Assembly (NCBI GenBank): GCA_001798135.1
Contig: MGRJ01000009.1
Coordinates: 1 to 64,000 of the forward strand
Direction of reading: 5' to 3'
Length of the DNA stretch: 64,000 bases
Source: Deltaproteobacteria bacterium RIFCSPHIGHO2_02_FULL_40_28
Lineage (GTDB): Bacteria; UBA10199; 2-12-FULL-40-28
The notes beneath the pieces are model-generated. The model was not told where the DNA came from, searched no databases, and saw nothing but the letters and a program-made list of their open reading frames with translations. The translations under genes were made by a program, and so were the position numbers. Position 1 is the stretch's first letter, and each line of letters opens with the position of its first letter. This document shows, piece after piece, positions 1-64,000 of the stretch.

Positions 1-66
1 CTTGGTTATAAAACCCCGGTGGAGTATGAAAGTTCTCATCAACAATTAACGGCTCTCGCCGCTTAA
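1..66 (+). pseudogene. 3' end of an IS3-family transposase (cut by window edge)
   Basis: The first 21 codons read LGYKTPVEYESSHQQLTALA then A and a TAA stop. The YKTPVEYE stretch is the usual C-terminal tail of the integrase-core (DDE, rve-like) OrfB transposase of IS3-family elements. An IS3-type terminal inverted repeat follows five bases after the stop, so this is the right end of an insertion sequence whose body lies outside the window. Whether the full element is intact cannot be seen here. Confidence 0.7.
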
Positions 67-70
67 TTTT

Positions 71-97
71 GGTGTCCACTTTTTCGGGGGAAGATCA
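71..97. repeat. Right terminal inverted repeat of the IS3-family element
   Basis: On the minus strand this reads TGATCTTCCCCCGAAAAAGT followed by GGACACC. The TGATC outer end, the C-run and the AGTGGACA inner part match the usual design of IS3-family terminal repeats, and the site sits directly after the transposase stop codon. The left end is outside the window, so the target duplication cannot be checked. Confidence 0.65.
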
Positions 98-105
98 AAG
101 TAAAT

Positions 106-1170
106 ATGACTTCGAAAAAATCAAAATCGATCGTTGGAAAAAATGATCAAAATCCAAAGTGTGATTTTTATTCTCGCGTTCGTAACATTATTGAACAGGC
201 CAGATCCAATGCATATCGTTCCGTCAATTTCATTATGGTTGAAGCTTACTGGAATGTGGGTCGAGTGATTGTAGAAGAAGAGCAAGGGGGACAAAGACGC
301 GCGGCTTATGGTGAAACCATTCTGGCTGACCTTTCTACTCGATTAACAGGGGAATTTGGCAAGGGGTTTGATCTGACTAATCTTCGTAAAATGAGGCAGT
401 TTTATCTTATGTTTCCAAAACAAGACGCAGCGCGTCTCGAATTGTCATGGACCCACTATCGCCTTCTGTTGCGAGTGGAAAATGAACAAGCTCGTAAGTG
501 GTACATGAACGAAGCTATGGATCAAAATTGGTCTACTCGCCAGATGGAACGTCAGATCAATTCTTTTTATTACGAACGATTGCTAGTGAGTAAGCACAAA
601 ACTCCAATCGTCAAAGAAGCAAAGGAAAAGCTGGCTCAAGTTGAACCGGAAGAATTTATCCGTGACCCTTATGTTTTGGAATTCCTAAATTTAAAGAGCT
701 CCCCAGGCCTACGCGAATCTGAATTAGAAAAATCAATCATTGATAATCTGAAAAATTTTTTGTTGGAACTTGGCAAAGGATTTTCTTTCGTCGCCCGCCA
801 AAAACGGATGAGATTTGAAGAAGAAGATTTCTATGCCGACTTGGTTTTCTACAATTACATTCTCAAATATTTTGTGCTCATTGATTTAAAAATTGGAAAA
901 TTAACTCACCAGGATATTGGTCAAATGGATAGTTATGTACGTATGTTTGAAGAAAATTGCCGTGGCAAGGATGATAACCCAACTATCGGATTGATTCTTT
1001 GCTCAAAGAAAAACGAGGCGATTGCAAAATATTCTGTTCTCAAAGACAGCAAGAGGCTATTTGCTTCCAAATACAAGCTTTACTTGCCAACAGAAAAAGA
1101 GTGGCAAAAAGAACTTGAGCAGGAACGGGCTTTAATTGAGCAGGAAAAAATTTTAACAAAAAGCAAATGA
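106..1170 (+). CDS. YhcG family PDDEXK nuclease (DUF1016)
   Basis: A 354-residue protein of the DUF1016/YhcG family. The N-terminal half (about residues 20-160) is the helical DUF1016_N domain, with the typical segments VEAYWNVGRVIVEEEQ and YGETILADLSTRL. The C-terminal half (about 180-330) is the PDDEXK nuclease fold: D245 in DFYADLVFYN and D260-L-K262 in VLIDLKIG supply the metal-binding acid and catalytic lysine pattern. The family is found near mobile elements and in defence islands; its substrate is not settled. It begins nine bases after the end of an IS3-family element and is followed after one base by an ORF6N gene, so the two are probably co-transcribed. No strong ribosome-binding site precedes the ATG. 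Family assignment is firm; biological role is unknown. Confidence 0.88.
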   Translation: MTSKKSKSIVGKNDQNPKCDFYSRVRNIIEQARSNAYRSVNFIMVEAYWNVGRVIVEEEQGGQRRAAYGETILADLSTRLTGEFGKGFDLTNLRKMRQFYLMFPKQDAARLELSWTHYRLLLRVENEQARKWYMNEAMDQNWSTRQMERQINSFYYERLLVSKHKTPIVKEAKEKLAQVEPEEFIRDPYVLEFLNLKSSPGLRESELEKSIIDNLKNFLLELGKGFSFVARQKRMRFEEEDFYADLVFYNYILKYFVLIDLKIGKLTHQDIGQMDSYVRMFEENCRGKDDNPTIGLILCSKKNEAIAKYSVLKDSKRLFASKYKLYLPTEKEWQKELEQERALIEQEKILTKSK

Positions 1171-1171
1171 G

Positions 1172-1660
1172 TTGATTATCAAAACAAAATCTATTTTTCT
1201 TATTCGGGGGCATAAAGTGATGGTTGATGCAGACTTGGCATCAATTTATGGGGTTACTACCAAACGTCTTAACGAACAGGTTAAGCGAAACCGGTCCCGC
1301 TTTCCTCAAGATTTTACGTTTCAACTCGATATCGATGAAAAAAAGGAACTGGTCGCAAATTGCGACCGGTTCAAAAACCTTAAACATTCAACGGTGTTGC
1401 CCTATGTTTTTATGGAACATGGTGCCATTATGTTGGCTAGTGTGCTCAATAGTGAAATTGCTGTTCAGGCTAGTATTCAGGTTGTTCGGGCTTTTGTAAA
1501 ACTAAGGGAGCTTCTCACTACAAATAAGGATTTGGCACGTAAATTAGCAGGGCTGGAAAAAAAGTACGACCATCAGTTCAAGGTTGTTTTTGATGCCATT
1601 CGTGAATTAATGGAACCGCCTCCTTCTAAAAAGAGAAAAATAGGATTTAGGGCGAGGTAG
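1172..1660 (+). CDS. ORF6N domain-containing protein
   Basis: A 162-residue protein with an N-terminal ORF6N domain (about residues 8-110), recognised by IFLIRGHKVMVDADLASIYG, TKRLNEQVKRNRSRFPQDF and LPYVFMEHGAIMLASVL. ORF6N is a putative DNA-binding domain (KilA-N-related) of phages and mobile elements. The C-terminal part (about 115-162) is charged and may form a short coiled coil. The frame opens with TTG one base after the stop of the YhcG-like nuclease, so translation may be coupled. ORF6N genes are often found beside YhcG-type nucleases and transposons, which suggests a mobile cargo pair, but no function can be assigned. TTG is the only plausible start near the domain. Confidence 0.82.
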   Translation: MIIKTKSIFLIRGHKVMVDADLASIYGVTTKRLNEQVKRNRSRFPQDFTFQLDIDEKKELVANCDRFKNLKHSTVLPYVFMEHGAIMLASVLNSEIAVQASIQVVRAFVKLRELLTTNKDLARKLAGLEKKYDHQFKVVFDAIRELMEPPPSKKRKIGFRAR

Positions 1661-1918
1661 TTCGGAAAATTCAGTGCAAAATTCAGGCACGCGTGCAAAC
1701 CTCTGATCTAGAACGACTCAACTTGTACGGCTTTGTTGATTTGGGATCAAAAATATTTCGAGTACGTTTTGCTAAAGCCATAATCTTGATATTTTTTTAC
1801 TCGATTATCCAAACAAAATCTATTTTTATGTGAACTGCTGGCCTGTAGCCGTGCGTCTAGCCTTGGGTTTGAAAATAATTTGTAATTTTGCCGTTGGTAA
1901 AGCCAGATTTTATTGAAA

Positions 1919-2263
1919 TTAATGGGTGTGAATAGAATGATGGAGGAGATTTTGAACAAAGCGATTGAGGCTTTCTCCTTTTAGTTTTGCCTGGATAGCC
2001 AGGGTACGATGGAGTTCTGGATCAATACGGGTCACGAACTTACCAGAGTAGTCATGAGTGGAAATAGGTTTGGGAATATCGATTTTGTTCTTCTTAGCCT
2101 CCATAATCCACGATTGAATAGCCTGTTTAGAAGCTTTAAGAATGGCGTTAAAGTTTTTAACAAAAGAAAAACAACCCGGAAGCTCGGGCACCTTTATTCC
2201 CCAACCCTGGTCTTCTTCCGACCAAGTAACCACAAGAGAATATTTGGTGTTATTTTTTTTCAT
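1919..2263 (-). CDS. hicB: HicB family antitoxin
   Basis: A 114-residue antitoxin. The N-terminal part has the HicB fold (YSLVVTWSEEDQGWGIKVPE, then LPGCFSFVKNF), a degraded RNase H-like domain that blocks HicA. The C-terminal segment (about residues 75-110, GKFVTRIDPELHRTLAIQAK) is a ribbon-helix-helix type DNA-binding domain, so it can repress its own promoter. The start overlaps the 3' end of hicA by 14 bases, the usual hicA-hicB order with translational coupling. The pair lies between mobile-element cargo genes and a tRNA-Leu gene. Confidence 0.88.
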   Translation of the reverse strand: MKKNNTKYSLVVTWSEEDQGWGIKVPELPGCFSFVKNFNAILKASKQAIQSWIMEAKKNKIDIPKPISTHDYSGKFVTRIDPELHRTLAIQAKLKGESLNRFVQNLLHHSIHTH

Positions 2264-2498
2264 CGCTTTCTCCTAATAGATCGCGCTCTCTTAAATAACC
2301 AAGGAGTTCTTTTAAAATATACCGCGGCACTTCCTTGTTGTGAGTTGAAACAGTGAGAATGTAACCTTCTTTACTCCAAACCTCATGTGACCCCTTTCCC
2401 TTACGATAAGAAAATCCCAGCCTGTTTAATAAAGTATTTAATTCCTTTTTCTTAAGGTTGAGTGCAAAAAGTTTAGAAATTAATTTATCCACCTTCAT
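2250..2498 (-). CDS. hicA: HicA family mRNA interferase toxin
   Basis: Small toxin of the HicA family, a double-stranded-RNA-binding-like fold that cleaves mRNA. The core KKKELNTLLNRLGFSYRKGK followed by GSHEVW carries the expected catalytic His (GSH), and the end (TVSTHNKEVPRYILKELLGY) matches the family. The reading frame gives 82 residues from ATG at 2498, about 15 residues longer at the N terminus than the family core. That ATG overlaps a near-perfect -10 box, so the true start may lie downstream or the mRNA may be leaderless. It is first in a two-gene operon with hicB. Confidence 0.85.
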   Translation of the reverse strand: MKVDKLISKLFALNLKKKELNTLLNRLGFSYRKGKGSHEVWSKEGYILTVSTHNKEVPRYILKELLGYLRERDLLGESDEKK

Positions 2499-2526
2499 TA
2501 TAGTATCAAAAATGATATCATGTCAA
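2497..2526 (-). promoter_or_regulatory. hicAB promoter with embedded inverted repeat
   Basis: Read on the minus strand: a consensus -35 TTGACA (2526-2521), an 18-base spacer, and a consensus -10 TATAAT (2502-2497). The spacer holds a near-perfect inverted repeat on the plus strand, GTATCA-AAAA-TGATAT (2503-2518), a likely operator for HicB. The last two bases of the -10 box are the first two bases of the annotated hicA ATG, which puts transcription start inside the predicted reading frame. Confidence 0.7.
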
Positions 2527-2627
2527 GATCACTTAAATAGTGCTACAAGCAAAAGATGTGCCATGTGATGAATGTAGGGATTTTAAGGAGTTAGAGACAA
2601 TGCATGAAAAGAAGGGTTCAAAAAAAT

Positions 2628-2747
2628 GGTGCCCGGGACCGGAATCCGCCTTCGCTAAAGCTACGGCGGACAAGCCTAGCAAAAATTAAATTTTGTGGGC
2701 TTGCCGCGACGGAGCCTTGGCGAAGTTGGGTGCCCGGGACCGGAATC
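2628..2747. repeat. Palindromic element flanked by copies of the tRNA-Leu 3' end
   Basis: The 17-base string GTGCCCGGGACCGGAAT occurs twice, at 2630-2646 and at 2730-2746; the second copy is the 3' end of tRNA-Leu. Between them is an imperfect palindrome of about 80 bases. The left arm CTTCGCTAAAGCTACGGCGG pairs with a right arm whose reverse complement begins CTTCGCCAAGGCTCCGTCGC, around an AT-rich centre. This looks like a small non-autonomous palindromic element (REP/MITE-like) that duplicated or captured the tRNA end. Nothing here resembles a protein-coding gene. Confidence 0.6.
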
Positions 2748-2818
2748 GAACCGGTACAGGGCGGTAAAGCCCCGCAGGATTTTAAGTCCTGTGTGTCTAC
2801 CAATTCCACCACCCGGGC
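2731..2818 (-). tRNA. tRNA-Leu (anticodon UAA)
   Basis: The minus strand folds as a type II (long variable arm) tRNA: acceptor GCCCGGG/CCCGGGC, D arm GGTGGAATTGGTAGACAC, anticodon stem CAGGA/TCCTG with loop CTTAAAA (anticodon TAA), variable arm GCGGGGCTTTACCGCCCTGT and T arm CCGGTTCGATTCCGG. The discriminator is A. CCA is not encoded; the next bases are CCCA. It is the second tRNA of a probable Cys-Leu transcript, with two long palindromes between the genes and a truncated copy of its own 3' end about 100 bases downstream. Confidence 0.96.
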
Positions 2819-2820
2819 TG

Positions 2821-2945
2821 AGGAAATTCTGAAAAAGGGTCGTTGACTGCGTTGCCAACAAATTTGTAATCCTCACGTACCATTAAGTACGCTCCGGTTA
2901 CAAATTTGCCGGCGCCTTGCCACCAACCCTTTTTGAGAATTTCCT
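2821..2945. repeat. Long palindromic repeat A beside tRNA-Leu
   Basis: An imperfect 125-base palindrome centred near 2883. The left end AGGAAATTCTGAAAAAGGGT pairs with the right end ACCCTTTTTGAGAATTTCCT, and the inner part has ACAAATTTGTAA/TTACAAATTTG and CACGTAC-CATTAA-GTACGCT. It starts three bases from the 5' end of tRNA-Leu(UAA). It shares the central GTAC-N6-GTAC design and the GCGTTG/GGCGCCTTG arms with the element next to tRNA-Leu(AAG) at 56286-56429. No coding potential. Confidence 0.75.
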
Positions 2946-2958
2946 AACTTTTCAAAGA

Positions 2959-3077
2959 GGCTTTCATAAAAGGATTGGATGCAAGGCGGGTGAGGAGTGA
3001 AACCGGAGGCGTATATGAACATACGCTGAGGATTTCACGACGAAACCCAACGCAGCAGCCAGCCTTTTATGAAAGCC
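2959..3077. repeat. Long palindromic repeat B beside tRNA-Cys
   Basis: An imperfect 119-base palindrome centred near 3018. The outer arms are GGCTTTCATAAAAGG and CCTTTTATGAAAGCC, the inner arms contain GTGAAA/TTTCAC, and the tip is GTAT-ATGAAC-ATAC. It ends five bases from the 3' end of tRNA-Cys. Together with repeat A it fills the spacer between the two tRNA genes, so both would be transcribed if the tRNAs share the promoter at 3173-3201. Confidence 0.75.
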
Positions 3078-3082
3078 GGATG

Positions 3083-3154
3083 AGGCGCGGGTCGGAATTG
3101 AACCGACGTATAAGGGTTTTGCAGACCCTGGCCTTACCACTTGGCGACCGCGCC
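3083..3154 (-). tRNA. tRNA-Cys (anticodon GCA)
   Basis: The minus strand gives acceptor GGCGCGG/CCGCGCC, D arm TCGCCAAGTGGTAAGGC, anticodon stem AGGGT/ACCCT-like with loop CTGCAAA (anticodon GCA), and T arm GTCGGTTCAATTCCGAC. The discriminator is U, as expected for tRNA-Cys. CCA is not encoded. A promoter lies 19 bases upstream, and repeat B follows the 3' end. Confidence 0.95.
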
Positions 3155-3172
3155 TAAAAAATATGATTGAAT

Positions 3173-3201
3173 CTTATAAGTTAGCAAAAAAAGAAGGTCA
3201 A
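3173..3201 (-). promoter_or_regulatory. Promoter of the tRNA-Cys/tRNA-Leu transcript
   Basis: Minus-strand -35 TTGACC (3201-3196), a 17-base spacer, and -10 TATAAG (3178-3173). The predicted transcript start is about 12 bases before the mature 5' end of tRNA-Cys. No promoter is seen between the two tRNAs, so it probably serves both. Confidence 0.6.
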
Positions 3202-3334
3202 TCAAAAGCTATCACTCTATTTTTTAAACGCTCAAAGTCTACAAATCAAACTCATAAAACCTTTCTTTTTTAAAAACTCTTCTTATTTCAATGTTTTGAT
3301 GTATGGCATACGTTTTGCTTAATCCCTCTCCGTG

Positions 3335-3919
3335 ATGAAGTTTCATTATAAATATTTTTTCATTGGAATATTTTTTGTGATGTTTTCTGGAAAAAGTTTT
3401 TCGGCAGAACCATCTATAACCGAAGTAATCCAAGTGGCCATTAAAGCAGAAGGTATTGATTTAGCGTCTCTTAAAAATCTGGAACACAAAATGAAAAAAA
3501 GTGCCTGGCTTCCTGATTTTTATTTAGGATACGATCATTCGTTAAAAGATACTTCCAGCATTTCTATCTCCGATAATATTTCTGTTTCAAGTAGCGGAGT
3601 GGTTGTAGGGCCCGAAGATAGTGATTTAGATATTTCCTCTAACACAGGTATTTTAGTTCGAAGTCGTTTTGTTTGGAAACTCTCTTCCCTTGTTTTTCAT
3701 CCTTCACAATTAACAGCCCAAAATTTGGTAAACGAGCGGTACAAGCTACGTCACAACTTGCGTGACCTCGTTTACAAACTTTATTGGGAAAGAAAAAAAC
3801 TAGTTAAAACTAAAGGAGAAAGTTCTTGTTTTAAAATCGATCAATTAACCGAGGCTCTCAATGTAATCACTCATAACCAGTTTAGTAACCAGTGGAGCAA
3901 AAGAAAGGAATGTTCATGA
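3335..3919 (+). CDS. Secreted protein of unknown function
   Basis: A 194-residue protein with a signal peptide (FFIGIFFVMFSGKSFSAEPS, probable cleavage after FSA). The mature part has a motif reminiscent of outer-membrane efflux (TolC-like) repeats: a helix with LKNLEHKMKKSAWLPDFYLG, then a beta-rich stretch with serine and aspartate runs (about residues 70-110), and a second helical part ending in YKLYWERKKLVK. It is much shorter than TolC, so this is only a resemblance. I chose ATG 3335; a GTG lies one codon upstream. The stop overlaps the start of the next lipoprotein gene (ATGA), which indicates an operon and probably a shared envelope role. Confidence 0.6.
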   Translation: MKFHYKYFFIGIFFVMFSGKSFSAEPSITEVIQVAIKAEGIDLASLKNLEHKMKKSAWLPDFYLGYDHSLKDTSSISISDNISVSSSGVVVGPEDSDLDISSNTGILVRSRFVWKLSSLVFHPSQLTAQNLVNERYKLRHNLRDLVYKLYWERKKLVKTKGESSCFKIDQLTEALNVITHNQFSNQWSKRKECS

Positions 3920-4887
3920 AAAAATGTTTTCTGTTTATTTTTCTTTGTGCTTGTTCATCTTTACCCAGTTCTCACTCAAGCCAGCCCTTTGTTTACGAGG
4001 TAATTCCCAGTAACAATGCTTTTCTTTCTACTGTAAATAAAGTTGAAATCAAATTTTCAGAAGCTATTAATCCAAACACTCTCACTGAAGAATCTTTTAT
4101 GATAGTGGAAGGGAATTATAGTGCTTCTGATACCGACACTATCGATTCAACCTTGGCAGATGAAGAATTTAATCTTGTTGAAGGTAGCACAACACTATCG
4201 GAAGATGCTAAAACTCTCGTTTGGCAACCTGCACAAGTTTTACCAAACGGATTTTTTACCATCATTGTAACTTCTGCTATTCAAAATCCAAAACATTTTC
4301 CTTTGACTCAAACTCCAGGGCAGGGAAATCAATATTTTGTAAGTATTTTCCAAATTCAAGAAGAAACAAGTGTTGCTTCACAAAGTACAGAAATCCAAAC
4401 TGTTTATCAATTTCCGGATTCTGTTTTTATCAGCGAAGTGGTGGCCGATCCACAACAAGATTGGAATGATACAACTGGTGGTAATAGAATTGCTTTTGAT
4501 TCAATACCTGGCGTTGGAACCATTGGTTCAACTGATGAATGGATCGAACTCCGTAATGGTGGAAGTAGCGTTAATCTTTCAGGTTGGTCTTTGGAAATGT
4601 TGGATGGAACAGATGAAACCCTTATTTTTGGAGAAAGTGATGAAACATTGCTATTTTTTGCAGGCGGAAGCCTCGATTATTTTAATAATGAAGAATTTTT
4701 AATTGTAGGAGATTTGCCCGGAGATTTAAAAACAACTGTTGTTTTAAATTTGCGCGATGATACCGGAGCCTTGATTGATTCAATTGATGTTGCCGATGCA
4801 AATGGCTCTGGCATTGATGATGAGGCTTATCAGTTGCATGAAACTGGAGAGTGGAATCTTGATTTGGCAACTCCAGGCTTCGAATAA
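3916..4887 (+). CDS. Lipoprotein with Ig-like and lamin-tail (LTD) domains
   Basis: A 323-residue envelope lipoprotein. The signal peptide ends in a lipobox L10-C-A-C13. Residues about 25-125 look like a bacterial Ig-like (SbsA/Big_5) domain: SNNAFLSTVNKVEIKFSEAI, then a late LVWQPAQVLPNGFFTIIV. Residues about 165-320 resemble a lamin-tail domain: FISEVVADPQQDWND, TDEWIELRNGGSSVNLSGWS, and a late D-D-TGALIDSIDV. LTD domains in bacteria occur in surface and secreted proteins, often nucleases or adhesins; no catalytic domain is seen here. The start ATG 3916 has AAAGGAA seven bases upstream and overlaps the previous stop. The role is probably structural or binding at the cell surface. Confidence 0.78.
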   Translation: MKKCFLFIFLCACSSLPSSHSSQPFVYEVIPSNNAFLSTVNKVEIKFSEAINPNTLTEESFMIVEGNYSASDTDTIDSTLADEEFNLVEGSTTLSEDAKTLVWQPAQVLPNGFFTIIVTSAIQNPKHFPLTQTPGQGNQYFVSIFQIQEETSVASQSTEIQTVYQFPDSVFISEVVADPQQDWNDTTGGNRIAFDSIPGVGTIGSTDEWIELRNGGSSVNLSGWSLEMLDGTDETLIFGESDETLLFFAGGSLDYFNNEEFLIVGDLPGDLKTTVVLNLRDDTGALIDSIDVADANGSGIDDEAYQLHETGEWNLDLATPGFE

Positions 4888-4952
4888 TTTTTTTCTTGAC
4901 AGCCCTATTGGTTCTCTTTTTTGAAAAAATAAATGAAAACATGAATTTAATG

Positions 4953-4982
4953 TTGACTTTGTGGTGAAATACTCTTTATAAT
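4953..4982 (+). promoter_or_regulatory. Promoter of the 23-residue lysine-rich gene
   Basis: -35 TTGACT (4953-4958), an 18-base spacer, and a consensus -10 TATAAT (4977-4982). The transcript would begin near 4989 and reach the AAGGAGGG ribosome-binding site at 5011 after a leader of about 22 bases. Confidence 0.7.
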
Positions 4983-5023
4983 TCATAAGATAAGTTAACC
5001 CACACCATAAAAGGAGGGCCAAC

Positions 5024-5095
5024 ATGGCAGCAAAGAAGAAGAAGGCTAAGAAGTCTTCAAAGAAAAAATCTTCTTCAAAAAAGAAGAAAAGATAG
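5024..5095 (+). CDS. 23-residue lysine-rich microprotein
   Basis: A monocistronic short gene: strong promoter (4953-4982), a textbook ribosome-binding site AAGGAGGG six bases before ATG, 23 codons, and an intrinsic terminator 26 bases after the stop. The product is M-A-A followed by lysine, serine and alanine only, ending K-R; about 13 of 23 residues are Lys and none are acidic. That composition resembles the basic tails of histone H1-like or HU-like proteins, which suggests binding to DNA or RNA, but no domain can be named. The complete expression unit argues strongly that it is translated at a high level. Confidence 0.8.
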   Translation: MAAKKKKAKKSSKKKSSSKKKKR

Positions 5096-5120
5096 TTTGC
5101 ATTGCATCTTATTAAAAAAT

Positions 5121-5155
5121 AAAAACCCGCTACCAGTTAGCGGGTTTTTTCTTTT
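5121..5155 (+). terminator. Intrinsic terminator after the lysine-rich microprotein
   Basis: Perfect 9-base stem AACCCGCTA/TAGCGGGTT (5124-5132 and 5138-5146) with a 5-base loop CCAGT and a following T-run broken by one C. The next gene starts with an ATG at 5156, directly after the T-tract. Confidence 0.9.
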
Positions 5156-6178
5156 ATGGGCACGTTGAAAAAATTTAAACCTTTAAAGGGCATTACTGTT
5201 GTTGATCTCTCAAGACTTTTGCCAGGGCCTTACTGTTCCTTTGTTTTGGCAAGCCTTGGAGCCAAGGTGATGAAAGTTGAAGATAGTGAGTTGGGAGATT
5301 ATTTAAAACATTATCCACCCTTTGTATCAAAAGGTGAAGGTCGGGAAGGTCGAGAAGGACTTTTTTATCACGCCCTTAATTTTAATAAAAAGAAAATCAC
5401 TCTCAATCTCAGAGATAAAAAGGGAATTAAAACCCTTTATCAATTATGCAAAACATCTGATGTGGTGATTGAATCTTATCGTCCTGGTGTTTTTTCTAAA
5501 ATGGGATTTTCTTACCAAAAACTAAAATCAAAAAATAAAAAAATTATTTTAGCTTCTATTACAGGGTATGGCCAAAAAACTTCCATGAGTCATCTTGCTG
5601 GGCATGATCTTAATTTTATGTCGTTGGCTGGATTAATTAAGGAAGAAGCACTCCCTTCAATTCAGTGGGCAGATTTAGTAGGTGGAGGAATTTGGTCGGC
5701 TTTGATGATTATGAGTGCCCTCTATCAAGCAAACTTCCAGGGGAAGGGAAGCCATTTAGATCTTTCGATGAGTCATGCCATGCGCCTCACAGGCATGCTT
5801 CCCATTCTTTTAAGTCAGTTTGGTGGAGAATTTTTTTATTTATCCGGGGGGTTGGCTCGTTATGGAATTTATAAAACCAAGGATAACGAAAAAATAGCCC
5901 TGGCAGCCCTAGAAACTAAATTTTGGAACCCATTTTGTGACATTATTAAAAAACCAGAGTGGAAAGATGGGGAGAAAACTTTTTTAGATGCAAATCCTCA
6001 AATCAAACAAGAATTAAAAGAGATTTTTCTTCAAAAAACACGTGAAGAATGGACAAGACAGTTTCAAAATTTAGATTTATGCTTCACCCCTGTGTTAAAC
6101 CTTCAGGAAATTTTTTCTAAAAAGGATCCCTTAAGTGGAGATTTTTTGATTCCCTTTCCCAAGGGTTGCTTTTTATGA
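5156..6178 (+). CDS. Family III CoA-transferase, alpha-methylacyl-CoA racemase-like
   Basis: A 340-residue member of the CaiB/BaiF family. The N-terminal LKGITVVDLSRLLPGPYCSF and LGAKVMKVED form the CoA-binding start of the fold; DVVIESYRPGVFSKMGFSY is also typical. AGHDLNFMSLAG (H150) and a later D173 in WADLVGGG match the His/Asp pair of the alpha-methylacyl-CoA racemase branch, so racemisation of a 2-methylacyl-CoA is more likely than CoA transfer. It is somewhat shorter than most family members. The ATG sits at the end of the preceding terminator T-tract with no visible ribosome-binding site, so the start is uncertain. It overlaps rsmI (ATGA). Confidence 0.82.
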   Translation: MGTLKKFKPLKGITVVDLSRLLPGPYCSFVLASLGAKVMKVEDSELGDYLKHYPPFVSKGEGREGREGLFYHALNFNKKKITLNLRDKKGIKTLYQLCKTSDVVIESYRPGVFSKMGFSYQKLKSKNKKIILASITGYGQKTSMSHLAGHDLNFMSLAGLIKEEALPSIQWADLVGGGIWSALMIMSALYQANFQGKGSHLDLSMSHAMRLTGMLPILLSQFGGEFFYLSGGLARYGIYKTKDNEKIALAALETKFWNPFCDIIKKPEWKDGEKTFLDANPQIKQELKEIFLQKTREEWTRQFQNLDLCFTPVLNLQEIFSKKDPLSGDFLIPFPKGCFL

Positions 6179-6864
6179 AATATCAAAAGGGTTCCTTGAA
6201 TATTGTAGCCTCTCCTATTGGAAATCTAGGTGATTTTTCTTCACGAGCTAAAGAAGTTTTATCTCAAGTTGATTTGATTGCCAGTGAAGATACACGCCAT
6301 AGCCGAATTTTATTGGGACAATTTAGTATTACAACACCCATAACTAGTTATTTTGAGTACAGTGCTAAAAAAACAGAAGATTTTTTAATTTCTAAACTCA
6401 TGTCTGGCAAAAACATTGCCATCATTACTGATGCAGGAACACCTACGGTTTCTGATCCGGGGGCCAGGTTAGTGGCGCGGGCCCGAAAAGAGGGGATAGA
6501 AGTTATTCCCATTCCTGGTGCTTCTGCTGCTATTGCTGCACTTTCGGTTTCGGGTATGCCCACCCAGCCTTTTCATTTTTGGGGATTTTTTCCACCAACT
6601 AAATCAAAACGATTTAGGATTTATAAACAAATTTGTGATTTGGATGGAACTCATTGTTTTTTTGAATCCAAACATAAAATTACAAAACATGTAGAAGAAT
6701 GGAAGGAAGTTTTTTCAGATTTTTATTTCATGATTGGACGTGAGATGACTAAACAGTTTGAAACCTACCACTGGGGACGTGCACCGCAAGTATTAGATGA
6801 GGTGATGCAATCGGATTTACGTGGAGAATTTACGGTGGTCTTGTCACGTGAATTGATGGACTAA
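6175..6864 (+). CDS. rsmI: 16S rRNA (cytidine(1402)-2'-O)-methyltransferase RsmI
   Basis: A 229-residue SAM-dependent tetrapyrrole-methylase-fold enzyme that 2'-O-methylates C1402 in the decoding centre of 16S rRNA. Family signatures are clear: LNIVASPIGNLGD (8-20), ASEDTRHSRILL (36-47), ITDAGTPTVSDPGARLV (84-100) and PIPGASAAIAALSVSGMP (112-129). I start it at ATG 6175, which overlaps the previous stop, rather than at an in-frame upstream Met, because the family begins two to six residues before this motif. It ends just after GEFTVVLSRELMD, so the C-terminal helix-turn-helix extension found in many longer (about 280-residue) homologues is absent. Confidence 0.93.
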   Translation: MKYQKGSLNIVASPIGNLGDFSSRAKEVLSQVDLIASEDTRHSRILLGQFSITTPITSYFEYSAKKTEDFLISKLMSGKNIAIITDAGTPTVSDPGARLVARARKEGIEVIPIPGASAAIAALSVSGMPTQPFHFWGFFPPTKSKRFRIYKQICDLDGTHCFFESKHKITKHVEEWKEVFSDFYFMIGREMTKQFETYHWGRAPQVLDEVMQSDLRGEFTVVLSRELMD

Positions 6865-6900
6865 TAGAAGAAGCGGGTGGCTTTATGACTTTACGGCATT

Positions 6901-6992
6901 ACGGGTGACGCCAGGAGGAGGGCTTCCGACAGCGCGCAATCCGCTTCAGGCGGATGAGCACTGGCGGGAAACCTCCTGGCGGCAGGACCCGT
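6901..6992. repeat. GC-rich palindromic element between rsmI and rluA-like gene
   Basis: A 92-base imperfect palindrome: ACGGGT (6901-6906) pairs with ACCCGT (6987-6992), CGCCAGGAGG (6909-6918) with CCTCCTGGCG (6972-6981), and an inner hairpin ATCCGC-TTCA-GGCGGAT sits near the middle. It is much richer in G+C than the flanking genes. It resembles a REP/RAYT-type mobile palindrome and has no reading frame of note. Confidence 0.6.
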
Positions 6993-7014
6993 TTCTGGCA
7001 ATCCACGAACGTGT

Positions 7015-7980
7015 ATGCTTCAAAAATTCAGAGTTAAAAAATCAGAAAAAGGTAAGCGGCTCGATAGTTTCTTACATGGAAAAATGGAAGATTGGTCGCA
7101 TCGTAAAATTAAGCAGTCTATCAACCATCGCGAAGTTTCTGTTAATGGTCAGGTTCAACTTGTTTCAGGATGGTTTTTAAAAGCCGGGGATGTTGTTACT
7201 CTTCAAGAATCACAAGCTAAGATCGGGTTAGCAGATAGATCGCGTTATCATTTTGTTCCTGTTCTTTATGAGGACGATGCTTTATTAATCACCAATAAAC
7301 CAGCCCTCATTGATTATGATTCTTTTGTACTCAATGTAAATGCCTACCTTAAAAGAACCAACGAAAAGCGTTTTTTACGCACCTATTATCCCTATGTAGG
7401 ACAAATTCATCGTTTAGATAAAGAAACTTCTGGTATCCTCTTGTTTACTAAGAAAAAAAGTGCCAATACAGTGGCCGATCAATTTCGTGGACGCAAAGTT
7501 AAAAAAATCTATACAGCTGTGGTTTGGGGAAGTGTAGAAAAAGAACATGGAATCATTGAAGCTGGTATTAAAAAAGGAATTTTTAAAGACGGTAAAAAAG
7601 TAGAAATTTCTGAGGCAGATGATGCTAAAGAATCCAGAACAGAATACTGGGTTGTCGAACGTTATGATAATATAGCAACGTTGCTTAAAGTTCGTTTAGT
7701 TACAGGGCGCACTCATCAAATTCGTGTACACATGACTCATATCAACCACCCCTTAGTAGGGGATAAAATTTATGGTTCAAAGGTGCCAGGTACAATGGTG
7801 CCAATGGTGCCAGGTACAATGGTGCCAATGGTGCCCATAAAAGTACCTATTAAAAGGCAGGCTCTTCATGCTCATCAATTAGAGTTTACACATCCCATAA
7901 CGAATAAACCCTTAAAAATAGAAGCCCCACTCCCTTTGGATATAGAACAACTCATTGATTTTTTTAGAGAAAAAGTCTAA
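7015..7980 (+). CDS. RluA family pseudouridine synthase
   Basis: A 321-residue RNA pseudouridine synthase. The N-terminal S4 RNA-binding domain spans about residues 1-65 (KGKRLDSFLHGK, VSVNGQ, LKAGDVVTL). The catalytic domain follows, with GQIHRLDKETSGILLFTKKK containing the catalytic Asp135, and later VRLVTGRTHQIRVHMTHINH. Which uridine in tRNA or 23S rRNA is modified cannot be told from sequence. Odd feature: residues about 257-275 are a short tandem repeat (VPGTMVPM twice) produced by a 24-base direct repeat between LVGDKIYGSK and the C-terminal RQALHAHQLEFTHP motif; it lies in a surface loop of the fold and may be tolerated. Confidence 0.9.
   Translation: MLQKFRVKKSEKGKRLDSFLHGKMEDWSHRKIKQSINHREVSVNGQVQLVSGWFLKAGDVVTLQESQAKIGLADRSRYHFVPVLYEDDALLITNKPALIDYDSFVLNVNAYLKRTNEKRFLRTYYPYVGQIHRLDKETSGILLFTKKKSANTVADQFRGRKVKKIYTAVVWGSVEKEHGIIEAGIKKGIFKDGKKVEISEADDAKESRTEYWVVERYDNIATLLKVRLVTGRTHQIRVHMTHINHPLVGDKIYGSKVPGTMVPMVPGTMVPMVPIKVPIKRQALHAHQLEFTHPITNKPLKIEAPLPLDIEQLIDFFREKV
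7782..7835 (+). repeat. In-frame 24-base tandem repeat inside the RluA-type gene
   Basis: Two identical 24-base units (7782-7805, 7806-7829) beginning GGTGCCAGGTACAATGGTGC, plus six bases of a third. They encode VPGTMVPM twice. GGTGCC/GGTACC-like strings are common in mobile palindromes, so this may be the remnant of an inserted element that kept the frame open. Confidence 0.8.
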
Positions 7981-8046
7981 GCCTTTTTGATTGCAATTTT
8001 TGCTCTAACTCGTTATAACCATTCAAAGTTTGGTCATTTTATGTTT

Positions 8047-8078
8047 GGGCCAATGATAATCATGGCCCTTTTTTTTAT
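8047..8078 (+). terminator. Hairpin with T-run upstream of rimP-nusA-infB
   Basis: GGGCC (8047-8051) pairs with GGCCC (8064-8068) and ATGAT (8053-8057) with ATCAT (8059-8063) to give a nearly continuous 10-base-pair stem, followed by eight T residues. It could end transcription from the rsmI/rluA-like genes. Because it lies only about 10 bases before the likely rimP start, it could also act as an attenuator in the leader of the nusA operon. Confidence 0.75.
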
Positions 8079-8085
8079 TTTTACA

Positions 8086-8544
8086 GTGGATGTTTTGGAA
8101 CAATCTGTCGCAAATGTAGTTTCTCCCATTGTGGGTGAGGAAGGTTTAGTCGTCTACGATATTTACTGGACGAAAGATTTAGGGCGAAGAATTTTAAGGG
8201 TGCTTTTAGAGAAAAAAGAAGGAAATGTTAGCCTTGATGATTGTTCACGAGTAAGCCATTCCATTGAGGATATTATTGAGGTAAAAGGGCTGATTAATAG
8301 CCCCTATGATTTGGAGGTTTCATCTCCAGGTTTGGATCGGCCTTTAAGAAGTAAAGAGCATTTTCGCAAGGTTGTGGGACAAACTATTAAGTTAAAAACT
8401 AAAATTCCTCTAGAAGGCAGACAAAATTACAAAGGTCTTTTAAAAAAAATGGATGAAAATATTTTAACCATGGAAATTGATCAAAAGGATTATGAACTTT
8501 TGTTTGAAAGTGTAGCAAAGGCTCATCTTTGCCCTTGGGGGTAA
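8086..8544 (+). CDS. rimP: Ribosome maturation factor RimP
   Basis: A 152-residue factor for 30S subunit maturation. LEQSVANVVSPIVGEEGLVV is the expected N-terminal region, YDLEVSSPGLDRPL (about 74-87) is the family signature, and the C-terminal part is the small SH3-like domain. An open frame extends 33 codons upstream, but that stretch encodes the terminator-like hairpin and a non-family hydrophobic sequence, so I start at GTG 8086, which matches the family N terminus. No ribosome-binding site is visible before it, so the start is less certain than the identity. It heads the conserved rimP-nusA-infB-rbfA-nrnA-truB cluster. Confidence 0.87.
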   Translation: MDVLEQSVANVVSPIVGEEGLVVYDIYWTKDLGRRILRVLLEKKEGNVSLDDCSRVSHSIEDIIEVKGLINSPYDLEVSSPGLDRPLRSKEHFRKVVGQTIKLKTKIPLEGRQNYKGLLKKMDENILTMEIDQKDYELLFESVAKAHLCPWG

Positions 8545-8566
8545 AGTTTTTTTTCAAGGAGTTATC

Positions 8567-9907
8567 ATGAATTTGGATTTAAATCGTGTTTTAGAACAAA
8601 TCGAAAAAGATAAAGGCATACCTAAAACTTCTCTCATTGAGGCCATTGAACAGGCCATGATGGGGGCTGCAAGAAAAAAGTTGGGTTTTGTTGGAGATTT
8701 AGAAGCCCATTACAATGAAGAAGTGGGAGAGGTAGAACTGTTCCAGTTTAGAACAGTGGTTGAGGAAGTAGAAGATACAGAAATCGAAATTCTTGTTAAA
8801 GATGCTGCTGTATTAGATCCCGATGCGGCTTTAGGAGATAGCATCGGACAAAAACTTAATATCAATGAATTAGGTCGTATTGCTGCCCAAACAGCTAAAC
8901 AAGTGATTATCCAAAAATTGCGTGATGCTGAAAGAGATATTGTATTTCAAGAATACAAAGATCGTGTGGGACAAGTTATTTCTGGAATTTTTAGACGTTA
9001 TGAAAAAGGCAACTTGATTGTCGATTTAGGTAAAACAGAAGCAATTATTCCCCATCGTGAACTTATTCCTAACGAAGCCTATAAGGCAGGAGATCGTATT
9101 CAAGCTTACTTTATGGAATTAAATACTTCCGGTAAGGGAGCGCAGGTTATTTTGTCGAGACGTCATCCTCATTTATTAAAAGGTCTGTTTGATATGGAAG
9201 TTCCTGAGATTTCAGAGGAGATTGTTGAAATTAAAAGTTGTGCGCGTGAACCAGGAGTGAGAGCCAAAGTGGCTGTTTATTCGCGCGATGGTGATGTAGA
9301 TCCTGTTGGAGCCTGTGTGGGTATGAAGGGTTCGCGTGTGCAAAGTGTGGTGCAAGAACTTCGAGGTGAAAAAATTGATATTGTTCTTTGGGATGATGAC
9401 CCTGCCAAGTTTGTATGCAATGCCATAGCACCAGCTGAAGTAAGTAAAGTGATTGTAAAAGAAAAACAAAGGTCCATGGAAATTATTGTTCCCGATGATC
9501 AACTCTCTCTTGCCATTGGCAAGAAAGGACAAAACGTTCGGTTGGCTGCAAACTTAACTGGATGGAGTATTGATATTTATAGTGAAAGCAAAATTGAAGA
9601 ATTAGCTAAACTAGCAAAAGCTAAATTGGTTGAAGATCTTAAGGTGGACGAAGGGATGGCAACTCTTCTTTACAGTAATGCTTTTAGAACTGCCGAGGAA
9701 ATTGTTGATCTGGGGCTGGATGAATTTTTAACTATTCCTGGTATGGACCAGGGAAAGTTGCGTGAGATTTTTGAGAATGCTAGCCTTGCAGTTACTAGCC
9801 GCCCACCTGAAGAGCAAGTAAGAAGCCCACGTAAGGGTATTATTTTAAAAAGGGCTGAAAAAAACAATGAAGCCCCTACAACTGGTGGCGATGCCCCAGC
9901 TGTTTAA
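8567..9907 (+). CDS. nusA: Transcription termination/antitermination factor NusA
   Basis: A 446-residue RNA polymerase-binding factor. Order of domains: N-terminal polymerase-binding domain (about 1-125), S1 domain (about 133-200, GQVISGIFRRYEKGNLIVDL), KH1 with GXXG at VGMKGSR (251-257), KH2 with IGKKGQN (317-323), then a helix-hairpin-helix-like acidic tail (about 350-405). The tail is a single repeat, shorter than the two acidic repeats of the E. coli protein. The ATG has AAGGAG seven bases upstream. It sits between rimP and infB, as in most bacteria. NusA acts on transcript pausing and termination and on ribosomal RNA antitermination. Confidence 0.97.
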   Translation: MNLDLNRVLEQIEKDKGIPKTSLIEAIEQAMMGAARKKLGFVGDLEAHYNEEVGEVELFQFRTVVEEVEDTEIEILVKDAAVLDPDAALGDSIGQKLNINELGRIAAQTAKQVIIQKLRDAERDIVFQEYKDRVGQVISGIFRRYEKGNLIVDLGKTEAIIPHRELIPNEAYKAGDRIQAYFMELNTSGKGAQVILSRRHPHLLKGLFDMEVPEISEEIVEIKSCAREPGVRAKVAVYSRDGDVDPVGACVGMKGSRVQSVVQELRGEKIDIVLWDDDPAKFVCNAIAPAEVSKVIVKEKQRSMEIIVPDDQLSLAIGKKGQNVRLAANLTGWSIDIYSESKIEELAKLAKAKLVEDLKVDEGMATLLYSNAFRTAEEIVDLGLDEFLTIPGMDQGKLREIFENASLAVTSRPPEEQVRSPRKGIILKRAEKNNEAPTTGGDAPAV

Positions 9908-9913
9908 TTAACT

Positions 9914-12202
9914 ATGGAGCAAAAAACACAAATTGTTGAAAAACGGATTAAGTCGACCATTATTAGGCGGCGAGCAAACATCGTTGAAAAAGAGGCTCAA
10001 GCAGTAGAATCTAAGGAGAGTCCAACTGCTGTTTCAACAAGCCCCCAAACTGAAGGTGCGGCTTTAGTTCAACAATCTACTGACATAACTACAGCAGTTT
10101 CCAATGTAGCTGAACCTCGTTTTATTAAACTTCCTCCTAAACCAGAGTCTAAGATACCTGGAATACCTGATCTGACTTCTCTGGTAACTTTAAGTGATGC
10201 AGAGAAGGAAGAAGAAGAGAAAAAAAATCGCCTTAAAAAGGTTGTTAAAAAGAAGGATGATAAAATTGAAGTTGATGAAGAAGAATTTGGCAGAATCAGT
10301 GATATCTCACAAATTACACGTATAGCGCATACAGATACGAGTAGGGTGGGAGTAGAGCGCGTTTTTAAACCTTCTCGTCTTTCCAAGAAAAAGAAAATTG
10401 TTTCAAGAAAAGGTCTTCAAAAAACTCTTATCACTGAAACCAAAGCCAGTAAAAGAATTGTAGAAATGAAAGATACCATTTGGGTTGGTGATTTAGCCAA
10501 GGCCATGGGAATTAAATCTGGGGTGATTATCAAAAAACTCATGGATATGGGAACGATGGCAACGGTTAATCAACCCTTAGATTTTGATACGGCTTGTGTG
10601 ATCGCACAAGAATATAAATATGAAGTGAAGAATGTAGCTTTTAATGAACAAAAAGTTTTTAACGATGCACAAAAAAATATTCATGAAAAGTTAGAAGCTC
10701 GTCCTCCCATTGTAACCGTGATGGGACATGTGGATCATGGGAAAACATCTCTCTTAGATGCTATTCGTAAAAGTAATGTGGTCGACTTCGAGGCTGGTGG
10801 TATTACCCAACATATTGGAGCCTATACGGTTAGCTTTCCTAAGGGCAAAATTACTTTTTTAGATACTCCAGGCCACGAAGCGTTTACAGCAATGCGTGCT
10901 AGAGGGGCATCGGTTACAGATCTTGTGGTTTTAGTAGTTGCAGCAGATGATGGAATGATGCCGCAAACTTTAGAATCCATCGATCATGCCAAGGCAGCAG
11001 AGGTGCCTCTTGTAGTGGCCGTAAATAAAATTGATAAGCCCGAGGCAGATTTAGATCGTGTAAAAAGACAATTATCTGAACGTGGATTATCACCTGAAGA
11101 ATGGGGTGGGGATACCCTCTATTGTCCTGTTTCTGCTAAGAAGAAGCAAGGGATTAGCGAACTGCTAGAAGCTATTTTACTTCAATCTGAAGTTTTAGAA
11201 TTAAAAGCTGATGTTAATGCCATGGCAGAAGGAACAGTGATTGAATCAAGATTAGATCGTAATCGGGGACCTATTTGTACTATTTTGGTTCAAAAAGGAA
11301 TTTTAAAAGTAGGAGATGCTGTAGTTGCTGGAACTACCTTTGGTCGAGTGCGTGCTATGATGGATGATAAGGGGGTGGCAGTAGACTCCGCCCATCCTTC
11401 CTATGCTGTTCAAGTGATGGGAATAACCGAAGTACCACATGCTTCAGATATTTTTAATGTGGTGGAAGATGAAAGAGTCGCCAAGGATATTGCAGAAAAT
11501 AGAGCAGATCAAAAGCGAAAGTTAGCCCAGGCTCAAAATTCAAAAATTTCTTTGGAGGATTTTTTTGCAAAATCTCAAGGACAGGAAATTAAGGAACTTT
11601 CCATCGTGGTTAAAACCGATGTTCATGGTTCTCTTGAAGCTGTTACGGAATCCTTAAATAAAATTGTTTCAGAAAAGGTAAAGGTTAAAGTAGTTCATTC
11701 TGCTGTTGGTGGAATTAGTGAATCTGATGTTCTTTTAGCTTCTGCTTCACATGCCATTATTATTGGGTTTAATGTGCGTCCTGAAACGATGGCTTTAAAT
11801 GTTGCTAAGTCAGAAGGGGTAGACATTAAGCTTTATAAAATTATTTATGAGATGGTTAATGATGTAAAACTGGCTATGCAAGGGCTTTTAGCTCCTACCA
11901 AGAAAGAAAAATATTTGGGAAGAACCGAGGTTCGCCAAGTTTTTTCTATTTCCAAGGTGGGTTCGGTTGCGGGTTGCTATGTGGTTGATGGAAACATTGC
12001 TAGATCAGCCCACTTAAGGCTTTTAAGAGATAATGTGGTGATTTATGAGGGAAAAGTTTCTTCCCTCAAACGTTTTAAGGATGATGTAAAAGAAGTGGCA
12101 CAAGGCTTTGAGTGTGGAATGAATATCGAAGGATATAATGATGTAAAAACAGGGGATGTCATTGAAGCCTTTGAGATCGAATTAATTCAAACTAGCCTCT
12201 AG
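9914..12202 (+). CDS. infB: Translation initiation factor IF-2
   Basis: A 762-residue GTPase that places fMet-tRNA on the 30S subunit. A charged, poorly conserved N-terminal region (about 1-175) is followed by the IF2_N domain (about 185-235, [20 protein letters not shown]), then the G domain: G1 GHVDHGKT (271-278), G3 DTPGH (317-321), G4 NKID (371-374). The two C-terminal beta-barrel domains complete the protein. The start is six bases after nusA, and it is followed by rbfA after two bases. Confidence 0.97.
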
Positions 12203-12204
12203 GA

Positions 12205-12555
12205 ATGGAACACTTAAGACTTAAAAAAATTGAGACCTCCTACTATCAAGAATTATCTAATATTTTATTAACCCATGTGCGTGATCCGAGACTCAGTTTA
12301 GTGCGGGTAACCCGGGTTAAACTTTCTCCTGATCTTAGCCAAGCTAAAGTGTTTTTTGATTTAAACGATAAATCTAAGGCAAACGATGCTTTAAAAGGTT
12401 TTCGCAAGTGTAAGGGGTTTTTAAAAAAACACCTAGGCTCTTCTATCCCTCTTCGTTACACTCCAGATTTAGATTTTCGTTTAGATGATTTCATCGGAGA
12501 TAAAAATAACTTGGATGAAATTTTTGAAAAGATTAAAAAAGAACACAATGAGTAA
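12205..12555 (+). CDS. rbfA: Ribosome-binding factor A
   Basis: A 116-residue KH-like factor for late maturation of the 30S subunit, binding near the 5' helix of 16S rRNA. The family pattern is visible: a start of the R-L-K-K-I type, ELSNILLTHVRDPRLSLVRV, TRVKLSPDLSQAKVFF and the end RYTPDLDFRLDD. It lies two bases after infB and overlaps the next gene by eight bases. Confidence 0.95.
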   Translation: MEHLRLKKIETSYYQELSNILLTHVRDPRLSLVRVTRVKLSPDLSQAKVFFDLNDKSKANDALKGFRKCKGFLKKHLGSSIPLRYTPDLDFRLDDFIGDKNNLDEIFEKIKKEHNE

Positions 12556-13522
12556 ACAATCTACATTAGATGAGATTGTTAAGCTTATTTATGATGCAAA
12601 AAATATTTTAATTGTAGGGCATCGTTTACCCGAAGGGGATGTGGTTGGTTCGGCTCTTTGTCTTTATTTTGCACTCCAAAAGATGAAGAAAAATCCCTAC
12701 CTTTATAATCAAGATTCTATTCCTAAAAATCTTAAGTTTTTACCAGGTGTAAAAAAGTTTTCTTGCCTGCTTCCATCTGCAAAAAAATTTGATCTTACCC
12801 TGATGGTAGATGTGGGAGAGAAAGGACGAGTAGGTGAGAGTTTTCTCAACCATCCCTTTCTCGGAAAGATTATATGTTTGGATCATCATGCTGTGAGTGT
12901 TCATGAGGGGAATTTAAATTTTGTTCTCCCCAATGCTTCTTCAACAGGTATTGTAGTTTACCATGTTTTAAAAGCTCTTGGAGTTAAAAAATTAAGTTAT
13001 GAGATAGCCACCAACTTGTATTGCACATTAATTACAGATACAGGTTCTTTTCGTTACTCCAATACCAATAGAGAAACTTTTGAATTAGCCAAACTTTGCC
13101 TTGATTCTGGAGTAGATCCTTGGCTTGTTGCCAGAAATTGTTTTGAAACCCAGCCGCTGTCTTGGTTTAAAATGCTTTGTGATGTGGTGACTCATATGGA
13201 AATAAAAATGGGAGGTAAAATTTTAATGGCGAGTGTGAGTTTGGCTCAGCTTAAAAAAACCAGGGCCAGTTTAGAACAAGCCGAAGCCCTTGCTTCTCAT
13301 TTAAGAACTTTAGAAGGCGTTCAGGTGTGTGCCATGTTTATTGAACAAAAGAGAGGATTTTTTAAAATAAGTTTTCGTTCTAATGGTTCTTATGATGTTG
13401 GCAAATTAGCTAAAAGGCTAGGGGGAGGGGGACATCGCAAGGCTTCGGGTTGTGAAATGCAAGGACCTCTTTCATCCATTAAAAAAATTATTCTTTCCGA
13501 GCTTCGTAAAAATCTTTCATGA
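12548..13522 (+). CDS. nrnA: DHH/DHHA1 phosphoesterase, NrnA-like (oligoribonuclease/pAp phosphatase)
   Basis: A 324-residue bifunctional oligoribonuclease and pAp phosphatase candidate. Motifs: ILIVGHRLPEGDVVGSAL (20-37), MVDVGEKGRVGE, the DHH triad LDHHAV (111-116), ITDTGSFRYSNTN, and the DHHA1 glycine motif GGGGHRKASG near the end. The first motif reads P-E-G-D where most members have P-D-G-D. I use ATG 12548, which overlaps rbfA by eight bases and gives the family N terminus; an upstream in-frame ATG would overlap rbfA by 70 bases. Its place between rbfA and truB is widespread. Confidence 0.9.
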   Translation: MSKQSTLDEIVKLIYDAKNILIVGHRLPEGDVVGSALCLYFALQKMKKNPYLYNQDSIPKNLKFLPGVKKFSCLLPSAKKFDLTLMVDVGEKGRVGESFLNHPFLGKIICLDHHAVSVHEGNLNFVLPNASSTGIVVYHVLKALGVKKLSYEIATNLYCTLITDTGSFRYSNTNRETFELAKLCLDSGVDPWLVARNCFETQPLSWFKMLCDVVTHMEIKMGGKILMASVSLAQLKKTRASLEQAEALASHLRTLEGVQVCAMFIEQKRGFFKISFRSNGSYDVGKLAKRLGGGGHRKASGCEMQGPLSSIKKIILSELRKNLS

Positions 13523-14373
13523 ATGGTTTTTTACTTATTAATAAACCGTGTGGCCCAAGCTCTCATGATATTTTAGATTTACTTCGCAAATTTCCTTTTA
13601 AAAAAATTGGACATACAGGAACCCTCGATCCTTTTGCTTCTGGTCTTTTGGTGGTAGGAATTAACGAAAGTTTAAAATTTCTTTCCTATTTAAATGAGGA
13701 ACCTAAAATTTATGAGGCCACTTTAACTCTTGGTTGCCAAACAGACACCATGGATCATACAGGGAAAGTTATTTCAGAGGCCGCTATCCCTTCACTTACC
13801 CAAGAATTAGTACAAGATACTTGCAATGCATTTATTGGGATTTATCATCAGTTGCCTCCCATGTTTTCTGCAAAGAAAAAGGATGGGAAAAAGCTTTATG
13901 AATTAGCACGCAAAGGAATTACTGTTGAACGAAAAGAAGTGCCGGTAACCATTCATTCACTTTTGGTTAAAAGTGTACATCTTCCAAAAATTCAGTTTGA
14001 AATTTCCTGCTCTAAGGGAACTTATGTGCGAGAAATTGGTTCTAGTCTTGCTCAAAAGTTGGGATGCGTAGGGCACTTAAGTGCTTTGTGCCGGTTTGCT
14101 TCTGGACCTTTTAATTTGGGAAAATCTATTCAATTAGAAAATTTAAATTCAGCTCATTCTTTTGAGCTTATTTCTATTTCCGAAGCCTTAAATCATTGGC
14201 CAAAACTACAACTCACAGGAACCGAAGTAAAAGAACTAAGACAGGGGAAAAAATTAAACCAAAAAAACCAGGAAGGTTTTTATCAATTATTTGGCGAAGA
14301 AGATTTTATAGGCATGGGTGAAATTAAAGAGGATGTACTTTCTGCAAAACGCCTGATGGAATATGTGTTGTAG
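13519..14373 (+). CDS. truB: tRNA pseudouridine(55) synthase
   Basis: A 284-residue enzyme that makes pseudouridine 55 in the T arm of tRNAs. GFLLINKPCGPSSHDILDLL (3-22), KKIGHTGTLDPFASGLLVV with catalytic Asp37, and CSKGTYVREIGSSLAQKLG are all family motifs. A small C-terminal PUA-like part follows. The ATG overlaps the nrnA stop (ATGA). It ends the translation cluster; the following 100 bases are AT-rich and hold a new promoter. Confidence 0.96.
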   Translation: MNGFLLINKPCGPSSHDILDLLRKFPFKKIGHTGTLDPFASGLLVVGINESLKFLSYLNEEPKIYEATLTLGCQTDTMDHTGKVISEAAIPSLTQELVQDTCNAFIGIYHQLPPMFSAKKKDGKKLYELARKGITVERKEVPVTIHSLLVKSVHLPKIQFEISCSKGTYVREIGSSLAQKLGCVGHLSALCRFASGPFNLGKSIQLENLNSAHSFELISISEALNHWPKLQLTGTEVKELRQGKKLNQKNQEGFYQLFGEEDFIGMGEIKEDVLSAKRLMEYVL

Positions 14374-14423
14374 GGGCAAAAGCGATTGTAAGCAAATTAT
14401 TATTAAAAAATAATAGTATTATG

Positions 14424-14451
14424 TTGACATTATATTTTTTTAAAGTAATAT
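14424..14451 (+). promoter_or_regulatory. Promoter of the AbiE-type toxin-antitoxin operon
   Basis: Consensus -35 TTGACA (14424-14429), a 16-base spacer, and -10 TAATAT (14446-14451), within an AT-rich stretch with short inverted AATAAT/ATTATT strings that may be a binding site for the antitoxin. Confidence 0.6.
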
Positions 14452-14478
14452 ATTATTAATATTTAATAGTAATTTGTT

Positions 14479-15090
14479 ATGAAGCCAGACCAAGAAACTA
14501 AACTCTATCAAATTGCAGAAACCCAGCTTGGGTATTTTACCAGTAAACAAGCCTCCCTTGCCGGTTACAGTGCTGTAAATCACCCGTACCACGTCAATAA
14601 GGGCCATTGGGTGCGTGAACATCGTGGTATTTATCGATTGGCCAATTTTCCACAATCTCCTGAAGGTGAGTTTGTTTTGTGGTCATTGTGGTCAAGAAAT
14701 CAAAGTGATATTCCACAAGGGGTATACTCCCACGAAACGGCTTTGAGTCTTTATGAGGTCAGCGATGTTTTGCCTGCCAAGTTACACATGACTGTACCTA
14801 AGCAGTTCCGCAAAGCTGGCAATAGGCCTACTGTTTTAGTTTTGCATCGAGCTGATCTCACAATCGATGAAATTCAAAAAAAAACAGGATTTTCAGTCAC
14901 AACACCGTTTAAAACCGTTACAGATCTTCTCGCAGAAGGCGTCCTCTCTGAGGACATCATCAAACAAGCCCTCAAAGAGTTTTTTCAACAAGGATTATTA
15001 ACGGAAAAAGATACCATAAAACTTGTTGAAAAACACCCATCACTTGCCAAGCACATTTTTCGACTGGCTCAAATTGAGAATAGATTATGA
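14479..15090 (+). CDS. AbiEi-type antitoxin (type IV toxin-antitoxin)
   Basis: A 203-residue protein of the AbiEi family. The N-terminal part is a winged helix with the typical sequence LGYFTSKQASLAGYS and HWVREHRGIYRLANFP; the middle YSHETALSLYEVSDVLPAKL and TTPFKTVTDLLAEG are family features. AbiEi proteins repress their own operon and counteract the AbiEii toxin without direct contact, and have been linked to abortive phage infection. The stop overlaps the toxin start by four bases. Confidence 0.88.
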   Translation: MKPDQETKLYQIAETQLGYFTSKQASLAGYSAVNHPYHVNKGHWVREHRGIYRLANFPQSPEGEFVLWSLWSRNQSDIPQGVYSHETALSLYEVSDVLPAKLHMTVPKQFRKAGNRPTVLVLHRADLTIDEIQKKTGFSVTTPFKTVTDLLAEGVLSEDIIKQALKEFFQQGLLTEKDTIKLVEKHPSLAKHIFRLAQIENRL

Positions 15091-15953
15091 CTAAAAAATA
15101 TGCCACAGCAACGGCGTTTCGAATGGCTTTGGAAGAACGTTTAAAAACTCACTCACGCAACAGGGGCGTTGACCTGCAAAAACTGCGAACACAAGTTGCT
15201 TTTGATTGTTTGCTTTCTCGTTTTTTTGAACTCTTACCCAATGATCTTCGACTAAAAGGGGGTTATGCCATGGAGCTTAGATTCAAAGGATCGCGTATAA
15301 CAAAAGACATTGATTTGATTGTTAAAGAAAAATGGGTACGGTTTCATAACGACAGCAATCAAAATTTACGTCAAGTATTGCAAGACGCAGTTACATCAAA
15401 AATTTATCCTGATTTTTTTATTTTTTTGATTGGTACTCCCAAATTAAATTTAGAAGCCCCTCCGCATGGTGGATATCGTTATCCGGTAGTAGCCCAATTG
15501 GATGGGCGCTTGTTTGTTCAATTTCCCATCGATATTGTTACGACCTCTCTCATTATTGATCCTGTTGAGCATCTTGAAAGCAAAAATTTTTTGAAATTTG
15601 CCGGCATTAAAAACAAACCGTTTCCTTGTATTTCCAAAGCACAGCAATTTGCAGAGAAACTTCATGCTTATACTTTTCCAAGAGAAGAATCAGACAAATC
15701 CAGAGTCAAAGATTTGATTGATCTCATTTTATTGATTGGGCTTGAAAAGCTCGAAAAGAAACACTTAAAAATGGCAATCACAAAAGTTTTTGAATATCGT
15801 GACACACATCCCATTCCCCAAAAACTTGACCCACCACCAGCTAACTGGGAACCAAAATTCAACAAACTTGCCAAAGAATGTGGCATTCAAAAAAACACAT
15901 CAGAAGCCTTTGAACTGCTTTCTGCATTTGTTCGTAAAATCTATCATCAGTAG
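15087..15953 (+). CDS. AbiEii-type nucleotidyltransferase toxin
   Basis: A 288-residue protein of the AbiEii/MenT-like nucleotidyltransferase family. The core is LRLKGGYAMELRFKGSRITK followed by D-I-D-L, giving the nucleotidyltransferase motif (Gly-rich turn and D-x-D-like pair), then a helical C-terminal part with AQQFAEKLHAY and a D-L-I-D-L segment as expected. Toxins of this type modify tRNA acceptor ends with nucleotides. It forms an operon with the AbiEi antitoxin. The 3' end overlaps the convergent NamZ-like gene by seven bases. Confidence 0.87.
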   Translation: MTKKYATATAFRMALEERLKTHSRNRGVDLQKLRTQVAFDCLLSRFFELLPNDLRLKGGYAMELRFKGSRITKDIDLIVKEKWVRFHNDSNQNLRQVLQDAVTSKIYPDFFIFLIGTPKLNLEAPPHGGYRYPVVAQLDGRLFVQFPIDIVTTSLIIDPVEHLESKNFLKFAGIKNKPFPCISKAQQFAEKLHAYTFPREESDKSRVKDLIDLILLIGLEKLEKKHLKMAITKVFEYRDTHPIPQKLDPPPANWEPKFNKLAKECGIQKNTSEAFELLSAFVRKIYHQ

Positions 15954-17122
15954 AGTAGGTACTTCCGTCTTGTTTTTTTAAATTCTTCCTCTTCTTTTTT
16001 CCAAGAGGATGCTATTTTTGTTAGAGGAGTTTTTTCTTCCAGGTGTTTTCTTAATTCATTTGATCCATATAATAAATCAATTGCGGGAATTTTACTCACA
16101 AACTCGTAAGGAGTGTTTCGCCATTCAAAATGATTGGGATAGAGATCGAAAATAGTTTTTAAAATAGCAATACCTGTTAAAAATGGTTGGTATTGATTTC
16201 TATTTTTGACATGAATTTGAATTCCCCTACAATCAAGATCTGCCAGTTTTTGGAAAGTAGGACAAAAGTGGATGGGGCGAAAAAGTACTCCTGGTAGTTT
16301 TATTTTGTTGAGTGCATGGGTTAAATCGAAGGAATTAATAAAGGGCGCTCCAACAAATTCGAAAGGACGGGTGGTGCCTCTTCCCTCAGAAATTTGAGTT
16401 GCTTCAATGAGGCAGGCTCCTGGATAAACAAGGGTTGTAGCAAGGCTTGGCATATTGGGAGAGGGCAAAACCCAGGAGAGGCCTGTTTCATCAAAGTAAG
16501 AAGATCGGTTCCAGTTTTTAAGAGGAATAATTTCTAAATCACAATCGCTTTGATCCAGATCTTTAAAATAAAGAGCTAATTCTCCTAAAGTCATGCCATG
16601 TCTTACGGGCAGTGGATAAAGCCCAACAAAGGATTCAAAGCCTTTTTTTAAAATGGGACCTTCAATGGTTTTTCCATTGAGAGGATTAGGTCTATCGAGC
16701 ACAATGATTTTGGTTTTTGTTTTTGCTGCCGCACGCATACAAAGAGCCATAGAGTAGATAAAAGTGTAATAGCGTGCCCCTACATCTTGAAGATCACAAA
16801 TTAAAATATCAACATCATGCAAATCACTTGTTTTGGGAGAGAGTGATGCAAAATCTCTTCCGTACAAACTGATGATGGGCTTTTGAGAAAGGGGATCGAT
16901 AGAGTAAGACACATTTTCCATGTCTTGAGCATGGCCCCATAACCCATGTTCAGGACTAAAAATTTTTGAAAAATGAATTTTTGAATTTTGAATGAGAAGA
17001 GACACCAAATGATGAAGCTTTGACGTAACGCTGGCTGCATGGGCTAGGATGGCTATTCTTTTTCCAGTGTAAGAGTTTAACCTTTGAGAAACAAGATCGA
17101 GGCCTGTTTTTACTTGTGCCAT
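15947..17122 (-). CDS. DUF1343 protein, exo-beta-N-acetylmuramidase NamZ-like
   Basis: A 391-residue DUF1343 member. Characteristic stretches: KTGLDLVSQRLNSYTGKRIA, FSPEHGLWGHAQDMENVSYS, VDILICDLQDVGARYYTFIY, VLDRPNPLNGKTIEGPIL, and GLSWVLPSPNMPSLATTLVY followed by PGACLIEATQISEGRGTTRP. Characterised members (NamZ) release terminal N-acetylmuramic acid from peptidoglycan fragments and are usually exported. This copy begins MAQVKTGLDL with no signal peptide, so it may be cytoplasmic and act on imported or recycled muropeptides. It stands alone on the minus strand between the AbiE pair and comM. Confidence 0.88.
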   Translation of the reverse strand: MAQVKTGLDLVSQRLNSYTGKRIAILAHAASVTSKLHHLVSLLIQNSKIHFSKIFSPEHGLWGHAQDMENVSYSIDPLSQKPIISLYGRDFASLSPKTSDLHDVDILICDLQDVGARYYTFIYSMALCMRAAAKTKTKIIVLDRPNPLNGKTIEGPILKKGFESFVGLYPLPVRHGMTLGELALYFKDLDQSDCDLEIIPLKNWNRSSYFDETGLSWVLPSPNMPSLATTLVYPGACLIEATQISEGRGTTRPFEFVGAPFINSFDLTHALNKIKLPGVLFRPIHFCPTFQKLADLDCRGIQIHVKNRNQYQPFLTGIAILKTIFDLYPNHFEWRNTPYEFVSKIPAIDLLYGSNELRKHLEEKTPLTKIASSWKKEEEEFKKTRRKYLLY

Positions 17123-17296
17123 GGTTCTTTAACAATACCTGTGCGTAAATCAAACGCCAAGGGTTTTGTTTTAAAACTTTTTTTGGAGTATTTTTTCTTT
17201 CAAAAAAAATCACTCTATTTTTCAAAGAGATGACAAGAGCGTTTTATTTTTATAATGGCACGATGTTTGAAGAGATAAAGAGAGAGGGAGAAGGGT

Positions 17297-18820
17297 ATGT
17301 TGGCTAGTCTTCGTACGGCGGGTTTATTGGGGCTTAATGCTTATTTAGTTGATATCGAGGTTGATATTTGTCGCAAATCTCTTCCTCAGTGGCACATGGT
17401 GGGGCTTCCTGAGAGCGAAGTTAAAGAAAGCCGTGAGAGGGTGATTGCAGCTATCAAAAACAGCGGTTTCGATTTTTCTCAAAGGAAAATTACAATTAAC
17501 CTGGCTCCTGCCAATATTCGCAAAGAAGGAACAGCCTTTGATCTTCCCATTGCCTTGGGGCTTTTATCAGCAAGTGGATTTATTAGTGTTACTTCCATGC
17601 CGGGATATCTTTTTTTTGGAGAGTTATCCATGGATGGGCGCTTGCGTTCGATTCGTGGATTGCTTCCCCTTCTTTTACTAGCTAAAAAAAAGAAAATTTC
17701 GAAGGTGATTATTCCCAAGGAAAATGCAGGGGAGGCTTCGGTAGTTGAGGGCTTAACAATTTATGCTTTAGAAAATTTAAGTGAAGCTGTTGATTTGGTG
17801 GAGGGCAAACACGAATTTTTACCTTTGCAGGCACAAAAGTTTTTACCGAAGTTGGAGGAGATATCTCATGATTTTCAAGATGTGTGTGGTCAATTTCAAA
17901 CCAAAAGAGCCTTAGAAATTGCAGCTTGTGGTGGTCACAATGTACTTTTAATTGGATCTCCTGGTTCTGGGAAAACCATGTTGGCTTCGCGTTTACCAGG
18001 AATTTTGCCTCCTCTTAGCTTTGAAGAAAGTTTGGAGACCTCAGCCATTTATAGTGTGATGGGATTTATTAAAAACCAAAGTTCTCTTTTAAGTGAACGC
18101 CCTTTTCGTGCTCCTCATCATAGTATTTCAGATGCTGGTCTTATTGGAGGGGGTTCTATTCCAAAGCCTGGTGAGGTATCGATGGCACACCATGGGGTTC
18201 TTTTTTTAGATGAGCTTCCTGAATTTAAAAAGCATGTTATTGAACTTTTAAGACAACCACTCGAATCACGTGAAGTAACCATTTCTCGTTCGGGGTTATC
18301 GCTTACTTATCCGGCTCATTTTATTTTAATAGCAGCGATGAATGGATGCCCCTGTGGATACTTAGGGCATCCGCGCATTGCTTGTATTTGTGGTCCGAAT
18401 CAGGTTCAAAAATATAGGGCTAAAATTTCTGGTCCGCTATTGGATCGCATGGATCTTCAAATTTTTGTTCCTCCCATTACTTATGAAGATATTTCTTCTT
18501 CTCTTACAAATAGAGAAGCTTCTTTTGTCATTCGAAAAAGAGTAGATGAGGTGAGATGTTTGCAACAAAAAAGATTTAAAAATCATTCTTTAAATGCTCA
18601 CATGGGGTCAAAAAATATTCGTAAATATTGTGAATTAAAACCCGAATCAAAACAAATTATGAAAAATTTAATGGACAAATTTCATCTATCTGCCAGGGCC
18701 CACGATCGTATTTTAAAAGTATCTCGAACCATTGCAGACTTAGCAGGGGTAAGTGTGATTGAAACCTCCCATCTTTTAGAAGCCGTTCAGTATCGTTTTT
18801 TAGAAAGACCCTTAGTTTAA
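17297..18820 (+). CDS. comM: YifB/ComM family Mg-chelatase-like AAA ATPase
   Basis: A 507-residue ATPase. An N-terminal Lon-protease-like domain (about 1-170, VGLPESEVKESRERVIAAIK, FDLPIALGLLSASG) is followed by the AAA core with Walker A GSPGSGKT (220-227), the RPFRAPHHSISDAGLIGGG stretch and Walker B GVLFLDELPEF, and a C-terminal domain with SARAHDRILKVSRTIADL. In naturally transformable bacteria ComM is a hexameric helicase for branch migration during integration of taken-up DNA. GAGAGGGAGAAGG precedes the ATG. A TATAAT box lies at 17251-17256 with a weak -35. A comEA-like gene elsewhere in the window fits DNA uptake. Confidence 0.93.
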   Translation: MLASLRTAGLLGLNAYLVDIEVDICRKSLPQWHMVGLPESEVKESRERVIAAIKNSGFDFSQRKITINLAPANIRKEGTAFDLPIALGLLSASGFISVTSMPGYLFFGELSMDGRLRSIRGLLPLLLLAKKKKISKVIIPKENAGEASVVEGLTIYALENLSEAVDLVEGKHEFLPLQAQKFLPKLEEISHDFQDVCGQFQTKRALEIAACGGHNVLLIGSPGSGKTMLASRLPGILPPLSFEESLETSAIYSVMGFIKNQSSLLSERPFRAPHHSISDAGLIGGGSIPKPGEVSMAHHGVLFLDELPEFKKHVIELLRQPLESREVTISRSGLSLTYPAHFILIAAMNGCPCGYLGHPRIACICGPNQVQKYRAKISGPLLDRMDLQIFVPPITYEDISSSLTNREASFVIRKRVDEVRCLQQKRFKNHSLNAHMGSKNIRKYCELKPESKQIMKNLMDKFHLSARAHDRILKVSRTIADLAGVSVIETSHLLEAVQYRFLERPLV

Positions 18821-18885
18821 GGGTAGACGATCTGGCAACTAAAAACTAGACATCATCTCTTTTATATGATCAATATCACCTCTTT

Positions 18886-20760
18886 ATGAAACTTTTACTT
18901 ATCAATCCCAAATTTCCTGAGAGTTTTTGGAGTTTCTCTTGGGCCATGAATACAATTATCAAAGATAAAAAAGCTGTTAATTCTCCATTAGGCTTGGCAA
19001 CCCTTGCAGCCCTTACACCACAAAATTGGGAAATTACAATTATTGATGAAAATGTAGAACCAATCGATTGGTCTTTTAAGGCTGATATCGTAGGAGTTTG
19101 TGGTATGGGAGTGCAGGTATCACGACAAAAGGAAATTTTAGAACATTTTCGGAGGCGTGGAATTTATACAGTAGTTGGTGGCTCCTATGCTTCTCTTTGT
19201 CCTGAAGAATATGAAGGGTTAGCCGATACCATTGTTTCTGGTGAGGCGGAGAATATTTGGCCAAAGTTTTGTGTTGATTTTTTAGCTGGCAAACCAGAGA
19301 AGCTTTATCAAGAAACAGATGTTGTTGATGTTACCACATCGCCTGTGCCGCGTTATGATCTGATTAAACTTCAATCTTATCAAAAAGTATCCCTCCAATT
19401 TTCTCGTGGTTGTCCGTTTCAATGCGAATTTTGTGACATTATTGTTATGTTTGGCCGTAAGCCGCGAACAAAAACAGTAGAACAAATTGGGCAAGAGCTT
19501 GATGTATTACGTGCCCAGGGAATAACTGGTGTTTTTTTTGTTGATGATAACTTGATAGGAAATCGGGCTTTGGCGAAAAAACTTTTACATTTTTTGGCTG
19601 AATATCAAGAAAAGCATCATTATCGTTTTAGCTTTGGTACTGAAGCTTCGATTAATATGGCTGAGGATAGCGAACTCATGGCTTTGTTTAAACAAGCCAA
19701 TTTTGAATGGGTGTTTATTGGAATTGAAACGCCAAGTGCTGCAGGTCTTCAAGAGACCAAAAAAACTCAAAATTTGCGAGGGGATCTTTTAACTTCTCTC
19801 AGAACCATTTATTCCTATGGAATCGATATAACAGCCGGATTTATTGTTGGTTTTGATTCAGATGATAAAACTATTTTTGATCGACAGTATGAATTTATTG
19901 TTTCTTCGGGAATTGCAATGGCCATGGTGGGGCTTTTATATGCTGCTCCCAAGACACCTCTCCATAAACGTCTTTATGAGGCAGGACGTTTGCGCAATAT
20001 AAATACTCCTGATAATACAGCCCCCTTAACCAATATTATTCCCCTTCAGATGACTTATGATGAACTGGTCGAAGGTTATAAAAGTCTTTATGTACGGCTT
20101 TTAACTCATCATGTTACCTATCGTCGTTTAGCTCATAAACTGCCTCATATGAAGCAAACTCTTGTTTCTTCTCATTTAAGTTTGAAACAAAAAATGAATT
20201 ATTTTTGGCAATTATTTTGGCATGGGATTGTTCCTGGTGGTTTTGGATGTTTTTATTATTTTTTAAAATCACTCAGTTTAACCATTCGTCGTCCTGATCT
20301 TTTAGCCACCGTGATTACTGATTGGATTGTAGTTTTATCACTTAAAAATTTTTGGGAGAGGTCTTTAAACAGATCACTTGTAAAAACTGAAACTCTTTTA
20401 GAATTACTACAAAGAAGAGTGATAAAAAATGTACAAGAAGCCTGGCAAACTGGATTGGTTGCTTTGCGCCTGCAAATTTTTAAGGACAGACCCTCTGTTT
20501 GGATTGATTTAAAAAAGTCATTTGATGCAAAATTATCCAGTAGACTTGCTCGAGTGCTTTCTAAAACTCTCAAGAAAAACCATGAAGTGGTAGTGATTAA
20601 TTGTCATGAACTTGAAGAATCAAGCTGGCCTTCTCTTGGAATATTGCTTCAAAAACTTAAGCAATATCGAAACCAAATTCATATTCACCTCACCGAGTCT
20701 CTTTATCAACACCTGTATGCCGAACTTTCTTTATTTCAATATTCACTTATTTTAGTTTAA
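18886..20760 (+). CDS. B12-binding radical SAM protein with STAS-like C-terminal tail
   Basis: A 624-residue protein. An N-terminal cobalamin-binding-like domain (about 1-140, VNSPLGLATLAALTP, VVGGSYASLCPEEYEG) is followed by the radical SAM core with CxxxCxxC at C176, C180 and C183 and the FVDDNLIGNRALAKKLL and FIGIETPSAAGLQETKKTQN segments typical of the DUF4070 branch. After a helical linker (about 400-530) comes a C-terminal stretch (about 535-624) that resembles a STAS domain: EVVVINCHELEESSWPSLGI then LLQKLKQYRNQIHIHL. The substrate is not known; relatives include methyltransferases for lipids such as hopanoids. The STAS-like tail is an inference from pattern only. It stands between comM and the TlpA-like gene. 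Confidence 0.82.
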   Translation: MKLLLINPKFPESFWSFSWAMNTIIKDKKAVNSPLGLATLAALTPQNWEITIIDENVEPIDWSFKADIVGVCGMGVQVSRQKEILEHFRRRGIYTVVGGSYASLCPEEYEGLADTIVSGEAENIWPKFCVDFLAGKPEKLYQETDVVDVTTSPVPRYDLIKLQSYQKVSLQFSRGCPFQCEFCDIIVMFGRKPRTKTVEQIGQELDVLRAQGITGVFFVDDNLIGNRALAKKLLHFLAEYQEKHHYRFSFGTEASINMAEDSELMALFKQANFEWVFIGIETPSAAGLQETKKTQNLRGDLLTSLRTIYSYGIDITAGFIVGFDSDDKTIFDRQYEFIVSSGIAMAMVGLLYAAPKTPLHKRLYEAGRLRNINTPDNTAPLTNIIPLQMTYDELVEGYKSLYVRLLTHHVTYRRLAHKLPHMKQTLVSSHLSLKQKMNYFWQLFWHGIVPGGFGCFYYFLKSLSLTIRRPDLLATVITDWIVVLSLKNFWERSLNRSLVKTETLLELLQRRVIKNVQEAWQTGLVALRLQIFKDRPSVWIDLKKSFDAKLSSRLARVLSKTLKKNHEVVVINCHELEESSWPSLGILLQKLKQYRNQIHIHLTESLYQHLYAELSLFQYSLILV

Positions 20761-20809
20761 TTTTCAAAATGAGTTTTTCAGACATTTTGAATTATGATAA
20801 CATTAAACA

Positions 20810-21322
20810 ATGAATAAACAGGCTCGTGTTTTTTTAGTTTTATTTTTTATCATTTTAGGTTTGTGGTTTTATGTTCAAAAAAATGCACAAACCACAGATG
20901 GGCAGGTGGGGCATGTTATTCCTACTCTTCATTTATTAGACGAGGCAGGTGCAAAAATTACAGTAAGTCCTCAGTCAAATAAACTGAGGTTGATTCATTT
21001 TTGGGCTTCGTGGTGCTCTTCTTGTGTTCCAGAAATCCCTTTACTTAATTCTTTCATGAAAAAAATGGTTGGAACCCCTCTTGAACTGGTGGCTATCTCC
21101 ATGGATAATAAATCTCAAGATGTGGTTTCTTTTCGAAAAAAAATTCCTTTTACTTTTCGTATTTTTTTTGATCCTCACATGGAAGCTGCAGATAATTTAG
21201 GAACCTACATGTTGCCCGAGACTTACCTTGTCAGTAAACAGGGAGTTATCTTGCACAAATTTGTTGGTCCCCAAGATTGGGATAATCCTCACATTGAAGC
21301 AGAAATAAGAAAAAATTTTTGA
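20810..21322 (+). CDS. TlpA/ResA-like membrane-anchored thioredoxin-fold protein
   Basis: A 170-residue thiol-disulfide oxidoreductase. An N-terminal membrane anchor (residues about 6-23, ARVFLVLFFIILGLWFYV) holds a periplasmic thioredoxin domain with active site WASWC69-S-S-C72 and the later VAISMDNKSQDVVSFRKK segment; YMLPETYLVSKQGVI carries the cis-Pro region. Proteins of this type reduce disulfides of cytochrome c apoproteins or other envelope proteins; no cytochrome genes are nearby, so the partner is unknown. A 9-base inverted repeat (TTCAAAATG/CATTTTGAA, 20763-20791) lies upstream of the start. Confidence 0.87.
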   Translation: MNKQARVFLVLFFIILGLWFYVQKNAQTTDGQVGHVIPTLHLLDEAGAKITVSPQSNKLRLIHFWASWCSSCVPEIPLLNSFMKKMVGTPLELVAISMDNKSQDVVSFRKKIPFTFRIFFDPHMEAADNLGTYMLPETYLVSKQGVILHKFVGPQDWDNPHIEAEIRKNF

Positions 21323-21331
21323 AATGTCATT

Positions 21332-21531
21332 CTCATATTTTTTGTCATCCCCACGCCTCTTTGTCATCCCTGCGAAGGCAGGGATCCATCTTTTGATTCC
21401 GTCATTGCAATAACCCAATTAATTGTAGGGGCAGGCCCCTGTGCCTGCCCGATTATGGGCAACCACAGGGGGTTGCCCCTACGGGATACCCGCGATGACA
21501 AAGATGGATCCCCATTTTCATGGGGATGACG
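21332..21531. repeat. Nested palindromic repeats between the TlpA-like gene and panD
   Basis: The 214-base gap after the TlpA-like gene holds no gene. It starts with GTCATCCCTGCGAAGGCAGG followed by GATCCATCTTT (from 21363) and ends with AAAGATGGATCCCCATTTTC followed by ATGGGGATGAC (to 21530), the two halves of a REP-like palindrome. Nested between them is another palindrome, TGTAGGGGCAGGCCCCTGTG to CCACAGGGGGTTGCCCCTAC (about 21426-21482). The outer element type recurs at 38203-38293. Confidence 0.75.
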
Positions 21532-21536
21532 GAACA

Positions 21537-21902
21537 TTATTCTTTTTTAATCGCTTGAATTTTATTTTGCTTATCAACAAGAACTTTGGTGGGTTTGTGT
21601 CTGTTTACTTCTTCTGGAGTTAAATTCACAAAACTAGTGATAATGATGGTATGCCCTTTTTTAATGCGCAAGGCGGCAGAACCATTAATACATACGGTAC
21701 CAGAGCCTCGTTCTGCAGGTGGCATTACATAGGTGTAGAGACGATCTCCTGAGGTTACATCCCATATATGCACCATTTCGTTAGTAATAAAACCACCGGC
21801 TTCCATCAATTCGCCATCGAGAGTGATGGATCCTTCATAGTCAACATTGGCATCGGTAACAGTTGCTCGGTGAATTTTTGATTTTAAAATTTGGTAAAGC
21901 AT
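21537..21902 (-). CDS. panD: Aspartate 1-decarboxylase (pyruvoyl enzyme)
   Basis: A 121-residue proenzyme that makes beta-alanine from aspartate for pantothenate and CoA synthesis. It cleaves itself at Gly24-Ser25, seen here in VDYEGSITLDG, to form the pyruvoyl cofactor. Other family motifs: MLYQILKSKIHRATVTDANV, AGGFITNEMVHIWDVTSGDR, YVMPPAERGSGTVCINGSAA. The open frame runs 75 codons further upstream across antisense tRNA-Ala sequence; that extension is not real, and the start is ATG at 21902. A candidate promoter (TTGACA at 21938-21933, TAGGCA at 21915-21910) would give an almost leaderless mRNA. Confidence 0.95.
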   Translation of the reverse strand: MLYQILKSKIHRATVTDANVDYEGSITLDGELMEAGGFITNEMVHIWDVTSGDRLYTYVMPPAERGSGTVCINGSAALRIKKGHTIIITSFVNLTPEEVNRHKPTKVLVDKQNKIQAIKKE

Positions 21903-22051
21903 TTTGTAATGCCTAGGATGAAAAGTGCGAGTTGTCAATTGTGTAGGGGCGAATCTTGCTTGCCCCCCGTATGGTGGGGTATTCGTCCATTTCATTTTTA
22001 AGATTGATTGACGACTTGCCTTTTTTCTTGATAGGAAAGTGACCTGTATTC

Positions 22052-22124
22052 GGGGACGTAGCTCAGTTGGGAGAGCGCCGCAATGGCATTGCGGAGGTCG
22101 ACGGTTCGATCCCGTTCGTCTCCA
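22052..22124 (+). tRNA. tRNA-Ala (anticodon GGC)
   Basis: Acceptor GGGGACG/CGTCTCC, D arm TAGCTCAGTTGGGAGAGC, anticodon stem CCGCA/TGCGG with loop ATGGCAT (anticodon GGC), and T arm ACGGTTCGATCCCGT. The discriminator is A; CCA is not encoded. It is a single gene directly upstream of the LpdD-like/radical SAM pair and divergent from panD. Confidence 0.95.
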
Positions 22125-22156
22125 CATGGTATTACTTTTAAGGTGTAGGAGAGGAT

Positions 22157-22501
22157 ATGTTTCCTATGATTAAGATGGCAGTGTTAAAAAAAGGGCGGGG
22201 GCATCATCGAATTTGGGTGGCCTATATGAAATGCCCTGGCGTTGTTATTGCCCATCTTGGAGGCGGGGCTAATCATTTAGGGGCTATCACTCTCGGCCTT
22301 CAAAAATGGTCGCGGACCTTTTTACGCTCGGGTCATCGGGATGATGTTCTCACAAAATTTTTCTCTCGATCCCTTTTAAAACATCATCGTGGTTTCTCCA
22401 TGGTTTCAGCCGGAGTACATTATCCTCGCATTGGTAAAAACAACATCCTCAAGATTGTCGAACAAGCCAAACTTATCGGATGTCAAATCGCCAAACAATA
22501 A
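22157..22501 (+). CDS. Small protein resembling LpdD-type flavin chaperones
   Basis: A 114-residue basic protein. The end of the domain, FSMVSAGVHYPRIGKNNILK, together with an earlier GHRDDVLTKFF and a Gly-rich VVIAHLGGGANHLGAITLG, resembles the small LpdD-like domain associated with prenylated-FMN decarboxylases. I consider that resemblance moderate only. GGAGAGG is close before the ATG. It overlaps or directly abuts a radical SAM gene, so the two are probably one transcript, starting after tRNA-Ala. No UbiD or UbiX gene is in view. If the similarity is false it remains a conserved-looking small partner of the radical SAM enzyme. Confidence 0.6.
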   Translation: MFPMIKMAVLKKGRGHHRIWVAYMKCPGVVIAHLGGGANHLGAITLGLQKWSRTFLRSGHRDDVLTKFFSRSLLKHHRGFSMVSAGVHYPRIGKNNILKIVEQAKLIGCQIAKQ

Positions 22502-22503
22502 TT

Positions 22504-23679
22504 ATGTGTGTCCAGACGTTTTCTGTTGTTTTTCGAGATGGCCAATGGGAGCTTGATGCCCCTTGCCTTATTTCTGAACATCAAGAATATTTAAAAAAAT
22601 ATCTGGGCAAGGTTACTTCTTATCGTGTTCTTGCCATGGTGGATGGCTCTCCTCTCTATTCCCTTTATCAACCTCCCTTAGCCCATCCCGCAGGAGTGCG
22701 TTCCTTAGACCACAGGCTTCAAAGACGTTTCAAAGAAAAGAGAATTCCGGCAACCGCTACGCTTTCGGTTATTAAAAATTGTCAATGTGAATGTGATCAT
22801 TGTTCTGCTGTTTTTTATAATCATAGCCAACGACCAGGCTTAACCAAGGAAGAACTTCAAGAAGCAGTGAGACAAACAGTTGATCTAGGGGTTACCACCG
22901 TTATTTTTTTGGGAGGGGAGCCTTTGCTCAGAAAGGATTTGGAAGAAATTATTTGCTGTGTAGATCCTTTGAAGGCAGTTTCCATTTTGTTTACAAATGG
23001 TGAGCTTTTGGATGAAAAAAGATGCCGGAGTTTAAAACAAGCGGGACTCTTGGGAGCCTTTGTTTCCTTGGACAGCTCTGAAGCAAAAATACATGATGCA
23101 TTTCGGCATCGCAAAGGACTTTTTGACAAGGCTATCTCAAGTATAAAAGAGATGCGAAAAGCAGGTTTAATTGCTGGTATTTCCAGTTATTTGAGCCCAC
23201 AAGGAATGCAGATGGGGCACTTTGAAAAAATGATGGAATTGGGTAAAAGCATTGGGGCCCAAGAAATTACTTTTTTTGACGCGCTTCCAAGTGGAAGGTG
23301 GCTAAAACACGAAGACTTTTTTCTCACTCCAACTCATCGTCAACATATTGCTCAACTTGTGAAACATTATCGCAAACAAGGAGACTACCCAGGCTTATCT
23401 GTTCAATCCACAATGACCAGTGAAAAAGGATCGGCTTTTTGTTTTGCCGCGAACACCCAGTTTTATATGACGGCCTTGGGAGATATGTGCCCGTGTGATT
23501 TTACCCCTTTAACCATTGGTCGTTTTCCAGAAAAAAGCATCAAGGTTCTTTGGGAAAAAATGATTTCCTCAGAGCCTTATTGTACACGGGCCAAGGTTTG
23601 CCGAATGCAGGATCCTGTTTTTCGAAGGCAATATATCGATCCTATACCTGATCATGGGCCCTATCCCTATCCACTTTGA
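22504..23679 (+). CDS. Radical SAM protein with SPASM-like C-terminal cysteines
   Basis: A 391-residue radical SAM enzyme. An N-terminal segment of about 80 residues without recognised domain precedes the core, whose cluster motif is C93-x3-C97-x2-C100 (KNCQCECDHCSAVF). VIFLGGEPLLRKDLEEII and SILFTNGELLDEKRCRSLKQ are the usual core motifs. Near the C terminus YMTALGDMCPCDFTPLTIG and C-R-A-K-V-C-R-M look like a reduced SPASM/auxiliary-cluster region, as in heme- or peptide-modifying members. I use ATG 22504; an in-frame ATG at 22480 would overlap the preceding gene by 22 bases. The substrate is unknown, and no small precursor peptide is obvious next to it. Confidence 0.82.
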   Translation: MCVQTFSVVFRDGQWELDAPCLISEHQEYLKKYLGKVTSYRVLAMVDGSPLYSLYQPPLAHPAGVRSLDHRLQRRFKEKRIPATATLSVIKNCQCECDHCSAVFYNHSQRPGLTKEELQEAVRQTVDLGVTTVIFLGGEPLLRKDLEEIICCVDPLKAVSILFTNGELLDEKRCRSLKQAGLLGAFVSLDSSEAKIHDAFRHRKGLFDKAISSIKEMRKAGLIAGISSYLSPQGMQMGHFEKMMELGKSIGAQEITFFDALPSGRWLKHEDFFLTPTHRQHIAQLVKHYRKQGDYPGLSVQSTMTSEKGSAFCFAANTQFYMTALGDMCPCDFTPLTIGRFPEKSIKVLWEKMISSEPYCTRAKVCRMQDPVFRRQYIDPIPDHGPYPYPL

Positions 23680-23686
23680 GAAAGGG

Positions 23687-24754
23687 TTATTTTCTTGTGA
23701 TTGTTTTAAGGGTTTTTTGGATCTGTACAAGCATCTTTTCTGTTGTGTCCCAGCCCACGCAAGGGTCGGTAATGGAAACCCCGTATTTCAGTTGAGAAAG
23801 ATCTTCAGGAATTTTTTGACTTCCTTCGTCCAAATTACTTTCAATCATAAAACCAACAATGGATTTATTGCCTTTTGAAATTTGTGTGAGGCAATCTTTT
23901 AACACCATCTCTTGTTTTTTATAATCCTTGTTAGAATTTGCATGTGAACAATCGACGATAATTTGAGTGCGTAAACCATTGGTTACCAAAACTTCTTCAC
24001 ATTTTTTGATGTTAGCGGCATCATAGTTGGGGTTTCCCTCGCCGCCACGTAAAACAATGTGAGCATAAAGGTTACCTCGCGTGGAGAATTTTGAAATTTT
24101 ACCATCTTGATTAATACCCAAGAAATGATGCGGAGTTTTTACAGATTTTAAAGCATTAACAGCCACCTGAATACTTCCGTCGGTTCCATTTTTAATTCCC
24201 ACTGGCATCGAAAGCCCACTGGCCATTTCACGATGAGTTTGAGATTCGGTTGTTCTGGCTCCTATGGCTGCCCAGCTAATAAATTCAGCCAAGTATTGGG
24301 GAGTAATAGGATCTAGGGCTTCGGTAGCACAAGGGAGCCCCATTTCGTTAAGTTCAACTAAAAGTTTTCTGGCAATTTTGAGGCCTTCTTCAATATGGAA
24401 TGAATCGTCCAAGTAAGGATCGTTAATGAGGCCTTTCCAGCCAGTGGTAGAACGGGGTTTTTCAAAGTACACGCGCATAACAATAAAAAGCTCATCAGCA
24501 AGTTTGTTTTTGAGTGTGTGTAGTTTTTCAGCATATTCCTTGGCGGCCTTGGTATCATGGATAGAGCAGGGACCAACTACAATGAGAAGTCTTTTATCTT
24601 TTCCATCCAAAATTTCACAAATAGTTTGTCTGCTTTTTAAAACATGATGCAGAGCCTTCTCGCTTGCGGGAATAAGGCGACGCATTTCTTCTGGGGTAAT
24701 AAGCTCTTCACTACCCCCAATGTTTGTATTAATGAGTTTGTTTAGCTTGTGCAT
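23687..24754 (-). CDS. aroG: 3-deoxy-7-phosphoheptulonate synthase (class I, AroG/AroF type)
   Basis: A 355-residue enzyme that condenses phosphoenolpyruvate and erythrose 4-phosphate in the first step of aromatic amino acid synthesis. Family motifs are LIVVGPCSIHDTKAAKEYAE, MRVYFEKPRSTTGWKGLIND, AIGARTTESQTHREMASGLS, PVGIKNGTDGS, HIVLRGG and IIVDCSHANSNK. The length and N terminus match the allosteric AroF/G/H group, which is inhibited by aromatic amino acids; which one cannot be told. It is the last gene of a minus-strand run est-glpK-aroG and starts three bases after glpK ends. Confidence 0.95.
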   Translation of the reverse strand: MHKLNKLINTNIGGSEELITPEEMRRLIPASEKALHHVLKSRQTICEILDGKDKRLLIVVGPCSIHDTKAAKEYAEKLHTLKNKLADELFIVMRVYFEKPRSTTGWKGLINDPYLDDSFHIEEGLKIARKLLVELNEMGLPCATEALDPITPQYLAEFISWAAIGARTTESQTHREMASGLSMPVGIKNGTDGSIQVAVNALKSVKTPHHFLGINQDGKISKFSTRGNLYAHIVLRGGEGNPNYDAANIKKCEEVLVTNGLRTQIIVDCSHANSNKDYKKQEMVLKDCLTQISKGNKSIVGFMIESNLDEGSQKIPEDLSQLKYGVSITDPCVGWDTTEKMLVQIQKTLKTITRK

Positions 24755-24757
24755 ATT

Positions 24758-26236
24758 TTAGGCCTTTTTAACCACACTGATCCATTTTTGAAGAAGTTTT
24801 TTTCGTTCTGTGGGTTTTAAGTTTGGAGTAAAAGTTTTATCTTCTTGCCAAGACTTGGTAATTTCAGCTTCATCCTTCCAAAACCCTACAGCCAAACCTG
24901 CAAGAAAGGCTGCTCCTAAGCCTGTTGTTTCAATTACACGAGGGCGTACAATCTTGGTGCCCAAGACATCAGCTTGAAATTGCATGAGTAGATTGTTAGC
25001 CGCAGCTCCTCCATCCACTTTGAGACTTTTTAATTTCTTTTGAGAGTCAGATTCCATGGCTAATAAAATTTCGGTTTGTTGGAAAGCAATACCTTCGAGA
25101 GTGGCTTTTGCAATATGGCCACGATGAGTTCCACGAGTTAATCCATGGATTACACCCCTGGCTTCTGGATTCCAGTGGGGAGCACCAAGACCTGCTAGGG
25201 CGGGCACAAAATACACTCCCCCATTATCTGTAACACTTTGGGCTAGTGCTTCTATGTCTGAAGATTTTTCAATCATTTTAAGCCCGTCTCTTAGCCATTG
25301 CACAGCGGCTCCTGCAATGAAAGAAGAACCTTCCAAGGCATAAGCAACTTGATGCCCAATTTTCCAGGCCACTGTTGTTAAAAGCCCTTTTTTAGACATC
25401 ACAGGTTTTTTGCCAATATTCATAAGCAAGAATGATCCTGTTCCATAGGTACATTTGGCATCACCTGCTGTAAAGCAAGCCTGTCCAAATAACGCTGCTT
25501 GTTGATCTCCAGCGATGCCAGAAATAGGAATGCCATCTGGAAGATGGGGAACTCCTTTTGTTACTCCATAAACTTCCGAGCTTGAGCAAATTTGAGGAAG
25601 CAGGGCTTCTGGAATATTGAAGAGTTTTAAAAGCAGTGGATCCCACTCGAGAGTTTTTAAATTCATGAGCAAGGTGCGTGAGGCATTTGAAACATCGGTG
25701 ACATGATTTTTTCCACCCGAGAGCATCCATACCAAAAAAGTATCAATGGTTCCAAAAGCAAGCTCTCCCAGTTTTGCTTGATTTCTAGCATTGGGAACAT
25801 GCTCTAGAAGCCAGCGTATTTTAGTCCCAGAAAAATACGGATCTAAAACTAAACCCGTGCGTGCCTTAACGAAGGCTTCTTTTTTAGCTTTCTTAAGCTT
25901 GGCACAAAAATCAGATGTGCGTCGATCTTGCCAAACAATGGCATGATGAATGGGGATCCCATTGCTTCGATTCCAGATCAAAGTTGTTTCTCGTTGATTT
26001 GTAATTCCAATACCTGCAATGCGGCCAGAAGCAATGCCCCCAAGGTTTAAGATTTCACCAATTGTTTTGGTGGTGGATTCCCAAATTTCTTTGGGATCAT
26101 GCTCTACCCAGCCAGGTTTTGGAAAGTATTGGGGGAACTCATTATTTTTTTTCGCTAAAATATTGGCATTTTTATCAACAATTAAAACTGTAGTTCCTGT
26201 TGTACCTTGGTCGATAGCAAGAATTAAATCTTTCAT
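24758..26236 (-). CDS. glpK: Glycerol kinase
   Basis: A 492-residue FGGY-family kinase that makes glycerol 3-phosphate from glycerol and ATP. Motifs: LAIDQGTTGTTVLIVDKN at the N terminus, GITNQRETTLIWNRSNG, VWQDRRTS, the TYGTGSFLLMN phosphate-binding stretch, and LKVDGGAAANNLLMQFQADV with the late ETTGLGAAFLAGLAVG. The length is standard. It lies between an esterase gene (nine bases upstream) and aroG; no glycerol facilitator or glpD is in the window. The grouping with a lipase-like esterase suggests use of glycerol released from lipids, which is an inference. Confidence 0.95.
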   Translation of the reverse strand: MKDLILAIDQGTTGTTVLIVDKNANILAKKNNEFPQYFPKPGWVEHDPKEIWESTTKTIGEILNLGGIASGRIAGIGITNQRETTLIWNRSNGIPIHHAIVWQDRRTSDFCAKLKKAKKEAFVKARTGLVLDPYFSGTKIRWLLEHVPNARNQAKLGELAFGTIDTFLVWMLSGGKNHVTDVSNASRTLLMNLKTLEWDPLLLKLFNIPEALLPQICSSSEVYGVTKGVPHLPDGIPISGIAGDQQAALFGQACFTAGDAKCTYGTGSFLLMNIGKKPVMSKKGLLTTVAWKIGHQVAYALEGSSFIAGAAVQWLRDGLKMIEKSSDIEALAQSVTDNGGVYFVPALAGLGAPHWNPEARGVIHGLTRGTHRGHIAKATLEGIAFQQTEILLAMESDSQKKLKSLKVDGGAAANNLLMQFQADVLGTKIVRPRVIETTGLGAAFLAGLAVGFWKDEAEITKSWQEDKTFTPNLKPTERKKLLQKWISVVKKA

Positions 26237-26245
26237 AAATCTCCC

Positions 26246-27022
26246 TTATAAAAATCTTTCAAAAAAGGATGTTACTTTTTCTGCTACTAGGTCTTTGTCA
26301 TAATCCAAAGTGATGATGTGGTAAGAATTTTCTAAAGTAATCGTTTCAGTGATGGCCGAAGACACACTGGAAGCAACTTTAGCCATGGAGCCATAGGTGG
26401 CTGTGTTATCATGCCGTGAATGAATAACCAGAAGTGGCATATGGATAGAAGCAAGTTGAGGACGAATCACATTTTGTAAATCTGCAATACTCACAATGGA
26501 AGAAGTAGGCATGAGGTCGTAATTCCAGAAATTTTTTTTTGCTTGAGGATCTTTGATATCAACCTCATATTTTTTCTGAAAACGCCATAAATTTTTAAGA
26601 GGTGTGTGTTTTACCAACTGAATGGTGGCTTGAATCCAGGGTTTAAAATAAAGCGGAGTGGCCAGGCAGGCAATGCCTGAAATTGATTGGGGATATTCTT
26701 CTGCAAGTTTGAGGGTTAAAAGCGATCCTAATGAGAGCCCGCAAACAAAAATACGAGAACATTTTTGATGCAATTCCATGTAGGCTTTTTGCACTGAAGA
26801 AAACCAATCTTGCCAGTTGGTTTTAGCACATTGTTCAGGTGTTTGACCATGGCCCTCTAAAAGAGGAGCCGATACTGTAAAATTTTTTTGATTTAAGTAA
26901 TTAATTAAGGGGCGCATCGAATCAGGTGTGCCTGTAAAACCATGCAGAACTAAAACCCCAGCTCCATTATTCCCCTGTTTAAAGATGGGATCAATTTGAG
27001 GATGATGAAAAATTTGTGTCAT
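26246..27022 (-). CDS. Alpha/beta-hydrolase, Est30-like carboxylesterase/monoacylglycerol lipase
   Basis: A 258-residue alpha/beta-hydrolase. GVLVLHGFTGTPDSMRPLI gives the oxyanion loop (HGFTG), the nucleophile Ser97 is in CGLSLGSLLTLKLAEEYP, the acid is probably the Asp in VIHSRHDNTATYGS, and the His lies in SYHIITLDYDKDL near the C terminus. This arrangement is that of thermostable carboxylesterases of the Est30/YvaK group and of bacterial monoacylglycerol lipases. There is no signal peptide. It is the first gene of est-glpK-aroG, so release of glycerol from acylglycerols is plausible but not shown. Confidence 0.87.
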   Translation of the reverse strand: MTQIFHHPQIDPIFKQGNNGAGVLVLHGFTGTPDSMRPLINYLNQKNFTVSAPLLEGHGQTPEQCAKTNWQDWFSSVQKAYMELHQKCSRIFVCGLSLGSLLTLKLAEEYPQSISGIACLATPLYFKPWIQATIQLVKHTPLKNLWRFQKKYEVDIKDPQAKKNFWNYDLMPTSSIVSIADLQNVIRPQLASIHMPLLVIHSRHDNTATYGSMAKVASSVSSAITETITLENSYHIITLDYDKDLVAEKVTSFFERFL

Positions 27023-27061
27023 TGAATGGGGGGTTATATCGAAAAAAAGGAGGATAAGTCC

Positions 27062-27142
27062 ATGATTAAAAGGCCTGTCCGCGGAGGCCAGGGAAGGAAA
27101 TCTTTTGACAGATGGGATCCAAGATGCTTTAGGTCCCCCTGA
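27062..27142 (+). CDS. 26-codon leader ORF coupled to the prenyl synthase gene
   Basis: ATG at 27062 is preceded by AGGAGG (27048-27053) at eight bases spacing. The frame encodes 26 residues, rich in Arg, Gly and Pro (MIKRPVRGGQ then GRKSF), and ends in TGA at 27140-27142, whose A is also the A of the next gene's ATG (TGATG). The prenyl synthase itself has no ribosome-binding site, so its translation probably depends on ribosomes that finish this leader. It could be a true microprotein or only a coupling device. No homologue is recognised. Confidence 0.5.
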   Translation: MIKRPVRGGQGRKSFDRWDPRCFRSP

Positions 27143-28116
27143 TGGATTTAAGAGATATTTGCCTTACCATGAGGCAGGAAATTGATGAACTAGAGAAGAT
27201 AGTTCATGCCAACTTAAGTTCTACTGTCCCCTTTGTGGAAAATGTAGTGGGGTATGTGATTCACAATGGGGGGAAGCGTTTGCGCCCTATTTTAACTCTC
27301 ATTACTTCGAAACTGTCTGGTTACCAAGGAAGGGCTTCCTTAGAAATTGGGGCTGCTATCGAGTTTATGCATACGGCTTCACTGTTGCACGATGATGTTA
27401 TCGATTCGGCTCCCATGCGGCGTGGCAGAGAAACCACCAATCGTAAATGGGGAAACCAAGTGAGTGTTTTGGTGGGAGACTTTTTTTATTGTCGGGCCAT
27501 GGATATTTTAGTGCGGCATGGAGATACCAAGGTTTTGCGTGTAGTTACAGATGCTGTTACCATTTTAACAGAGGGTGAAATTTTAGAAATCACCAAGAGC
27601 AATGATTTTCAAACAACTCAAGAAGATTATCTGCGCATCATTACTGGAAAAACAGCGAGTTTGATTGGGGCTGCCTGTCAGTGTGGAGCTATTTTGGGTG
27701 GTGTGTCTGAGGAGTTTGAACATTCTCTTAAAAGATTTGGTCTTAATTTAGGTATTGCCTTTCAATTGGTGGATGATGTGCTTGATTATACAGCAGCTGT
27801 TGAAGAGTTTGGCAAGGTAAATGGTACTGATTTACGTGAAGGAAAATTAACCCTGCCACTTATTTTAGCTATTTCCAGAAGTACTGAAAAAGATCGAAGT
27901 ATCATTCGTAAGGCTTTAATTACTGATAATACCTCGCCCAAAGAATTTGTCGAAGTTTTGCGTATTGTAGAAGAATGTGAGGGAATTAGAGATACCATCA
28001 AAATGGCAAGAGGGTATGTTGATCGTGCCACCCTTGGCCTTGCTTCTTTTAAACCCAGCCTAGAAAAAGAAACCCTTCAGCGTATTGCTGATTACGTGAT
28101 TTCGAGGAAAATGTAG
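27142..28116 (+). CDS. ispB: Long-chain trans-polyprenyl diphosphate synthase
   Basis: A 324-residue isoprenyl diphosphate synthase. The first aspartate-rich motif is D84-D-V-I-D88 in SLLHDDVIDSAPMRRGRETT, the second D211-D-V-L-D215 in AFQLVDDVLDYTAAV. GGKRLRPILTL binds the substrate pyrophosphate. The small residues just before the first motif (HTASLL) are those of long-chain (octaprenyl-type) enzymes rather than farnesyl synthases, so it probably makes the quinone side chain; the exact chain length is not determined. The symbol is by similarity. The ATG overlaps the stop of a 26-codon leader ORF. Confidence 0.85.
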   Translation: MDLRDICLTMRQEIDELEKIVHANLSSTVPFVENVVGYVIHNGGKRLRPILTLITSKLSGYQGRASLEIGAAIEFMHTASLLHDDVIDSAPMRRGRETTNRKWGNQVSVLVGDFFYCRAMDILVRHGDTKVLRVVTDAVTILTEGEILEITKSNDFQTTQEDYLRIITGKTASLIGAACQCGAILGGVSEEFEHSLKRFGLNLGIAFQLVDDVLDYTAAVEEFGKVNGTDLREGKLTLPLILAISRSTEKDRSIIRKALITDNTSPKEFVEVLRIVEECEGIRDTIKMARGYVDRATLGLASFKPSLEKETLQRIADYVISRKM

Positions 28117-28140
28117 TCCGATTTATGGACGATAGAATTT

Positions 28141-28265
28141 GCGGGTGGCGCTGTCTTGTCCCCTCCCCCTTGAGGGGGGAGGGTTAGGGAGAGGGTGAAA
28201 ATTTAGTCCACCCTCCCCCTGGCCCCCTCCCCTCAAGGGAGGGGGGAATTTTTTTGGCGACCCGC
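28141..28265. repeat. Palindromic repeat with G-run/C-run hairpins
   Basis: A 125-base element bounded by GCGGGT and ACCCGC. It contains two hairpins made of C-runs and G-runs: CCCCTCCCCCTTGAGGGGGG near 28160-28180 and CCCCCTCCCCTCAAGGGAGG followed by GGGG near 28222-28248. This sequence type is a common dispersed repeat in many environmental genomes. No gene is found in the gap between the prenyl synthase and comEA-like genes. Confidence 0.7.
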
Positions 28266-28321
28266 ATTTTATTTTTCATACATGGAACGTATTTTGCATT
28301 TCTTTCGCGCAGGAGGAATTT

Positions 28322-28591
28322 ATGCGTAACTTTTTAATGATGTTAGTTTTTGGAATTATTTTATCTGGGAACTTAAACCCCAATACAGCTACCAGCGAGC
28401 AACTCATGTTGCTGCCTGGTGTGGGTGTTGCTAAAGCCCAAAGCCTTATGGAAGCCAGACAAAAAAAGACCATTCAAAATGAGCAAGATCTTTTGTCTGT
28501 TAAAGGTATTGGACCTAAGCTCGTAGAAAAATGGAAACCTTATTTAATTTATTCGGGAGCTACTACTTTAAAGCCAGGGCCAAATCCATAA
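28322..28591 (+). CDS. ComEA-like helix-hairpin-helix protein
   Basis: An 89-residue protein with an N-terminal signal peptide or anchor (NFLMMLVFGIILSG) and two helix-hairpin-helix units: NLNPNTATSEQLMLLPGVGV followed by AKAQSLMEAR, and LLSVKGIGPKLVEKWKPYL. The family includes ComEA, a periplasmic DNA-binding protein for DNA uptake. The ribosome-binding site AGGAGG is at seven bases. The gene stands alone; comM in the same window fits a competence role. Short HhH proteins of this type also exist without known function. Confidence 0.85.
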   Translation: MRNFLMMLVFGIILSGNLNPNTATSEQLMLLPGVGVAKAQSLMEARQKKTIQNEQDLLSVKGIGPKLVEKWKPYLIYSGATTLKPGPNP

Positions 28592-28626
28592 AGCCTTTTG
28601 AATAGAAGCAACGGCGCGCCGTGCCC

Positions 28627-30027
28627 CTATTTATTTGCGGTAACAACTTTCAGATGGCGACGTGGGGGTGGATTTTCTAAAACATCCATCACCACATGGT
28701 CGTCGTAGCGTGAACGTTCCATTTTTTCTTGATCGCGTGTTACAATATCTCGGGTGATTTGAAGACCATATTTTTTCAGCAAGAGACTTAAGCGATCAAA
28801 ATTAGCATCGATAGATTGAGAAACCGAATGAAACCCTTGAGAGGCAGCTTTGGCTCGTGTCCAGAAAAAGAGGGGATTGAGTACAAAAAAGTCATTATCA
28901 TCTTCTTTAGGCTCAATGAGGATTAAATCTTTTTTAAAGGAAGGATCTTCACGATACATTTGAATAGCATTCATAAGACGCGAATGAAAGAGGGTGCGAA
29001 ACACTTGGTTAAACACCATGCCTAAACCCCAATCTGCAATGCGTTTAGATTTGGTGATATATTTATTTTCTTCTCTTAAATACTCAATGACAACTTCATT
29101 ATGAAAGGGCCTAAAAGGATTGTAACAAATAGTAAGGTCAGCCCCTTTATCAAAGGCAATATCGATATTGGCGGTTTTTCTAACTCCCCCATCAATATAG
29201 TCAACACCCTTAATGCGTGCGGGTTTGTAAAAGCCAGGAATAGCAGAAGAAGCTTGGATGGCTTGTGAGATGGTAACATCATTTTTTTCATCTGGTCCAA
29301 AGATCACACGTTCGGAGGTATCTAGATTCATGGCCGAGATATACAAGGATTTTCCTGTCATCTTTTTTAAGACTTTAAAATTATTGGCCATGCGATTTCT
29401 TTTCATATTGCCGGCCAAGTATTTTTCCAGGGGTTCATTATCAAAAAAACCAGAAGGGAGAATTTCCCCAATTTGCAGGACTGTTCTCGTGGAATACATT
29501 ACTCTCAAAAGTGGGGTCATGAGTTGTTCATAAGTGGAATAATCGGGATGTCGGAGAAGATCTTTGAGGTTGGACCAAAATTGTTTTTTCAAATTAGGAT
29601 AGGCAGAAAAAAGATCATAGAGAATACCAGGTATATAGGTTAAATGGCCATACACATACTCCATGGGGCGTTTGATAAATTCTGAAAAATTAGGTTTATA
29701 GAGGCTAAAAGGTGAGAGTTGAGAAAATTGTTTTGATTTTCCGTCTAAGCTAGCAAGCATTTCTTCTGGAGAAATACCTCCCGCTAGAGGTGCCGATAAA
29801 AAAGCACCTGCAGAAAGCCCCACGTAAATGTCAAAATCAGTTACTTTTTTATTGATGAGATAATCGTTTAAAGCTTTTAAGCCGCCTACTTTAAAAGCTC
29901 CCCCGGAGATAGCTCCGCCCGCTAGTACTAAGGCTAGTTTGTGGTTTTCTTTGGGAGTAGCATCACTTTTTTCAATGATGGTTAAACCCTTATGAGAATG
30001 TGCCTTGCTATGACTATCCCAAGACAT
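28627..30027 (-). CDS. Patatin-like phospholipase
   Basis: A 466-residue cytoplasmic lipid acyl hydrolase candidate. LALVLAGGAISGGAFKVGGL holds the Gly-rich oxyanion loop, the nucleophile Ser72 is in YVGLSAGAFLSAPLAGG (GxSxG), and Asp279 in VDYIDGGVRKTANIDIAF completes the Ser-Asp dyad. The rest is a large family-specific C-terminal extension without named domain. I start at ATG 30027, which has AAAGGAG six bases upstream; an in-frame ATG lies seven codons earlier. There is no signal peptide. A two-helix membrane protein gene directly upstream overlaps its 5' region and is probably in the same transcript. Confidence 0.9.
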   Translation of the reverse strand: MSWDSHSKAHSHKGLTIIEKSDATPKENHKLALVLAGGAISGGAFKVGGLKALNDYLINKKVTDFDIYVGLSAGAFLSAPLAGGISPEEMLASLDGKSKQFSQLSPFSLYKPNFSEFIKRPMEYVYGHLTYIPGILYDLFSAYPNLKKQFWSNLKDLLRHPDYSTYEQLMTPLLRVMYSTRTVLQIGEILPSGFFDNEPLEKYLAGNMKRNRMANNFKVLKKMTGKSLYISAMNLDTSERVIFGPDEKNDVTISQAIQASSAIPGFYKPARIKGVDYIDGGVRKTANIDIAFDKGADLTICYNPFRPFHNEVVIEYLREENKYITKSKRIADWGLGMVFNQVFRTLFHSRLMNAIQMYREDPSFKKDLILIEPKEDDNDFFVLNPLFFWTRAKAASQGFHSVSQSIDANFDRLSLLLKKYGLQITRDIVTRDQEKMERSRYDDHVVMDVLENPPPRRHLKVVTANK

Positions 30028-30047
30028 GAACACTCCTTTGTTGTGCA

Positions 30048-30332
30048 TTATATAACAAAAATATCTCCTGTTTCTAGACGAATTCCAAAAATTTTGGTGA
30101 GAATGAAGTAGAGAACCAAAAGGCTGGCAAAAAGACTAAAAAAAGATCCCACGGCTATTCCTACTAAAACCACAACCATAATCAGAGCAACAACAGCAAT
30201 TAAGGGAGAAAACCAATGATTATTTTTAGCAACATAGCTTGGGGTAAAATAAACAAGGGCCCCCTCCATTTTTTTAAACCATTGTTCCCACTGCCGGAGC
30301 ATAAAACGGGGCAGAAAATCCTTAATTTTCAT
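30048..30332 (-). CDS. Small two-helix membrane protein
   Basis: A 94-residue protein with a basic N-terminal part (MKIKDFLPRFMLRQWEQWFK) and two adjacent hydrophobic stretches (about residues 42-65 and 66-85, WFSPLIAVVALIMVVVLVGI and FFSLFASLLVLYFILTKIFG). No family is recognised. I prefer ATG 30332; a TTG twelve codons upstream keeps the frame open. It ends 20 bases before the patatin-like gene, so it may be its membrane partner, but nothing else supports that. Confidence 0.65.
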   Translation of the reverse strand: MKIKDFLPRFMLRQWEQWFKKMEGALVYFTPSYVAKNNHWFSPLIAVVALIMVVVLVGIAVGSFFSLFASLLVLYFILTKIFGIRLETGDIFVI

Positions 30333-30417
30333 GACTAAATTCTTAATATTTTTATCCTTGCTTATCAAGCTCGTTATTTTTAATGGTTATAGAAAATTGT
30401 TATTACATCCTACTCAA

Positions 30418-32472
30418 ATGAATAAGCAATTGTCATCGCGAGCGACCCTGAGCGAGAGCGAAGGGGAGCGTGGCGATCCAGATTTAGTTAACCTGACGAT
30501 TCAATTTTTTCAATTTCTGGTTTTTCTTTTGTTTTTTTCTATCTCTCCTGCTTGGGCTGAGGAAGTGATGCTTCTTCCCGATGTGGTGGTAGAAGGGGGG
30601 GGGAGCAAGGAGGATGCTGCTACCAAAAGTCAAATTAAAGGAAGAGATTATCACGAGCGTTTTGTAACGGTTACCGAGGTTTTAAAACATGAACCCGGGA
30701 TTCATTTAACCCGCTTTGGTGGCCTAGAAGAATCAAGCTCTCTATCGATTCGAGGTTCAAATGCCGATGAAGTGATGGTAACCTTAGATGGTATCCCCTT
30801 AAACTCAGCTGATGGATCTAGTGTGGCTTTGGCCCCTTTTTTAATGGATGGGATTGAAACAATAGAAATTTATCGGGGGAGTGCTCCCCTAGAAACTGGC
30901 GTGGCTCCTTCGGGTGGATTGGTTGCCTTAAAAACATCTGCCTTAGAGGAAGGCTTGAGTTTTTCTGGTGGGCTTGGGTATGGAAGTTTTAATACCGTTA
31001 ATTTTTCTCAACATTTTAATCATAAAAAAGGAAATTGGGGCTTTTTAGCTGGGGTGGGATATCATCGAACCAGTGGAGATTTTGATTTTTTAGATGATAA
31101 TGGTACTCCGCTTAATTTAGCTGATGATCAAAGGGTAGAAAGACAAAATAACCAGTCACAAACTCTTCATCCCTTTTTTAAAATAGCTCACACTCTTGAT
31201 GCAAAAACACAACTCGAATTTTTGCATCATTTTCTTTTTCAAAACCGGGGTGTACCTGGGCTTTCAACTAATCAGGCAGTGGATACTTCTTTAACAAGTA
31301 AACAATGGCTTTCGGCATTAAAAGTGAAGAGGGATGATTTTTTAATTTCAAAACTTTCTTTTGAAAATCTTTTATATGGGCGTTTTTTTAAGGAACAGTT
31401 TGATGATCACAATGCAGAAATTGGATTAGGAGCTGGGCAGGATACCAATAATGAAACCCTTCTTTTTGGAAACAAATTGGCTTTTTCTTATTCCCTTAAT
31501 TCCGTGAATCGTCTCTCGGCTTTTATGAGTTATCAGGGAGAAAAATTTACTCCAACAGATTATCTTGCAACAACAGATGGAGGATCTAGCAGTTTTAGGC
31601 ATCAGTGGAATATGGGGGTGGGAGATGAATGGGATGTGTGGAATCGTCGTCTTCGTTTTTCTCCTGCAGTATGGTTAGAAAATGTGTTCAATCATCTTTT
31701 TGATGATGATCCTGCTTTTTCTGTCGCCGTTCCTAGTGAAAACAATGTGATTCATCACAATGTGTCTATGCGTTTAGGGATACAAGCAAAGCTGATGGAG
31801 CATTTGAATTTATTAGCTCATGCAAGTTCGACGCGGCGGTATCCTAATTTTTATGAATTGTTTGGGGATAGGGGAAATGTAGTTGGAAATCCATACCTGG
31901 ATCCACAAAAAACAATTCAATGGGATGTTGGTTTTTGTTTTCTTTTCCCAGAATGGTCTTGGTTAAATGAAGGTTATTTTGAGGCAACTTATTTTGATAA
32001 AAGACTTAACGATCTCATCCAATTTGAACAAAGTGGAGCTTTTGCTAGGGCCGAAAATGTAGGTAAAGCTAGCATTAATGGTTTTGAACTTTCTGGGAAA
32101 TGGGATCTTTTAAAACGTATTTCCTTTAAGGCAGGGTATACTTTTCAATGGGCAAAAGATCGGGGTGATAATTTAGGCTTATTTTTAGCTGGAAAACCAA
32201 AATCTGAATTTTCTGGTGAATTATCTTATTTGATTAAGCCCGTTAGAATATTTGTAGAAGGTAATTTTATGGATGAGAATTACTTGGACCCTTTAAACAC
32301 ACGTGTGGTACTAGCTCGTTTGGTTTTAAATTCAGGAGTGATTTGGACTATAAGTTCTCATTGGGCTCTTTCAGTGGAGGGTAAGAACTTAACGAATGAC
32401 CAAATTGTAGATGTGGTAGGATTTCCTTTGCCTGGACGGGAATACTTTGGACGTCTTACGTGGCGGTATTAA
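30418..32472 (+). CDS. TonB-dependent outer-membrane receptor (BtuB-like)
   Basis: A 684-residue outer-membrane transporter. A signal peptide core (FFQFLVFLLFFSISPAWA) is followed by a TonB-box-like LPDVVVEGG, the plug domain (VTEVLKHEPGIHLTRFGGLE, SLSIRGSNADEVMVTLDGIP, ETIEIYRGSAPLE) and a 22-strand barrel ending in an aromatic residue (WRY). A longer frame opens at 30331, but that would overlap the divergent gene; I start at ATG 30418. Residues about 5-20 are encoded by a dispersed repeat (30426-30480). It heads a receptor-btuF-btuC-btuD-tonB cluster, which suggests cobalamin or a similar chelate as substrate; no cobalamin riboswitch was found upstream. Confidence 0.88.
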   Translation: MNKQLSSRATLSESEGERGDPDLVNLTIQFFQFLVFLLFFSISPAWAEEVMLLPDVVVEGGGSKEDAATKSQIKGRDYHERFVTVTEVLKHEPGIHLTRFGGLEESSSLSIRGSNADEVMVTLDGIPLNSADGSSVALAPFLMDGIETIEIYRGSAPLETGVAPSGGLVALKTSALEEGLSFSGGLGYGSFNTVNFSQHFNHKKGNWGFLAGVGYHRTSGDFDFLDDNGTPLNLADDQRVERQNNQSQTLHPFFKIAHTLDAKTQLEFLHHFLFQNRGVPGLSTNQAVDTSLTSKQWLSALKVKRDDFLISKLSFENLLYGRFFKEQFDDHNAEIGLGAGQDTNNETLLFGNKLAFSYSLNSVNRLSAFMSYQGEKFTPTDYLATTDGGSSSFRHQWNMGVGDEWDVWNRRLRFSPAVWLENVFNHLFDDDPAFSVAVPSENNVIHHNVSMRLGIQAKLMEHLNLLAHASSTRRYPNFYELFGDRGNVVGNPYLDPQKTIQWDVGFCFLFPEWSWLNEGYFEATYFDKRLNDLIQFEQSGAFARAENVGKASINGFELSGKWDLLKRISFKAGYTFQWAKDRGDNLGLFLAGKPKSEFSGELSYLIKPVRIFVEGNFMDENYLDPLNTRVVLARLVLNSGVIWTISSHWALSVEGKNLTNDQIVDVVGFPLPGREYFGRLTWRY
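30426..30480. repeat. Dispersed REP-like repeat in the 5' end of the TonB receptor gene
   Basis: CAATTGTCATCGCGAGCGAC to GGGGAGCGTGGCGATCCAGA is an imperfect palindrome of the type TCATCGCGAGCG...CGTGGCGATC, common as a dispersed repeat in many bacteria. Here it lies inside the frame of the receptor, between the likely ATG and the hydrophobic core of the signal peptide, and encodes LSSRATLSESEGERGDPDL. Confidence 0.65.
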
Positions 32473-32553
32473 ACTTGTAATCCACCCTACGATAAAGGTG
32501 ATTACAGTTAATCCTCCCAGAAAACCTAACCAGAATGTAATGGCTATGTTCAT
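32389..32553 (-). CDS. 54-residue single-pass membrane microprotein
   Basis: A short minus-strand gene. ATG at 32553 is preceded by GAGGT eight bases upstream and by a promoter (TTGACA, 17-base spacer, TAACAT). The product starts MNIAITFWLGFLGGLTVITF then IVGWI, one clear transmembrane helix with a GFLGG kink, followed by a basic tail (SLIPPRKTSKVF, SRQRK). The last 28 codons overlap the 3' end of the TonB receptor gene in antisense. No family is recognised. The combination of promoter, ribosome-binding site and strongly hydrophobic helix supports a real gene, though the overlap calls for caution. Confidence 0.55.
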   Translation of the reverse strand: MNIAITFWLGFLGGLTVITFIVGWITSLIPPRKTSKVFPSRQRKSYHIYNLVIR

Positions 32554-32571
32554 ATTTATTACCTCATTTGA

Positions 32572-32600
32572 ATGTTAACTATTATAACGCGCTGTGTCAA
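32572..32600 (-). promoter_or_regulatory. Promoter of the 54-residue membrane microprotein
   Basis: Minus-strand -35 TTGACA (32600-32595), a 17-base spacer, and -10 TAACAT (32577-32572). The predicted transcript starts shortly before the GAGGT ribosome-binding site, and runs against the TonB receptor transcript. Confidence 0.55.
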
Positions 32601-32640
32601 GATGGGGTCTAAAATAAATTATTAATAATTTCATATATTT

Positions 32641-33462
32641 ATGAAAATATTGAGACGTATAATTTTTTTATTTTTAGTTTTGATAGGGTTTGTGGTGTCC
32701 CTAGATGCCCAAGCTACTGATAGAGCCTTACGTATTGTTTCTTTAAAACCCAATATTACTGAAATTCTTTTTGCTTTGGGGCTTGGAAATGAAGTGGTTG
32801 GAGTTACTACCTATTGTGATTATCCTCCCCAAGCTAAAAAATTACCCCCCGTTGCTGATTATATTCATGCTGATATTGAGGCTATTTTGGCCCAAAAACC
32901 AACTCTGGTTATGGCCTCCGAAGAAAATAGTGTGAAAAAGGAAATTGAGTTTCTTTTATCCCGCGGTATTCCAGTTAAAACCTATGGTTTTCAAGGTATC
33001 CAGGAAACCCTGGATTCCATCCAAAAAATAGCCGATATCTTGGGAGTGGGCCAAAAAGGAGCAATCCTGGTTGCCCAACTTAAAACAGATCTTTTGTTAA
33101 CCAAGAATCGTTTGGCTTCTCATAAAATCCAGGTTTTAGCCTTGGTGGGTAAAAAACCCATTGTTGTTGTTGGTGAGAATAATTTTGTGGGAGATATGAT
33201 TAAACATGTAGGTTTAGAAAATGGGGTTGTTTCTAACACACGCTATCCCATTTTAAGTTTGGAGGAAGTTTTGAGAATTTCTTTTGATGTTATTTTGGAT
33301 TTGTCCATGGGAAATGAAACTCTTGCTTTGGAAAAAATTTATCCAGGCGTTCCTCATTGGAAGTCTAAAAAAAGAATCGTCTTGGATATGAATCTTTTTA
33401 GACCATCCCCCAGGTTGATGGATGGAGTAAACGCATTGATTAAAGTTTTTGAAACACCATGA
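32641..33462 (+). CDS. btuF: Periplasmic cobalamin/siderophore-binding protein (BtuF-like)
   Basis: A 273-residue substrate-binding protein of the class III (helical backbone) ABC type. An N-terminal signal peptide (IIFLFLVLIGFVVSLDAQA) is followed by RIVSLKPNITEILFALGLGN, TTYCDYPPQAKKLPPVADYI and the IEAILAQKPTLVMA helix, the usual BtuF/hemin-binding pattern. Ligand choice cannot be read from sequence; the symbol is by cluster similarity. It passes substrate to the BtuC-like permease, whose start overlaps its stop. No ribosome-binding site is evident; the region upstream is AT-rich. Confidence 0.85.
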   Translation: MKILRRIIFLFLVLIGFVVSLDAQATDRALRIVSLKPNITEILFALGLGNEVVGVTTYCDYPPQAKKLPPVADYIHADIEAILAQKPTLVMASEENSVKKEIEFLLSRGIPVKTYGFQGIQETLDSIQKIADILGVGQKGAILVAQLKTDLLLTKNRLASHKIQVLALVGKKPIVVVGENNFVGDMIKHVGLENGVVSNTRYPILSLEEVLRISFDVILDLSMGNETLALEKIYPGVPHWKSKKRIVLDMNLFRPSPRLMDGVNALIKVFETP

Positions 33463-34472
33463 TGCGAAAAACAACCACACTCACAACAAAACGTTTTGGG
33501 TTTATCATGGGCATTCTGTTTGCAGCCTCTCTTGTCACCCTGGTCCTGGTTACTTTTTTTGGAAGGCCAGCACTTTCTATGAATGAAATTTTATTTTCAG
33601 AGAGTTCTTGGGCCAGAGAAATTTTTTACTATGTAAGGCTTCCCAGGGTTCTGTTGGGCTTTTTAGTAGGAGCTGCTCTTTCAGTTACAGGAGTTAACTT
33701 TCAATCTCTTCTCCGTAATCCCTTGGCTGATCCCTATATTTTGGGGGTTTCTGGGGGAGCTGCCCTAGGAGGAGTTGTAGGTCTTGCTCTTGGACTTTCT
33801 TTTCAATTGATGTTGGGAGTGAGTTTTATTTTTGCTCTTTTATCACTTGTAGGAATTTATTGGATAGCTCAAGTTGGTGGCAGGCTTTCATCTTCTTCGC
33901 TTCTTCTAACGGGCCTGATGTTTAATGCTTTTGCCTTTGCTTTGGTTCTTCTCATTAATGCCTTGGTTGAAATAGGGCAGTCTCAACAAATTATTTATCT
34001 TTTAATGGGTTCATTAGAAGCTACCAGTTGGAATACTGTCTTATGGTTATTTGCCATTGTTTTTTTGGGAGTGATAGTAACCACTCTTCTTTCTAAAAAT
34101 CTAAATGTGATGTCCTTGGGTGAAGAAGCAGCTTTAAGGCTTGGAGTTAATGATCAAAAACTTAGAAAAATTTTCTTTGTTGTTTCTTCGCTCATGGTGG
34201 GAGCCAGTGTTGCCGTGGCTGGTTTGATTGGTTTTGTGGGTCTTTTTGTGCCTCATGTTTTGCGTTTAATTTTTGGACCAGATCACAGACTTTTAATTCC
34301 TGCTTCAGCTTTGGGTGGTGGCATTTTTCTTGTGGTTTGTGATTTTATTGCCAGATCAGTTGTTACCAGTGGCGAGGTTTATCTTCAGCTTCCTGTTGGA
34401 GTGATTACAGCCTTAACGGGCGGGCCTTTTTTTATTTTTCTTCTTCGAAAACAAAGGGCCTCGATTTTATGA
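33459..34472 (+). CDS. btuC: FecCD/BtuC family ABC transporter permease
   Basis: A 337-residue inner-membrane permease with about ten transmembrane segments. YYVRLPRVLLGFLVGAALSV, QSLLRNPLADPYILGVSGGA and LGVNDQKLRKIFFVVSSLMV are typical family sites, the last near the ATPase coupling loop; GFVGLFVPHVLRLIFGPDHR is the FecCD signature. It dimerises and, with the BtuD-like ATPase, imports cobalamin or an iron chelate delivered by the binding protein. It overlaps btuF and btuD by four bases on each side. Confidence 0.93.
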   Translation: MMRKTTTLTTKRFGFIMGILFAASLVTLVLVTFFGRPALSMNEILFSESSWAREIFYYVRLPRVLLGFLVGAALSVTGVNFQSLLRNPLADPYILGVSGGAALGGVVGLALGLSFQLMLGVSFIFALLSLVGIYWIAQVGGRLSSSSLLLTGLMFNAFAFALVLLINALVEIGQSQQIIYLLMGSLEATSWNTVLWLFAIVFLGVIVTTLLSKNLNVMSLGEEAALRLGVNDQKLRKIFFVVSSLMVGASVAVAGLIGFVGLFVPHVLRLIFGPDHRLLIPASALGGGIFLVVCDFIARSVVTSGEVYLQLPVGVITALTGGPFFIFLLRKQRASIL

Positions 34473-35233
34473 TTGAAACAAAAAATTTATCACTCACTTT
34501 AGGAGATAAATTGATTTTGAAAGAGATGTGTTTTCATCTCAAAAGAGGAGAGTTTGTTGGGATTTTAGGGCCCAATGGTTCTGGAAAAACTAGCCTTCTT
34601 CGTGTTTTGAGTGGAATTTATCCCAATTATTCAGGATCGGCCACCCTTTATCTGATACCAACTAAAAATTTAAAACCAAAAGGATTAGCCCAAATGATTG
34701 CTGTTGTCCCTCAAGAAGAGCATTTTCCATTTTCTTATTCTGCTCTGGAAGTTGTATTGATGGGACGCACGCCCTATGTTGGTTTTGCAGGTTTTGATTC
34801 TGCCGAAGACTGTGAAATTGCAAGATTGGCCATGCAACAAACTGATTGTTGGTCTTTTGCAACAAGGCCAGTTGATACTCTTTCAGGAGGAGAAAAACAA
34901 AGGCTTCTCATTGCCCGTGCCCTTGCCCAAAAAACCCCCTTTATTCTTTTAGACGAACCTTCCACCCACCTTGATTTAGCTCATCAACAATCTACTTTTA
35001 CTTTGTTGAAACGCTTAGCCTACGAGCAAAATATGGGAGTGGCCTGTATTACTCACGAAATTAATTTAGCTCATCAATATTGTGATCGTATTTATTTAAT
35101 TAAAGAAGGGCACCTTTTAGGAGGTGATACTCCCAAATCTGTTTTAACTGTTGAAAAAATTAAGTCTGTTTTTGGAATATCTTCCCAGATGGTTACAACC
35201 TGTGATGGCAAGGCCTACCATGTCTTTCTCTAA
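34469..35233 (+). CDS. btuD: ABC transporter ATP-binding protein (BtuD/FecE-like)
   Basis: A 254-residue ATPase. Walker A LGPNGSGKTSLL, Q-loop VVPQEE, signature LSGGEKQRLLIARALAQ, Walker B FILLDEPSTHLDLAHQ, and H-loop CITHEINLAHQ are all present. It energises the FecCD-type permease encoded just upstream (four-base overlap) and overlaps the start of the TonB-like gene. A standard member of the cobalamin/iron-chelate group. Confidence 0.94.
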   Translation: MIETKNLSLTLGDKLILKEMCFHLKRGEFVGILGPNGSGKTSLLRVLSGIYPNYSGSATLYLIPTKNLKPKGLAQMIAVVPQEEHFPFSYSALEVVLMGRTPYVGFAGFDSAEDCEIARLAMQQTDCWSFATRPVDTLSGGEKQRLLIARALAQKTPFILLDEPSTHLDLAHQQSTFTLLKRLAYEQNMGVACITHEINLAHQYCDRIYLIKEGHLLGGDTPKSVLTVEKIKSVFGISSQMVTTCDGKAYHVFL

Positions 35234-35771
35234 ATCTTTTTTTTCGTCCCTTGTGCTCCATGTGATTCTCGTTATTTTTTTTATTTGGCTCTTTTCAGTA
35301 CAACCTTTAAAAAATTGGGGTGGTGGGCAAAACGACCTTGTTCCTATGATTTTTTTAGAATCTGTGGGGGAATTAAATATAAAAAAACCAAAGCAAATAG
35401 AGACTCCTCCTATTCAGAATTTTTCAGTAACAAAAGGTAATGGAGATTCGACAACTCCCGCGGGTGGAGAGGGAGCGGGCACCGATCAAAGCAGTGACAA
35501 AGGCAGGGAAGACATCCTACGTCAAATTCATCGCCAAATTTTATATCAAAGACGTTATCCCCAATTTGCTTTAGAAAATAAACTTAAAGGAGATGTGCTG
35601 TTATCGTTTTCTATCGACCCCACAGGCCTTCCCAGGCAAATTCAAGTAGAGCGTTCCTCGGGTATTTCTGTTTTAGACCAAGAAGCCATTCGTACTGTAG
35701 AAAGAGCAGCCCCTTTTCCTTTGGTTACTGGATTAATTCGTTTTGTATTGAAGTTTGATCTTGAGGGATGA
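35220..35771 (+). CDS. tonB: TonB family energy transducer
   Basis: A 183-residue protein. The N-terminal membrane helix carries the TonB signature S-x3-H (FFSSLVLHVILVIFFIWLFS), needed for contact with ExbB/ExbD. A short, charged periplasmic linker follows, and the C-terminal domain (about residues 100-183, HRQILYQRRYPQFALENKLK, GDVLLSFSIDPTGLPRQIQV) is the TonB fold that touches the receptor. The linker lacks the long Pro-rich repeat of E. coli TonB. Start ATG 35220 overlaps the btuD stop; two in-frame ATGs lie further upstream. No exbB/exbD is in the window. Confidence 0.9.
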   Translation: MSFSKSFFSSLVLHVILVIFFIWLFSVQPLKNWGGGQNDLVPMIFLESVGELNIKKPKQIETPPIQNFSVTKGNGDSTTPAGGEGAGTDQSSDKGREDILRQIHRQILYQRRYPQFALENKLKGDVLLSFSIDPTGLPRQIQVERSSGISVLDQEAIRTVERAAPFPLVTGLIRFVLKFDLEG

Positions 35772-35783
35772 TATGGGGGTTTG

Positions 35784-36995
35784 ATGCTGTTGATGCCGGA
35801 TGATCTTGAAAATTTAATCAAACACTATTTGAAAACTTCTTTTCTCAAAGGAGTAAACGTACACAAAACTTTTAATCAAAAAGATTGGGTTTATTTTTCT
35901 AAGGGCGCTAAAAGGCTTTCAGATTATTTTACCGAGGGAAGAGGAGCTCTGCCAAAGGATTACTTTAATGATCCTGTCTTAAGATCTGGTTATCTTTTTT
36001 ATTTTTTACCTGTTAATTTGATGAAAATGATTGCTGTTTTAAGGCAATTTGAACCAAAAGAATTAGTTTCGGGGCAAGTGCGTATTCTTGATATGGGTTG
36101 CGGGCCAGCTACCATGTCTTTGGGTTTTATGACTCACTATGCAGAGCTTCTAAAAGCAAAAAAAATAAAAGATGCTTGGCTCGATTTTACTCTTCTCGAT
36201 CATAATTTTCATATTTTAAAAGATGCTAAAGCCCTTCATGATGCCTATGCCTTAAAGCTGGGAAATATTACAGGTTTTAAGTCGGCTTGTTCTGTAAAAA
36301 ATTATGATATTAAAAGGGGAGGGTTACTTCGTTTTTTGCGTAAACATCGCTATCACTTCATTGTAGTTTCCAATGTGTTAAACGAAATTGGAGATAGAAA
36401 CAAATGTGCAGATTTTATCAATCAATTGATGAGCGATCATTTGGAACCCAGGGGAAAACTTATTTTACTCGAACCCGCACTTAAAAAATCATCAAGAGAC
36501 CTGCAGGCCATTAGAGATTATATTGTAGTTGATAAAAAATCTGGTTTTGTTCATGCACCCTGTCTTCATCAAGAAGTGTGCCCATTAAATGTGGCTAATA
36601 AAAAAGATTGGTGTCATTTTTATTTTTCATGGGAAAGACCAGAGATGATTGAAAAGGTAGATCGACTCATTGGGAATAAAAAAGATTTTTTAGCTACTTC
36701 TTATCTTGTTTTAGGAAAAACTCCTCGTGAAGTTACTTTTGATGATTTTTTATTTCGATCTATCTCTAATCAAATGCCCAGTAATGGAAAGCGGGAGGTA
36801 GTTTTATGTGGTCCCAAAGGGCGATATCATTTAACTCGCTTGGATAAATTGGCTTCTAACACCAATCGTGATTTTGAAAAAATTCGTCGTGGAGATTTGG
36901 TGTGTTTTCCTGTTTCAAATACTGGTTATCTTCCCGATGCGTATCTTGATTTAAAATCGAATGATGCTATTTCTATTCTTAAACCTAATTCTTAA
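35784..36995 (+). CDS. Rsm22-like SAM-dependent methyltransferase
   Basis: A 403-residue protein of the Rsm22 family (relatives of the mitochondrial ribosome assembly methyltransferase). The SAM-binding motif is VRILDMGCGPATMS (99-112), followed by FTLLDHN, a VVSNVLNEIGD motif IV region, and a Cys-rich tail of the catalytic part with HAPCLHQEVCPL and DWCHFYF, typical of Rsm22 members. The C-terminal about 80 residues form a separate beta-rich part. Target is unknown; ribosome assembly is inferred from the family. I start at ATG 35784 rather than the adjacent TTG. It is followed at once by gshB-like gene with no spacer. Confidence 0.84.
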   Translation: MLLMPDDLENLIKHYLKTSFLKGVNVHKTFNQKDWVYFSKGAKRLSDYFTEGRGALPKDYFNDPVLRSGYLFYFLPVNLMKMIAVLRQFEPKELVSGQVRILDMGCGPATMSLGFMTHYAELLKAKKIKDAWLDFTLLDHNFHILKDAKALHDAYALKLGNITGFKSACSVKNYDIKRGGLLRFLRKHRYHFIVVSNVLNEIGDRNKCADFINQLMSDHLEPRGKLILLEPALKKSSRDLQAIRDYIVVDKKSGFVHAPCLHQEVCPLNVANKKDWCHFYFSWERPEMIEKVDRLIGNKKDFLATSYLVLGKTPREVTFDDFLFRSISNQMPSNGKREVVLCGPKGRYHLTRLDKLASNTNRDFEKIRRGDLVCFPVSNTGYLPDAYLDLKSNDAISILKPNS

Positions 36996-37991
36996 ATGAA
37001 AAAGAAAACCCCCTTATTTTTAACAATCGCCGACCCTGTGGAAAGTTTTAATCCCATTGCCGAGACTACTTTTTTCCTTTTACATGAAGTAAACCAAAGA
37101 GGTTTTGCAAATCTTATTGCAACCCCACAAGATCTTTTTTTTATGGAAGGGGAAGTTGCCCTCTATGCATCCTCCATTCATGTTGTCAGAAAACAAAAAA
37201 AGTTTAGTTACAAGCTGGGCCCCAAAAAGATTTTTTTTGTTCGGCTGGCTGATTGTGTTTTTCTAAGAAAAGATCCTCCTTGTGATCAAAACTATACCAA
37301 TCACTTAAGTCTTTTGGGATTGGCTGAACAAAATGCCCTGGAATCAGGAAAGGGTGATTTACCCAAACCTCTTTTTGTTAATTCTCCCTCGGGCATTCAT
37401 TTTGCTGGTGAGAAAATTTTGAATCTTTTTTTTCAAGATTTAGCTCCTCCTACTTTGATTGCTTCCCAAAAAGAAATTTTACTTAAAACGATAAATCGTT
37501 TTCGAAAAGCTGTTCTAAAACCACTTAATAGTTCTGGGGGCAGGGGAGTTTTGCTTGTTGATGCAAAAAATCCCAATGTAAACAGTTTGATTGAAATGAC
37601 AACTGATGGATTTTCAACAAATGTGATTTGTCAAAAATTTCTTCCAGGATCTAAAAAAGGGGATAAAAGAATTTTATTATTGGATGGAAAACCTTTGGGT
37701 TGTTTTTTAAGAGTTGCCGCTCCTCATGATTTTCGAGGTAATTTGCATAGTGGGGCCCACTTAAAGAAAGCCACTTTAAATTCAAGAGATGAAGAAATTA
37801 TTGCGCGAGTTGGTCCTGTTATTAAAGAATTGGGTCTTTCCTTTGTAGGTCTTGATGTGATTGATGGTTTTTTAACTGAAATTAATACCACTTCTCCCAT
37901 GGGAATTAATGAAATCAATCAAAATGAGAATTCTCAGGTTGAGAAAAAAGTAATCAATTGGATCTTGAACTGTCTTAATTTTGACGCTTAG
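36996..37991 (+). CDS. gshB: Glutathione synthetase-like ATP-grasp ligase
   Basis: A 331-residue ATP-grasp enzyme related to prokaryotic glutathione synthetase, which joins gamma-glutamylcysteine and glycine. Residues about 1-120 form the N-terminal substrate domain (MKKKTPLFLTIADPVESFNP), then the ATP-grasp part with KAVLKPLNSSGGRGVLLVDA, FLPGSKKGDKRILLLDGKPL, and the C-terminal FLTEINTTSPMGINEINQ metal site. No gshA is nearby, so other gamma-glutamyl ligation is possible. It begins one base after the Rsm22-like stop; the pair is probably co-translated. Confidence 0.85.
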   Translation: MKKKTPLFLTIADPVESFNPIAETTFFLLHEVNQRGFANLIATPQDLFFMEGEVALYASSIHVVRKQKKFSYKLGPKKIFFVRLADCVFLRKDPPCDQNYTNHLSLLGLAEQNALESGKGDLPKPLFVNSPSGIHFAGEKILNLFFQDLAPPTLIASQKEILLKTINRFRKAVLKPLNSSGGRGVLLVDAKNPNVNSLIEMTTDGFSTNVICQKFLPGSKKGDKRILLLDGKPLGCFLRVAAPHDFRGNLHSGAHLKKATLNSRDEEIIARVGPVIKELGLSFVGLDVIDGFLTEINTTSPMGINEINQNENSQVEKKVINWILNCLNFDA

Positions 37992-38181
37992 CTCATAAAT
38001 TGGACATTCTTTTTCTTTTTTAAAGCCCTTATTTTTAAACTTTCCATCTTTTTATAATCACCATAAACCATTAAAATTATTGATAAATTTAACAATTTTC
38101 TTAAAACTTTATCTCCTATTTGAAAGATGAATTTTGAGTTCAATCTACCTGGCATTAGGATTGCAGTTTGTAAGGAAGGGA

Positions 38182-38321
38182 TTGTTGAAAAATGCCTCCC
38201 CTCTGTCATCCCTGCGAAAGCAGGGATCCATCTTTGAATTTTAAGACTGGATCCCGGCCTCCGCCGGGATGACAAATGACGCGGGAATGACAGAATTGAT
38301 GGAAAACTATATTTTTCAACA
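38182..38321. repeat. Nested palindromic repeats in the 348-base gap before the TolB-like gene
   Basis: The gap 37992-38339 has no gene. An outer inverted repeat TTGTTGAAAAAT (38182-38193) and ATTTTTCAACA (38311-38321) encloses a REP-like element (38203-38293) that begins CTGTCATCCCTGCGAAAGCA and ends GGGAATGACAG, with a second hairpin GATCCCGGCCTCCGCCGGGA inside. The left part (37992-38180) is AT-rich without visible signals. The same REP type occurs at 21363-21395. Confidence 0.72.
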
Positions 38322-38339
38322 GACCCCAAAGGAGTGATT

Positions 38340-40559
38340 ATGAAAACAAACATTGGGAAAATAGTCATCATTTTTAGTTTTGTTGTTTTGGGTTTTGTCC
38401 CAGCAACCTGGTCTGCTACCAAGTTTGCATTGGATGGTGGTGCTACTACCATGGGTCCTCCCAGTGCTGATCATGCAACTCCTATTGGGATTTTTACGGA
38501 ACCAGATGCATCTGGAGTTAACCAGGTTTTCATGAGCACAGATAATGGCTCTGGTGATATTACTGTTAAACAAGTAACCACAGGTTCTGAAACTAAAAGC
38601 AGACCTCTCTTTGTACCAGAATCAGATGGAACAACGGTTGTTGTTTTGAATGCAGATGTTGCAGAAACAAAAACTTGTGATGGTCCTGTGATTGTTTACT
38701 TGGTTGATGTGTTGGGCACAGGACAACTGCGTGGTACTTGTATCCCTAGCGATTGGGCCACTTTAAGTGATGTAGCCACTTCAGACAATTATCATGTTTT
38801 TAACATTACGGAAACTTTGCTTAAGGATAAGAATCTGAATTATTATGATATTACATCTCCTGTTACTGTTACTGCTTCCCTGGACTATGCTTTTGCTGCT
38901 GCAAGTGGTACTTTAGAATTTAGTAGAGATTATCATCAAATTGCCTATACCCAAACTGATGGATCTTTAAACTATCTCTTGGTTGATTTTAAAAATGTGC
39001 AAGTAGATTACACGCATATAGATGAGGTTGCTGATTATTTTTGGATGATTAATAATCCTCCATCAGGTTTAAGTATTGGTACTTATGGAGCCAGCGCGTG
39101 GGATGGTTTTTTAAAGTCAGGTTTTACAAGTTTATCCAAACCCCGTTTTTCGGTGAAGGGTGATCGCATTTATTTCTTGCGGGATGTAAATGGGACAAAT
39201 CAATTAGGAGTAGTACCTGTTCGTGGGATGTCACCTGCACAAATTACTGAAATCGAAGGAAGCATTGCTGATATTACTCCACTGCTTCCCAATGAGTATG
39301 TGGCCTTTACCCTGAATACAGGGGGCTTAAATGAACTGGGGGTTATTTATGTAAGCATTGAGCAGAGCACAGTAGTTACCTTTTGCTCTGCCATTACAGC
39401 TTTTTCTGATCCTGCTTTTGCGAGTCAACATCCTGCCCTTGTTTATGTACCTGCCTCTGATGATGATAAAAAGGATGTAAAGGATAGCAAGACATTGCCC
39501 AAGGCCATTAAATTACTTCAGAACTTAAATATTAATAATCATCCCTATGATGCTTCTCGTATGTTAGTTCAAGCAGCATCTTTTAAAGACAAGGCTACTG
39601 CTGCAGGTGCTGCTACTGCTGTTACTCCTCCTAGTGCTGCTGGTGCTGGAGTAGTAATAGATCGCATTACTAAGGGTGGTAAGGGGGCTTTGAAGGATGC
39701 TCTTGCTGCTGCTGCTGATTCCTCTGAAGATGGCGTGGGCATTATGTATGATAGGGTAGATACTGCAGGTACAAATCTCTACTATACATGGTTAACAGAA
39801 GATCAATTAGCATGTGCAAGCATGGCTGCACAAACAGTGGCTGGTACTTCTTCCCCTGTCACTACGGTTACCAATCTCACTCTAGATCATTATGTTCAAA
39901 CTTGTGATCAGGTGAACGAACATCCTCATTCTTACTATCCTTCCAATAAGGATGCTTCTTTTGCAGATCGTACAGATAGTGTGACCACTCCTCCGGATGT
40001 TATTTATCGCCGTATAGAAGGCAGTACCTCTTATCCTACTCATTTACATGATATTACAACGACAGCTCCAGATTGTTCAACTTCATCTGCATCCGATCCA
40101 GCAGCTCCATCTGCTGAAGAAGTTCCTGCTGAGGAAGCTCCTTCTGAAGAAGCTGCTGCTGCTGTGGCTGCTTCCTGTGCTGATGCAGGGTGGTCTAGTA
40201 AGCAAATTTCCTATGACACTTACCGTGGCTTAGTACAAACAGGGAGCACCCCTGTTGCTGTTACCTTTCTAGATGGAACCACAGCCTATGCCTCGTTAAT
40301 TGATGGAGAGATTTATTATGATGCAACGCCTGATGCCTTAACTAAAACCGCTGCAGCTGTTACTGCTGGTAATCTTGCTTCAACTGAGGGTGTTGCCTGT
40401 GCCTCCAATAAAGCAGATGACGGTGCTTATGGAAGCGGATGTGCTTCTCTCAATCCTGGCCAAAGATCACCTGATGGAAGCTTGGTATTAGCAGTTCTTC
40501 TGGTGCTTGGAAGCGTGCCACAAATAACCCGAAGATTAGTCAAACATCGTTCAAAATAA
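38340..40559 (+). CDS. Large exported protein with TolB-like repeats and C-terminal anchor
   Basis: A 739-residue exported protein. Signal peptide IGKIVIIFSFVVLGFVPATW then S-A. The first about 330 residues contain TolB/WD40-like beta-propeller segments (QVTTGSETKSRPLFVPESDG, TLEFSRDYHQIAYTQTDG). A long low-complexity part rich in Ala, Thr, Ser and Glu follows (about 380-620, with an EEVPAEEAPSEEAAAAV block). The C terminus ends with SPDGSLVLAVLLVLGSVPQI followed by TRRLVKHRSK, a short hydrophobic helix plus basic tail, the shape of a C-terminal sorting signal. AAAGGAG lies five bases before ATG 38340 (GTG 38334 is also in frame). Large secreted surface protein of unknown function; propeller call is tentative. 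Confidence 0.7.
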   Translation: MKTNIGKIVIIFSFVVLGFVPATWSATKFALDGGATTMGPPSADHATPIGIFTEPDASGVNQVFMSTDNGSGDITVKQVTTGSETKSRPLFVPESDGTTVVVLNADVAETKTCDGPVIVYLVDVLGTGQLRGTCIPSDWATLSDVATSDNYHVFNITETLLKDKNLNYYDITSPVTVTASLDYAFAAASGTLEFSRDYHQIAYTQTDGSLNYLLVDFKNVQVDYTHIDEVADYFWMINNPPSGLSIGTYGASAWDGFLKSGFTSLSKPRFSVKGDRIYFLRDVNGTNQLGVVPVRGMSPAQITEIEGSIADITPLLPNEYVAFTLNTGGLNELGVIYVSIEQSTVVTFCSAITAFSDPAFASQHPALVYVPASDDDKKDVKDSKTLPKAIKLLQNLNINNHPYDASRMLVQAASFKDKATAAGAATAVTPPSAAGAGVVIDRITKGGKGALKDALAAAADSSEDGVGIMYDRVDTAGTNLYYTWLTEDQLACASMAAQTVAGTSSPVTTVTNLTLDHYVQTCDQVNEHPHSYYPSNKDASFADRTDSVTTPPDVIYRRIEGSTSYPTHLHDITTTAPDCSTSSASDPAAPSAEEVPAEEAPSEEAAAAVAASCADAGWSSKQISYDTYRGLVQTGSTPVAVTFLDGTTAYASLIDGEIYYDATPDALTKTAAAVTAGNLASTEGVACASNKADDGAYGSGCASLNPGQRSPDGSLVLAVLLVLGSVPQITRRLVKHRSK

Positions 40560-40593
40560 CCCTGAGGCTTTTAATTCCTCGAACTTAGAAGTT

Positions 40594-40619
40594 AGCCCCC
40601 CACCTGGGGGGCTTTTTTT
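40594..40619 (+). terminator. Intrinsic terminator after the TolB-like surface protein
   Basis: Perfect 8-base stem AGCCCCCC/GGGGGGCT (40594-40601 and 40606-40613) with loop ACCT and seven T residues (TTTTTTT) immediately after. It separates the surface-protein gene from the xseA operon. Confidence 0.92.
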
Positions 40620-40660
40620 ATGCTTGCGAAGTAAACACTAATCCTGTGAGAATCTTTCTC

Positions 40661-41875
40661 ATGGAGATTCTAAAAATTAAAAGCGTGGCGTCTATCCACG
40701 ATGCCCGAAAAATTTATTCTGTTTCTGAAGTTACTTCGGATCTTAAAACGCTTCTTGAAGATAATTTTCCATCACTGTGGGTTAAAGGTGAAATTTCCAA
40801 TTTCAAAGAATCCCCCAATGGGCATTATTATTTTGTTTTAAAAGATGAATTTTCCCAAATGTCTCTGGTGATGTTTCGGGGACAAAATCGCCTTCTTAAA
40901 TTCCAATTAGAAGATGGAATGGAAGTTTTAGTTCATGGTCATCTTACTGTTTATCAGCCCAGAGGTCAGTGTCAGATGGCGTGCGATCATGTAGAGCCTT
41001 GTGGTGTTGGAGCTCTTCAATTAGCTTTCGAACAACTTAAAAAAAAATTAGAAGCCGAAGGCCTTTTTGATAGCAAGCGTAAGAGAGAACTTCCCTTACT
41101 TCCCAGAAAAGTAGGAATTATTACTTCTCCCAAGGGAGCTGTTTTTCATGACATGAAAAATGTAATTAAAAGGCGGTTTCCCAATATGGATCTTGTTTTT
41201 TTTCCAGTTCAGGTTCAAGGAGAAGGAGCTTCAGCTCAGATTGCCCACGCCATTTTTCTTGCCAACCAAAGAGATGACATTGATGTTCTTATTGTAGGAA
41301 GAGGAGGGGGCTCTATCGAAGATCTTTGGGCTTTTAACGAAGAAATTGTTGTTCGTTCTATTGTCTCATCAAATATTCCTGTAGTTTCTGCTGTGGGGCA
41401 TGAAACAGATTATACCCTCGCTGATTTTGCAGCTGATTTGCGTGCTCCCACTCCTTCAGCAGCAGCAGAATTAGTAGTTCCTGAAAAAGAACAGCTTCTT
41501 CTTGATTTGAAACGATTAGAGTTGGCCCTACCTCGTTTTTTAGAAGGCCCCACCTTACGATTGAGTTTGCTTTCCAAACAAATTATTTCACCGGGGCAAG
41601 TTCTTGATCGCTTGGATTTTAAAAGGCAAAGAGCCATGGATTTTCTCATCAAAGTTTTTCCCAGATACTTGAAAGGGGTAGAACAAGACTTTCAAAAATT
41701 AGTTGCCCATTTAGAGCATCTTTCTCCCTTGGCTCCCTTGGCTCGTGGGTATTCCCTTGCTTTAAATGTTCTTACTGGTCAGCCCATTAAAAGTAGGAAT
41801 GAAGCTACACAATTTCCTGTTTTTGATTTAAAGTTTTCAGATGGTACATTAAAGGTGAAACAGGCCGCTGATTGA
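40661..41875 (+). CDS. xseA: Exodeoxyribonuclease VII large subunit
   Basis: A 404-residue nuclease subunit. The N-terminal OB-fold domain (about 15-110, SVSEVTSDLKTLLEDNF, LWVKGEISNFKESPNGHYYF) precedes the catalytic part with PRKVGIITSPKGAVFHDMKN, VLIVGRGGGSIEDLWAFNEE and AVGHETDYTLADFAADLRAP. Coiled-coil helices follow. ExoVII degrades single-stranded DNA from both ends. The start is probably ATG 40661, with a GTG five codons upstream as alternative. It is first in xseA-xseB-ispA-yjbQ-RLP-AKR. Confidence 0.95.
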   Translation: MEILKIKSVASIHDARKIYSVSEVTSDLKTLLEDNFPSLWVKGEISNFKESPNGHYYFVLKDEFSQMSLVMFRGQNRLLKFQLEDGMEVLVHGHLTVYQPRGQCQMACDHVEPCGVGALQLAFEQLKKKLEAEGLFDSKRKRELPLLPRKVGIITSPKGAVFHDMKNVIKRRFPNMDLVFFPVQVQGEGASAQIAHAIFLANQRDDIDVLIVGRGGGSIEDLWAFNEEIVVRSIVSSNIPVVSAVGHETDYTLADFAADLRAPTPSAAAELVVPEKEQLLLDLKRLELALPRFLEGPTLRLSLLSKQIISPGQVLDRLDFKRQRAMDFLIKVFPRYLKGVEQDFQKLVAHLEHLSPLAPLARGYSLALNVLTGQPIKSRNEATQFPVFDLKFSDGTLKVKQAAD

Positions 41876-41906
41876 CACCTGTGTTTATTCATATTAACCA
41901 AGGCTT

Positions 41907-42158
41907 ATGGCAAAAAAAAATAAGGAATCCCAAGAGATCAGGTTTGAGGATGCCATTCTTCGTTTGGAAAACATTGTCCAAAAATTAGAAGATGGTAAAT
42001 TAAATCTGGATGATTCACTCAAATATTTTGAGGAAGGGGTTAAACTTTCCAGAACTTGTGAAGCCAAACTTTCTGAAGCCAAAGGACGTGTAGAAATTTT
42101 GATGAAGGGCATAGCAAAAGCCAGTAAAGAATCCCCCGAGGAAGAAAATGTCTCTTGA
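41907..42158 (+). CDS. xseB: Exodeoxyribonuclease VII small subunit
   Basis: An 83-residue helical hairpin protein that binds XseA. The family pattern IRFEDAILRLENIVQKLEDG followed by KLNLDDSLKYFEEGVKLSRT is complete. It lies 31 bases after xseA, and its 3' end overlaps the ispA start by 11 bases. Confidence 0.94.
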   Translation: MAKKNKESQEIRFEDAILRLENIVQKLEDGKLNLDDSLKYFEEGVKLSRTCEAKLSEAKGRVEILMKGIAKASKESPEEENVS

Positions 42159-43029
42159 GACTTATTTCAAAGAAAAAGGCCCTGTTATTGAGGCTGCCTT
42201 AAAAAATACTCTCGAATCTAACAGTTACATCCCTGACAATTTGCGTTCCTCTATGCTTTATAGCTTAATGGCTGGAGGTAAAAGATTGAGACCCCTTCTT
42301 TGTTTGGCTGCTTGTGAAGCTTGTGGGGGAGATCATCAATTAGCCATGGCTCCTGCTGTTGCCTTGGAAATGATCCATACATTTTCACTGATCCATGATG
42401 ATTTGCCGGCCATGGATAACGATGATTTGAGAAGAGGAAAACCCACCAACCACAAAGTTTACGGTGAGGCCATGGCTATTTTAGCTGGTGATGGGATGTC
42501 TCTTTTTGCTTTTGAAGTTTTAATTCAACTTGGAGCAAAAATTCCTGCTCCTCGTCTTGTGGCTCTTGTTGCAGAAATTGCAAAAGCCTCTGGTCCTACC
42601 GGAATGGTTGGAGGCCAGGTTTTAGATATGGAAGCCGAGGGTAAAAAAATTAATTTGGATCACTTAAGGCAATTACACCATAAAAAAACAGCCTGTCTTA
42701 TCATGGCTTCTGTGGTTTGCGGGGCACTCACTGTAACAGATGATAAAAAGAGTATTGAAAATTTACGTTCTTTTGGAAATCAAATTGGGCTCGCCTTTCA
42801 GATTGCTGATGATATTTTAGACATTGAAGGTGGCGAAGAAATTGGTAAGGACTTAAAAAGTGATCTCAAAAAAGGGAAAATGACTTATCCAGCCCTGATG
42901 GGTTTAACAGAGGCTAAAAAAGAAGGTCGGCTTGTCCTTGATTCTGCGCTTAAATCTTTGGATAGCTTTGGAAGCAAAGCTCATCTCTTGCGTGAGATGG
43001 CTTATTTTGTCATTGAAAGAAAAAAATAA
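42148..43029 (+). CDS. ispA: Farnesyl diphosphate synthase (IspA type)
   Basis: A 293-residue prenyl synthase. First aspartate-rich motif D84-D-L-P-A-M-D90 (LIHDDLPAMDNDDLRRGKPT) has the two-residue insertion that marks bacterial short-chain (FPP/GGPP) synthases; the second is QIADDILDIEGGEEIGKD. It makes C15 precursor for quinones, undecaprenyl phosphate and hopanoids. It overlaps xseB by 11 bases and yjbQ by one base. xseB-ispA is a widespread order, often followed by dxs; here yjbQ and a RuBisCO-like gene follow instead. Confidence 0.95.
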   Translation: MSLETYFKEKGPVIEAALKNTLESNSYIPDNLRSSMLYSLMAGGKRLRPLLCLAACEACGGDHQLAMAPAVALEMIHTFSLIHDDLPAMDNDDLRRGKPTNHKVYGEAMAILAGDGMSLFAFEVLIQLGAKIPAPRLVALVAEIAKASGPTGMVGGQVLDMEAEGKKINLDHLRQLHHKKTACLIMASVVCGALTVTDDKKSIENLRSFGNQIGLAFQIADDILDIEGGEEIGKDLKSDLKKGKMTYPALMGLTEAKKEGRLVLDSALKSLDSFGSKAHLLREMAYFVIERKK

Positions 43030-43454
43030 TGCGTCATTCTGTTTTTACATTTGAAGTTGCAACTCAAAATCATTTTGATTTAATCGATGTGACTGATGAA
43101 GTTTTGAAGTGGTGTGAGAAGGAAAAATTTTTGGATGGGCATATGTTGATTCAATCAGCGCATACCACAACTGCTATTCGTATTAATGAAAGTTGTGACG
43201 AACTCAAAAAAGATCTCACCCTGTTATTAGAAAAGTTGGTGCCTCAAAAAGGAAACTATTTTCATAATCATTCTGCAGTTGATGGAAGAAATAACGCTCA
43301 TAGTCACTTGGTTAGTTATCTGATGGGAGCAAGCGAAGGTGTTGTTGTACAAAAGGGCAAACCTCTTTTAGGCAGTTGGCAGAGAATTTTTTTTGTTGAA
43401 TTAGATGGCCCTCGTAAAAGAAGGCAAATTATTTTTAGTTTCATTGGTTCATGA
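43029..43454 (+). CDS. yjbQ: YjbQ family protein (UPF0047)
   Basis: A 141-residue protein of the UPF0047/YjbQ family. The family core is present: FDLIDVTDEVLKWC, GHMLIQSAHTTTAIRINESC, YFHNHSAVDGRNNAHSHLVS, and LLGSWQRIFFVELDGPRKRR. The conserved His and Glu/Asp residues probably form a metal or phosphate site; low thiamin-phosphate synthase activity has been reported for members, but the main role is open. It overlaps ispA by one base and the RuBisCO-like gene by four, so it is embedded in the same operon. Confidence 0.92.
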   Translation: MRHSVFTFEVATQNHFDLIDVTDEVLKWCEKEKFLDGHMLIQSAHTTTAIRINESCDELKKDLTLLLEKLVPQKGNYFHNHSAVDGRNNAHSHLVSYLMGASEGVVVQKGKPLLGSWQRIFFVELDGPRKRRQIIFSFIGS

Positions 43455-44767
43455 TTTATCTTTCTGACATACCAGGTTTTGAAACCCAATTAGAAAAACT
43501 TTCTAAAGATAATTATATTTTTTGCGATTATTTTTTTGAAACTTCGGAAGATCCAAAATGGGCTTGTGCCTCTCTTTGCAGCGAAGCAACAACTGCTCAA
43601 TGGGTAAGTTCTAAAAGTACCGAAGATTTGAGAAATATTTATGGAGCAAAATTTTTTAATTTAAAAATTGAAGGAGAATTTTCCACACCCCTTTATCCTC
43701 AACCTTGGATTCAAGGTTCTCGTTTTTTCAGATGTCACATGACCATGGCTCTTCCACTTATTAATCTTAATGGAAGTTTGGCCGTTCTTTTATCTACCTT
43801 GGCAGGAGAGGGGGCTTTTTATTGTCCGGGACTCACAACAGTAAAACTTTTGGATCTCCATTTTCCTTCTTCCTATCTCAAACTTTTTAAAGGACCACCA
43901 TTTGGCATTAAAGGATTAAGAGATTATCTCAAAATTTATGATCGTCCTTTTTTTATTGGTGTTGTTAAACCTAACTTAGGGTTAAAGCCTGCAGATTTTT
44001 CTACTTTGGCTTTTGAAAGTTGGTTAGGCGGTTTAGATATTGCCAAGGATGATGAAATGTTTACTGATGTACAATACAATCCATTAATCGAGCGTTTAAC
44101 TCTTTGTGCTCAAAAAATGAAAGAAGCTATAGATTTTACAGGGCAAAAGAAAATGATGATAGCAAATTTTTCGGCTAGTTATTTTTCTCTTCTTTCTGAT
44201 TATCATTCTTTAACTAAGCTGGGTGTAAATGGGTTTATGATCAATACTTTTTTTTCTGGGTTTTCTGCTCTCCAGCATTTATGCCATATTTCAACACATC
44301 CTGTGATGGGGCACTTTACAGGAATGGCCCTTTGGGATCGTATGCCCCATTTTGGTATTGAAGGTTCTGTTTTAATTAAGCTTCAAAGATTGGCAGGAGC
44401 TGATATGATCGTTTTTCCTGGTTTTGGAGATCGAATGCAAACAACGCCTGAAATTGTTTTAAAAAACATTCAAGCTTGTTTAGCCCCCATGGGTTCTATT
44501 TCCCCTTCACTTCCTGTGCCTGGAGGCAGTGATTGGGCGGGTAGTCTTCCCTTCATTTTTAATAAACTGAAAAATGTTGATTTTGGTTTTATTGCCGGTC
44601 GTGGAATTTATGATCATCCCATGGGGCCACAAGGTGGTGCCCAAAGCCTACACCAAGCTTGGGAAGCTATTTCAAAGGAAGAAAAACTTTCTGATTATGT
44701 GCAAAATAATTCTGGTTGTCTCGCTTTGAAGTCAGCCCTGGATTATTTTGGAAAGAAAAAAACATGA
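43451..44767 (+). CDS. RuBisCO-like protein (form IV)
   Basis: A 438-residue homologue of the RuBisCO large subunit. The substrate-binding motif GVVKPNLGLKP holds Lys173 (the general-base lysine of RuBisCO), and GGLDIAKDDE has Lys199 (the carbamylated lysine) with metal ligands D201 and E202. The loop 6 region reads ADMIVFPGFGDRM and lacks the loop 6 lysine needed for CO2 fixation, and the PVPGGSDWAGSL stretch is typical of form IV. So it is an enolase or isomerase, not a carboxylase. Form IV members act on 5-methylthioribulose derivatives or sugar acid derivatives. It overlaps yjbQ and an aldo/keto reductase gene; the position after ispA is discussed in the findings. Confidence 0.9.
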   Translation: MIYLSDIPGFETQLEKLSKDNYIFCDYFFETSEDPKWACASLCSEATTAQWVSSKSTEDLRNIYGAKFFNLKIEGEFSTPLYPQPWIQGSRFFRCHMTMALPLINLNGSLAVLLSTLAGEGAFYCPGLTTVKLLDLHFPSSYLKLFKGPPFGIKGLRDYLKIYDRPFFIGVVKPNLGLKPADFSTLAFESWLGGLDIAKDDEMFTDVQYNPLIERLTLCAQKMKEAIDFTGQKKMMIANFSASYFSLLSDYHSLTKLGVNGFMINTFFSGFSALQHLCHISTHPVMGHFTGMALWDRMPHFGIEGSVLIKLQRLAGADMIVFPGFGDRMQTTPEIVLKNIQACLAPMGSISPSLPVPGGSDWAGSLPFIFNKLKNVDFGFIAGRGIYDHPMGPQGGAQSLHQAWEAISKEEKLSDYVQNNSGCLALKSALDYFGKKKT

Positions 44768-45876
44768 TTCCACCTAAAGGAGCCACAACCGAAGCAACGA
44801 TGGATTGGGTGTCTTCTCAGAAAAAAAATATTCATTCTGAGAAAAAAAGATCCCTGGCAGATTTTTATGTGTCAGTTTTGGGGGTGGGAACTTACTTGGG
44901 TTCTTATGATGAAGTCACAGATAAACTTTATGAGGACACCATTGAGTTAGCACTTTTAAGTGGAGTTAATTTGATTGACTCCGCCATTAATTATCGTTGT
45001 CAGCGCAGCGAGAAACTTATAGGGCGAGTTTTAAAGAAACTGCAGGATCAAAAAAAGATTTCTCGTGATGAAATTGTTGTTTGTACCAAAGGTGGATTTA
45101 TTCCCTTTGATTTGGTACCTCCCGAAAGTCTTCCTGGGCATATTAAAAAAAATTGGCTGAATACGGGCATTGTAAGTGAAGAAGATATTGTTTCGTCTTG
45201 TCATTGTCTGCATCCTCGTTTTCTTCAGGGGATGATTGATCAAAGTCTTGCTAATTTGGGACTAGATACCATTGATATTTATTATTTGCATAATCCAGAA
45301 ACTCAATTGTCAGGGGCCCAGCCTGATGTTTTTTATTCCAGACTTTATGAAGCCTTTTGCCTTCTTGAGGAAAATGTTTCCAAAGGCAAGATTCAGTTTT
45401 ATGGTTTGGCAACATGGACTGCTTTTCGAACTGAAGGAAATGAATCAATTTCACTTAAAACTATTCTCGATTTAGCTCTCAAAGCAGGTGGGGAATCTCA
45501 TCATTTAAAAGTGATTCAACTTCCCTATAATTTGGCAATGCTTGAGGCTGTGGGGATTCATAACCAAGAATACAAAGGGGAACTCTATCCTATTCTGTCA
45601 GCGGCTTCTTTTTATGGAATTGATGTTGTGATTTCTGCACCTCTTTTACAAGGGCAACTAGGGCATCTTCCCCAACCCCTCATGCACAAACTACCAGGGT
45701 CACTCATGGCGCCTGGGAGGGCTCTTCAATTTGTTACTTCTACACCAGGAGTTGCAGCTGCTCTTGTAGGGATGAAAACCAAAGCCCATTGGGAACAAAA
45801 CAAGATAGTTCTTACCGAAGCTAACTGGGACTTGAAAGTGTTAGAAGAAGTGTGTCGTTATTTAATCAAGGGCTAG
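44764..45876 (+). CDS. Aldo/keto reductase
   Basis: A 370-residue NAD(P)H-dependent oxidoreductase of the aldo/keto reductase superfamily. Family points: LGVGTYLGSYDEVTDKLYED, the active-site D-S-A-I-N-Y (SGVNLIDSAINYRCQRSEKL), Lys in VVCTKGGFIP, and His in DIYYLHNPETQL. It is longer than usual because of an insert between the Lys and His motifs (about residues 115-155). It overlaps the RuBisCO-like gene (ATGA), so the two probably act on the same pathway; its substrate may be an aldehyde or ketone made by that protein. The 3' end overlaps the convergent zinc-ribbon gene by 15 bases. Confidence 0.9.
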   Translation: MIPPKGATTEATMDWVSSQKKNIHSEKKRSLADFYVSVLGVGTYLGSYDEVTDKLYEDTIELALLSGVNLIDSAINYRCQRSEKLIGRVLKKLQDQKKISRDEIVVCTKGGFIPFDLVPPESLPGHIKKNWLNTGIVSEEDIVSSCHCLHPRFLQGMIDQSLANLGLDTIDIYYLHNPETQLSGAQPDVFYSRLYEAFCLLEENVSKGKIQFYGLATWTAFRTEGNESISLKTILDLALKAGGESHHLKVIQLPYNLAMLEAVGIHNQEYKGELYPILSAASFYGIDVVISAPLLQGQLGHLPQPLMHKLPGSLMAPGRALQFVTSTPGVAAALVGMKTKAHWEQNKIVLTEANWDLKVLEEVCRYLIKG

Positions 45877-46572
45877 CTCTAAATACAAAATACGTCTACA
45901 ACGGGGGCAACTAATCAAGCTATTTAAACGGTGAAGATCGTTAAAAATCTGAGGTGGAATTTTGGTATTGCATTCGCAACAAAAACCATTTTTTGCAAGA
46001 GCTAAAGCTGGATTAATCTTTTGACGAATAAGATTATAATGGTGTATCATTGTAACTTCTACTCCCTCTAAGAACTGCTCTCTTTCAAGGGATTTGGCTT
46101 GTCTTTTTTCTTCAATACTTTTTAATTGTTCCTTCATTTTTTCTACTTCAGTACTTGTTGTATTTTTTTCACCCTCTACCTTATTTTCGGATTCGCTTAT
46201 ACGATTTTGTTCGTTTTGAATGGCATCAGTCAACTTTGTAATTTGTTCTTCCAAAAGGTTGATTGTTTTTTTTGCAAGTGAGATTTCTTTTAAGAGGGCA
46301 TGGTATTCTTTGTTGGTTTTAATGGCTTTAAGTTTTTCTTCACCTTTAACAATCCAATCTTTTTTTTCTGTAAGATCAGATTCTTTTGATCTTTTTTCAG
46401 ATTCTAAATTAGCCAGGATGGTTTTATAATTTTCGAATTCATGAACTCTATTTTTTTGTTCTGCTTCGAAGGTAAGTATTGCTTGAGGGAGGCTTAAAAG
46501 AAGCTCTTCTAATTCGAGAAGCTCTGCATCAATTTGAGAGAGCCCAACCAGTTTTTTAAGTTTATCTTTCAA
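45862..46572 (-). CDS. Coiled-coil protein with C4-type zinc ribbon
   Basis: A 236-residue protein: a long coiled coil (about residues 1-180, heptad pattern rich in Glu and Lys, LLEEQITKLTDAIQNEQNRI) and a C-terminal zinc ribbon with four cysteines (FCCECNTKIPPQIFNDL, then SCPRCRRILY). This is the family annotated as C4-type zinc ribbon domain protein (CT398-like), with links to flagellar or sigma-54 factors in some bacteria but no settled function. It stands alone on the minus strand. Confidence 0.87.
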   Translation of the reverse strand: MKDKLKKLVGLSQIDAELLELEELLLSLPQAILTFEAEQKNRVHEFENYKTILANLESEKRSKESDLTEKKDWIVKGEEKLKAIKTNKEYHALLKEISLAKKTINLLEEQITKLTDAIQNEQNRISESENKVEGEKNTTSTEVEKMKEQLKSIEEKRQAKSLEREQFLEGVEVTMIHHYNLIRQKINPALALAKNGFCCECNTKIPPQIFNDLHRLNSLISCPRCRRILYLELALD

Positions 46573-46637
46573 AGTAGCCTCCGGTCACCTACTTACAAGA
46601 GGGATCTCCAATTGTAAATCATCTTTTTTAACATGGG

Positions 46638-46680
46638 TTGACAAGATACTCTCTTAATGGATTGACAAGATACTCTCTTA
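46638..46680. repeat. Direct repeat upstream of ileS
   Basis: The 19-base sequence TTGACAAGATACTCTCTTA occurs twice with a 24-base period (46638-46656 and 46662-46680), 17 bases before the ileS start. Each copy begins with a consensus -35 TTGACA, but a good -10 is lacking at 16-18 bases. It may be an operator, or a promoter duplicated by slippage. Confidence 0.7.
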
Positions 46681-46696
46681 TGGTTTTTAAGTAAAA

Positions 46697-49552
46697 ATGA
46701 TGGATTACAAAGATACACTTAACCTTCCTAAAACTGATTTTCCCATGAAGGCCAACCTGCCAAATCGTGAACCCCAGTTTTTACAATTGTGGAAAGAAAA
46801 GGATGTTTATCAAAAAAGAACAAACCAAAATACAAACCGTCCTTCTTTTATTTTGCATGATGGGCCTCCCTACGCCAATGGGCATATTCATTTTGGCCAT
46901 ATTTTAAACAAGGTTTTAAAAGACATCATTGTGAAATATAAAAACATGGCAGGATTTAAAAGTATTTATATTCCAGGCTGGGATTGCCATGGGCTTCCTA
47001 TAGAGCAGGGGGCTATTAAGGCACTGTATGGGGAAAAAGCGTTTCGTTTTGGTGAGGAAAACTCTGTTGCTAAAAGAGAAGCTTGCAGAAATTATGCCGT
47101 TGGTTTTATTAAGGCTCAAAAGCAAGAATTCCAACGCTTAGGTATTTTTGCTGATTGGGATCAATCCTATCTCACTTTAAGTAAAGATTATGAAGCCCAA
47201 ATTGCTCGTGAGTTTTTAAAGCTCTATCTGAAGGGCTATATTTACAGGGGTTTAAAACCAGTTTATTGGAGTTGTGCTTATCAAACGGCTTTGGCTGAAG
47301 CCGAAGTAGAATATGAAGATCACCAGTCCCCCTCTATTTATGTTAAATTTTCCTTAGCACCCTCTAGTATTGAAAAGTTAAGTCAAAAAAACTTGGGCAA
47401 AAAAATTTCTTTTGTTATTTGGACAACTACTCCCTGGACCTTACCTGCCAATATGGCTTTAGCTCTTGGGGAACATTTTATCTACGATGCTCTCAAAATA
47501 GGTGATGAAGTTTTCATTGTAGCCAGAGAAAGGGTATCAGAACTTCTTTCTGTGATGAAAAAAGCCGCACCTGCCGGGCAGGATGACAGGGAGGTTTTAG
47601 CCTCTTGGAATGGTGCTGAACTGGCCAAATTAAATTTAGAATGTGACCATCCCTTCATTAAGAGATTATCCAAAATTGTCCTGAGTGCACATGTTACCTT
47701 GGAATCTGGAACAGGAGTGGTTCATATTGCTCCAGGACATGGTTTAGAAGATTATCAAGTGGGGCTTGCCTATGGCCTTGCCATTTTGAGCCCTGTTGAT
47801 GCATCAGGATGTTTTGAGAAGGGAAGTTTTGATGAAGCCAGAGATGAAAATCTTAAAAAATGGGAGGGGCTTTTTGTTCGCAAAGTAAATCCTTTGATCA
47901 TCGAACACTTGCTTAAAACAGGATATCTTTTAAGTGATCCCGCGCTTACCTTAAAACATAGTTATCCTTTTTGTTGGAGAAGCAAACAGCCCGTTATTTT
48001 TAGGGCTACACAGCAATGGTTTCTTTCTTTAGAACATGATGACTTAAGGAAAAAAGCCCTGCGAACCATCACTGGGCAAGTGCGTTGGGTTCCTACATGG
48101 GGGCAAGATCGCATTTATGGAATGATAGAACAAAGACCCGATTGGTGTTTATCGAGACAAAGAATTTGGGGTGTTCCCATTATTATTCATTATTGTAGCC
48201 AATGTGCCAAGCCTTTTCTCAATGAAAAAGCAGGTGAGATGATTTGCCAAGCATTTGAAAAGGAAGGGGCTGATGCTTGGTGGAAAGACGACAAACCACT
48301 TCTTCCGCCTTACACAGAGTGCTCTTGTGGTTCAAAAAATTTTACCAAGGAAAAAAGTATTTTAGATGTTTGGTTTGATTCGGGTGTGTCTTATGCTCAG
48401 GTGCTCGAAAAAAATCCTGATCTTAGTTTTCCGGCAGATCTTTACTTAGAGGGATCAGATCAATATCGTGGTTGGTTTCATTCTTCTCTTCTCACTTCTC
48501 TTGCAACAAGAAATACAGCTCCGTATCGTGAAGTTCTAACCCATGGTTTTGTGGTAGATGGACAGGGGAAAAAATATTCTAAATCAGCTAAAAATTATGT
48601 TCCCCCAGATCAAATCATTGATCAATTAGGTGCAGAATTGTTGCGGCTTTGGGTTGCAGCTGAAGATTACCGAAATGACATTCGTGTTTCCCAAGAGATT
48701 ATGAAAGTTTTGTCTGAGGTTTATCGTAAGATCAGAAACACTTGCCGATTTATGTTAGGCAATCTTTCTGATTTTGATCCAGCCAAAGATTTTGTGCCTT
48801 TAAAATCAAGAACAGAAATCGATTGCTATGCCCTTGATCGCACGGCCCGGTTGGTACAAAAAATAGTTAAGGCTTATGAAGCTTACGAGTTTCATGCTGT
48901 ATTTCATGGGCTTAATCGTTTTTTTACCGTTGATATGTCTGCCTTTTATTTGGATATTCTAAAAGATCGTCTCTATTGTGGAGCTAAAAAAGGGGATTTA
49001 CGGAGGTCGGCACAATCAAGCATCTACGATATTTTAATTACTCTTATTCCTTTCATGAGCCCCATTCTTTCGTTTACTGCTGAGGAAGTTTGGCAGATGA
49101 TTCCCAATAAAGTGCGGGAGCCCGATTCAGTTTTCTTGGTTGATTTAAAGACAGAACATCCTACTTGGATGGATGATGAGTTAAGCCATCGCTGGGAACG
49201 TATTGCACATATTCGTGATGAGATTTTAAAAGTTTTAGAACAAGCGAGACAAAAAAAAGAAATAGGTCATTCGCTTGATGCTCGTGTGCTTATTACGGCT
49301 AGTGGTGAAACCTTAGCTTTTCTCAAAAAATATGAGAAAGATTGGTCTCAAATTTTAATTACATCACAAGTGGAGCTTGTTTCTGAAATTCAAAATCCAC
49401 ATTATGTCAGTAAAGAAATTCCTGCTCTTTCTATTGCAGTAGAAAAAGCTCTTGGAATAAAATGTGAACGATGTTGGAATTATTCTTTGGAAGTTGGAAG
49501 TATTGAAACTCATCCCACTATTTGTGGACGTTGCCATGAGGCTGTTTTATGA
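46697..49552 (+). CDS. ileS: Isoleucyl-tRNA synthetase
   Basis: A 951-residue class I synthetase. The HIGH-type motif is H65-F-G-H68 in PPYANGHIHFGHILNKVLKD, the editing domain follows (about 200-400, WTTTPWTLPANMALAL), and the KMSKS-type motif is KYSKS near residue 626 (QGKKYSKSAKNYVPPDQI). A C-terminal zinc finger has CERCWNYSLEV and TICGRCHEAV. The length and zinc domain match the E. coli type. A direct repeat lies upstream; lspA overlaps the 3' end by four bases, the common ileS-lspA arrangement. Confidence 0.97.
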   Translation: MMDYKDTLNLPKTDFPMKANLPNREPQFLQLWKEKDVYQKRTNQNTNRPSFILHDGPPYANGHIHFGHILNKVLKDIIVKYKNMAGFKSIYIPGWDCHGLPIEQGAIKALYGEKAFRFGEENSVAKREACRNYAVGFIKAQKQEFQRLGIFADWDQSYLTLSKDYEAQIAREFLKLYLKGYIYRGLKPVYWSCAYQTALAEAEVEYEDHQSPSIYVKFSLAPSSIEKLSQKNLGKKISFVIWTTTPWTLPANMALALGEHFIYDALKIGDEVFIVARERVSELLSVMKKAAPAGQDDREVLASWNGAELAKLNLECDHPFIKRLSKIVLSAHVTLESGTGVVHIAPGHGLEDYQVGLAYGLAILSPVDASGCFEKGSFDEARDENLKKWEGLFVRKVNPLIIEHLLKTGYLLSDPALTLKHSYPFCWRSKQPVIFRATQQWFLSLEHDDLRKKALRTITGQVRWVPTWGQDRIYGMIEQRPDWCLSRQRIWGVPIIIHYCSQCAKPFLNEKAGEMICQAFEKEGADAWWKDDKPLLPPYTECSCGSKNFTKEKSILDVWFDSGVSYAQVLEKNPDLSFPADLYLEGSDQYRGWFHSSLLTSLATRNTAPYREVLTHGFVVDGQGKKYSKSAKNYVPPDQIIDQLGAELLRLWVAAEDYRNDIRVSQEIMKVLSEVYRKIRNTCRFMLGNLSDFDPAKDFVPLKSRTEIDCYALDRTARLVQKIVKAYEAYEFHAVFHGLNRFFTVDMSAFYLDILKDRLYCGAKKGDLRRSAQSSIYDILITLIPFMSPILSFTAEEVWQMIPNKVREPDSVFLVDLKTEHPTWMDDELSHRWERIAHIRDEILKVLEQARQKKEIGHSLDARVLITASGETLAFLKKYEKDWSQILITSQVELVSEIQNPHYVSKEIPALSIAVEKALGIKCERCWNYSLEVGSIETHPTICGRCHEAVL

Positions 49553-50040
49553 CACGGTTTAAATATATGGTTTTATGTTTGGTTACTCCTTTTATTTTGA
49601 TTTTGGATCAAATATCCAAAGCCTTTATTGTGAAATATCTTCCTCTTGGTGGAAAATTTACCATTTGGCCTTTTTTTGATATAGTGCATGTTCGAAACCG
49701 CGGAGCTGCTTTTGGAATTCTTTCTGGGTGGAATTCTCATTATCGTGATATATTATTTTATATTTTTGCTCTTTTAGCTTTTATTTTCTTAGTGCATTAC
49801 CTGATCAGTATTAAAGAAAAACATCGTTGGCAGATGTTTCCTGTTGCCATGATTTTAGGTGGTGCCTTAGGAAATGTAAGTGATCGTGTTTTTAGAGGAT
49901 CGGTCGTTGATTTTCTTTCTTTCCATTGGTATGATTTGGCTTGGCCTTCTTTTAACGTGGCAGATAGCGCTATTTCTGTAGGAGTAGTGGGGCTTATGAT
50001 TGCCATGATGCGCGAATCCAAAACACAAAAAGGGGTTTAA
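49549..50040 (+). CDS. lspA: Lipoprotein signal peptidase
   Basis: A 163-residue inner-membrane aspartyl protease that cleaves the signal peptide of diacylglyceryl prolipoproteins. Four transmembrane segments; the catalytic Asp residues are in GGALGNVSDRVFRGSVVDFL and SFNVADSAISVG. LILDQISKAFIVKYL near the N terminus and FFDIVHVRNRGAAFGI are also family signatures. It overlaps ileS by four bases and lgt by one base, forming a lipoprotein maturation pair. Confidence 0.96.
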   Translation: MTRFKYMVLCLVTPFILILDQISKAFIVKYLPLGGKFTIWPFFDIVHVRNRGAAFGILSGWNSHYRDILFYIFALLAFIFLVHYLISIKEKHRWQMFPVAMILGGALGNVSDRVFRGSVVDFLSFHWYDLAWPSFNVADSAISVGVVGLMIAMMRESKTQKGV

Positions 50041-50828
50041 TGTTTCCTTTTATTATCCATTATAAAAATATCTACATCCCTACATTTTTTTTCATGATTA
50101 TGGTCGCATCTCTTGCGACTACTTTTTATTGCTATTGGCAAGCAGGCAGAAAACACATGTCTCAAATCGCCATTCTTGATATTTCTCTTTTTGGAACCAT
50201 GGTGGGTATTGTAGGAGCCAGGCTTTTTCATGTTTTTGTAGAGGCGCCCCAATATTATTGGGAAGATCCAATTCGTGTTTTTTATTTCTGGCAAGGTGGT
50301 TTTGTAGGATATGGGGCTTTTATTGGTGTTGCCCTGTCTGCCATTATTTATCTTAAAATGAAAAAATTATCCGTTTTAGAGTATGGTGATTTAGTTGCCC
50401 TGGGGTGTCCCCTGATTATCTTTTTTGTTCGTGTAGGTTGTGTGGGGGCAGGGTGTTGCTATGGAAAACCAACAGATTTTCCCATCCATTTTGTTTTTCA
50501 TAATCCAGCATCTGATGGTGGGCACGATTTTCCTGGTCAAAAATTACATGCCACCCAAATTTATGACATGATGAATGCCATTTTTACTTTTATTGTTCTT
50601 CATATCGTTGATAAACGTAAAAAATTTAGTGGGCAATTAATTCTCATTTTTTTCTCCATGTATGCCTTTTTTAGATTTTTTATTGAATTTTTAAGAGGGG
50701 ATGAAGATCGGGGGGTTTATTTTAATAAAGCCATTTCCACATCACAGATTACCGGACTTGTTATTCTTGCTATTTGTACCATTCTTTATTTTTTCTTAAG
50801 AAAAAATGGGCGACAAAAAACTTTATAA
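50040..50828 (+). CDS. lgt: Prolipoprotein diacylglyceryl transferase
   Basis: A 262-residue inner-membrane enzyme that attaches diacylglycerol to the lipobox cysteine of prolipoproteins. About seven transmembrane segments; FWQGGFVGYGAFIG and RVGCVGAGCCYGKPTDFP match the Lgt signature, with YAFFRFFIEFLRGDEDRGVY near the end. Some Lgt-essential positions (the usual HGG sequence) are varied to FVGYGAF. It works just before LspA, encoded directly upstream, and overlaps the next gene by 23 bases. Confidence 0.93.
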   Translation: MFPFIIHYKNIYIPTFFFMIMVASLATTFYCYWQAGRKHMSQIAILDISLFGTMVGIVGARLFHVFVEAPQYYWEDPIRVFYFWQGGFVGYGAFIGVALSAIIYLKMKKLSVLEYGDLVALGCPLIIFFVRVGCVGAGCCYGKPTDFPIHFVFHNPASDGGHDFPGQKLHATQIYDMMNAIFTFIVLHIVDKRKKFSGQLILIFFSMYAFFRFFIEFLRGDEDRGVYFNKAISTSQITGLVILAICTILYFFLRKNGRQKTL

Positions 50829-51465
50829 AGAACTCGTTTTCTTTTGGTTTATCGTGGTTTTGGCTACCCACTTGATGGTTCGTTTTTCATCATGGCCTTT
50901 TTTAAGAGATTATTCTGGTATTTTTTCAGCTTTACTCATGATTTATCTCCCTCATTTTTCAAGGAGGTCAAAGGAAGCCCTTCTTTCCCTGGATTTAAAT
51001 TGGAATAAATTTTATCTTTCTTTCAAAGACGTTTTGCTTGTTTCTTTCATTATTTTTCCGCTTTCATTTATTGTTAACCATTTCTATCAAACCTTTTTGG
51101 GCCGATATTATGTGTCAGGACTTTTTTTACATTCTTTTCTTAATCATGGGCTTTATCAAATTTTAGTTGTGGCACTTCCGGAAGAATATTTTTTTCGTTC
51201 TTATCTGCAAGAAAACCTTAATTCTTGTTGGACAAAAAAGTGGATGATAAAAGGAATCAGCTTTGGCCCGGCTCTTTTTATTACTTCTCTCGTTTTTGCC
51301 CTTTCTCATAGTTTGATTTATTTTCAATGGTGGCATGGATTTATTTTTTTCCCATCTCTTGTATTTGGACTTTTGTATGAAAAAAGGAAAACCATTACCG
51401 CTTCGGTTATTTTTCATGCTTTGTGTAATCTTTTTTCTGCTTGGGTGTTTCAGCATTACAGATAA
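50806..51465 (+). CDS. CPBP family intramembrane metalloprotease
   Basis: A 219-residue membrane protein with about six to seven hydrophobic segments. The CPBP/CAAX protease motifs are present: EE in VVALPEEYFFRSYLQENL (E-E-x3-R), His in FALSHSLIYF, and His in VIFHALCNLF, the usual glutamate and histidine metal ligands. Related proteins process prenylated proteins in eukaryotes; in bacteria several have bacteriocin-immunity or unknown roles. It overlaps lgt by 23 bases, so it may be read as part of ileS-lspA-lgt. Confidence 0.87.
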   Translation: MGDKKLYKELVFFWFIVVLATHLMVRFSSWPFLRDYSGIFSALLMIYLPHFSRRSKEALLSLDLNWNKFYLSFKDVLLVSFIIFPLSFIVNHFYQTFLGRYYVSGLFLHSFLNHGLYQILVVALPEEYFFRSYLQENLNSCWTKKWMIKGISFGPALFITSLVFALSHSLIYFQWWHGFIFFPSLVFGLLYEKRKTITASVIFHALCNLFSAWVFQHYR

Positions 51466-51472
51466 AGACTCC

Positions 51473-52498
51473 TCACCTGTCTGGTTGCTGCTGGGTTAGG
51501 CAGTGGCATGCCCCCAATCCAAAAACTAAATCTCTGGCAGGAATTTCAATAATTTTACGGGTAGAAAAACAAGATGCAATGATTTCTAGGGCATGCTCAT
51601 CATTTTTATCTTGGAAGGTAGGCACTAAAACAACCTTGTTACCGATGTAAAAATTAGCATAAGAGGCTGGAAGTCTTACTCCTTGATTGATTACAGGTTT
51701 GGGCATGGGAAGAAGGATAATTTCTAAAGAACGATTTTCGGCATCTTTCATTTTTTCTAAGAGTTTAATATTTGTACGAAGAGGAATATAGTTTGCATCT
51801 GAAGTATGATCTTCAATAATGCTGATCACTTTTCCTGGAGCTACAAAGCGGGTTAAATCATCGATGTGGCCATCGGTATCATCCCCTACAATTCCATCTT
51901 TAAGCCATAAGATTTTTTTAACACCTAAATTGTCATAAAGAATTTTTTCAATTTGATTTTTTTTGAGATGAGGATTTCGATTGGGATTTAAAAGACAGGA
52001 TTCTGTTGTAAGGAGGGTTCCGCAGCCGTCTGCCTCTATGGATCCTCCCTCTAAAATCATTCCAGGTGAAAATTTTTTAAATTCAAGAAATTGAGCAATC
52101 CGGGATGGAATTTTTTCATCTAAATCCCATGGAGGGTACTTTCCTCCCCACATATTAAAGCCCCAATGAATGAGAGCTAGCTCGGATGCATTTTTAACAA
52201 AAGTGGGGCCGTAATCCCTGATCCAACTGTCATTGGTTGGAAAAGAATGAATGGTAAAATTTTGAACACCTTCATCTGTTAAAAGTTTTTGGATCTTTTG
52301 AGGATTAAGATTGTGGTTGATGTTGATATGAACATGCTCTCCTAGAGACAAGGCTTTAACCATTTCTACATAAACTTTTTCTATCTGGGGAAGTTTGCCA
52401 GGCCAGGTTTCTGGATTATGTGGCCAGGTAAGCCATGTAGCCTGATGAGTTTCCCATTCTGCAGGCATGGTAAATCCAAGCTCGGTGGGGGTATTCAT
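51473..52498 (-). CDS. aguA: Agmatine deiminase
   Basis: A 341-residue guanidino-group hydrolase that converts agmatine to N-carbamoylputrescine. The fold is that of the peptidyl-arginine deiminase superfamily: TWLTWPHNPETWPG, NDSWIRDYGPTFV, LEGGSIEADGCGTLLTTESC, GIVGDDTDGHIDDLTRFV, and the catalytic Cys333 in GLGACHCLTQQQP. It lies downstream of and overlaps aguB by four bases, so the pair completes the agmatine to putrescine route. The common first step (arginine decarboxylase) is outside the window. Confidence 0.95.
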   Translation of the reverse strand: MNTPTELGFTMPAEWETHQATWLTWPHNPETWPGKLPQIEKVYVEMVKALSLGEHVHININHNLNPQKIQKLLTDEGVQNFTIHSFPTNDSWIRDYGPTFVKNASELALIHWGFNMWGGKYPPWDLDEKIPSRIAQFLEFKKFSPGMILEGGSIEADGCGTLLTTESCLLNPNRNPHLKKNQIEKILYDNLGVKKILWLKDGIVGDDTDGHIDDLTRFVAPGKVISIIEDHTSDANYIPLRTNIKLLEKMKDAENRSLEIILLPMPKPVINQGVRLPASYANFYIGNKVVLVPTFQDKNDEHALEIIASCFSTRKIIEIPARDLVFGLGACHCLTQQQPDR

Positions 52499-53370
52499 GT
52501 TTTTGTTTGAGTTAAAGGTTTGAAAGAATCAGAACGGCGGCAATCAAGAAAGGGCCAATCATTTTGCACTTCTTGGATGAGGTCTAGATCGCAATTGACT
52601 ATAAGAGTTTCTTCCTTATCGTGCGAAGCTTGGGTTAAAATTTTTCCAAAAGGGCCACAGAAAAAAGAGCCTCCCCAAAAATCAATTTGATTTTCTTTTC
52701 CACATCGGTTGGTAACACCAACAAATACTGTATTGGCAATGGCATGAGATCTTTGAATGGTAACCCAAGCCTCAAATTCAATTTTTCCCTGGGATGTTTT
52801 ACTTTCCTCCCCAGGCCATCCAATGGAAGTGGGATAAAAAATAATTTGAGCTCCCTTTACCGCTAACATTCTTGCGGCTTCAGGATACCATTGGTCCCAA
52901 CATACTAAAACTCCAATTTTCCCATAAATGGTTTCAAACACAGGATAGCCCAGATCTCCTGGTGTAAAGTAATACATCTCAGAATAATGATTTTTTAAAT
53001 CATCGGGGATGTGCATTTTTCGATATTTGCCTAAAAGTTTCCCTTCCTGATCTATCACAATGGCTGTGTTGTAATAATGGGTTTCCTCTTTTTCAAAAAG
53101 AGAAGCAATAAGTACCACCTTATTTTGCTTGGCACATTGGGCTAATTTTTCAGTTGTAGGTCCTGGAATATTTTCTGCCAGTGAAAAATATTTTTGATTA
53201 TTGGTTTGGCAAAAATAAAGGGATGAAAAAAGTTCTTGAAGACAAACAATATGAGCACCTTTTGAAGCTGCTTCTTGAATGCGAGAGATGGCTTTGTTTA
53301 AATTGGCATCCACATTCTCCTCACCTGTCATTTGAACAAGGCCAACAGAAATTTTATTTTGTTTCAGCAT
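52495..53370 (-). CDS. aguB: N-carbamoylputrescine amidase
   Basis: A 291-residue nitrilase-superfamily amidase that hydrolyses N-carbamoylputrescine to putrescine, CO2 and ammonia. The catalytic triad is E46 (CLQELFSS), K118 (GKYRKMHIPDD) and C157 (GVLVCWDQWYPEAAR). These features and the neighbour aguA set the assignment. It precedes aguA, with a four-base overlap, in a two-gene polyamine operon. Confidence 0.94.
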   Translation of the reverse strand: MLKQNKISVGLVQMTGEENVDANLNKAISRIQEAASKGAHIVCLQELFSSLYFCQTNNQKYFSLAENIPGPTTEKLAQCAKQNKVVLIASLFEKEETHYYNTAIVIDQEGKLLGKYRKMHIPDDLKNHYSEMYYFTPGDLGYPVFETIYGKIGVLVCWDQWYPEAARMLAVKGAQIIFYPTSIGWPGEESKTSQGKIEFEAWVTIQRSHAIANTVFVGVTNRCGKENQIDFWGGSFFCGPFGKILTQASHDKEETLIVNCDLDLIQEVQNDWPFLDCRRSDSFKPLTQTKT

Positions 53371-53451
53371 ACACTTGTATTATTTTTACAATGTTATTTT
53401 TGTACGCGCCATCATTTTTTTATAAAAGGAATTTCTTTTGAGATTGTACAC

Positions 53452-53480
53452 TTGCGGAATTTTCGCTACCATTGTAATAA
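53452..53480 (+). promoter_or_regulatory. Candidate promoter of the restriction-modification operon
   Basis: -35 TTGCGG (53452-53457), a 17-base spacer and -10 TAATAA (53475-53480), in the AT-rich 155-base spacer between the divergent aguB and methyltransferase genes. A TATAAT-like box a few bases downstream is a second choice. Confidence 0.4.
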
Positions 53481-53525
53481 ATTATAATAAATGAGTGTCT
53501 TGATAGCCATCCTGCTCATAAAATT

Positions 53526-54356
53526 ATGTTGAACACTATAACTGCAGAAGATACAAAAGAAAAAATTGTTCATTCTCCATACTTTGAGGCAGACAATCTT
53601 TTGATATACAAAGACGATATTTTAAAAATTACCTCAATCCCAAACAGCTCAGTTGATTTGATTGTTACTTCGCCTCCCTATAATGTAGATATTCACTATA
53701 ATTCTCACGCTGACAATTTAACTTATGAGAATTATTTAGAATTTACCCAAAAATGGATCAAAAAATGTTTTGATTTAGCAAAAAATGAGGGGCGATTTTT
53801 GCTGAATATCCCTCTGGATAAAAATAAAGGTGGCCAAAAGTCTGTTGGAGCAGATTTTACACAAATCGCAAAAGATATTGGTTGGAAATATCACTCAACG
53901 ATTATTTGGAATGAAGGAAATATATCTCGCCGTACCGCGTGGGGTTCCTTTATGTCCGCTTCTGCCCCTTATGTTATTGCTCCAGTAGAATTGATATTAG
54001 TTTTGTATAAAGATAGTTGGAAAAAAACGGGTGGTAGTAGGAAGAATGATATTACCAAACAAGAGTTTATGGATTGGACAAACGGTATTTGGACATTTAA
54101 CGGCCAAAGTAAAAAAGGAGCTGGTGGACACCCGGCGCCGTTTCCAATTGAATTGCCTAGGCGATGTATAAAATTATTTAGCTTTATAGGTGATACTATT
54201 TTAGATCCATTTTTAGGTAGTGGTTCAACATTGATTGCTTCTTACATGCATGGAAGAAAGGGAATTGGTGTTGAAATTGATGAAAAATATTGCAATATCG
54301 CCATGGATCGATTGCAATGGGAAACAAAATTAAACGAATTACCTTTATTGGAATAA
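53526..54356 (+). CDS. Type II DNA methyltransferase (N6-adenine or N4-cytosine)
   Basis: A 276-residue beta-type amino-methyltransferase. The catalytic motif IV is TSPPYN (48-53), followed at the other end by the SAM-binding motif I in LDPFLGSGSTLIA (about 226-238); this order (motif IV first) marks the beta class. The target region in the middle has no recognised specificity. TSPPY is used by both adenine-N6 and cytosine-N4 enzymes, so the base cannot be decided. An HNH endonuclease gene follows after one base, giving a two-gene restriction-modification system; recognition sequence is unknown. Confidence 0.88.
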   Translation: MLNTITAEDTKEKIVHSPYFEADNLLIYKDDILKITSIPNSSVDLIVTSPPYNVDIHYNSHADNLTYENYLEFTQKWIKKCFDLAKNEGRFLLNIPLDKNKGGQKSVGADFTQIAKDIGWKYHSTIIWNEGNISRRTAWGSFMSASAPYVIAPVELILVLYKDSWKKTGGSRKNDITKQEFMDWTNGIWTFNGQSKKGAGGHPAPFPIELPRRCIKLFSFIGDTILDPFLGSGSTLIASYMHGRKGIGVEIDEKYCNIAMDRLQWETKLNELPLLE

Positions 54357-54357
54357 T

Positions 54358-54957
54358 GTGTCACAGGACAATAAAAAATCTAATCATCTCCAAAAAGATC
54401 TAGTCGTTGAGTTTTTTAGAAAAAATCAAAAACGAGATATTAAACACCCTGAAGTTGTTGATTGGGTGGTGGCAACCTACAGGAAGAGAACGGGAAATGT
54501 TTTTCGTGATCCTGATAGAGCTATCCGTCATTTAGCCCAAAGTGGGTTTTTAATCAAAATAGCGAAAGGAATTTATAGATACGATCCTGAAAAAGTGAAT
54601 CAGCGAGAGCTTTATGATTTTACTTCCGCACAAAAAAAGGAAATTCTTGAACGAGATGGGTTCAAATGTGTTGTTTGTGGAAAAGGATTAAAGGATGGTA
54701 TTGATTTACATGTTGATCATATCAAGCCAAAGGATTTCGGAGGCGAAGCAACGATAGTAAATGGCCAAGTACTTTGTTCACAGCATAACTTCATCAAGAA
54801 AAATTTTAAGCAAACTGAAACTGGCAAGAAAATGTTCATTCGCCTTTATGAATTAGCCAAAAGTGAGAAGAACGAAGAATTGATGAGATTTTGTGCAGAT
54901 CTTTTGGGAACTTACCAAAAATACAACATAAATGGACATATTGTTTGGAAAAAATAA
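54358..54957 (+). CDS. HNH endonuclease with winged-helix-like N terminus (probable restriction enzyme)
   Basis: A 199-residue protein. The N-terminal about 80 residues look like a winged helix (DPDRAIRHLAQSGFLIKIAK). The C-terminal HNH domain has zinc ligands C104-V-V-C107 and C140-x2-H143, the motif H118-V-D-H121 (DLHVDHIKPKDFGGEATIVN) and N135. The start is GTG 54358, one base after the methyltransferase stop. The pairing with a methyltransferase and shared expression point to a type II restriction enzyme; specificity is unknown. Confidence 0.83.
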   Translation: MSQDNKKSNHLQKDLVVEFFRKNQKRDIKHPEVVDWVVATYRKRTGNVFRDPDRAIRHLAQSGFLIKIAKGIYRYDPEKVNQRELYDFTSAQKKEILERDGFKCVVCGKGLKDGIDLHVDHIKPKDFGGEATIVNGQVLCSQHNFIKKNFKQTETGKKMFIRLYELAKSEKNEELMRFCADLLGTYQKYNINGHIVWKK

Positions 54958-54986
54958 TGGGAGGGAATATAAATCTTTTATGGACA

Positions 54987-55019
54987 ATACTCCAAATTTA
55001 GTATTAAAATATGGAGTAT
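54987..55019 (+). promoter_or_regulatory. Inverted repeat over the start of the AAA ATPase gene
   Basis: ATACTCCA (54987-54994) and TGGAGTAT (55012-55019) are a perfect 8-base inverted repeat, 17 bases apart. The right arm contains the GGAG ribosome-binding site and the first two bases of the ATG at 55018. In RNA it would form a hairpin that hides the ribosome-binding site, and in DNA it could be an operator. Confidence 0.65.
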
Positions 55020-56187
55020 GTTTCATAGAATCATAACCCCATTGAAATCATCCAGTTTTTTTCTGTTTGGTGCCAGAGGAACCGGTAAAACAAGCTTTTT
55101 AAAGCAGTTTTTTCATACTGACGCCACTTATTGGGTGGATTTGTTGGAACCGGAAATAGAGACGCTTTTCAGTAAAAATCCCTCGCAACTCAAGCAGGGA
55201 ATTCTTGCCAAACCCAAAACAAAATGGGTGATACTGGATGAAATACAAAAAGTCCCCAAACTTTTGGATGTGGTGCATCAACTCATTGAATCCACCAAAA
55301 TCAAATTTGCCCTCACGGGTTCGAGTGCGCGCAAACTCAAGAGAGGTGGGGCCAATCTTTTGGCCGGAAGGGCTTTTTTAAACACGCTTTATCCGCTAAC
55401 TTTTTTGGAGTTGGGTACCACTTTTGATTTGGTCCAGTCCTTGAAATGGGGTGGATTGCCAAAAATATATTCACTGACAACAGACGACGAAAAAAAAAGT
55501 TATCTTAAAACTTATGCTCATACTTACCTCAAAGAAGAAATCATGACTGAGCAAATTATTCGTAGGCTTGATCCTTTTCGTTGTTTTTTGGAAACAGCTT
55601 CCCAGGGAAACGGTGAAATCATCAACTACAGCAACATTGCCAAAGATGTTGGAGCAGATACCAAAACGGTACAATCGTATTACCAGATTTTAGAAGATAC
55701 ACTGATTGGGTTCCATCTGCCGGCTTATCATAAATCAATTCGCAAACAGCAGCGGCACAACCCCAAATTTTATTTTTTTGACACCGGTGTTAAAAGAGCT
55801 TTGGACAACACATTAACCATGGAATTACTCCCAAACACCTATGCTTTTGGCAAAGCGTTTGAGCATTTTCTGATAATTGAATTGATTCGTCTGAATGATT
55901 ACTACCACAAAGATTTTCGTTTTTTTTATTTGAGAACCCAAAACCAGCTTGAAATTGATTTGATTGTGGAACGGCCAGGTTTGCCCACGGCACTCATTGA
56001 AATAAAATCTGCCTCACAAGTTGATGAGCGCGATACAAAAACAGTACAACTTTTTCTCAATGATTTTAAAAAGGCAGAAGGATTTTGCATGTCCAACGAT
56101 CCTAAACCAAAATTGATCGATGGTATTCATTGCTTACCCTGGCAAGAAGGCTTGCAAAAAATATTTTCTGCACCACGAAAAAAGTGA
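55018..56187 (+). CDS. AAA_14/DUF4143 family ATPase
   Basis: A 389-residue ATPase. Walker [10 protein letters not shown] (18-26), Walker [11 protein letters not shown] (71-80, D74-E75), sensor region [20 protein letters not shown], and the C-terminal DUF4143 part, which contains a PDDEXK-like fold ([35 protein letters not shown]). Family members are common in mobile and accessory regions of bacteria and archaea, and their function is not settled. The start overlaps a ribosome-binding-site hairpin. It sits between the restriction-modification pair and tRNA-Leu(AAG), which supports accessory status. Confidence 0.88.
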
Positions 56188-56196
56188 ATAAAATAA

Positions 56197-56281
56197 TGGT
56201 GCCCAGGGCGGGAATCGAACCCGCACGGGTTTCCCCATACGCCCCTTAAGCGTACGTGTCTGCCAGTTCCACCACCTGGGC
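56197..56281 (-). tRNA. tRNA-Leu (anticodon AAG)
   Basis: The minus strand folds as a type II tRNA: acceptor GCCCAGG/CCTGGGC, D arm TGGTGGAACTGGCAGACAC, anticodon stem TACGC/GCGTA with loop TTAAGGG, and long variable arm, T arm GCGGGTTCGATTCCCGC. The anticodon is AAG, position 37 is G as needed for Leu, the discriminator is A, and CCA is encoded (unlike the other tRNAs here). Most bacteria use GAG for this codon pair, so A34 is unusual. It lies just downstream of secG, the position of tRNA-Leu(GAG) (leuU) in E. coli. Confidence 0.93.
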
Positions 56282-56285
56282 TTTC

Positions 56286-56429
56286 GGATTTTGTATGCAG
56301 GGCATCTATCCCAAAGGGACCCCTTCGGGGCTGCGTTGCCTTTCTCTCGGCGCTCCTTGCGGCGTACCTTTAAGTACGCCTCAGTCGGCCTCGTTCAGGC
56401 GCCTTGTATCTGCCCCACCTCCAAAATCC
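56286..56429. repeat. Long palindromic repeat C beside tRNA-Leu(AAG)
   Basis: An imperfect palindrome of about 144 bases. GGATTTTG (56286-56293) pairs with CAAAATCC (56422-56429), and the centre is GGCGTAC-CTTTAA-GTACGCC (56362-56379). Inner arms carry GCGTTGCC and GGCGCCTTG. It begins five bases from the 5' end of tRNA-Leu(AAG) and lies in the gap to secG, so a secG-tRNA transcript would contain it. It shares the core and arms with repeat A near the other tRNA-Leu. Confidence 0.7.
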
Positions 56430-56448
56430 TTCCTAAAAAAGTTTTTAA

Positions 56449-56769
56449 TCATTTTGTTTCAGTAGGAGCGGAGGTGCTTTCTACTTGTTTAGGTACCACT
56501 GATTTATCAAAACCATCCACGCGGGATTTATGAATGCCTGCTAAAGAAAGTGAGGTGATTAAAAAAATCATAGCAGCTAAAGTTGTTGTTTTTGCTAACA
56601 GGGTTGTGGCCCCTCTGGCTCCAAAAAGAGATTGAGATCCTCCAGCCCCAAAAGCAGCTCCCATGTCGGCGCCTTTTCCTGCCTGCAACAAGATGACTGA
56701 GATTAGAAAAAAACACACCACTAAATGGACAACTAAAATTAAATTATAAAAGGGGGCAATATAGCTCAT
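56449..56769 (-). CDS. secG: Protein translocase subunit SecG
   Basis: A 106-residue membrane subunit of the SecYEG translocon. Two transmembrane segments, FYNLILVVHLVVCFFLISVI and TLAAMIFLITSLSLAG, with the family loop LQAGKGADMGAAFGAGGSQS and LFGARGA between. The C-terminal tail is polar. It is the last protein gene of gap-pgk-tpiA-secG, seven bases after tpiA; tRNA-Leu(AAG) follows. Confidence 0.95.
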   Translation of the reverse strand: MSYIAPFYNLILVVHLVVCFFLISVILLQAGKGADMGAAFGAGGSQSLFGARGATTLLAKTTTLAAMIFLITSLSLAGIHKSRVDGFDKSVVPKQVESTSAPTETK

Positions 56770-56776
56770 AAATTCC

Positions 56777-57541
56777 TCATTTTATTTCATGATAATTAAT
56801 CATTTGCAAAAAAGAGTCAACCTCTAGAGAAGCGCCACCAATTAAAGCTCCATCAATGTCTTTTTCGCGCATTAATTCGTTGATGTTTGTAGGCTGAACA
56901 GAACCTCCATAAATAATTCTTATTTCATGAGCCAGATTTTGGTTTGCAATTTTAACTAGAAGCCCTCTGATATGTTGATGTGCTTCGCAAGCCTGTCCTG
57001 GAGTTGCATTTTGTTTTGTGCCTATAGCCCATATGGGTTCATAGGCAATAACAATTTTTCCTAAATCTTTTTTATCTACCAGACTTATGGCTTGTTTCAG
57101 TTGGTTTTCGATGACACCAAGTGTTTTGCCATCATTTCTTTCGTTAATTGTTTCTCCAATGCAAATAATGGGTTTCATATTACAGGCCAGAACAGATTGA
57201 ACTTTTTGGCTGATTAATTCATCAGTTTCTCCAAAGAGATTTCGTCTTTCAGAATGCCCCACAATCACGTAACTAACGCCTAATTCTGCAAGAAAAACAG
57301 GGCTGATTTCTCCAGTAAACGCACCCGATTCACCATAGTAGCAATTTTGTGCTCCTAAAATGAGGCCTTCTTTTTCTTGTATGAGAACCGAGAGGGAATA
57401 AAGAGCTGTATACGGCGGACAAATAACAACTTCTGCATGGGATTTAAAGGTCAGCTTATTTTGGAGAACGGTAATAAATTTTAATGAATCCTCTATGGAG
57501 TGATTCATTTTCCAATTTGCTATAATTAATGGTTTTCTCAT
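56777..57541 (-). CDS. tpiA: Triose-phosphate isomerase
   Basis: A 254-residue TIM-barrel enzyme that interconverts dihydroxyacetone phosphate and glyceraldehyde 3-phosphate. Active-site residues are K11 (IIANWKMNHS), H96 (VIVGHSERR) and E168 (VIAYEPIWAIGT); the phosphate loop is IIYGGSVQPTNINEL. It lies one base after pgk and seven before secG in the glycolytic operon. Confidence 0.97.
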   Translation of the reverse strand: MRKPLIIANWKMNHSIEDSLKFITVLQNKLTFKSHAEVVICPPYTALYSLSVLIQEKEGLILGAQNCYYGESGAFTGEISPVFLAELGVSYVIVGHSERRNLFGETDELISQKVQSVLACNMKPIICIGETINERNDGKTLGVIENQLKQAISLVDKKDLGKIVIAYEPIWAIGTKQNATPGQACEAHQHIRGLLVKIANQNLAHEIRIIYGGSVQPTNINELMREKDIDGALIGGASLEVDSFLQMINYHEIK

Positions 57542-57542
57542 T

Positions 57543-58721
57543 TTAATTCTCTAACACTTTGAGTCCTGGTAGTTCGGTACCTTCTAAAAATCTCATGGAA
57601 GCTCCTCCGCCAGTTGAGAGATGGGAGAAGTTTTTTTCTAAACCCGAAGCTTTAATGGCAGCCAGCGAATCTCCGCCGCCTACAACGCTTACACTTTTAC
57701 CTTCTGCAATAGCATGGGCAACTCCCAGGGTGCCTTTTTGAAAAGCAGACATTTCATAAACACCCATGGGGCCATTCCAAAAAATAGCCCCGGCTTTTTG
57801 AATATATTCTTTAAATAACCCGAGAGTTTTTGGTCCAATATCTAAGGCCATTCCATTATGCCAATTTACTCCAACGGGCAAGCATTCGTACAAGGAGTGA
57901 GCTTCAAAATTTTGAGCTATCAGGGAATCTACAGGAAGTACAATTTTAATTCCCTTTGTTTCAGCTCGAGATAAAATTCTTTTAGCCTGTGCTACTTTGG
58001 TTTCTTCAACAAGTGATTTCCCAATAGAATGCCCCATGGCTTTTAAGAAAGTGTAGGCCATGCCGCCCCCAATTAAAAAAGTGGGAGCATGATTCATCAT
58101 TTTTTCAATCATGCTAATTTTATCAGAAACTTTTGAACCCCCTAAAATCACCAAAAATGGTTTGGGTGCCGTGGTTGTTAACATGGATAAAAATTTGATT
58201 TCTTCTTGCACTAAAAAACCAACTCCTTTTTCTTTAAAAAAGGGAACCATGCCATGGGTTGAAGCATGAGCTCTATGCAAAGTGCCAAAGGCATCGTTGA
58301 TGTACACATCGGCAAAGCTGGCTAGTTTTTCAGCAAAGTGGGATTGATTAGCTTCTTCCTCAGGATGAAAGCGGAGATTTTCTAAAAGCATAATCCCGCC
58401 TTCAGGCAAATCTTGAATCAATTTTTTTACAGAATCTCCAATGCAATCTTCAGGGAAAACAACTTCTTCATCTAATAATTCAGAAAGACGCTCTGCCACA
58501 GGAAGAAGACTACAGGCTGCAACCACCTGTCCTTTTGGTCTTCCCAAATGAGAAGCTAGAATGATCTTTGCTTTTTGAGTGAGGGCATAGCGAATGGTAG
58601 ACAGTGAAGACACAATGCGTCTGTCATCAACAATAACGTCTTCCTTTAAAGGCACGTTAAAATCAACACGGATGAAAACCCTTTTTTCTTGAAGTGGAAT
58701 CTGATCAATGGCTCGAAACAT
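57543..58721 (-). CDS. pgk: Phosphoglycerate kinase
   Basis: A 392-residue kinase forming ATP and 3-phosphoglycerate. Family motifs are KRVFIRVDFNVPLKEDVIVD near the N terminus, LASHLGRPKG, LLENLRFHPEE, VILGGSKVSDKISMIEKM, GAIFWNGPMGVYEM, and the late nucleotide loop VVGGGDSLAAIKASGLE with THLSTGGGASMRFLEG-like end. Standard length. It is the second gene of gap-pgk-tpiA-secG, seven bases after gap. Confidence 0.97.
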   Translation of the reverse strand: MFRAIDQIPLQEKRVFIRVDFNVPLKEDVIVDDRRIVSSLSTIRYALTQKAKIILASHLGRPKGQVVAACSLLPVAERLSELLDEEVVFPEDCIGDSVKKLIQDLPEGGIMLLENLRFHPEEEANQSHFAEKLASFADVYINDAFGTLHRAHASTHGMVPFFKEKGVGFLVQEEIKFLSMLTTTAPKPFLVILGGSKVSDKISMIEKMMNHAPTFLIGGGMAYTFLKAMGHSIGKSLVEETKVAQAKRILSRAETKGIKIVLPVDSLIAQNFEAHSLYECLPVGVNWHNGMALDIGPKTLGLFKEYIQKAGAIFWNGPMGVYEMSAFQKGTLGVAHAIAEGKSVSVVGGGDSLAAIKASGLEKNFSHLSTGGGASMRFLEGTELPGLKVLEN

Positions 58722-58728
58722 TTAGGAA

Positions 58729-59739
58729 TTACGAAAGTTTTTCTCCAATATACTTGGTGACATCAATCATGCGATTTGAAAATCCTGATTCGTTATCGTA
58801 CCAGGCTAGAATTTTTACCAGTGTGCCATCAATGACTTTGGTAGAAAGAGCATCAACAATGGCAGAGCGGGGGTCTCCATTGTAATCGCATGAAACTAAG
58901 GGCTCTTCGCTGTAACCCAAAATGCCTTTTAAGGTAGTTTCTGAGGCATCTTTTAAAGCTTTGTTTACTTCGTCTCCTGTTGTTTGTTTTTTTACTGTGC
59001 ATACAAAATCAACACAGGAAACATTGGGAGTAGGAACGCGAATAGCCATGCCATCAATTTTTCCTTTTAATTCTGGAAGCACCAAACCCACAGCCTTGGC
59101 TGCTCCTGTCTGGGTTGGAATTTGTGAGATGGCTCCGGCTCGGGCTCTTCTTAAATCTTTATGGGCAATATCTAAAATAACTTGGTCATTGGTGTAAGAA
59201 TGAATGGTGGTCATGAGGCCATGTTCGATGCCAAAAGTTTCATGTATTACTTTGGCTACAGGGGCCAAACAATTGGTGGTACAAGAAGCATTGGAAATAA
59301 TGTGATGATTTGTTGGGTTGTATTGTGAAAGGTTGATACCATAGGCCACAGTTAAATCGGGATCCTCTGCAGGAGCTGAGATAATTACTTTTTTAGCTCC
59401 ACCCTGAAGATGGAGAGCTGCTTTTTCTTTTTTGGTAAAGCGTCCCGTACATTCAAGGACAATATCTACCTTGGCTTGCCTCCATGGAATTTGCGCTGGA
59501 TTTGATTCGGCTGTCATTTGAATAGAACGATCAGCAACGATGAGTGTTTTTTCTTTTGTGGAAACAAGTTGAGGAAAGCGTCCATGAACAGAATCGTAAC
59601 GAAGCAAATGGGCATTAGTTGCCAAATCGCCTAGTTCATTGATCATGACAATATCGAAGGGAAAATTTTGTTTAGCCCAAAAACGCAGGATGGTTCGTCC
59701 AATTCGACCAAAACCGTTAATTCCAACCCTAATTCCCAT
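58729..59739 (-). CDS. gap: Glyceraldehyde-3-phosphate dehydrogenase
   Basis: A 336-residue NAD-dependent dehydrogenase. The Rossmann start is RVGINGFGRIGRTILRF, the catalytic Cys153 is in ISNASCTTNCLAPVAKVIHE, and the partner His is in the later MTTIHSYTNDQVILD. The Asn/Glu at the cofactor site (MINELGDL) is of the NAD-preferring type. It is first of gap-pgk-tpiA-secG, with AAGGAG before the ATG and a candidate TTGACA on the minus strand at 59816-59811. Divergent from rplM. Confidence 0.97.
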   Translation of the reverse strand: MGIRVGINGFGRIGRTILRFWAKQNFPFDIVMINELGDLATNAHLLRYDSVHGRFPQLVSTKEKTLIVADRSIQMTAESNPAQIPWRQAKVDIVLECTGRFTKKEKAALHLQGGAKKVIISAPAEDPDLTVAYGINLSQYNPTNHHIISNASCTTNCLAPVAKVIHETFGIEHGLMTTIHSYTNDQVILDIAHKDLRRARAGAISQIPTQTGAAKAVGLVLPELKGKIDGMAIRVPTPNVSCVDFVCTVKKQTTGDEVNKALKDASETTLKGILGYSEEPLVSCDYNGDPRSAIVDALSTKVIDGTLVKILAWYDNESGFSNRMIDVTKYIGEKLS

Positions 59740-59839
59740 GGAAACTCCTTAGTAATTTTGCAAGGATCAAGATAAAATTATTAAAGCGTGGTATCAAAAT
59801 GGTTTAGGAGTGTCAATGAATTTGGTCACCTCATTATTC

Positions 59840-59869
59840 TTGACAAGTAAGCATTCTTTTTCATATGGT
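59840..59869 (+). promoter_or_regulatory. Promoter of rplM-rpsI
   Basis: -35 TTGACA (59840-59845), 18-base spacer and -10 TATGGT (59864-59869). The predicted leader of about 22 bases ends in a weak ribosome-binding site (TAGGGGATT) before ATG 59897. Confidence 0.55.
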
Positions 59870-59896
59870 CGCAAGCCTTGAATTTTAGGGGATTTT

Positions 59897-60310
59897 ATGA
59901 CGAAAACACAGACAAAAAGCAAATGGTATGTGGTTGATTTAACTGATCGCGTTCTTGGACGCGCTGCAAGTCAAATTGCTCTTATTTTGAGGGGAAAAAA
60001 CAAGGCTTCTTTTGTACCTTACAAGGGTGGAGATGATTTTGTTGTTGTTTTGAATGCAGCCAAGGTTAAACTTACTGGAAACAAAAAGGAAGATAAGATT
60101 TATTTTCGTCACACAGGTTATCCTGGAGGGATTAAAGAAACTAATGCTGCTTTGTTACTTCGCACTAAACCCGAAGAGGTGATCAAGCTTGCTATTCAAG
60201 GGATGCTTCCTAAAACTGCTCTTGGCAAGAGGTTGATCAAGAAGGTAAAAATTTATAAGGATGCCAATCATCCTCACGCGGCACAAATGCCTTGCGAACT
60301 TAAAGTTTAA
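59897..60310 (+). CDS. rplM: 50S ribosomal protein L13
   Basis: A 137-residue ribosomal protein. Signatures: WYVVDLTDRVLGRAASQIAL, LRGKNKASFVPYKGGDDFVV, YFRHTGYPGGIK and GMLPKTALGKRLIKKVKIYK. The order rplM-rpsI is nearly universal. The promoter at 59840-59869 probably drives both genes. Confidence 0.98.
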   Translation: MTKTQTKSKWYVVDLTDRVLGRAASQIALILRGKNKASFVPYKGGDDFVVVLNAAKVKLTGNKKEDKIYFRHTGYPGGIKETNAALLLRTKPEEVIKLAIQGMLPKTALGKRLIKKVKIYKDANHPHAAQMPCELKV

Positions 60311-60331
60311 TTTTTTTAAAAAAAGGATACT

Positions 60332-60727
60332 ATGTCTGCTGCTAAAAAATTTTTTGGAGTTGGAAAAAGAAAAACTTCTGTTGCCCGTCTTCACCTTACA
60401 CCTGGGGATGGAAAAATTGTTGTTAATGGTCGGGATTTCGAAGCTTATTTTCCGCGTGAAACTTATCGATTGTCTGTGGTTCAGCCCATGGATGTTACTG
60501 GCAATCTAGGTAAGTTTGATATGAGTGTCACTGTGTTTGGCGGGGGTTTAACAGGACAGGCGATGGCCATTAGACATGGTTTGGCGAGGGCTCTTTTAAC
60601 TCTCAACCCCGATTATCGAAAACCACTTCATCGCAACGGGTTTTTAACCCGCGATGCCCGCCGTGTGGAACGTAAGAAGTATGGTCATCGGAAGGCTCGC
60701 CGGAGTACCCAATACAGCAAGCGATAA
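60332..60727 (+). CDS. rpsI: 30S ribosomal protein S9
   Basis: A 131-residue ribosomal protein. [20 protein letters not shown] and the end [20 protein letters not shown] followed by TQYSKR are family signatures; the C-terminal arm reaches the P-site tRNA. It follows rplM by 21 bases. Confidence 0.98.
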
Positions 60728-60790
60728 AACGCTTCATGTTTTTGTTATTATCTTCTTTTCTCAATCTACAACTTAGTTTATTCTTACAGG

Positions 60791-61825
60791 ATGGCTAAAA
60801 AGCAAGTAAGTGTTGGTGTTATTGGTTCAACTGGGTATACCGGTTTTGAATTAGTGCGTTTGTTAGTGGGCCATCCCAAAGTAACGATAGCAAGCCTGGT
60901 TTCAAGAAGCAGTGCAGGAGAAAAATTTTCATCTCTTTTTCCCTCCTTGTTAGGAAAGATTGATCTTGTTTGTGAGAGTTTGAATGTAAAAAAAATTTCC
61001 TCCAGGGTTGATGTCATTTTTTCTTGTCTTCCTCATCACGAATCAATGACGGTGGTAAAGGCTTTTCGCAGCAGGGGGGTTCCGGTGCTCGATTTGTCTG
61101 CCGATTTTCGATTAAAAAAGGCAGCTACTTATGAAGAGTGGTATGGCAAGCATACTCAAAAAAATTTGTTAGATGAAGCCGTGTATGGTTTGCCTGAAAT
61201 TCATCGAAAAGAAATTAAATCAGCCAAGCTTGTTGCAGTTCCGGGTTGTTATCCAACGAGTATTATTTTAGGGCTAGCTCCTCTTTTAGCCAAAGACATG
61301 ATCGATAAAAATGATATCATTTGTGATGCAAAATCAGGAGTGTCAGGGGCAGGGCGAAAGGCTTCGGTTGAAACTCTTTTTGCTGAAGTGAACGAATCGT
61401 TTAAGGCTTATAATATTGGGGCTCATAGGCACACCCCTGAGATTGAACAAGAATTATCTTATGTAGCCAAAGCGCCTGTTAAGGTTCTTTTTTCTCCTCA
61501 CTTGGTTCCCATGGATCGGGGGATGCATTCTACTCTTTACGTAAAGCCAGTAAGAAGGTGGTCTACGGAATGGCTTCATTCTTTTTACAAAGATTTTTAT
61601 AAAAAAGAAATTTTTGTGAAGGTTTTGGATGTGGGGAAATTTCCCAGTACCAAGGATGTAAAAGAAACAAATCAATGTCACTTGAGTATTCAATTTATTG
61701 AGAAAACAGAACGCATTGTCATTTGTTCGGTTATCGATAATCTCACCAAGGGTGCTTCGGGTCAGGCTGTTCAATGCCTTAATATCATGCAGGGATGGCC
61801 AGAACAATTAGGTTTAGTACGTTGA
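60791..61825 (+). CDS. argC: N-acetyl-gamma-glutamyl-phosphate reductase
   Basis: A 344-residue NADPH-dependent enzyme of arginine synthesis. Residues 7-24 (SVGVIGSTGYTGFELVRL) form the nucleotide-binding start, the catalytic Cys153 is in VAVPGCYPTSIIL, and GAHRHTPEIEQEL with VLFSPHLVPMDRGMHSTLYV are family sites. It is isolated from other arg genes here. The ATG 60791 is weakly served by an upstream purine run. Confidence 0.95.
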   Translation: MAKKQVSVGVIGSTGYTGFELVRLLVGHPKVTIASLVSRSSAGEKFSSLFPSLLGKIDLVCESLNVKKISSRVDVIFSCLPHHESMTVVKAFRSRGVPVLDLSADFRLKKAATYEEWYGKHTQKNLLDEAVYGLPEIHRKEIKSAKLVAVPGCYPTSIILGLAPLLAKDMIDKNDIICDAKSGVSGAGRKASVETLFAEVNESFKAYNIGAHRHTPEIEQELSYVAKAPVKVLFSPHLVPMDRGMHSTLYVKPVRRWSTEWLHSFYKDFYKKEIFVKVLDVGKFPSTKDVKETNQCHLSIQFIEKTERIVICSVIDNLTKGASGQAVQCLNIMQGWPEQLGLVR

Positions 61826-61880
61826 CTTTTTTTTTACTCTCCGTTAATGTTTTAAGAAGAATTTCTGGGAGGAAGTTACG

Positions 61881-63581
61881 GTATCAACGGCTAAGACCAC
61901 CAAGTTTATTTTTGTTACAGGTGGTGTTGTCTCCTCACTTGGAAAGGGATTGGCTTCAGCCTCTATTGGGGCTCTTCTCGAAAACCGCGGTCTTAAAGTT
62001 TCCATTCAAAAACTTGATCCCTACATTAACGTTGATCCTGGAACCATGAGTCCTTTTCAGCATGGTGAGGTGTATGTTACTGATGATGGAACCGAAACCG
62101 ATTTGGATTTGGGGCATTACGAAAGATTTATATCGGCTCGCATGACCAAGCTTAACAATGTAACCACGGGTAAAATTTATCATTCCGTGATTCAAAAAGA
62201 GAGGGAAGGAAAATATCTTGGGCGCACAGTTCAAGTGATTCCACATATTACAGACGAAATTAAAGGCTGTATTATCCGTGCTGCCAATAAAGAAGATGTT
62301 TTGATTGTAGAAATTGGTGGAACGGTTGGGGATATTGAAAGTCTTCCTTTTTTAGAGGCCATTCGTCAGTTCAAAGCAGATATCGGGAAGCAACATGTAC
62401 TTTATATTCATTTAACTTTGATTCCCTTTATTTCTGCTGCCGACGAATTAAAAACCAAACCCACTCAGCATAGTGTACAAAAATTGCGAGAAATTGGTAT
62501 TCAGCCTGATATTCTTTTGTGCCGTACCGATCGTGATTTAAGTAAGGAAATTAAGGCTAAGATCGCTTTGTTTTGTAACATGGATCACGACTGTGTGATG
62601 ACGGCTAAAGATGTTAAATCTATCTATGAGGTTCCGCTTTGTCTTCATGAAGAAGGGCTCGATGATAAAATAATTGAGCTTCTTAATATTTGGACCAGAG
62701 AACCTGAATTGGCTGAGTGGAAAAGATTGGTAGATCGTATTCAGCATTTAAAGAAAAAAGTAACAATTGGTATTGTTGGAAAGTATGTCGATTTAACCGA
62801 TGCCTATAAAAGTTTAAACGAATCTTTGTATCATGCAGGCTTTGCCTTGGATGCCCAGGTTCATCTTTCGTTTGTCGATTCTGAATCTTTACAGGGAGAT
62901 GAGGTCGATTTATCCAAAATTTTTTCAGAGTGTGATGGAATTTTAGTACCCGGTGGTTTTGGAGATCGGGGAATTGAGGGTAAAATTAAGGCCATTCGTT
63001 ATGCGCGTGAAAATAAAATTCCTTTTTTTGGTATTTGTCTTGGGATGCAGCTTGCTGTGATTGAATTTGCTCGTCATGTGGTAGGGCTTACCAAGGCTAA
63101 TAGCCGCGAATTTGACGCAAAAACACCTTATCCTGTGATTGATTTGATGGAAGAACAAAAAGCAGTGATGAACAAGGGGGCTACCATGAGATTAGGTGCC
63201 TATCCTTGCGTTTTAGAGAAGGGAAGTAAGGCTTTTGAACATTATGGCGAGAAAGAGATTTCAGAGCGTCATAGGCACCGTTACGAGTTTAATAATGCCT
63301 ATCGTGAGAAGCTAACTCAAAAGGGGCTCCTTATTTCAGGTATTTCTCCAGATGGGAAGTTAGTTGAGATTATCGAGCTTAAAAAACACCCCTGGTTTGT
63401 GGCTTGTCAGTTTCATCCTGAGTTCAGATCTAGGCCTATGCATCCACACCCTTTGTTCTTACATTTCATCGAAGCTGCCCTCAATGCCGGTCTTCAAAAA
63501 CAATGGCTGCATCTTAAAACCGGAGGGGAAAGTGAGATAACAAGCCTAGCAGTACAAGAAAAAACAAAGAAAATCATCTAG
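61881..63581 (+). CDS. pyrG: CTP synthase (start codon non-standard)
   Basis: A 566-residue enzyme that makes CTP from UTP, ATP and glutamine. The expected N terminus, [20 protein letters not shown] then KG, is encoded from 61884, with the P-loop [10 protein letters not shown] (61920-61949). The glutaminase half has Cys386 in [12 protein letters not shown] and the late His-Glu near FHPEFRSRP. There is no ATG, GTG or TTG in frame between an upstream stop at 61845 and TTG 61950, which lies after the P-loop. A strong ribosome-binding site GGGAGGAAG (61867-61875) is ideally spaced to ACG 61878 or GTA 61881. I set the start at GTA 61881, the family-consistent position, as an inference. Confidence 0.88.
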
Positions 63582-63628
63582 TTAATTTATTTTGTAAAAT
63601 ATGTCAAAAAAATGACATTAATATTTTA

Positions 63629-63657
63629 TTGACATAAAATTGCCTACTAGTTAATAT
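63629..63657 (+). promoter_or_regulatory. Promoter of rpoN
   Basis: -35 TTGACA (63629-63634), a 17-base spacer and -10 TAATAT (63652-63657), close to consensus. An inverted repeat ATGTCA-AAAAAA-TGACAT (63601-63618) lies just upstream and may be an operator or a weak end of the pyrG transcript. Confidence 0.65.
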
Positions 63658-63721
63658 ATCAAAAGTGGTATTATTCTTGCATGGTAGCTCTTTTTCGTGT
63701 CATTAAAACTACGTAAAACCT

Positions 63722-64000
63722 ATGGCCATCGAACTTAAACAAAGCCTTAGACTCAGCCAACAGTTAGTTATTACTCCTCAATTGCAACAAGCCATTAAGC
63801 TTTTGCAACTTTCTCGTTTAGAGCTTGTTGATCTCATTCAAACAGAGCTGACTGAAAACCCTATTTTAGAAGAAGCTGCCCAGATTGAAGATGAAGAAGT
63901 TCCCAAGGAAATGGCAGCTGAAATCGAAGCGGAGGCTGCCCCCGATAAATCACACGAAGCTCAACCCGAAGTTGGAAATGCTGATGGAGAACTTAAAGAG
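63722..64000 (+). CDS. rpoN: RNA polymerase sigma-54 factor RpoN, N-terminal part
   Basis: The first 93 codons, cut by the window end. The N-terminal region I of sigma-54, rich in Gln and Leu ([20 protein letters not shown], then [20 protein letters not shown] and a TENPILEE motif), binds activators and core polymerase; an acidic linker follows (region II). A nearly consensus sigma-70-type promoter lies about 65 bases upstream. The sigma-54 factor serves genes with -24/-12 promoters and enhancer-binding activators. Confidence 0.95.

Follow-up and report, generated by a model that had tools for sequence, protein, structure and literature searches.

Does a reading frame of 23 codons, most of them for lysine, form a genuine gene, and what could such a small and highly charged product do in the cell? 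The question is raised by positions 4953–5155 of the window, which is the whole 64,000-nt stretch of DNA that was analysed. A sequence-only reading had described here a full, separate unit, built for strong expression of one tiny basic protein, and had likened the product to the basic tails of histone H1-like proteins. The unit and the gene that follows it contain these features:

4953–4982, forward strand: sigma-70-type promoter, with the −35 element TTGACT (4953–4958), an 18-nt spacer and the −10 element TATAAT (4977–4982), 11 of 12 positions matching
4998–5006, forward strand: conserved leader box ACCCACACC, between the predicted transcription start (about 4989) and the Shine–Dalgarno sequence
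5009–5017, forward strand: Shine–Dalgarno sequence AAAAGGAGG, containing GGAGG, 6 nt 5′ of the ATG
5024–5095, forward strand: microprotein gene of 23 codons, MAAKKKKAKKSSKKKSSSKKKKR, recognised by its open reading frame and its homologues
5121–5155, forward strand: intrinsic terminator, with a stem of 12 pairs and a 5-nt loop (5121–5149) and a T-tract reaching 5155
5156–6178, forward strand: CoA-transferase family III gene (PF02515, Pfam E 1.5e-68), a syntenic partner in the order

The signals named earlier, namely the near-consensus promoter, the ideal ribosome-binding site and the intrinsic terminator, are all found at these positions. The estimate of the product, about 13 lysines in 23 codons with only Ser, Ala, Arg and Met besides, agrees with the exact count of K13, S5, A3, M1 and R1; lysine thus makes up more than half of the peptide, and the net charge is about +14. 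The transcript folds with z = −4.1, the terminator being the main contributor, and the leader box followed by GGAGG occurs only once in the window's whole genome. Judged by its signals, the small gene is probably strongly expressed, and the conserved frame described below also supports the proposal that a tiny basic protein is encoded here by a gene suited to strong expression.

The order is represented by eight genomes, five of which (G000, G002, G004, G005 and G006) have an intact region upstream of the CoA-transferase gene; another, G001, was left out of this synteny count, because only a fragment is present there, at the end of a contig. In all five intact genomes, which span families f1, f2, f3 and f5 (the window's own and three others), a Lys-rich ORF of 19–28 codons lies directly upstream of the CoA-transferase gene on the same strand. 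The promoter, with its −35 and −10 elements and the flank CTTTATAATTC, aligns in G002 and G004 as well as in G000, and the promoters of G006 and G005 consist of TTGACA with CATAAT or TATAAT. The leader box is identical in G000, G002, G004 and G005, and G006 has ACCCAACACC, with one inserted base; the terminator was aligned in G004 and G002. Among the peptides of the order, residue order varies and composition is kept. By sequence comparison, the ORF at 5024–5095 is a real, conserved gene, and four families of the order have kept its frame, promoter, leader box, Shine–Dalgarno sequence and terminator. The search of relatives for short Lys-rich genes with conserved flanks, proposed earlier as a check, therefore speaks for the gene, and the lack of conservation that had been named as grounds for abandoning it was not what was found. 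Other matches to ACCCACACC followed by a Shine–Dalgarno sequence, in G003 and G004, were considered as homologues and rejected, as their genes are not Lys-rich. As a separate observation, the window's own genome encodes a protein of 151 aa that starts with poly-Lys and is preceded by GGAGG (L056:6376–6831, reverse strand; L058:374–796, forward strand); it has a homologue in G002 and only weak Pfam matches of coiled-coil type.

The independence of the unit had been overstated. It does have its own promoter, Shine–Dalgarno sequence and terminator, but it is not fully separate, because the ATG of the CoA-transferase gene (5156) abuts the T-tract with zero gap. As this leaves no room for a promoter, the CoA-transferase gene is probably dependent on read-through of the terminator. 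In other words, the unit is probably a strong gene trailed by a weak one and not an isolated gene. Further along the window, positions 6890–7010, between rsmI-like and rluD-like genes, are GC-richer and contain repeat-like bases.

Maintenance of the peptide itself is indicated by two genomes of different genera, G017 and G021, which encode the same 30-mer in genes that differ by nine synonymous and zero non-synonymous changes (out of 17 and 73 sites, respectively; the pair was not picked by identity). Pooling 30 cross-species pairs gives a pN/pS of 0.10, which is no proof of selection, since these pairs were picked by peptide identity and Lys-codon pattern. Codon choice is also skewed. The window gene uses nine AAG and four AAA codons for lysine, so that AAG accounts for 9/13 compared with 26% in large window ORFs nearby. 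The longest A-run is below simulation (P below 0.05) in 11 of the 13 class genes examined, which serves as supporting evidence only, as the simulations used the window's codon usage for all genes and the other genomes have backgrounds of their own. AAG enrichment together with short A-runs fits efficient, slip-free translation and argues against both a stalling leader and an RNA-only gene. On these comparisons, purifying selection acts on the peptide, and most likely it is the composition that is selected, not the exact sequence.

Beyond the order, a free-standing Lys-rich gene behind GGAGG was found in 29 of 46 class genomes (31 genes, 15–149 aa), a count in which the other genomes were searched non-exhaustively and several are incomplete. 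This set was gathered by pattern searches and from arginine-decarboxylase loci, with GGAGG as a search condition; a scored terminator accompanies 26 of the 31 genes. The downstream neighbours vary and include CoA-transferase, arginine-decarboxylase, agmatinase-family, kinase and M16 peptidase genes. At 12 of the 17 full-length PvlArgDC loci, arginine decarboxylase is immediately preceded by the Lys-rich gene, in the same orientation. Peptides at arginine-decarboxylase loci measure 21–91 aa, and those of family f12 (33, 34, 50 and 91 aa) are built of (V/A)KKKK repeats. Upstream of an arginase-family gene, G015 encodes a 149-aa (KATKRK)n protein. A polyamine connection of the Lys-rich gene is possible. 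As the general reason for the gene it was rejected, because no PvlArgDC gene was found in the eight genomes of the window's order, five of which keep the peptide; the linkage is for the same reason best read as inherited gene order. Family f7 also has a second gene, of 27 aa (MYKKxKxxKKKxRKKKGKKVxxLRYRG), which faces the Lys-rich gene (L208:1–3045, L029:1288–1371, L207); the two share a bidirectional terminator, and the C-terminus of the 27-mer is conserved in three genera.

Similar genes were sought outside the class by scanning named genomes with a strict pattern of Shine–Dalgarno sequence, ATGGC, Lys codons and three Lys codons near the stop. At least 119 stretches matched, and at least 106 of them hold a Lys-rich ORF of 13–23 codons. 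Record titles among the matches listed include Acidobacteria, Eisenbacteria, Nitrospira, Chloroflexi, Planctomycetes, Omnitrophota, Spirochaetes, Bdellovibrionales, Myxococcales, Kineosporia, Patescibacteria and DPANN archaea; most matches are metagenome-assembled genomes, so that single cases may be mis-binned, and the cultured Kineosporia babensis and K. rhizophila also carry such genes. A whole-genome scan with the strict SD–ORF pattern was positive in 10 of 385 genomes, and the reversed-pattern control gave 0. A terminator-like hairpin lies within 110 nt downstream at 52 of 106 listed loci, as opposed to 9 of 530 random places. Among the matches listed, 107 genes in other phyla have 59% K, 24% A and 5% T, with acidic residues almost absent and no aromatics except His; because the strict pattern favours Lys codons and short length, such ranges of composition and length are partly made by the pattern. 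The cross-phylum set is likewise defined by the pattern, its sequences being too simple to tell common descent. For the matches listed, the closest gene downstream has the same orientation at 55 and the opposite orientation at 41 of 96 loci, and no neighbour family is shared across phyla, hence none that would link the genes to chromosome biology. With neither a fixed neighbour strand nor a shared neighbour family, the genes outside the class are autonomous. Two 3′ elements were seen in passing. Deltaproteobacterial-type loci (L102, L108, L185, L193, L195) have a conserved CCCTCCTTAxTCTCAGGCGA 3′ of the Lys-rich ORF, which contains an anti-SD and shows no pairing with the gene's own Shine–Dalgarno sequence in minimum-energy folds. 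Eisenbacteria loci (L085, L091, L114, L119, L144, L174) have the common element GGACCTGGCACGTCC ahead of the terminator.

Several other explanations may be considered. A small RNA, or a chance ORF between promoter and terminator, would fit the very short length and the absence of a family match. It is highly improbable in view of the synonymous-only divergence of G017 and G021, the SD–ATG–ORF arrangement that 29 of 46 genomes conserve while their codons vary, the AAG bias, and an Rfam search of 16 homologue loci (L003 with the window gene included) that returned tRNAs only. Were the peptide an attenuator leader, ribosome speed over the Lys codons would set terminator formation and hence read-through into the downstream gene. 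Transcription of the CoA-transferase gene, whose ATG is right behind the T-tract, probably does pass the terminator, and the location upstream of a polyamine-synthesis gene at 12 of 17 class loci would suit such control. Attenuation is nevertheless quite unlikely: in folds of G000, G004 and G002 there is no shared antiterminator, the 5′ arm without its 3′ arm pairing with different, mostly weak partners; the downstream genes differ by clade, with no constant biosynthetic gene, and outside the class the nearest one is often on the opposite strand (41 of 96 loci among the matches listed). Moreover, the 91- and 149-aa forms are too long for a leader, and a codon choice that avoids A-runs is the opposite of a stalling design.

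Two further explanations accept the protein and give it another task. As an encoded stand-in for polyamines, it would balance the charge of total nucleic acid as a soluble counter-ion, or store lysine. The 12 of 17 arginine-decarboxylase loci argue for this, but that linkage may reflect nothing more than inherited gene order, the eight genomes of the window's order lack PvlArgDC with the peptide kept in five, and family f7 has arginine decarboxylase with the peptide gene located elsewhere; such a role is very unlikely. A ribosome- or RNA-associated microprotein of the bTHX kind, stabilising rRNA instead of DNA, is unlikely as well. Size, charge and the strong Shine–Dalgarno sequence agree with it, composition alone cannot separate RNA from DNA binding, and rsmI-, rluD-, rimP-, nusA- and infB-like genes lie nearby (named from translations; only the methylase was profile-tested). 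Against it stand the free residue order and the tenfold length range, which would not be expected of a protein shaped to a single rRNA site, the zero PDB matches, and a translation-gene neighbourhood that is not common to most class homologues.

The reading favoured here, with modest confidence, is that the gene encodes a minimal polycation resembling an H1 tail, which binds nucleic acid by charge and compacts it. The strong Shine–Dalgarno sequence would lead to efficient translation of a disordered polycation, which would act like a stretch of histone H1 tail standing alone. It would bind DNA, and probably RNA too, by charge and independently of sequence, and so neutralise and compact the nucleic acid. 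The H1-tail reading is favoured by the growth in length through repeats (21–91 aa) at arginine-decarboxylase loci, as in Hc2, and by the Lys-rich tails that proteins of the same order and class carry on SWIB, a domain likewise present in topoisomerase/SWIB fusions. The gene, its signals, its conservation and the selection on it come from comparing sequences, and from these we infer expression, nucleic-acid binding and a role in the nucleoid. In one study, oligolysines with at least 16 Lys gave stable particles with plasmid DNA, and K8 gave less stable ones (PMC4991294), which makes binding plausible, though not certain, at 13 Lys and one Arg. With 13 Lys among its 23 residues, the peptide is near the lower end of the lengths that give stable condensation, and the polycation could serve RNA or ribosomes just as well.

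Tentatively, and with chances just short of even, free-standing oligolysine microproteins (13–34 aa, mostly Lys and Ala) may be a widespread, unnamed class of prokaryotic genes that spans many bacterial phyla and extends to some archaea; they would be a minimal counter-ion, H1-tail-like or polyamine-like, overlooked by standard annotation. If the peptides are abundant, many uncultured and some cultured prokaryotes carry a nucleic-acid counter-ion missing from family libraries, and the H1-like chromatin protein would here take its smallest possible form. The question is testable in cultured carriers, such as K. babensis and K. rhizophila.

Searches of Pfam, NCBIfam, PDB and Rfam gave zero matches for the gene or its stand-alone relatives. 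The comparison with H1-like proteins made in the sequence-only reading is supported by the length variants up to 91 aa, the 149-aa repeat protein and the Lys-rich SWIB tails, but not by an Hc1/Hc2 family match: Pfam assigned no family to the 23-mer or to relatives of 25, 28, 30, 91 and 149 aa, in a search whose HMMER filters disfavour low-complexity queries, and the sole HC2 match, of a SWIB-fused relative, was weak (E 0.1). Features of the Hc1/Hc2 type are present, namely richness in Lys and Ala, hardly any acidic or aromatic residues, and variation in repeat length. A 132-aa protein from the same order carries a Lys-rich H1-like tail on its SWIB domain (98.5 bits), and shorter fusions of this kind occur in two class members; searched for SWIB, the window's own genome was negative, as were all control genomes. 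Catalogues of small proteins exist (PMC11364881), and text searches of the literature for H1-like small proteins and peptide strings returned no description of such microproteins.

Among known systems, bTHX and other tiny basic ribosomal proteins are similar in size and charge. Proteins of the bTHX type are fixed in sequence and occupy one set rRNA site, whereas the microproteins keep composition only. Synthetic oligolysines K8–K32 for DNA packaging have nearly the same chemistry and length, but they are used outside the cell, unlike a gene-encoded microprotein (PMC4991294). The tails of SWIB-domain and topoisomerase/SWIB proteins (PF02201; L210, L202, L204) resemble the peptide in their Lys/Ala/Val repeats and occur in the same order and class; there the Lys-rich part is a tail on a domain, whereas the microprotein is the tail alone. 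Chlamydial Hc2 (HctB; PF07382) has 165–237 aa, whereas the window's peptide has 23 aa, no Pfam match and no known developmental cycle. Like Hc2, the peptide is rich in Lys and Ala and has no folded domain; Hc2 varies in length by the number of Lys-rich pentamers (PMC2848022), and the class homologues of 21–91 aa at arginine-decarboxylase loci vary in length as Hc2 does.
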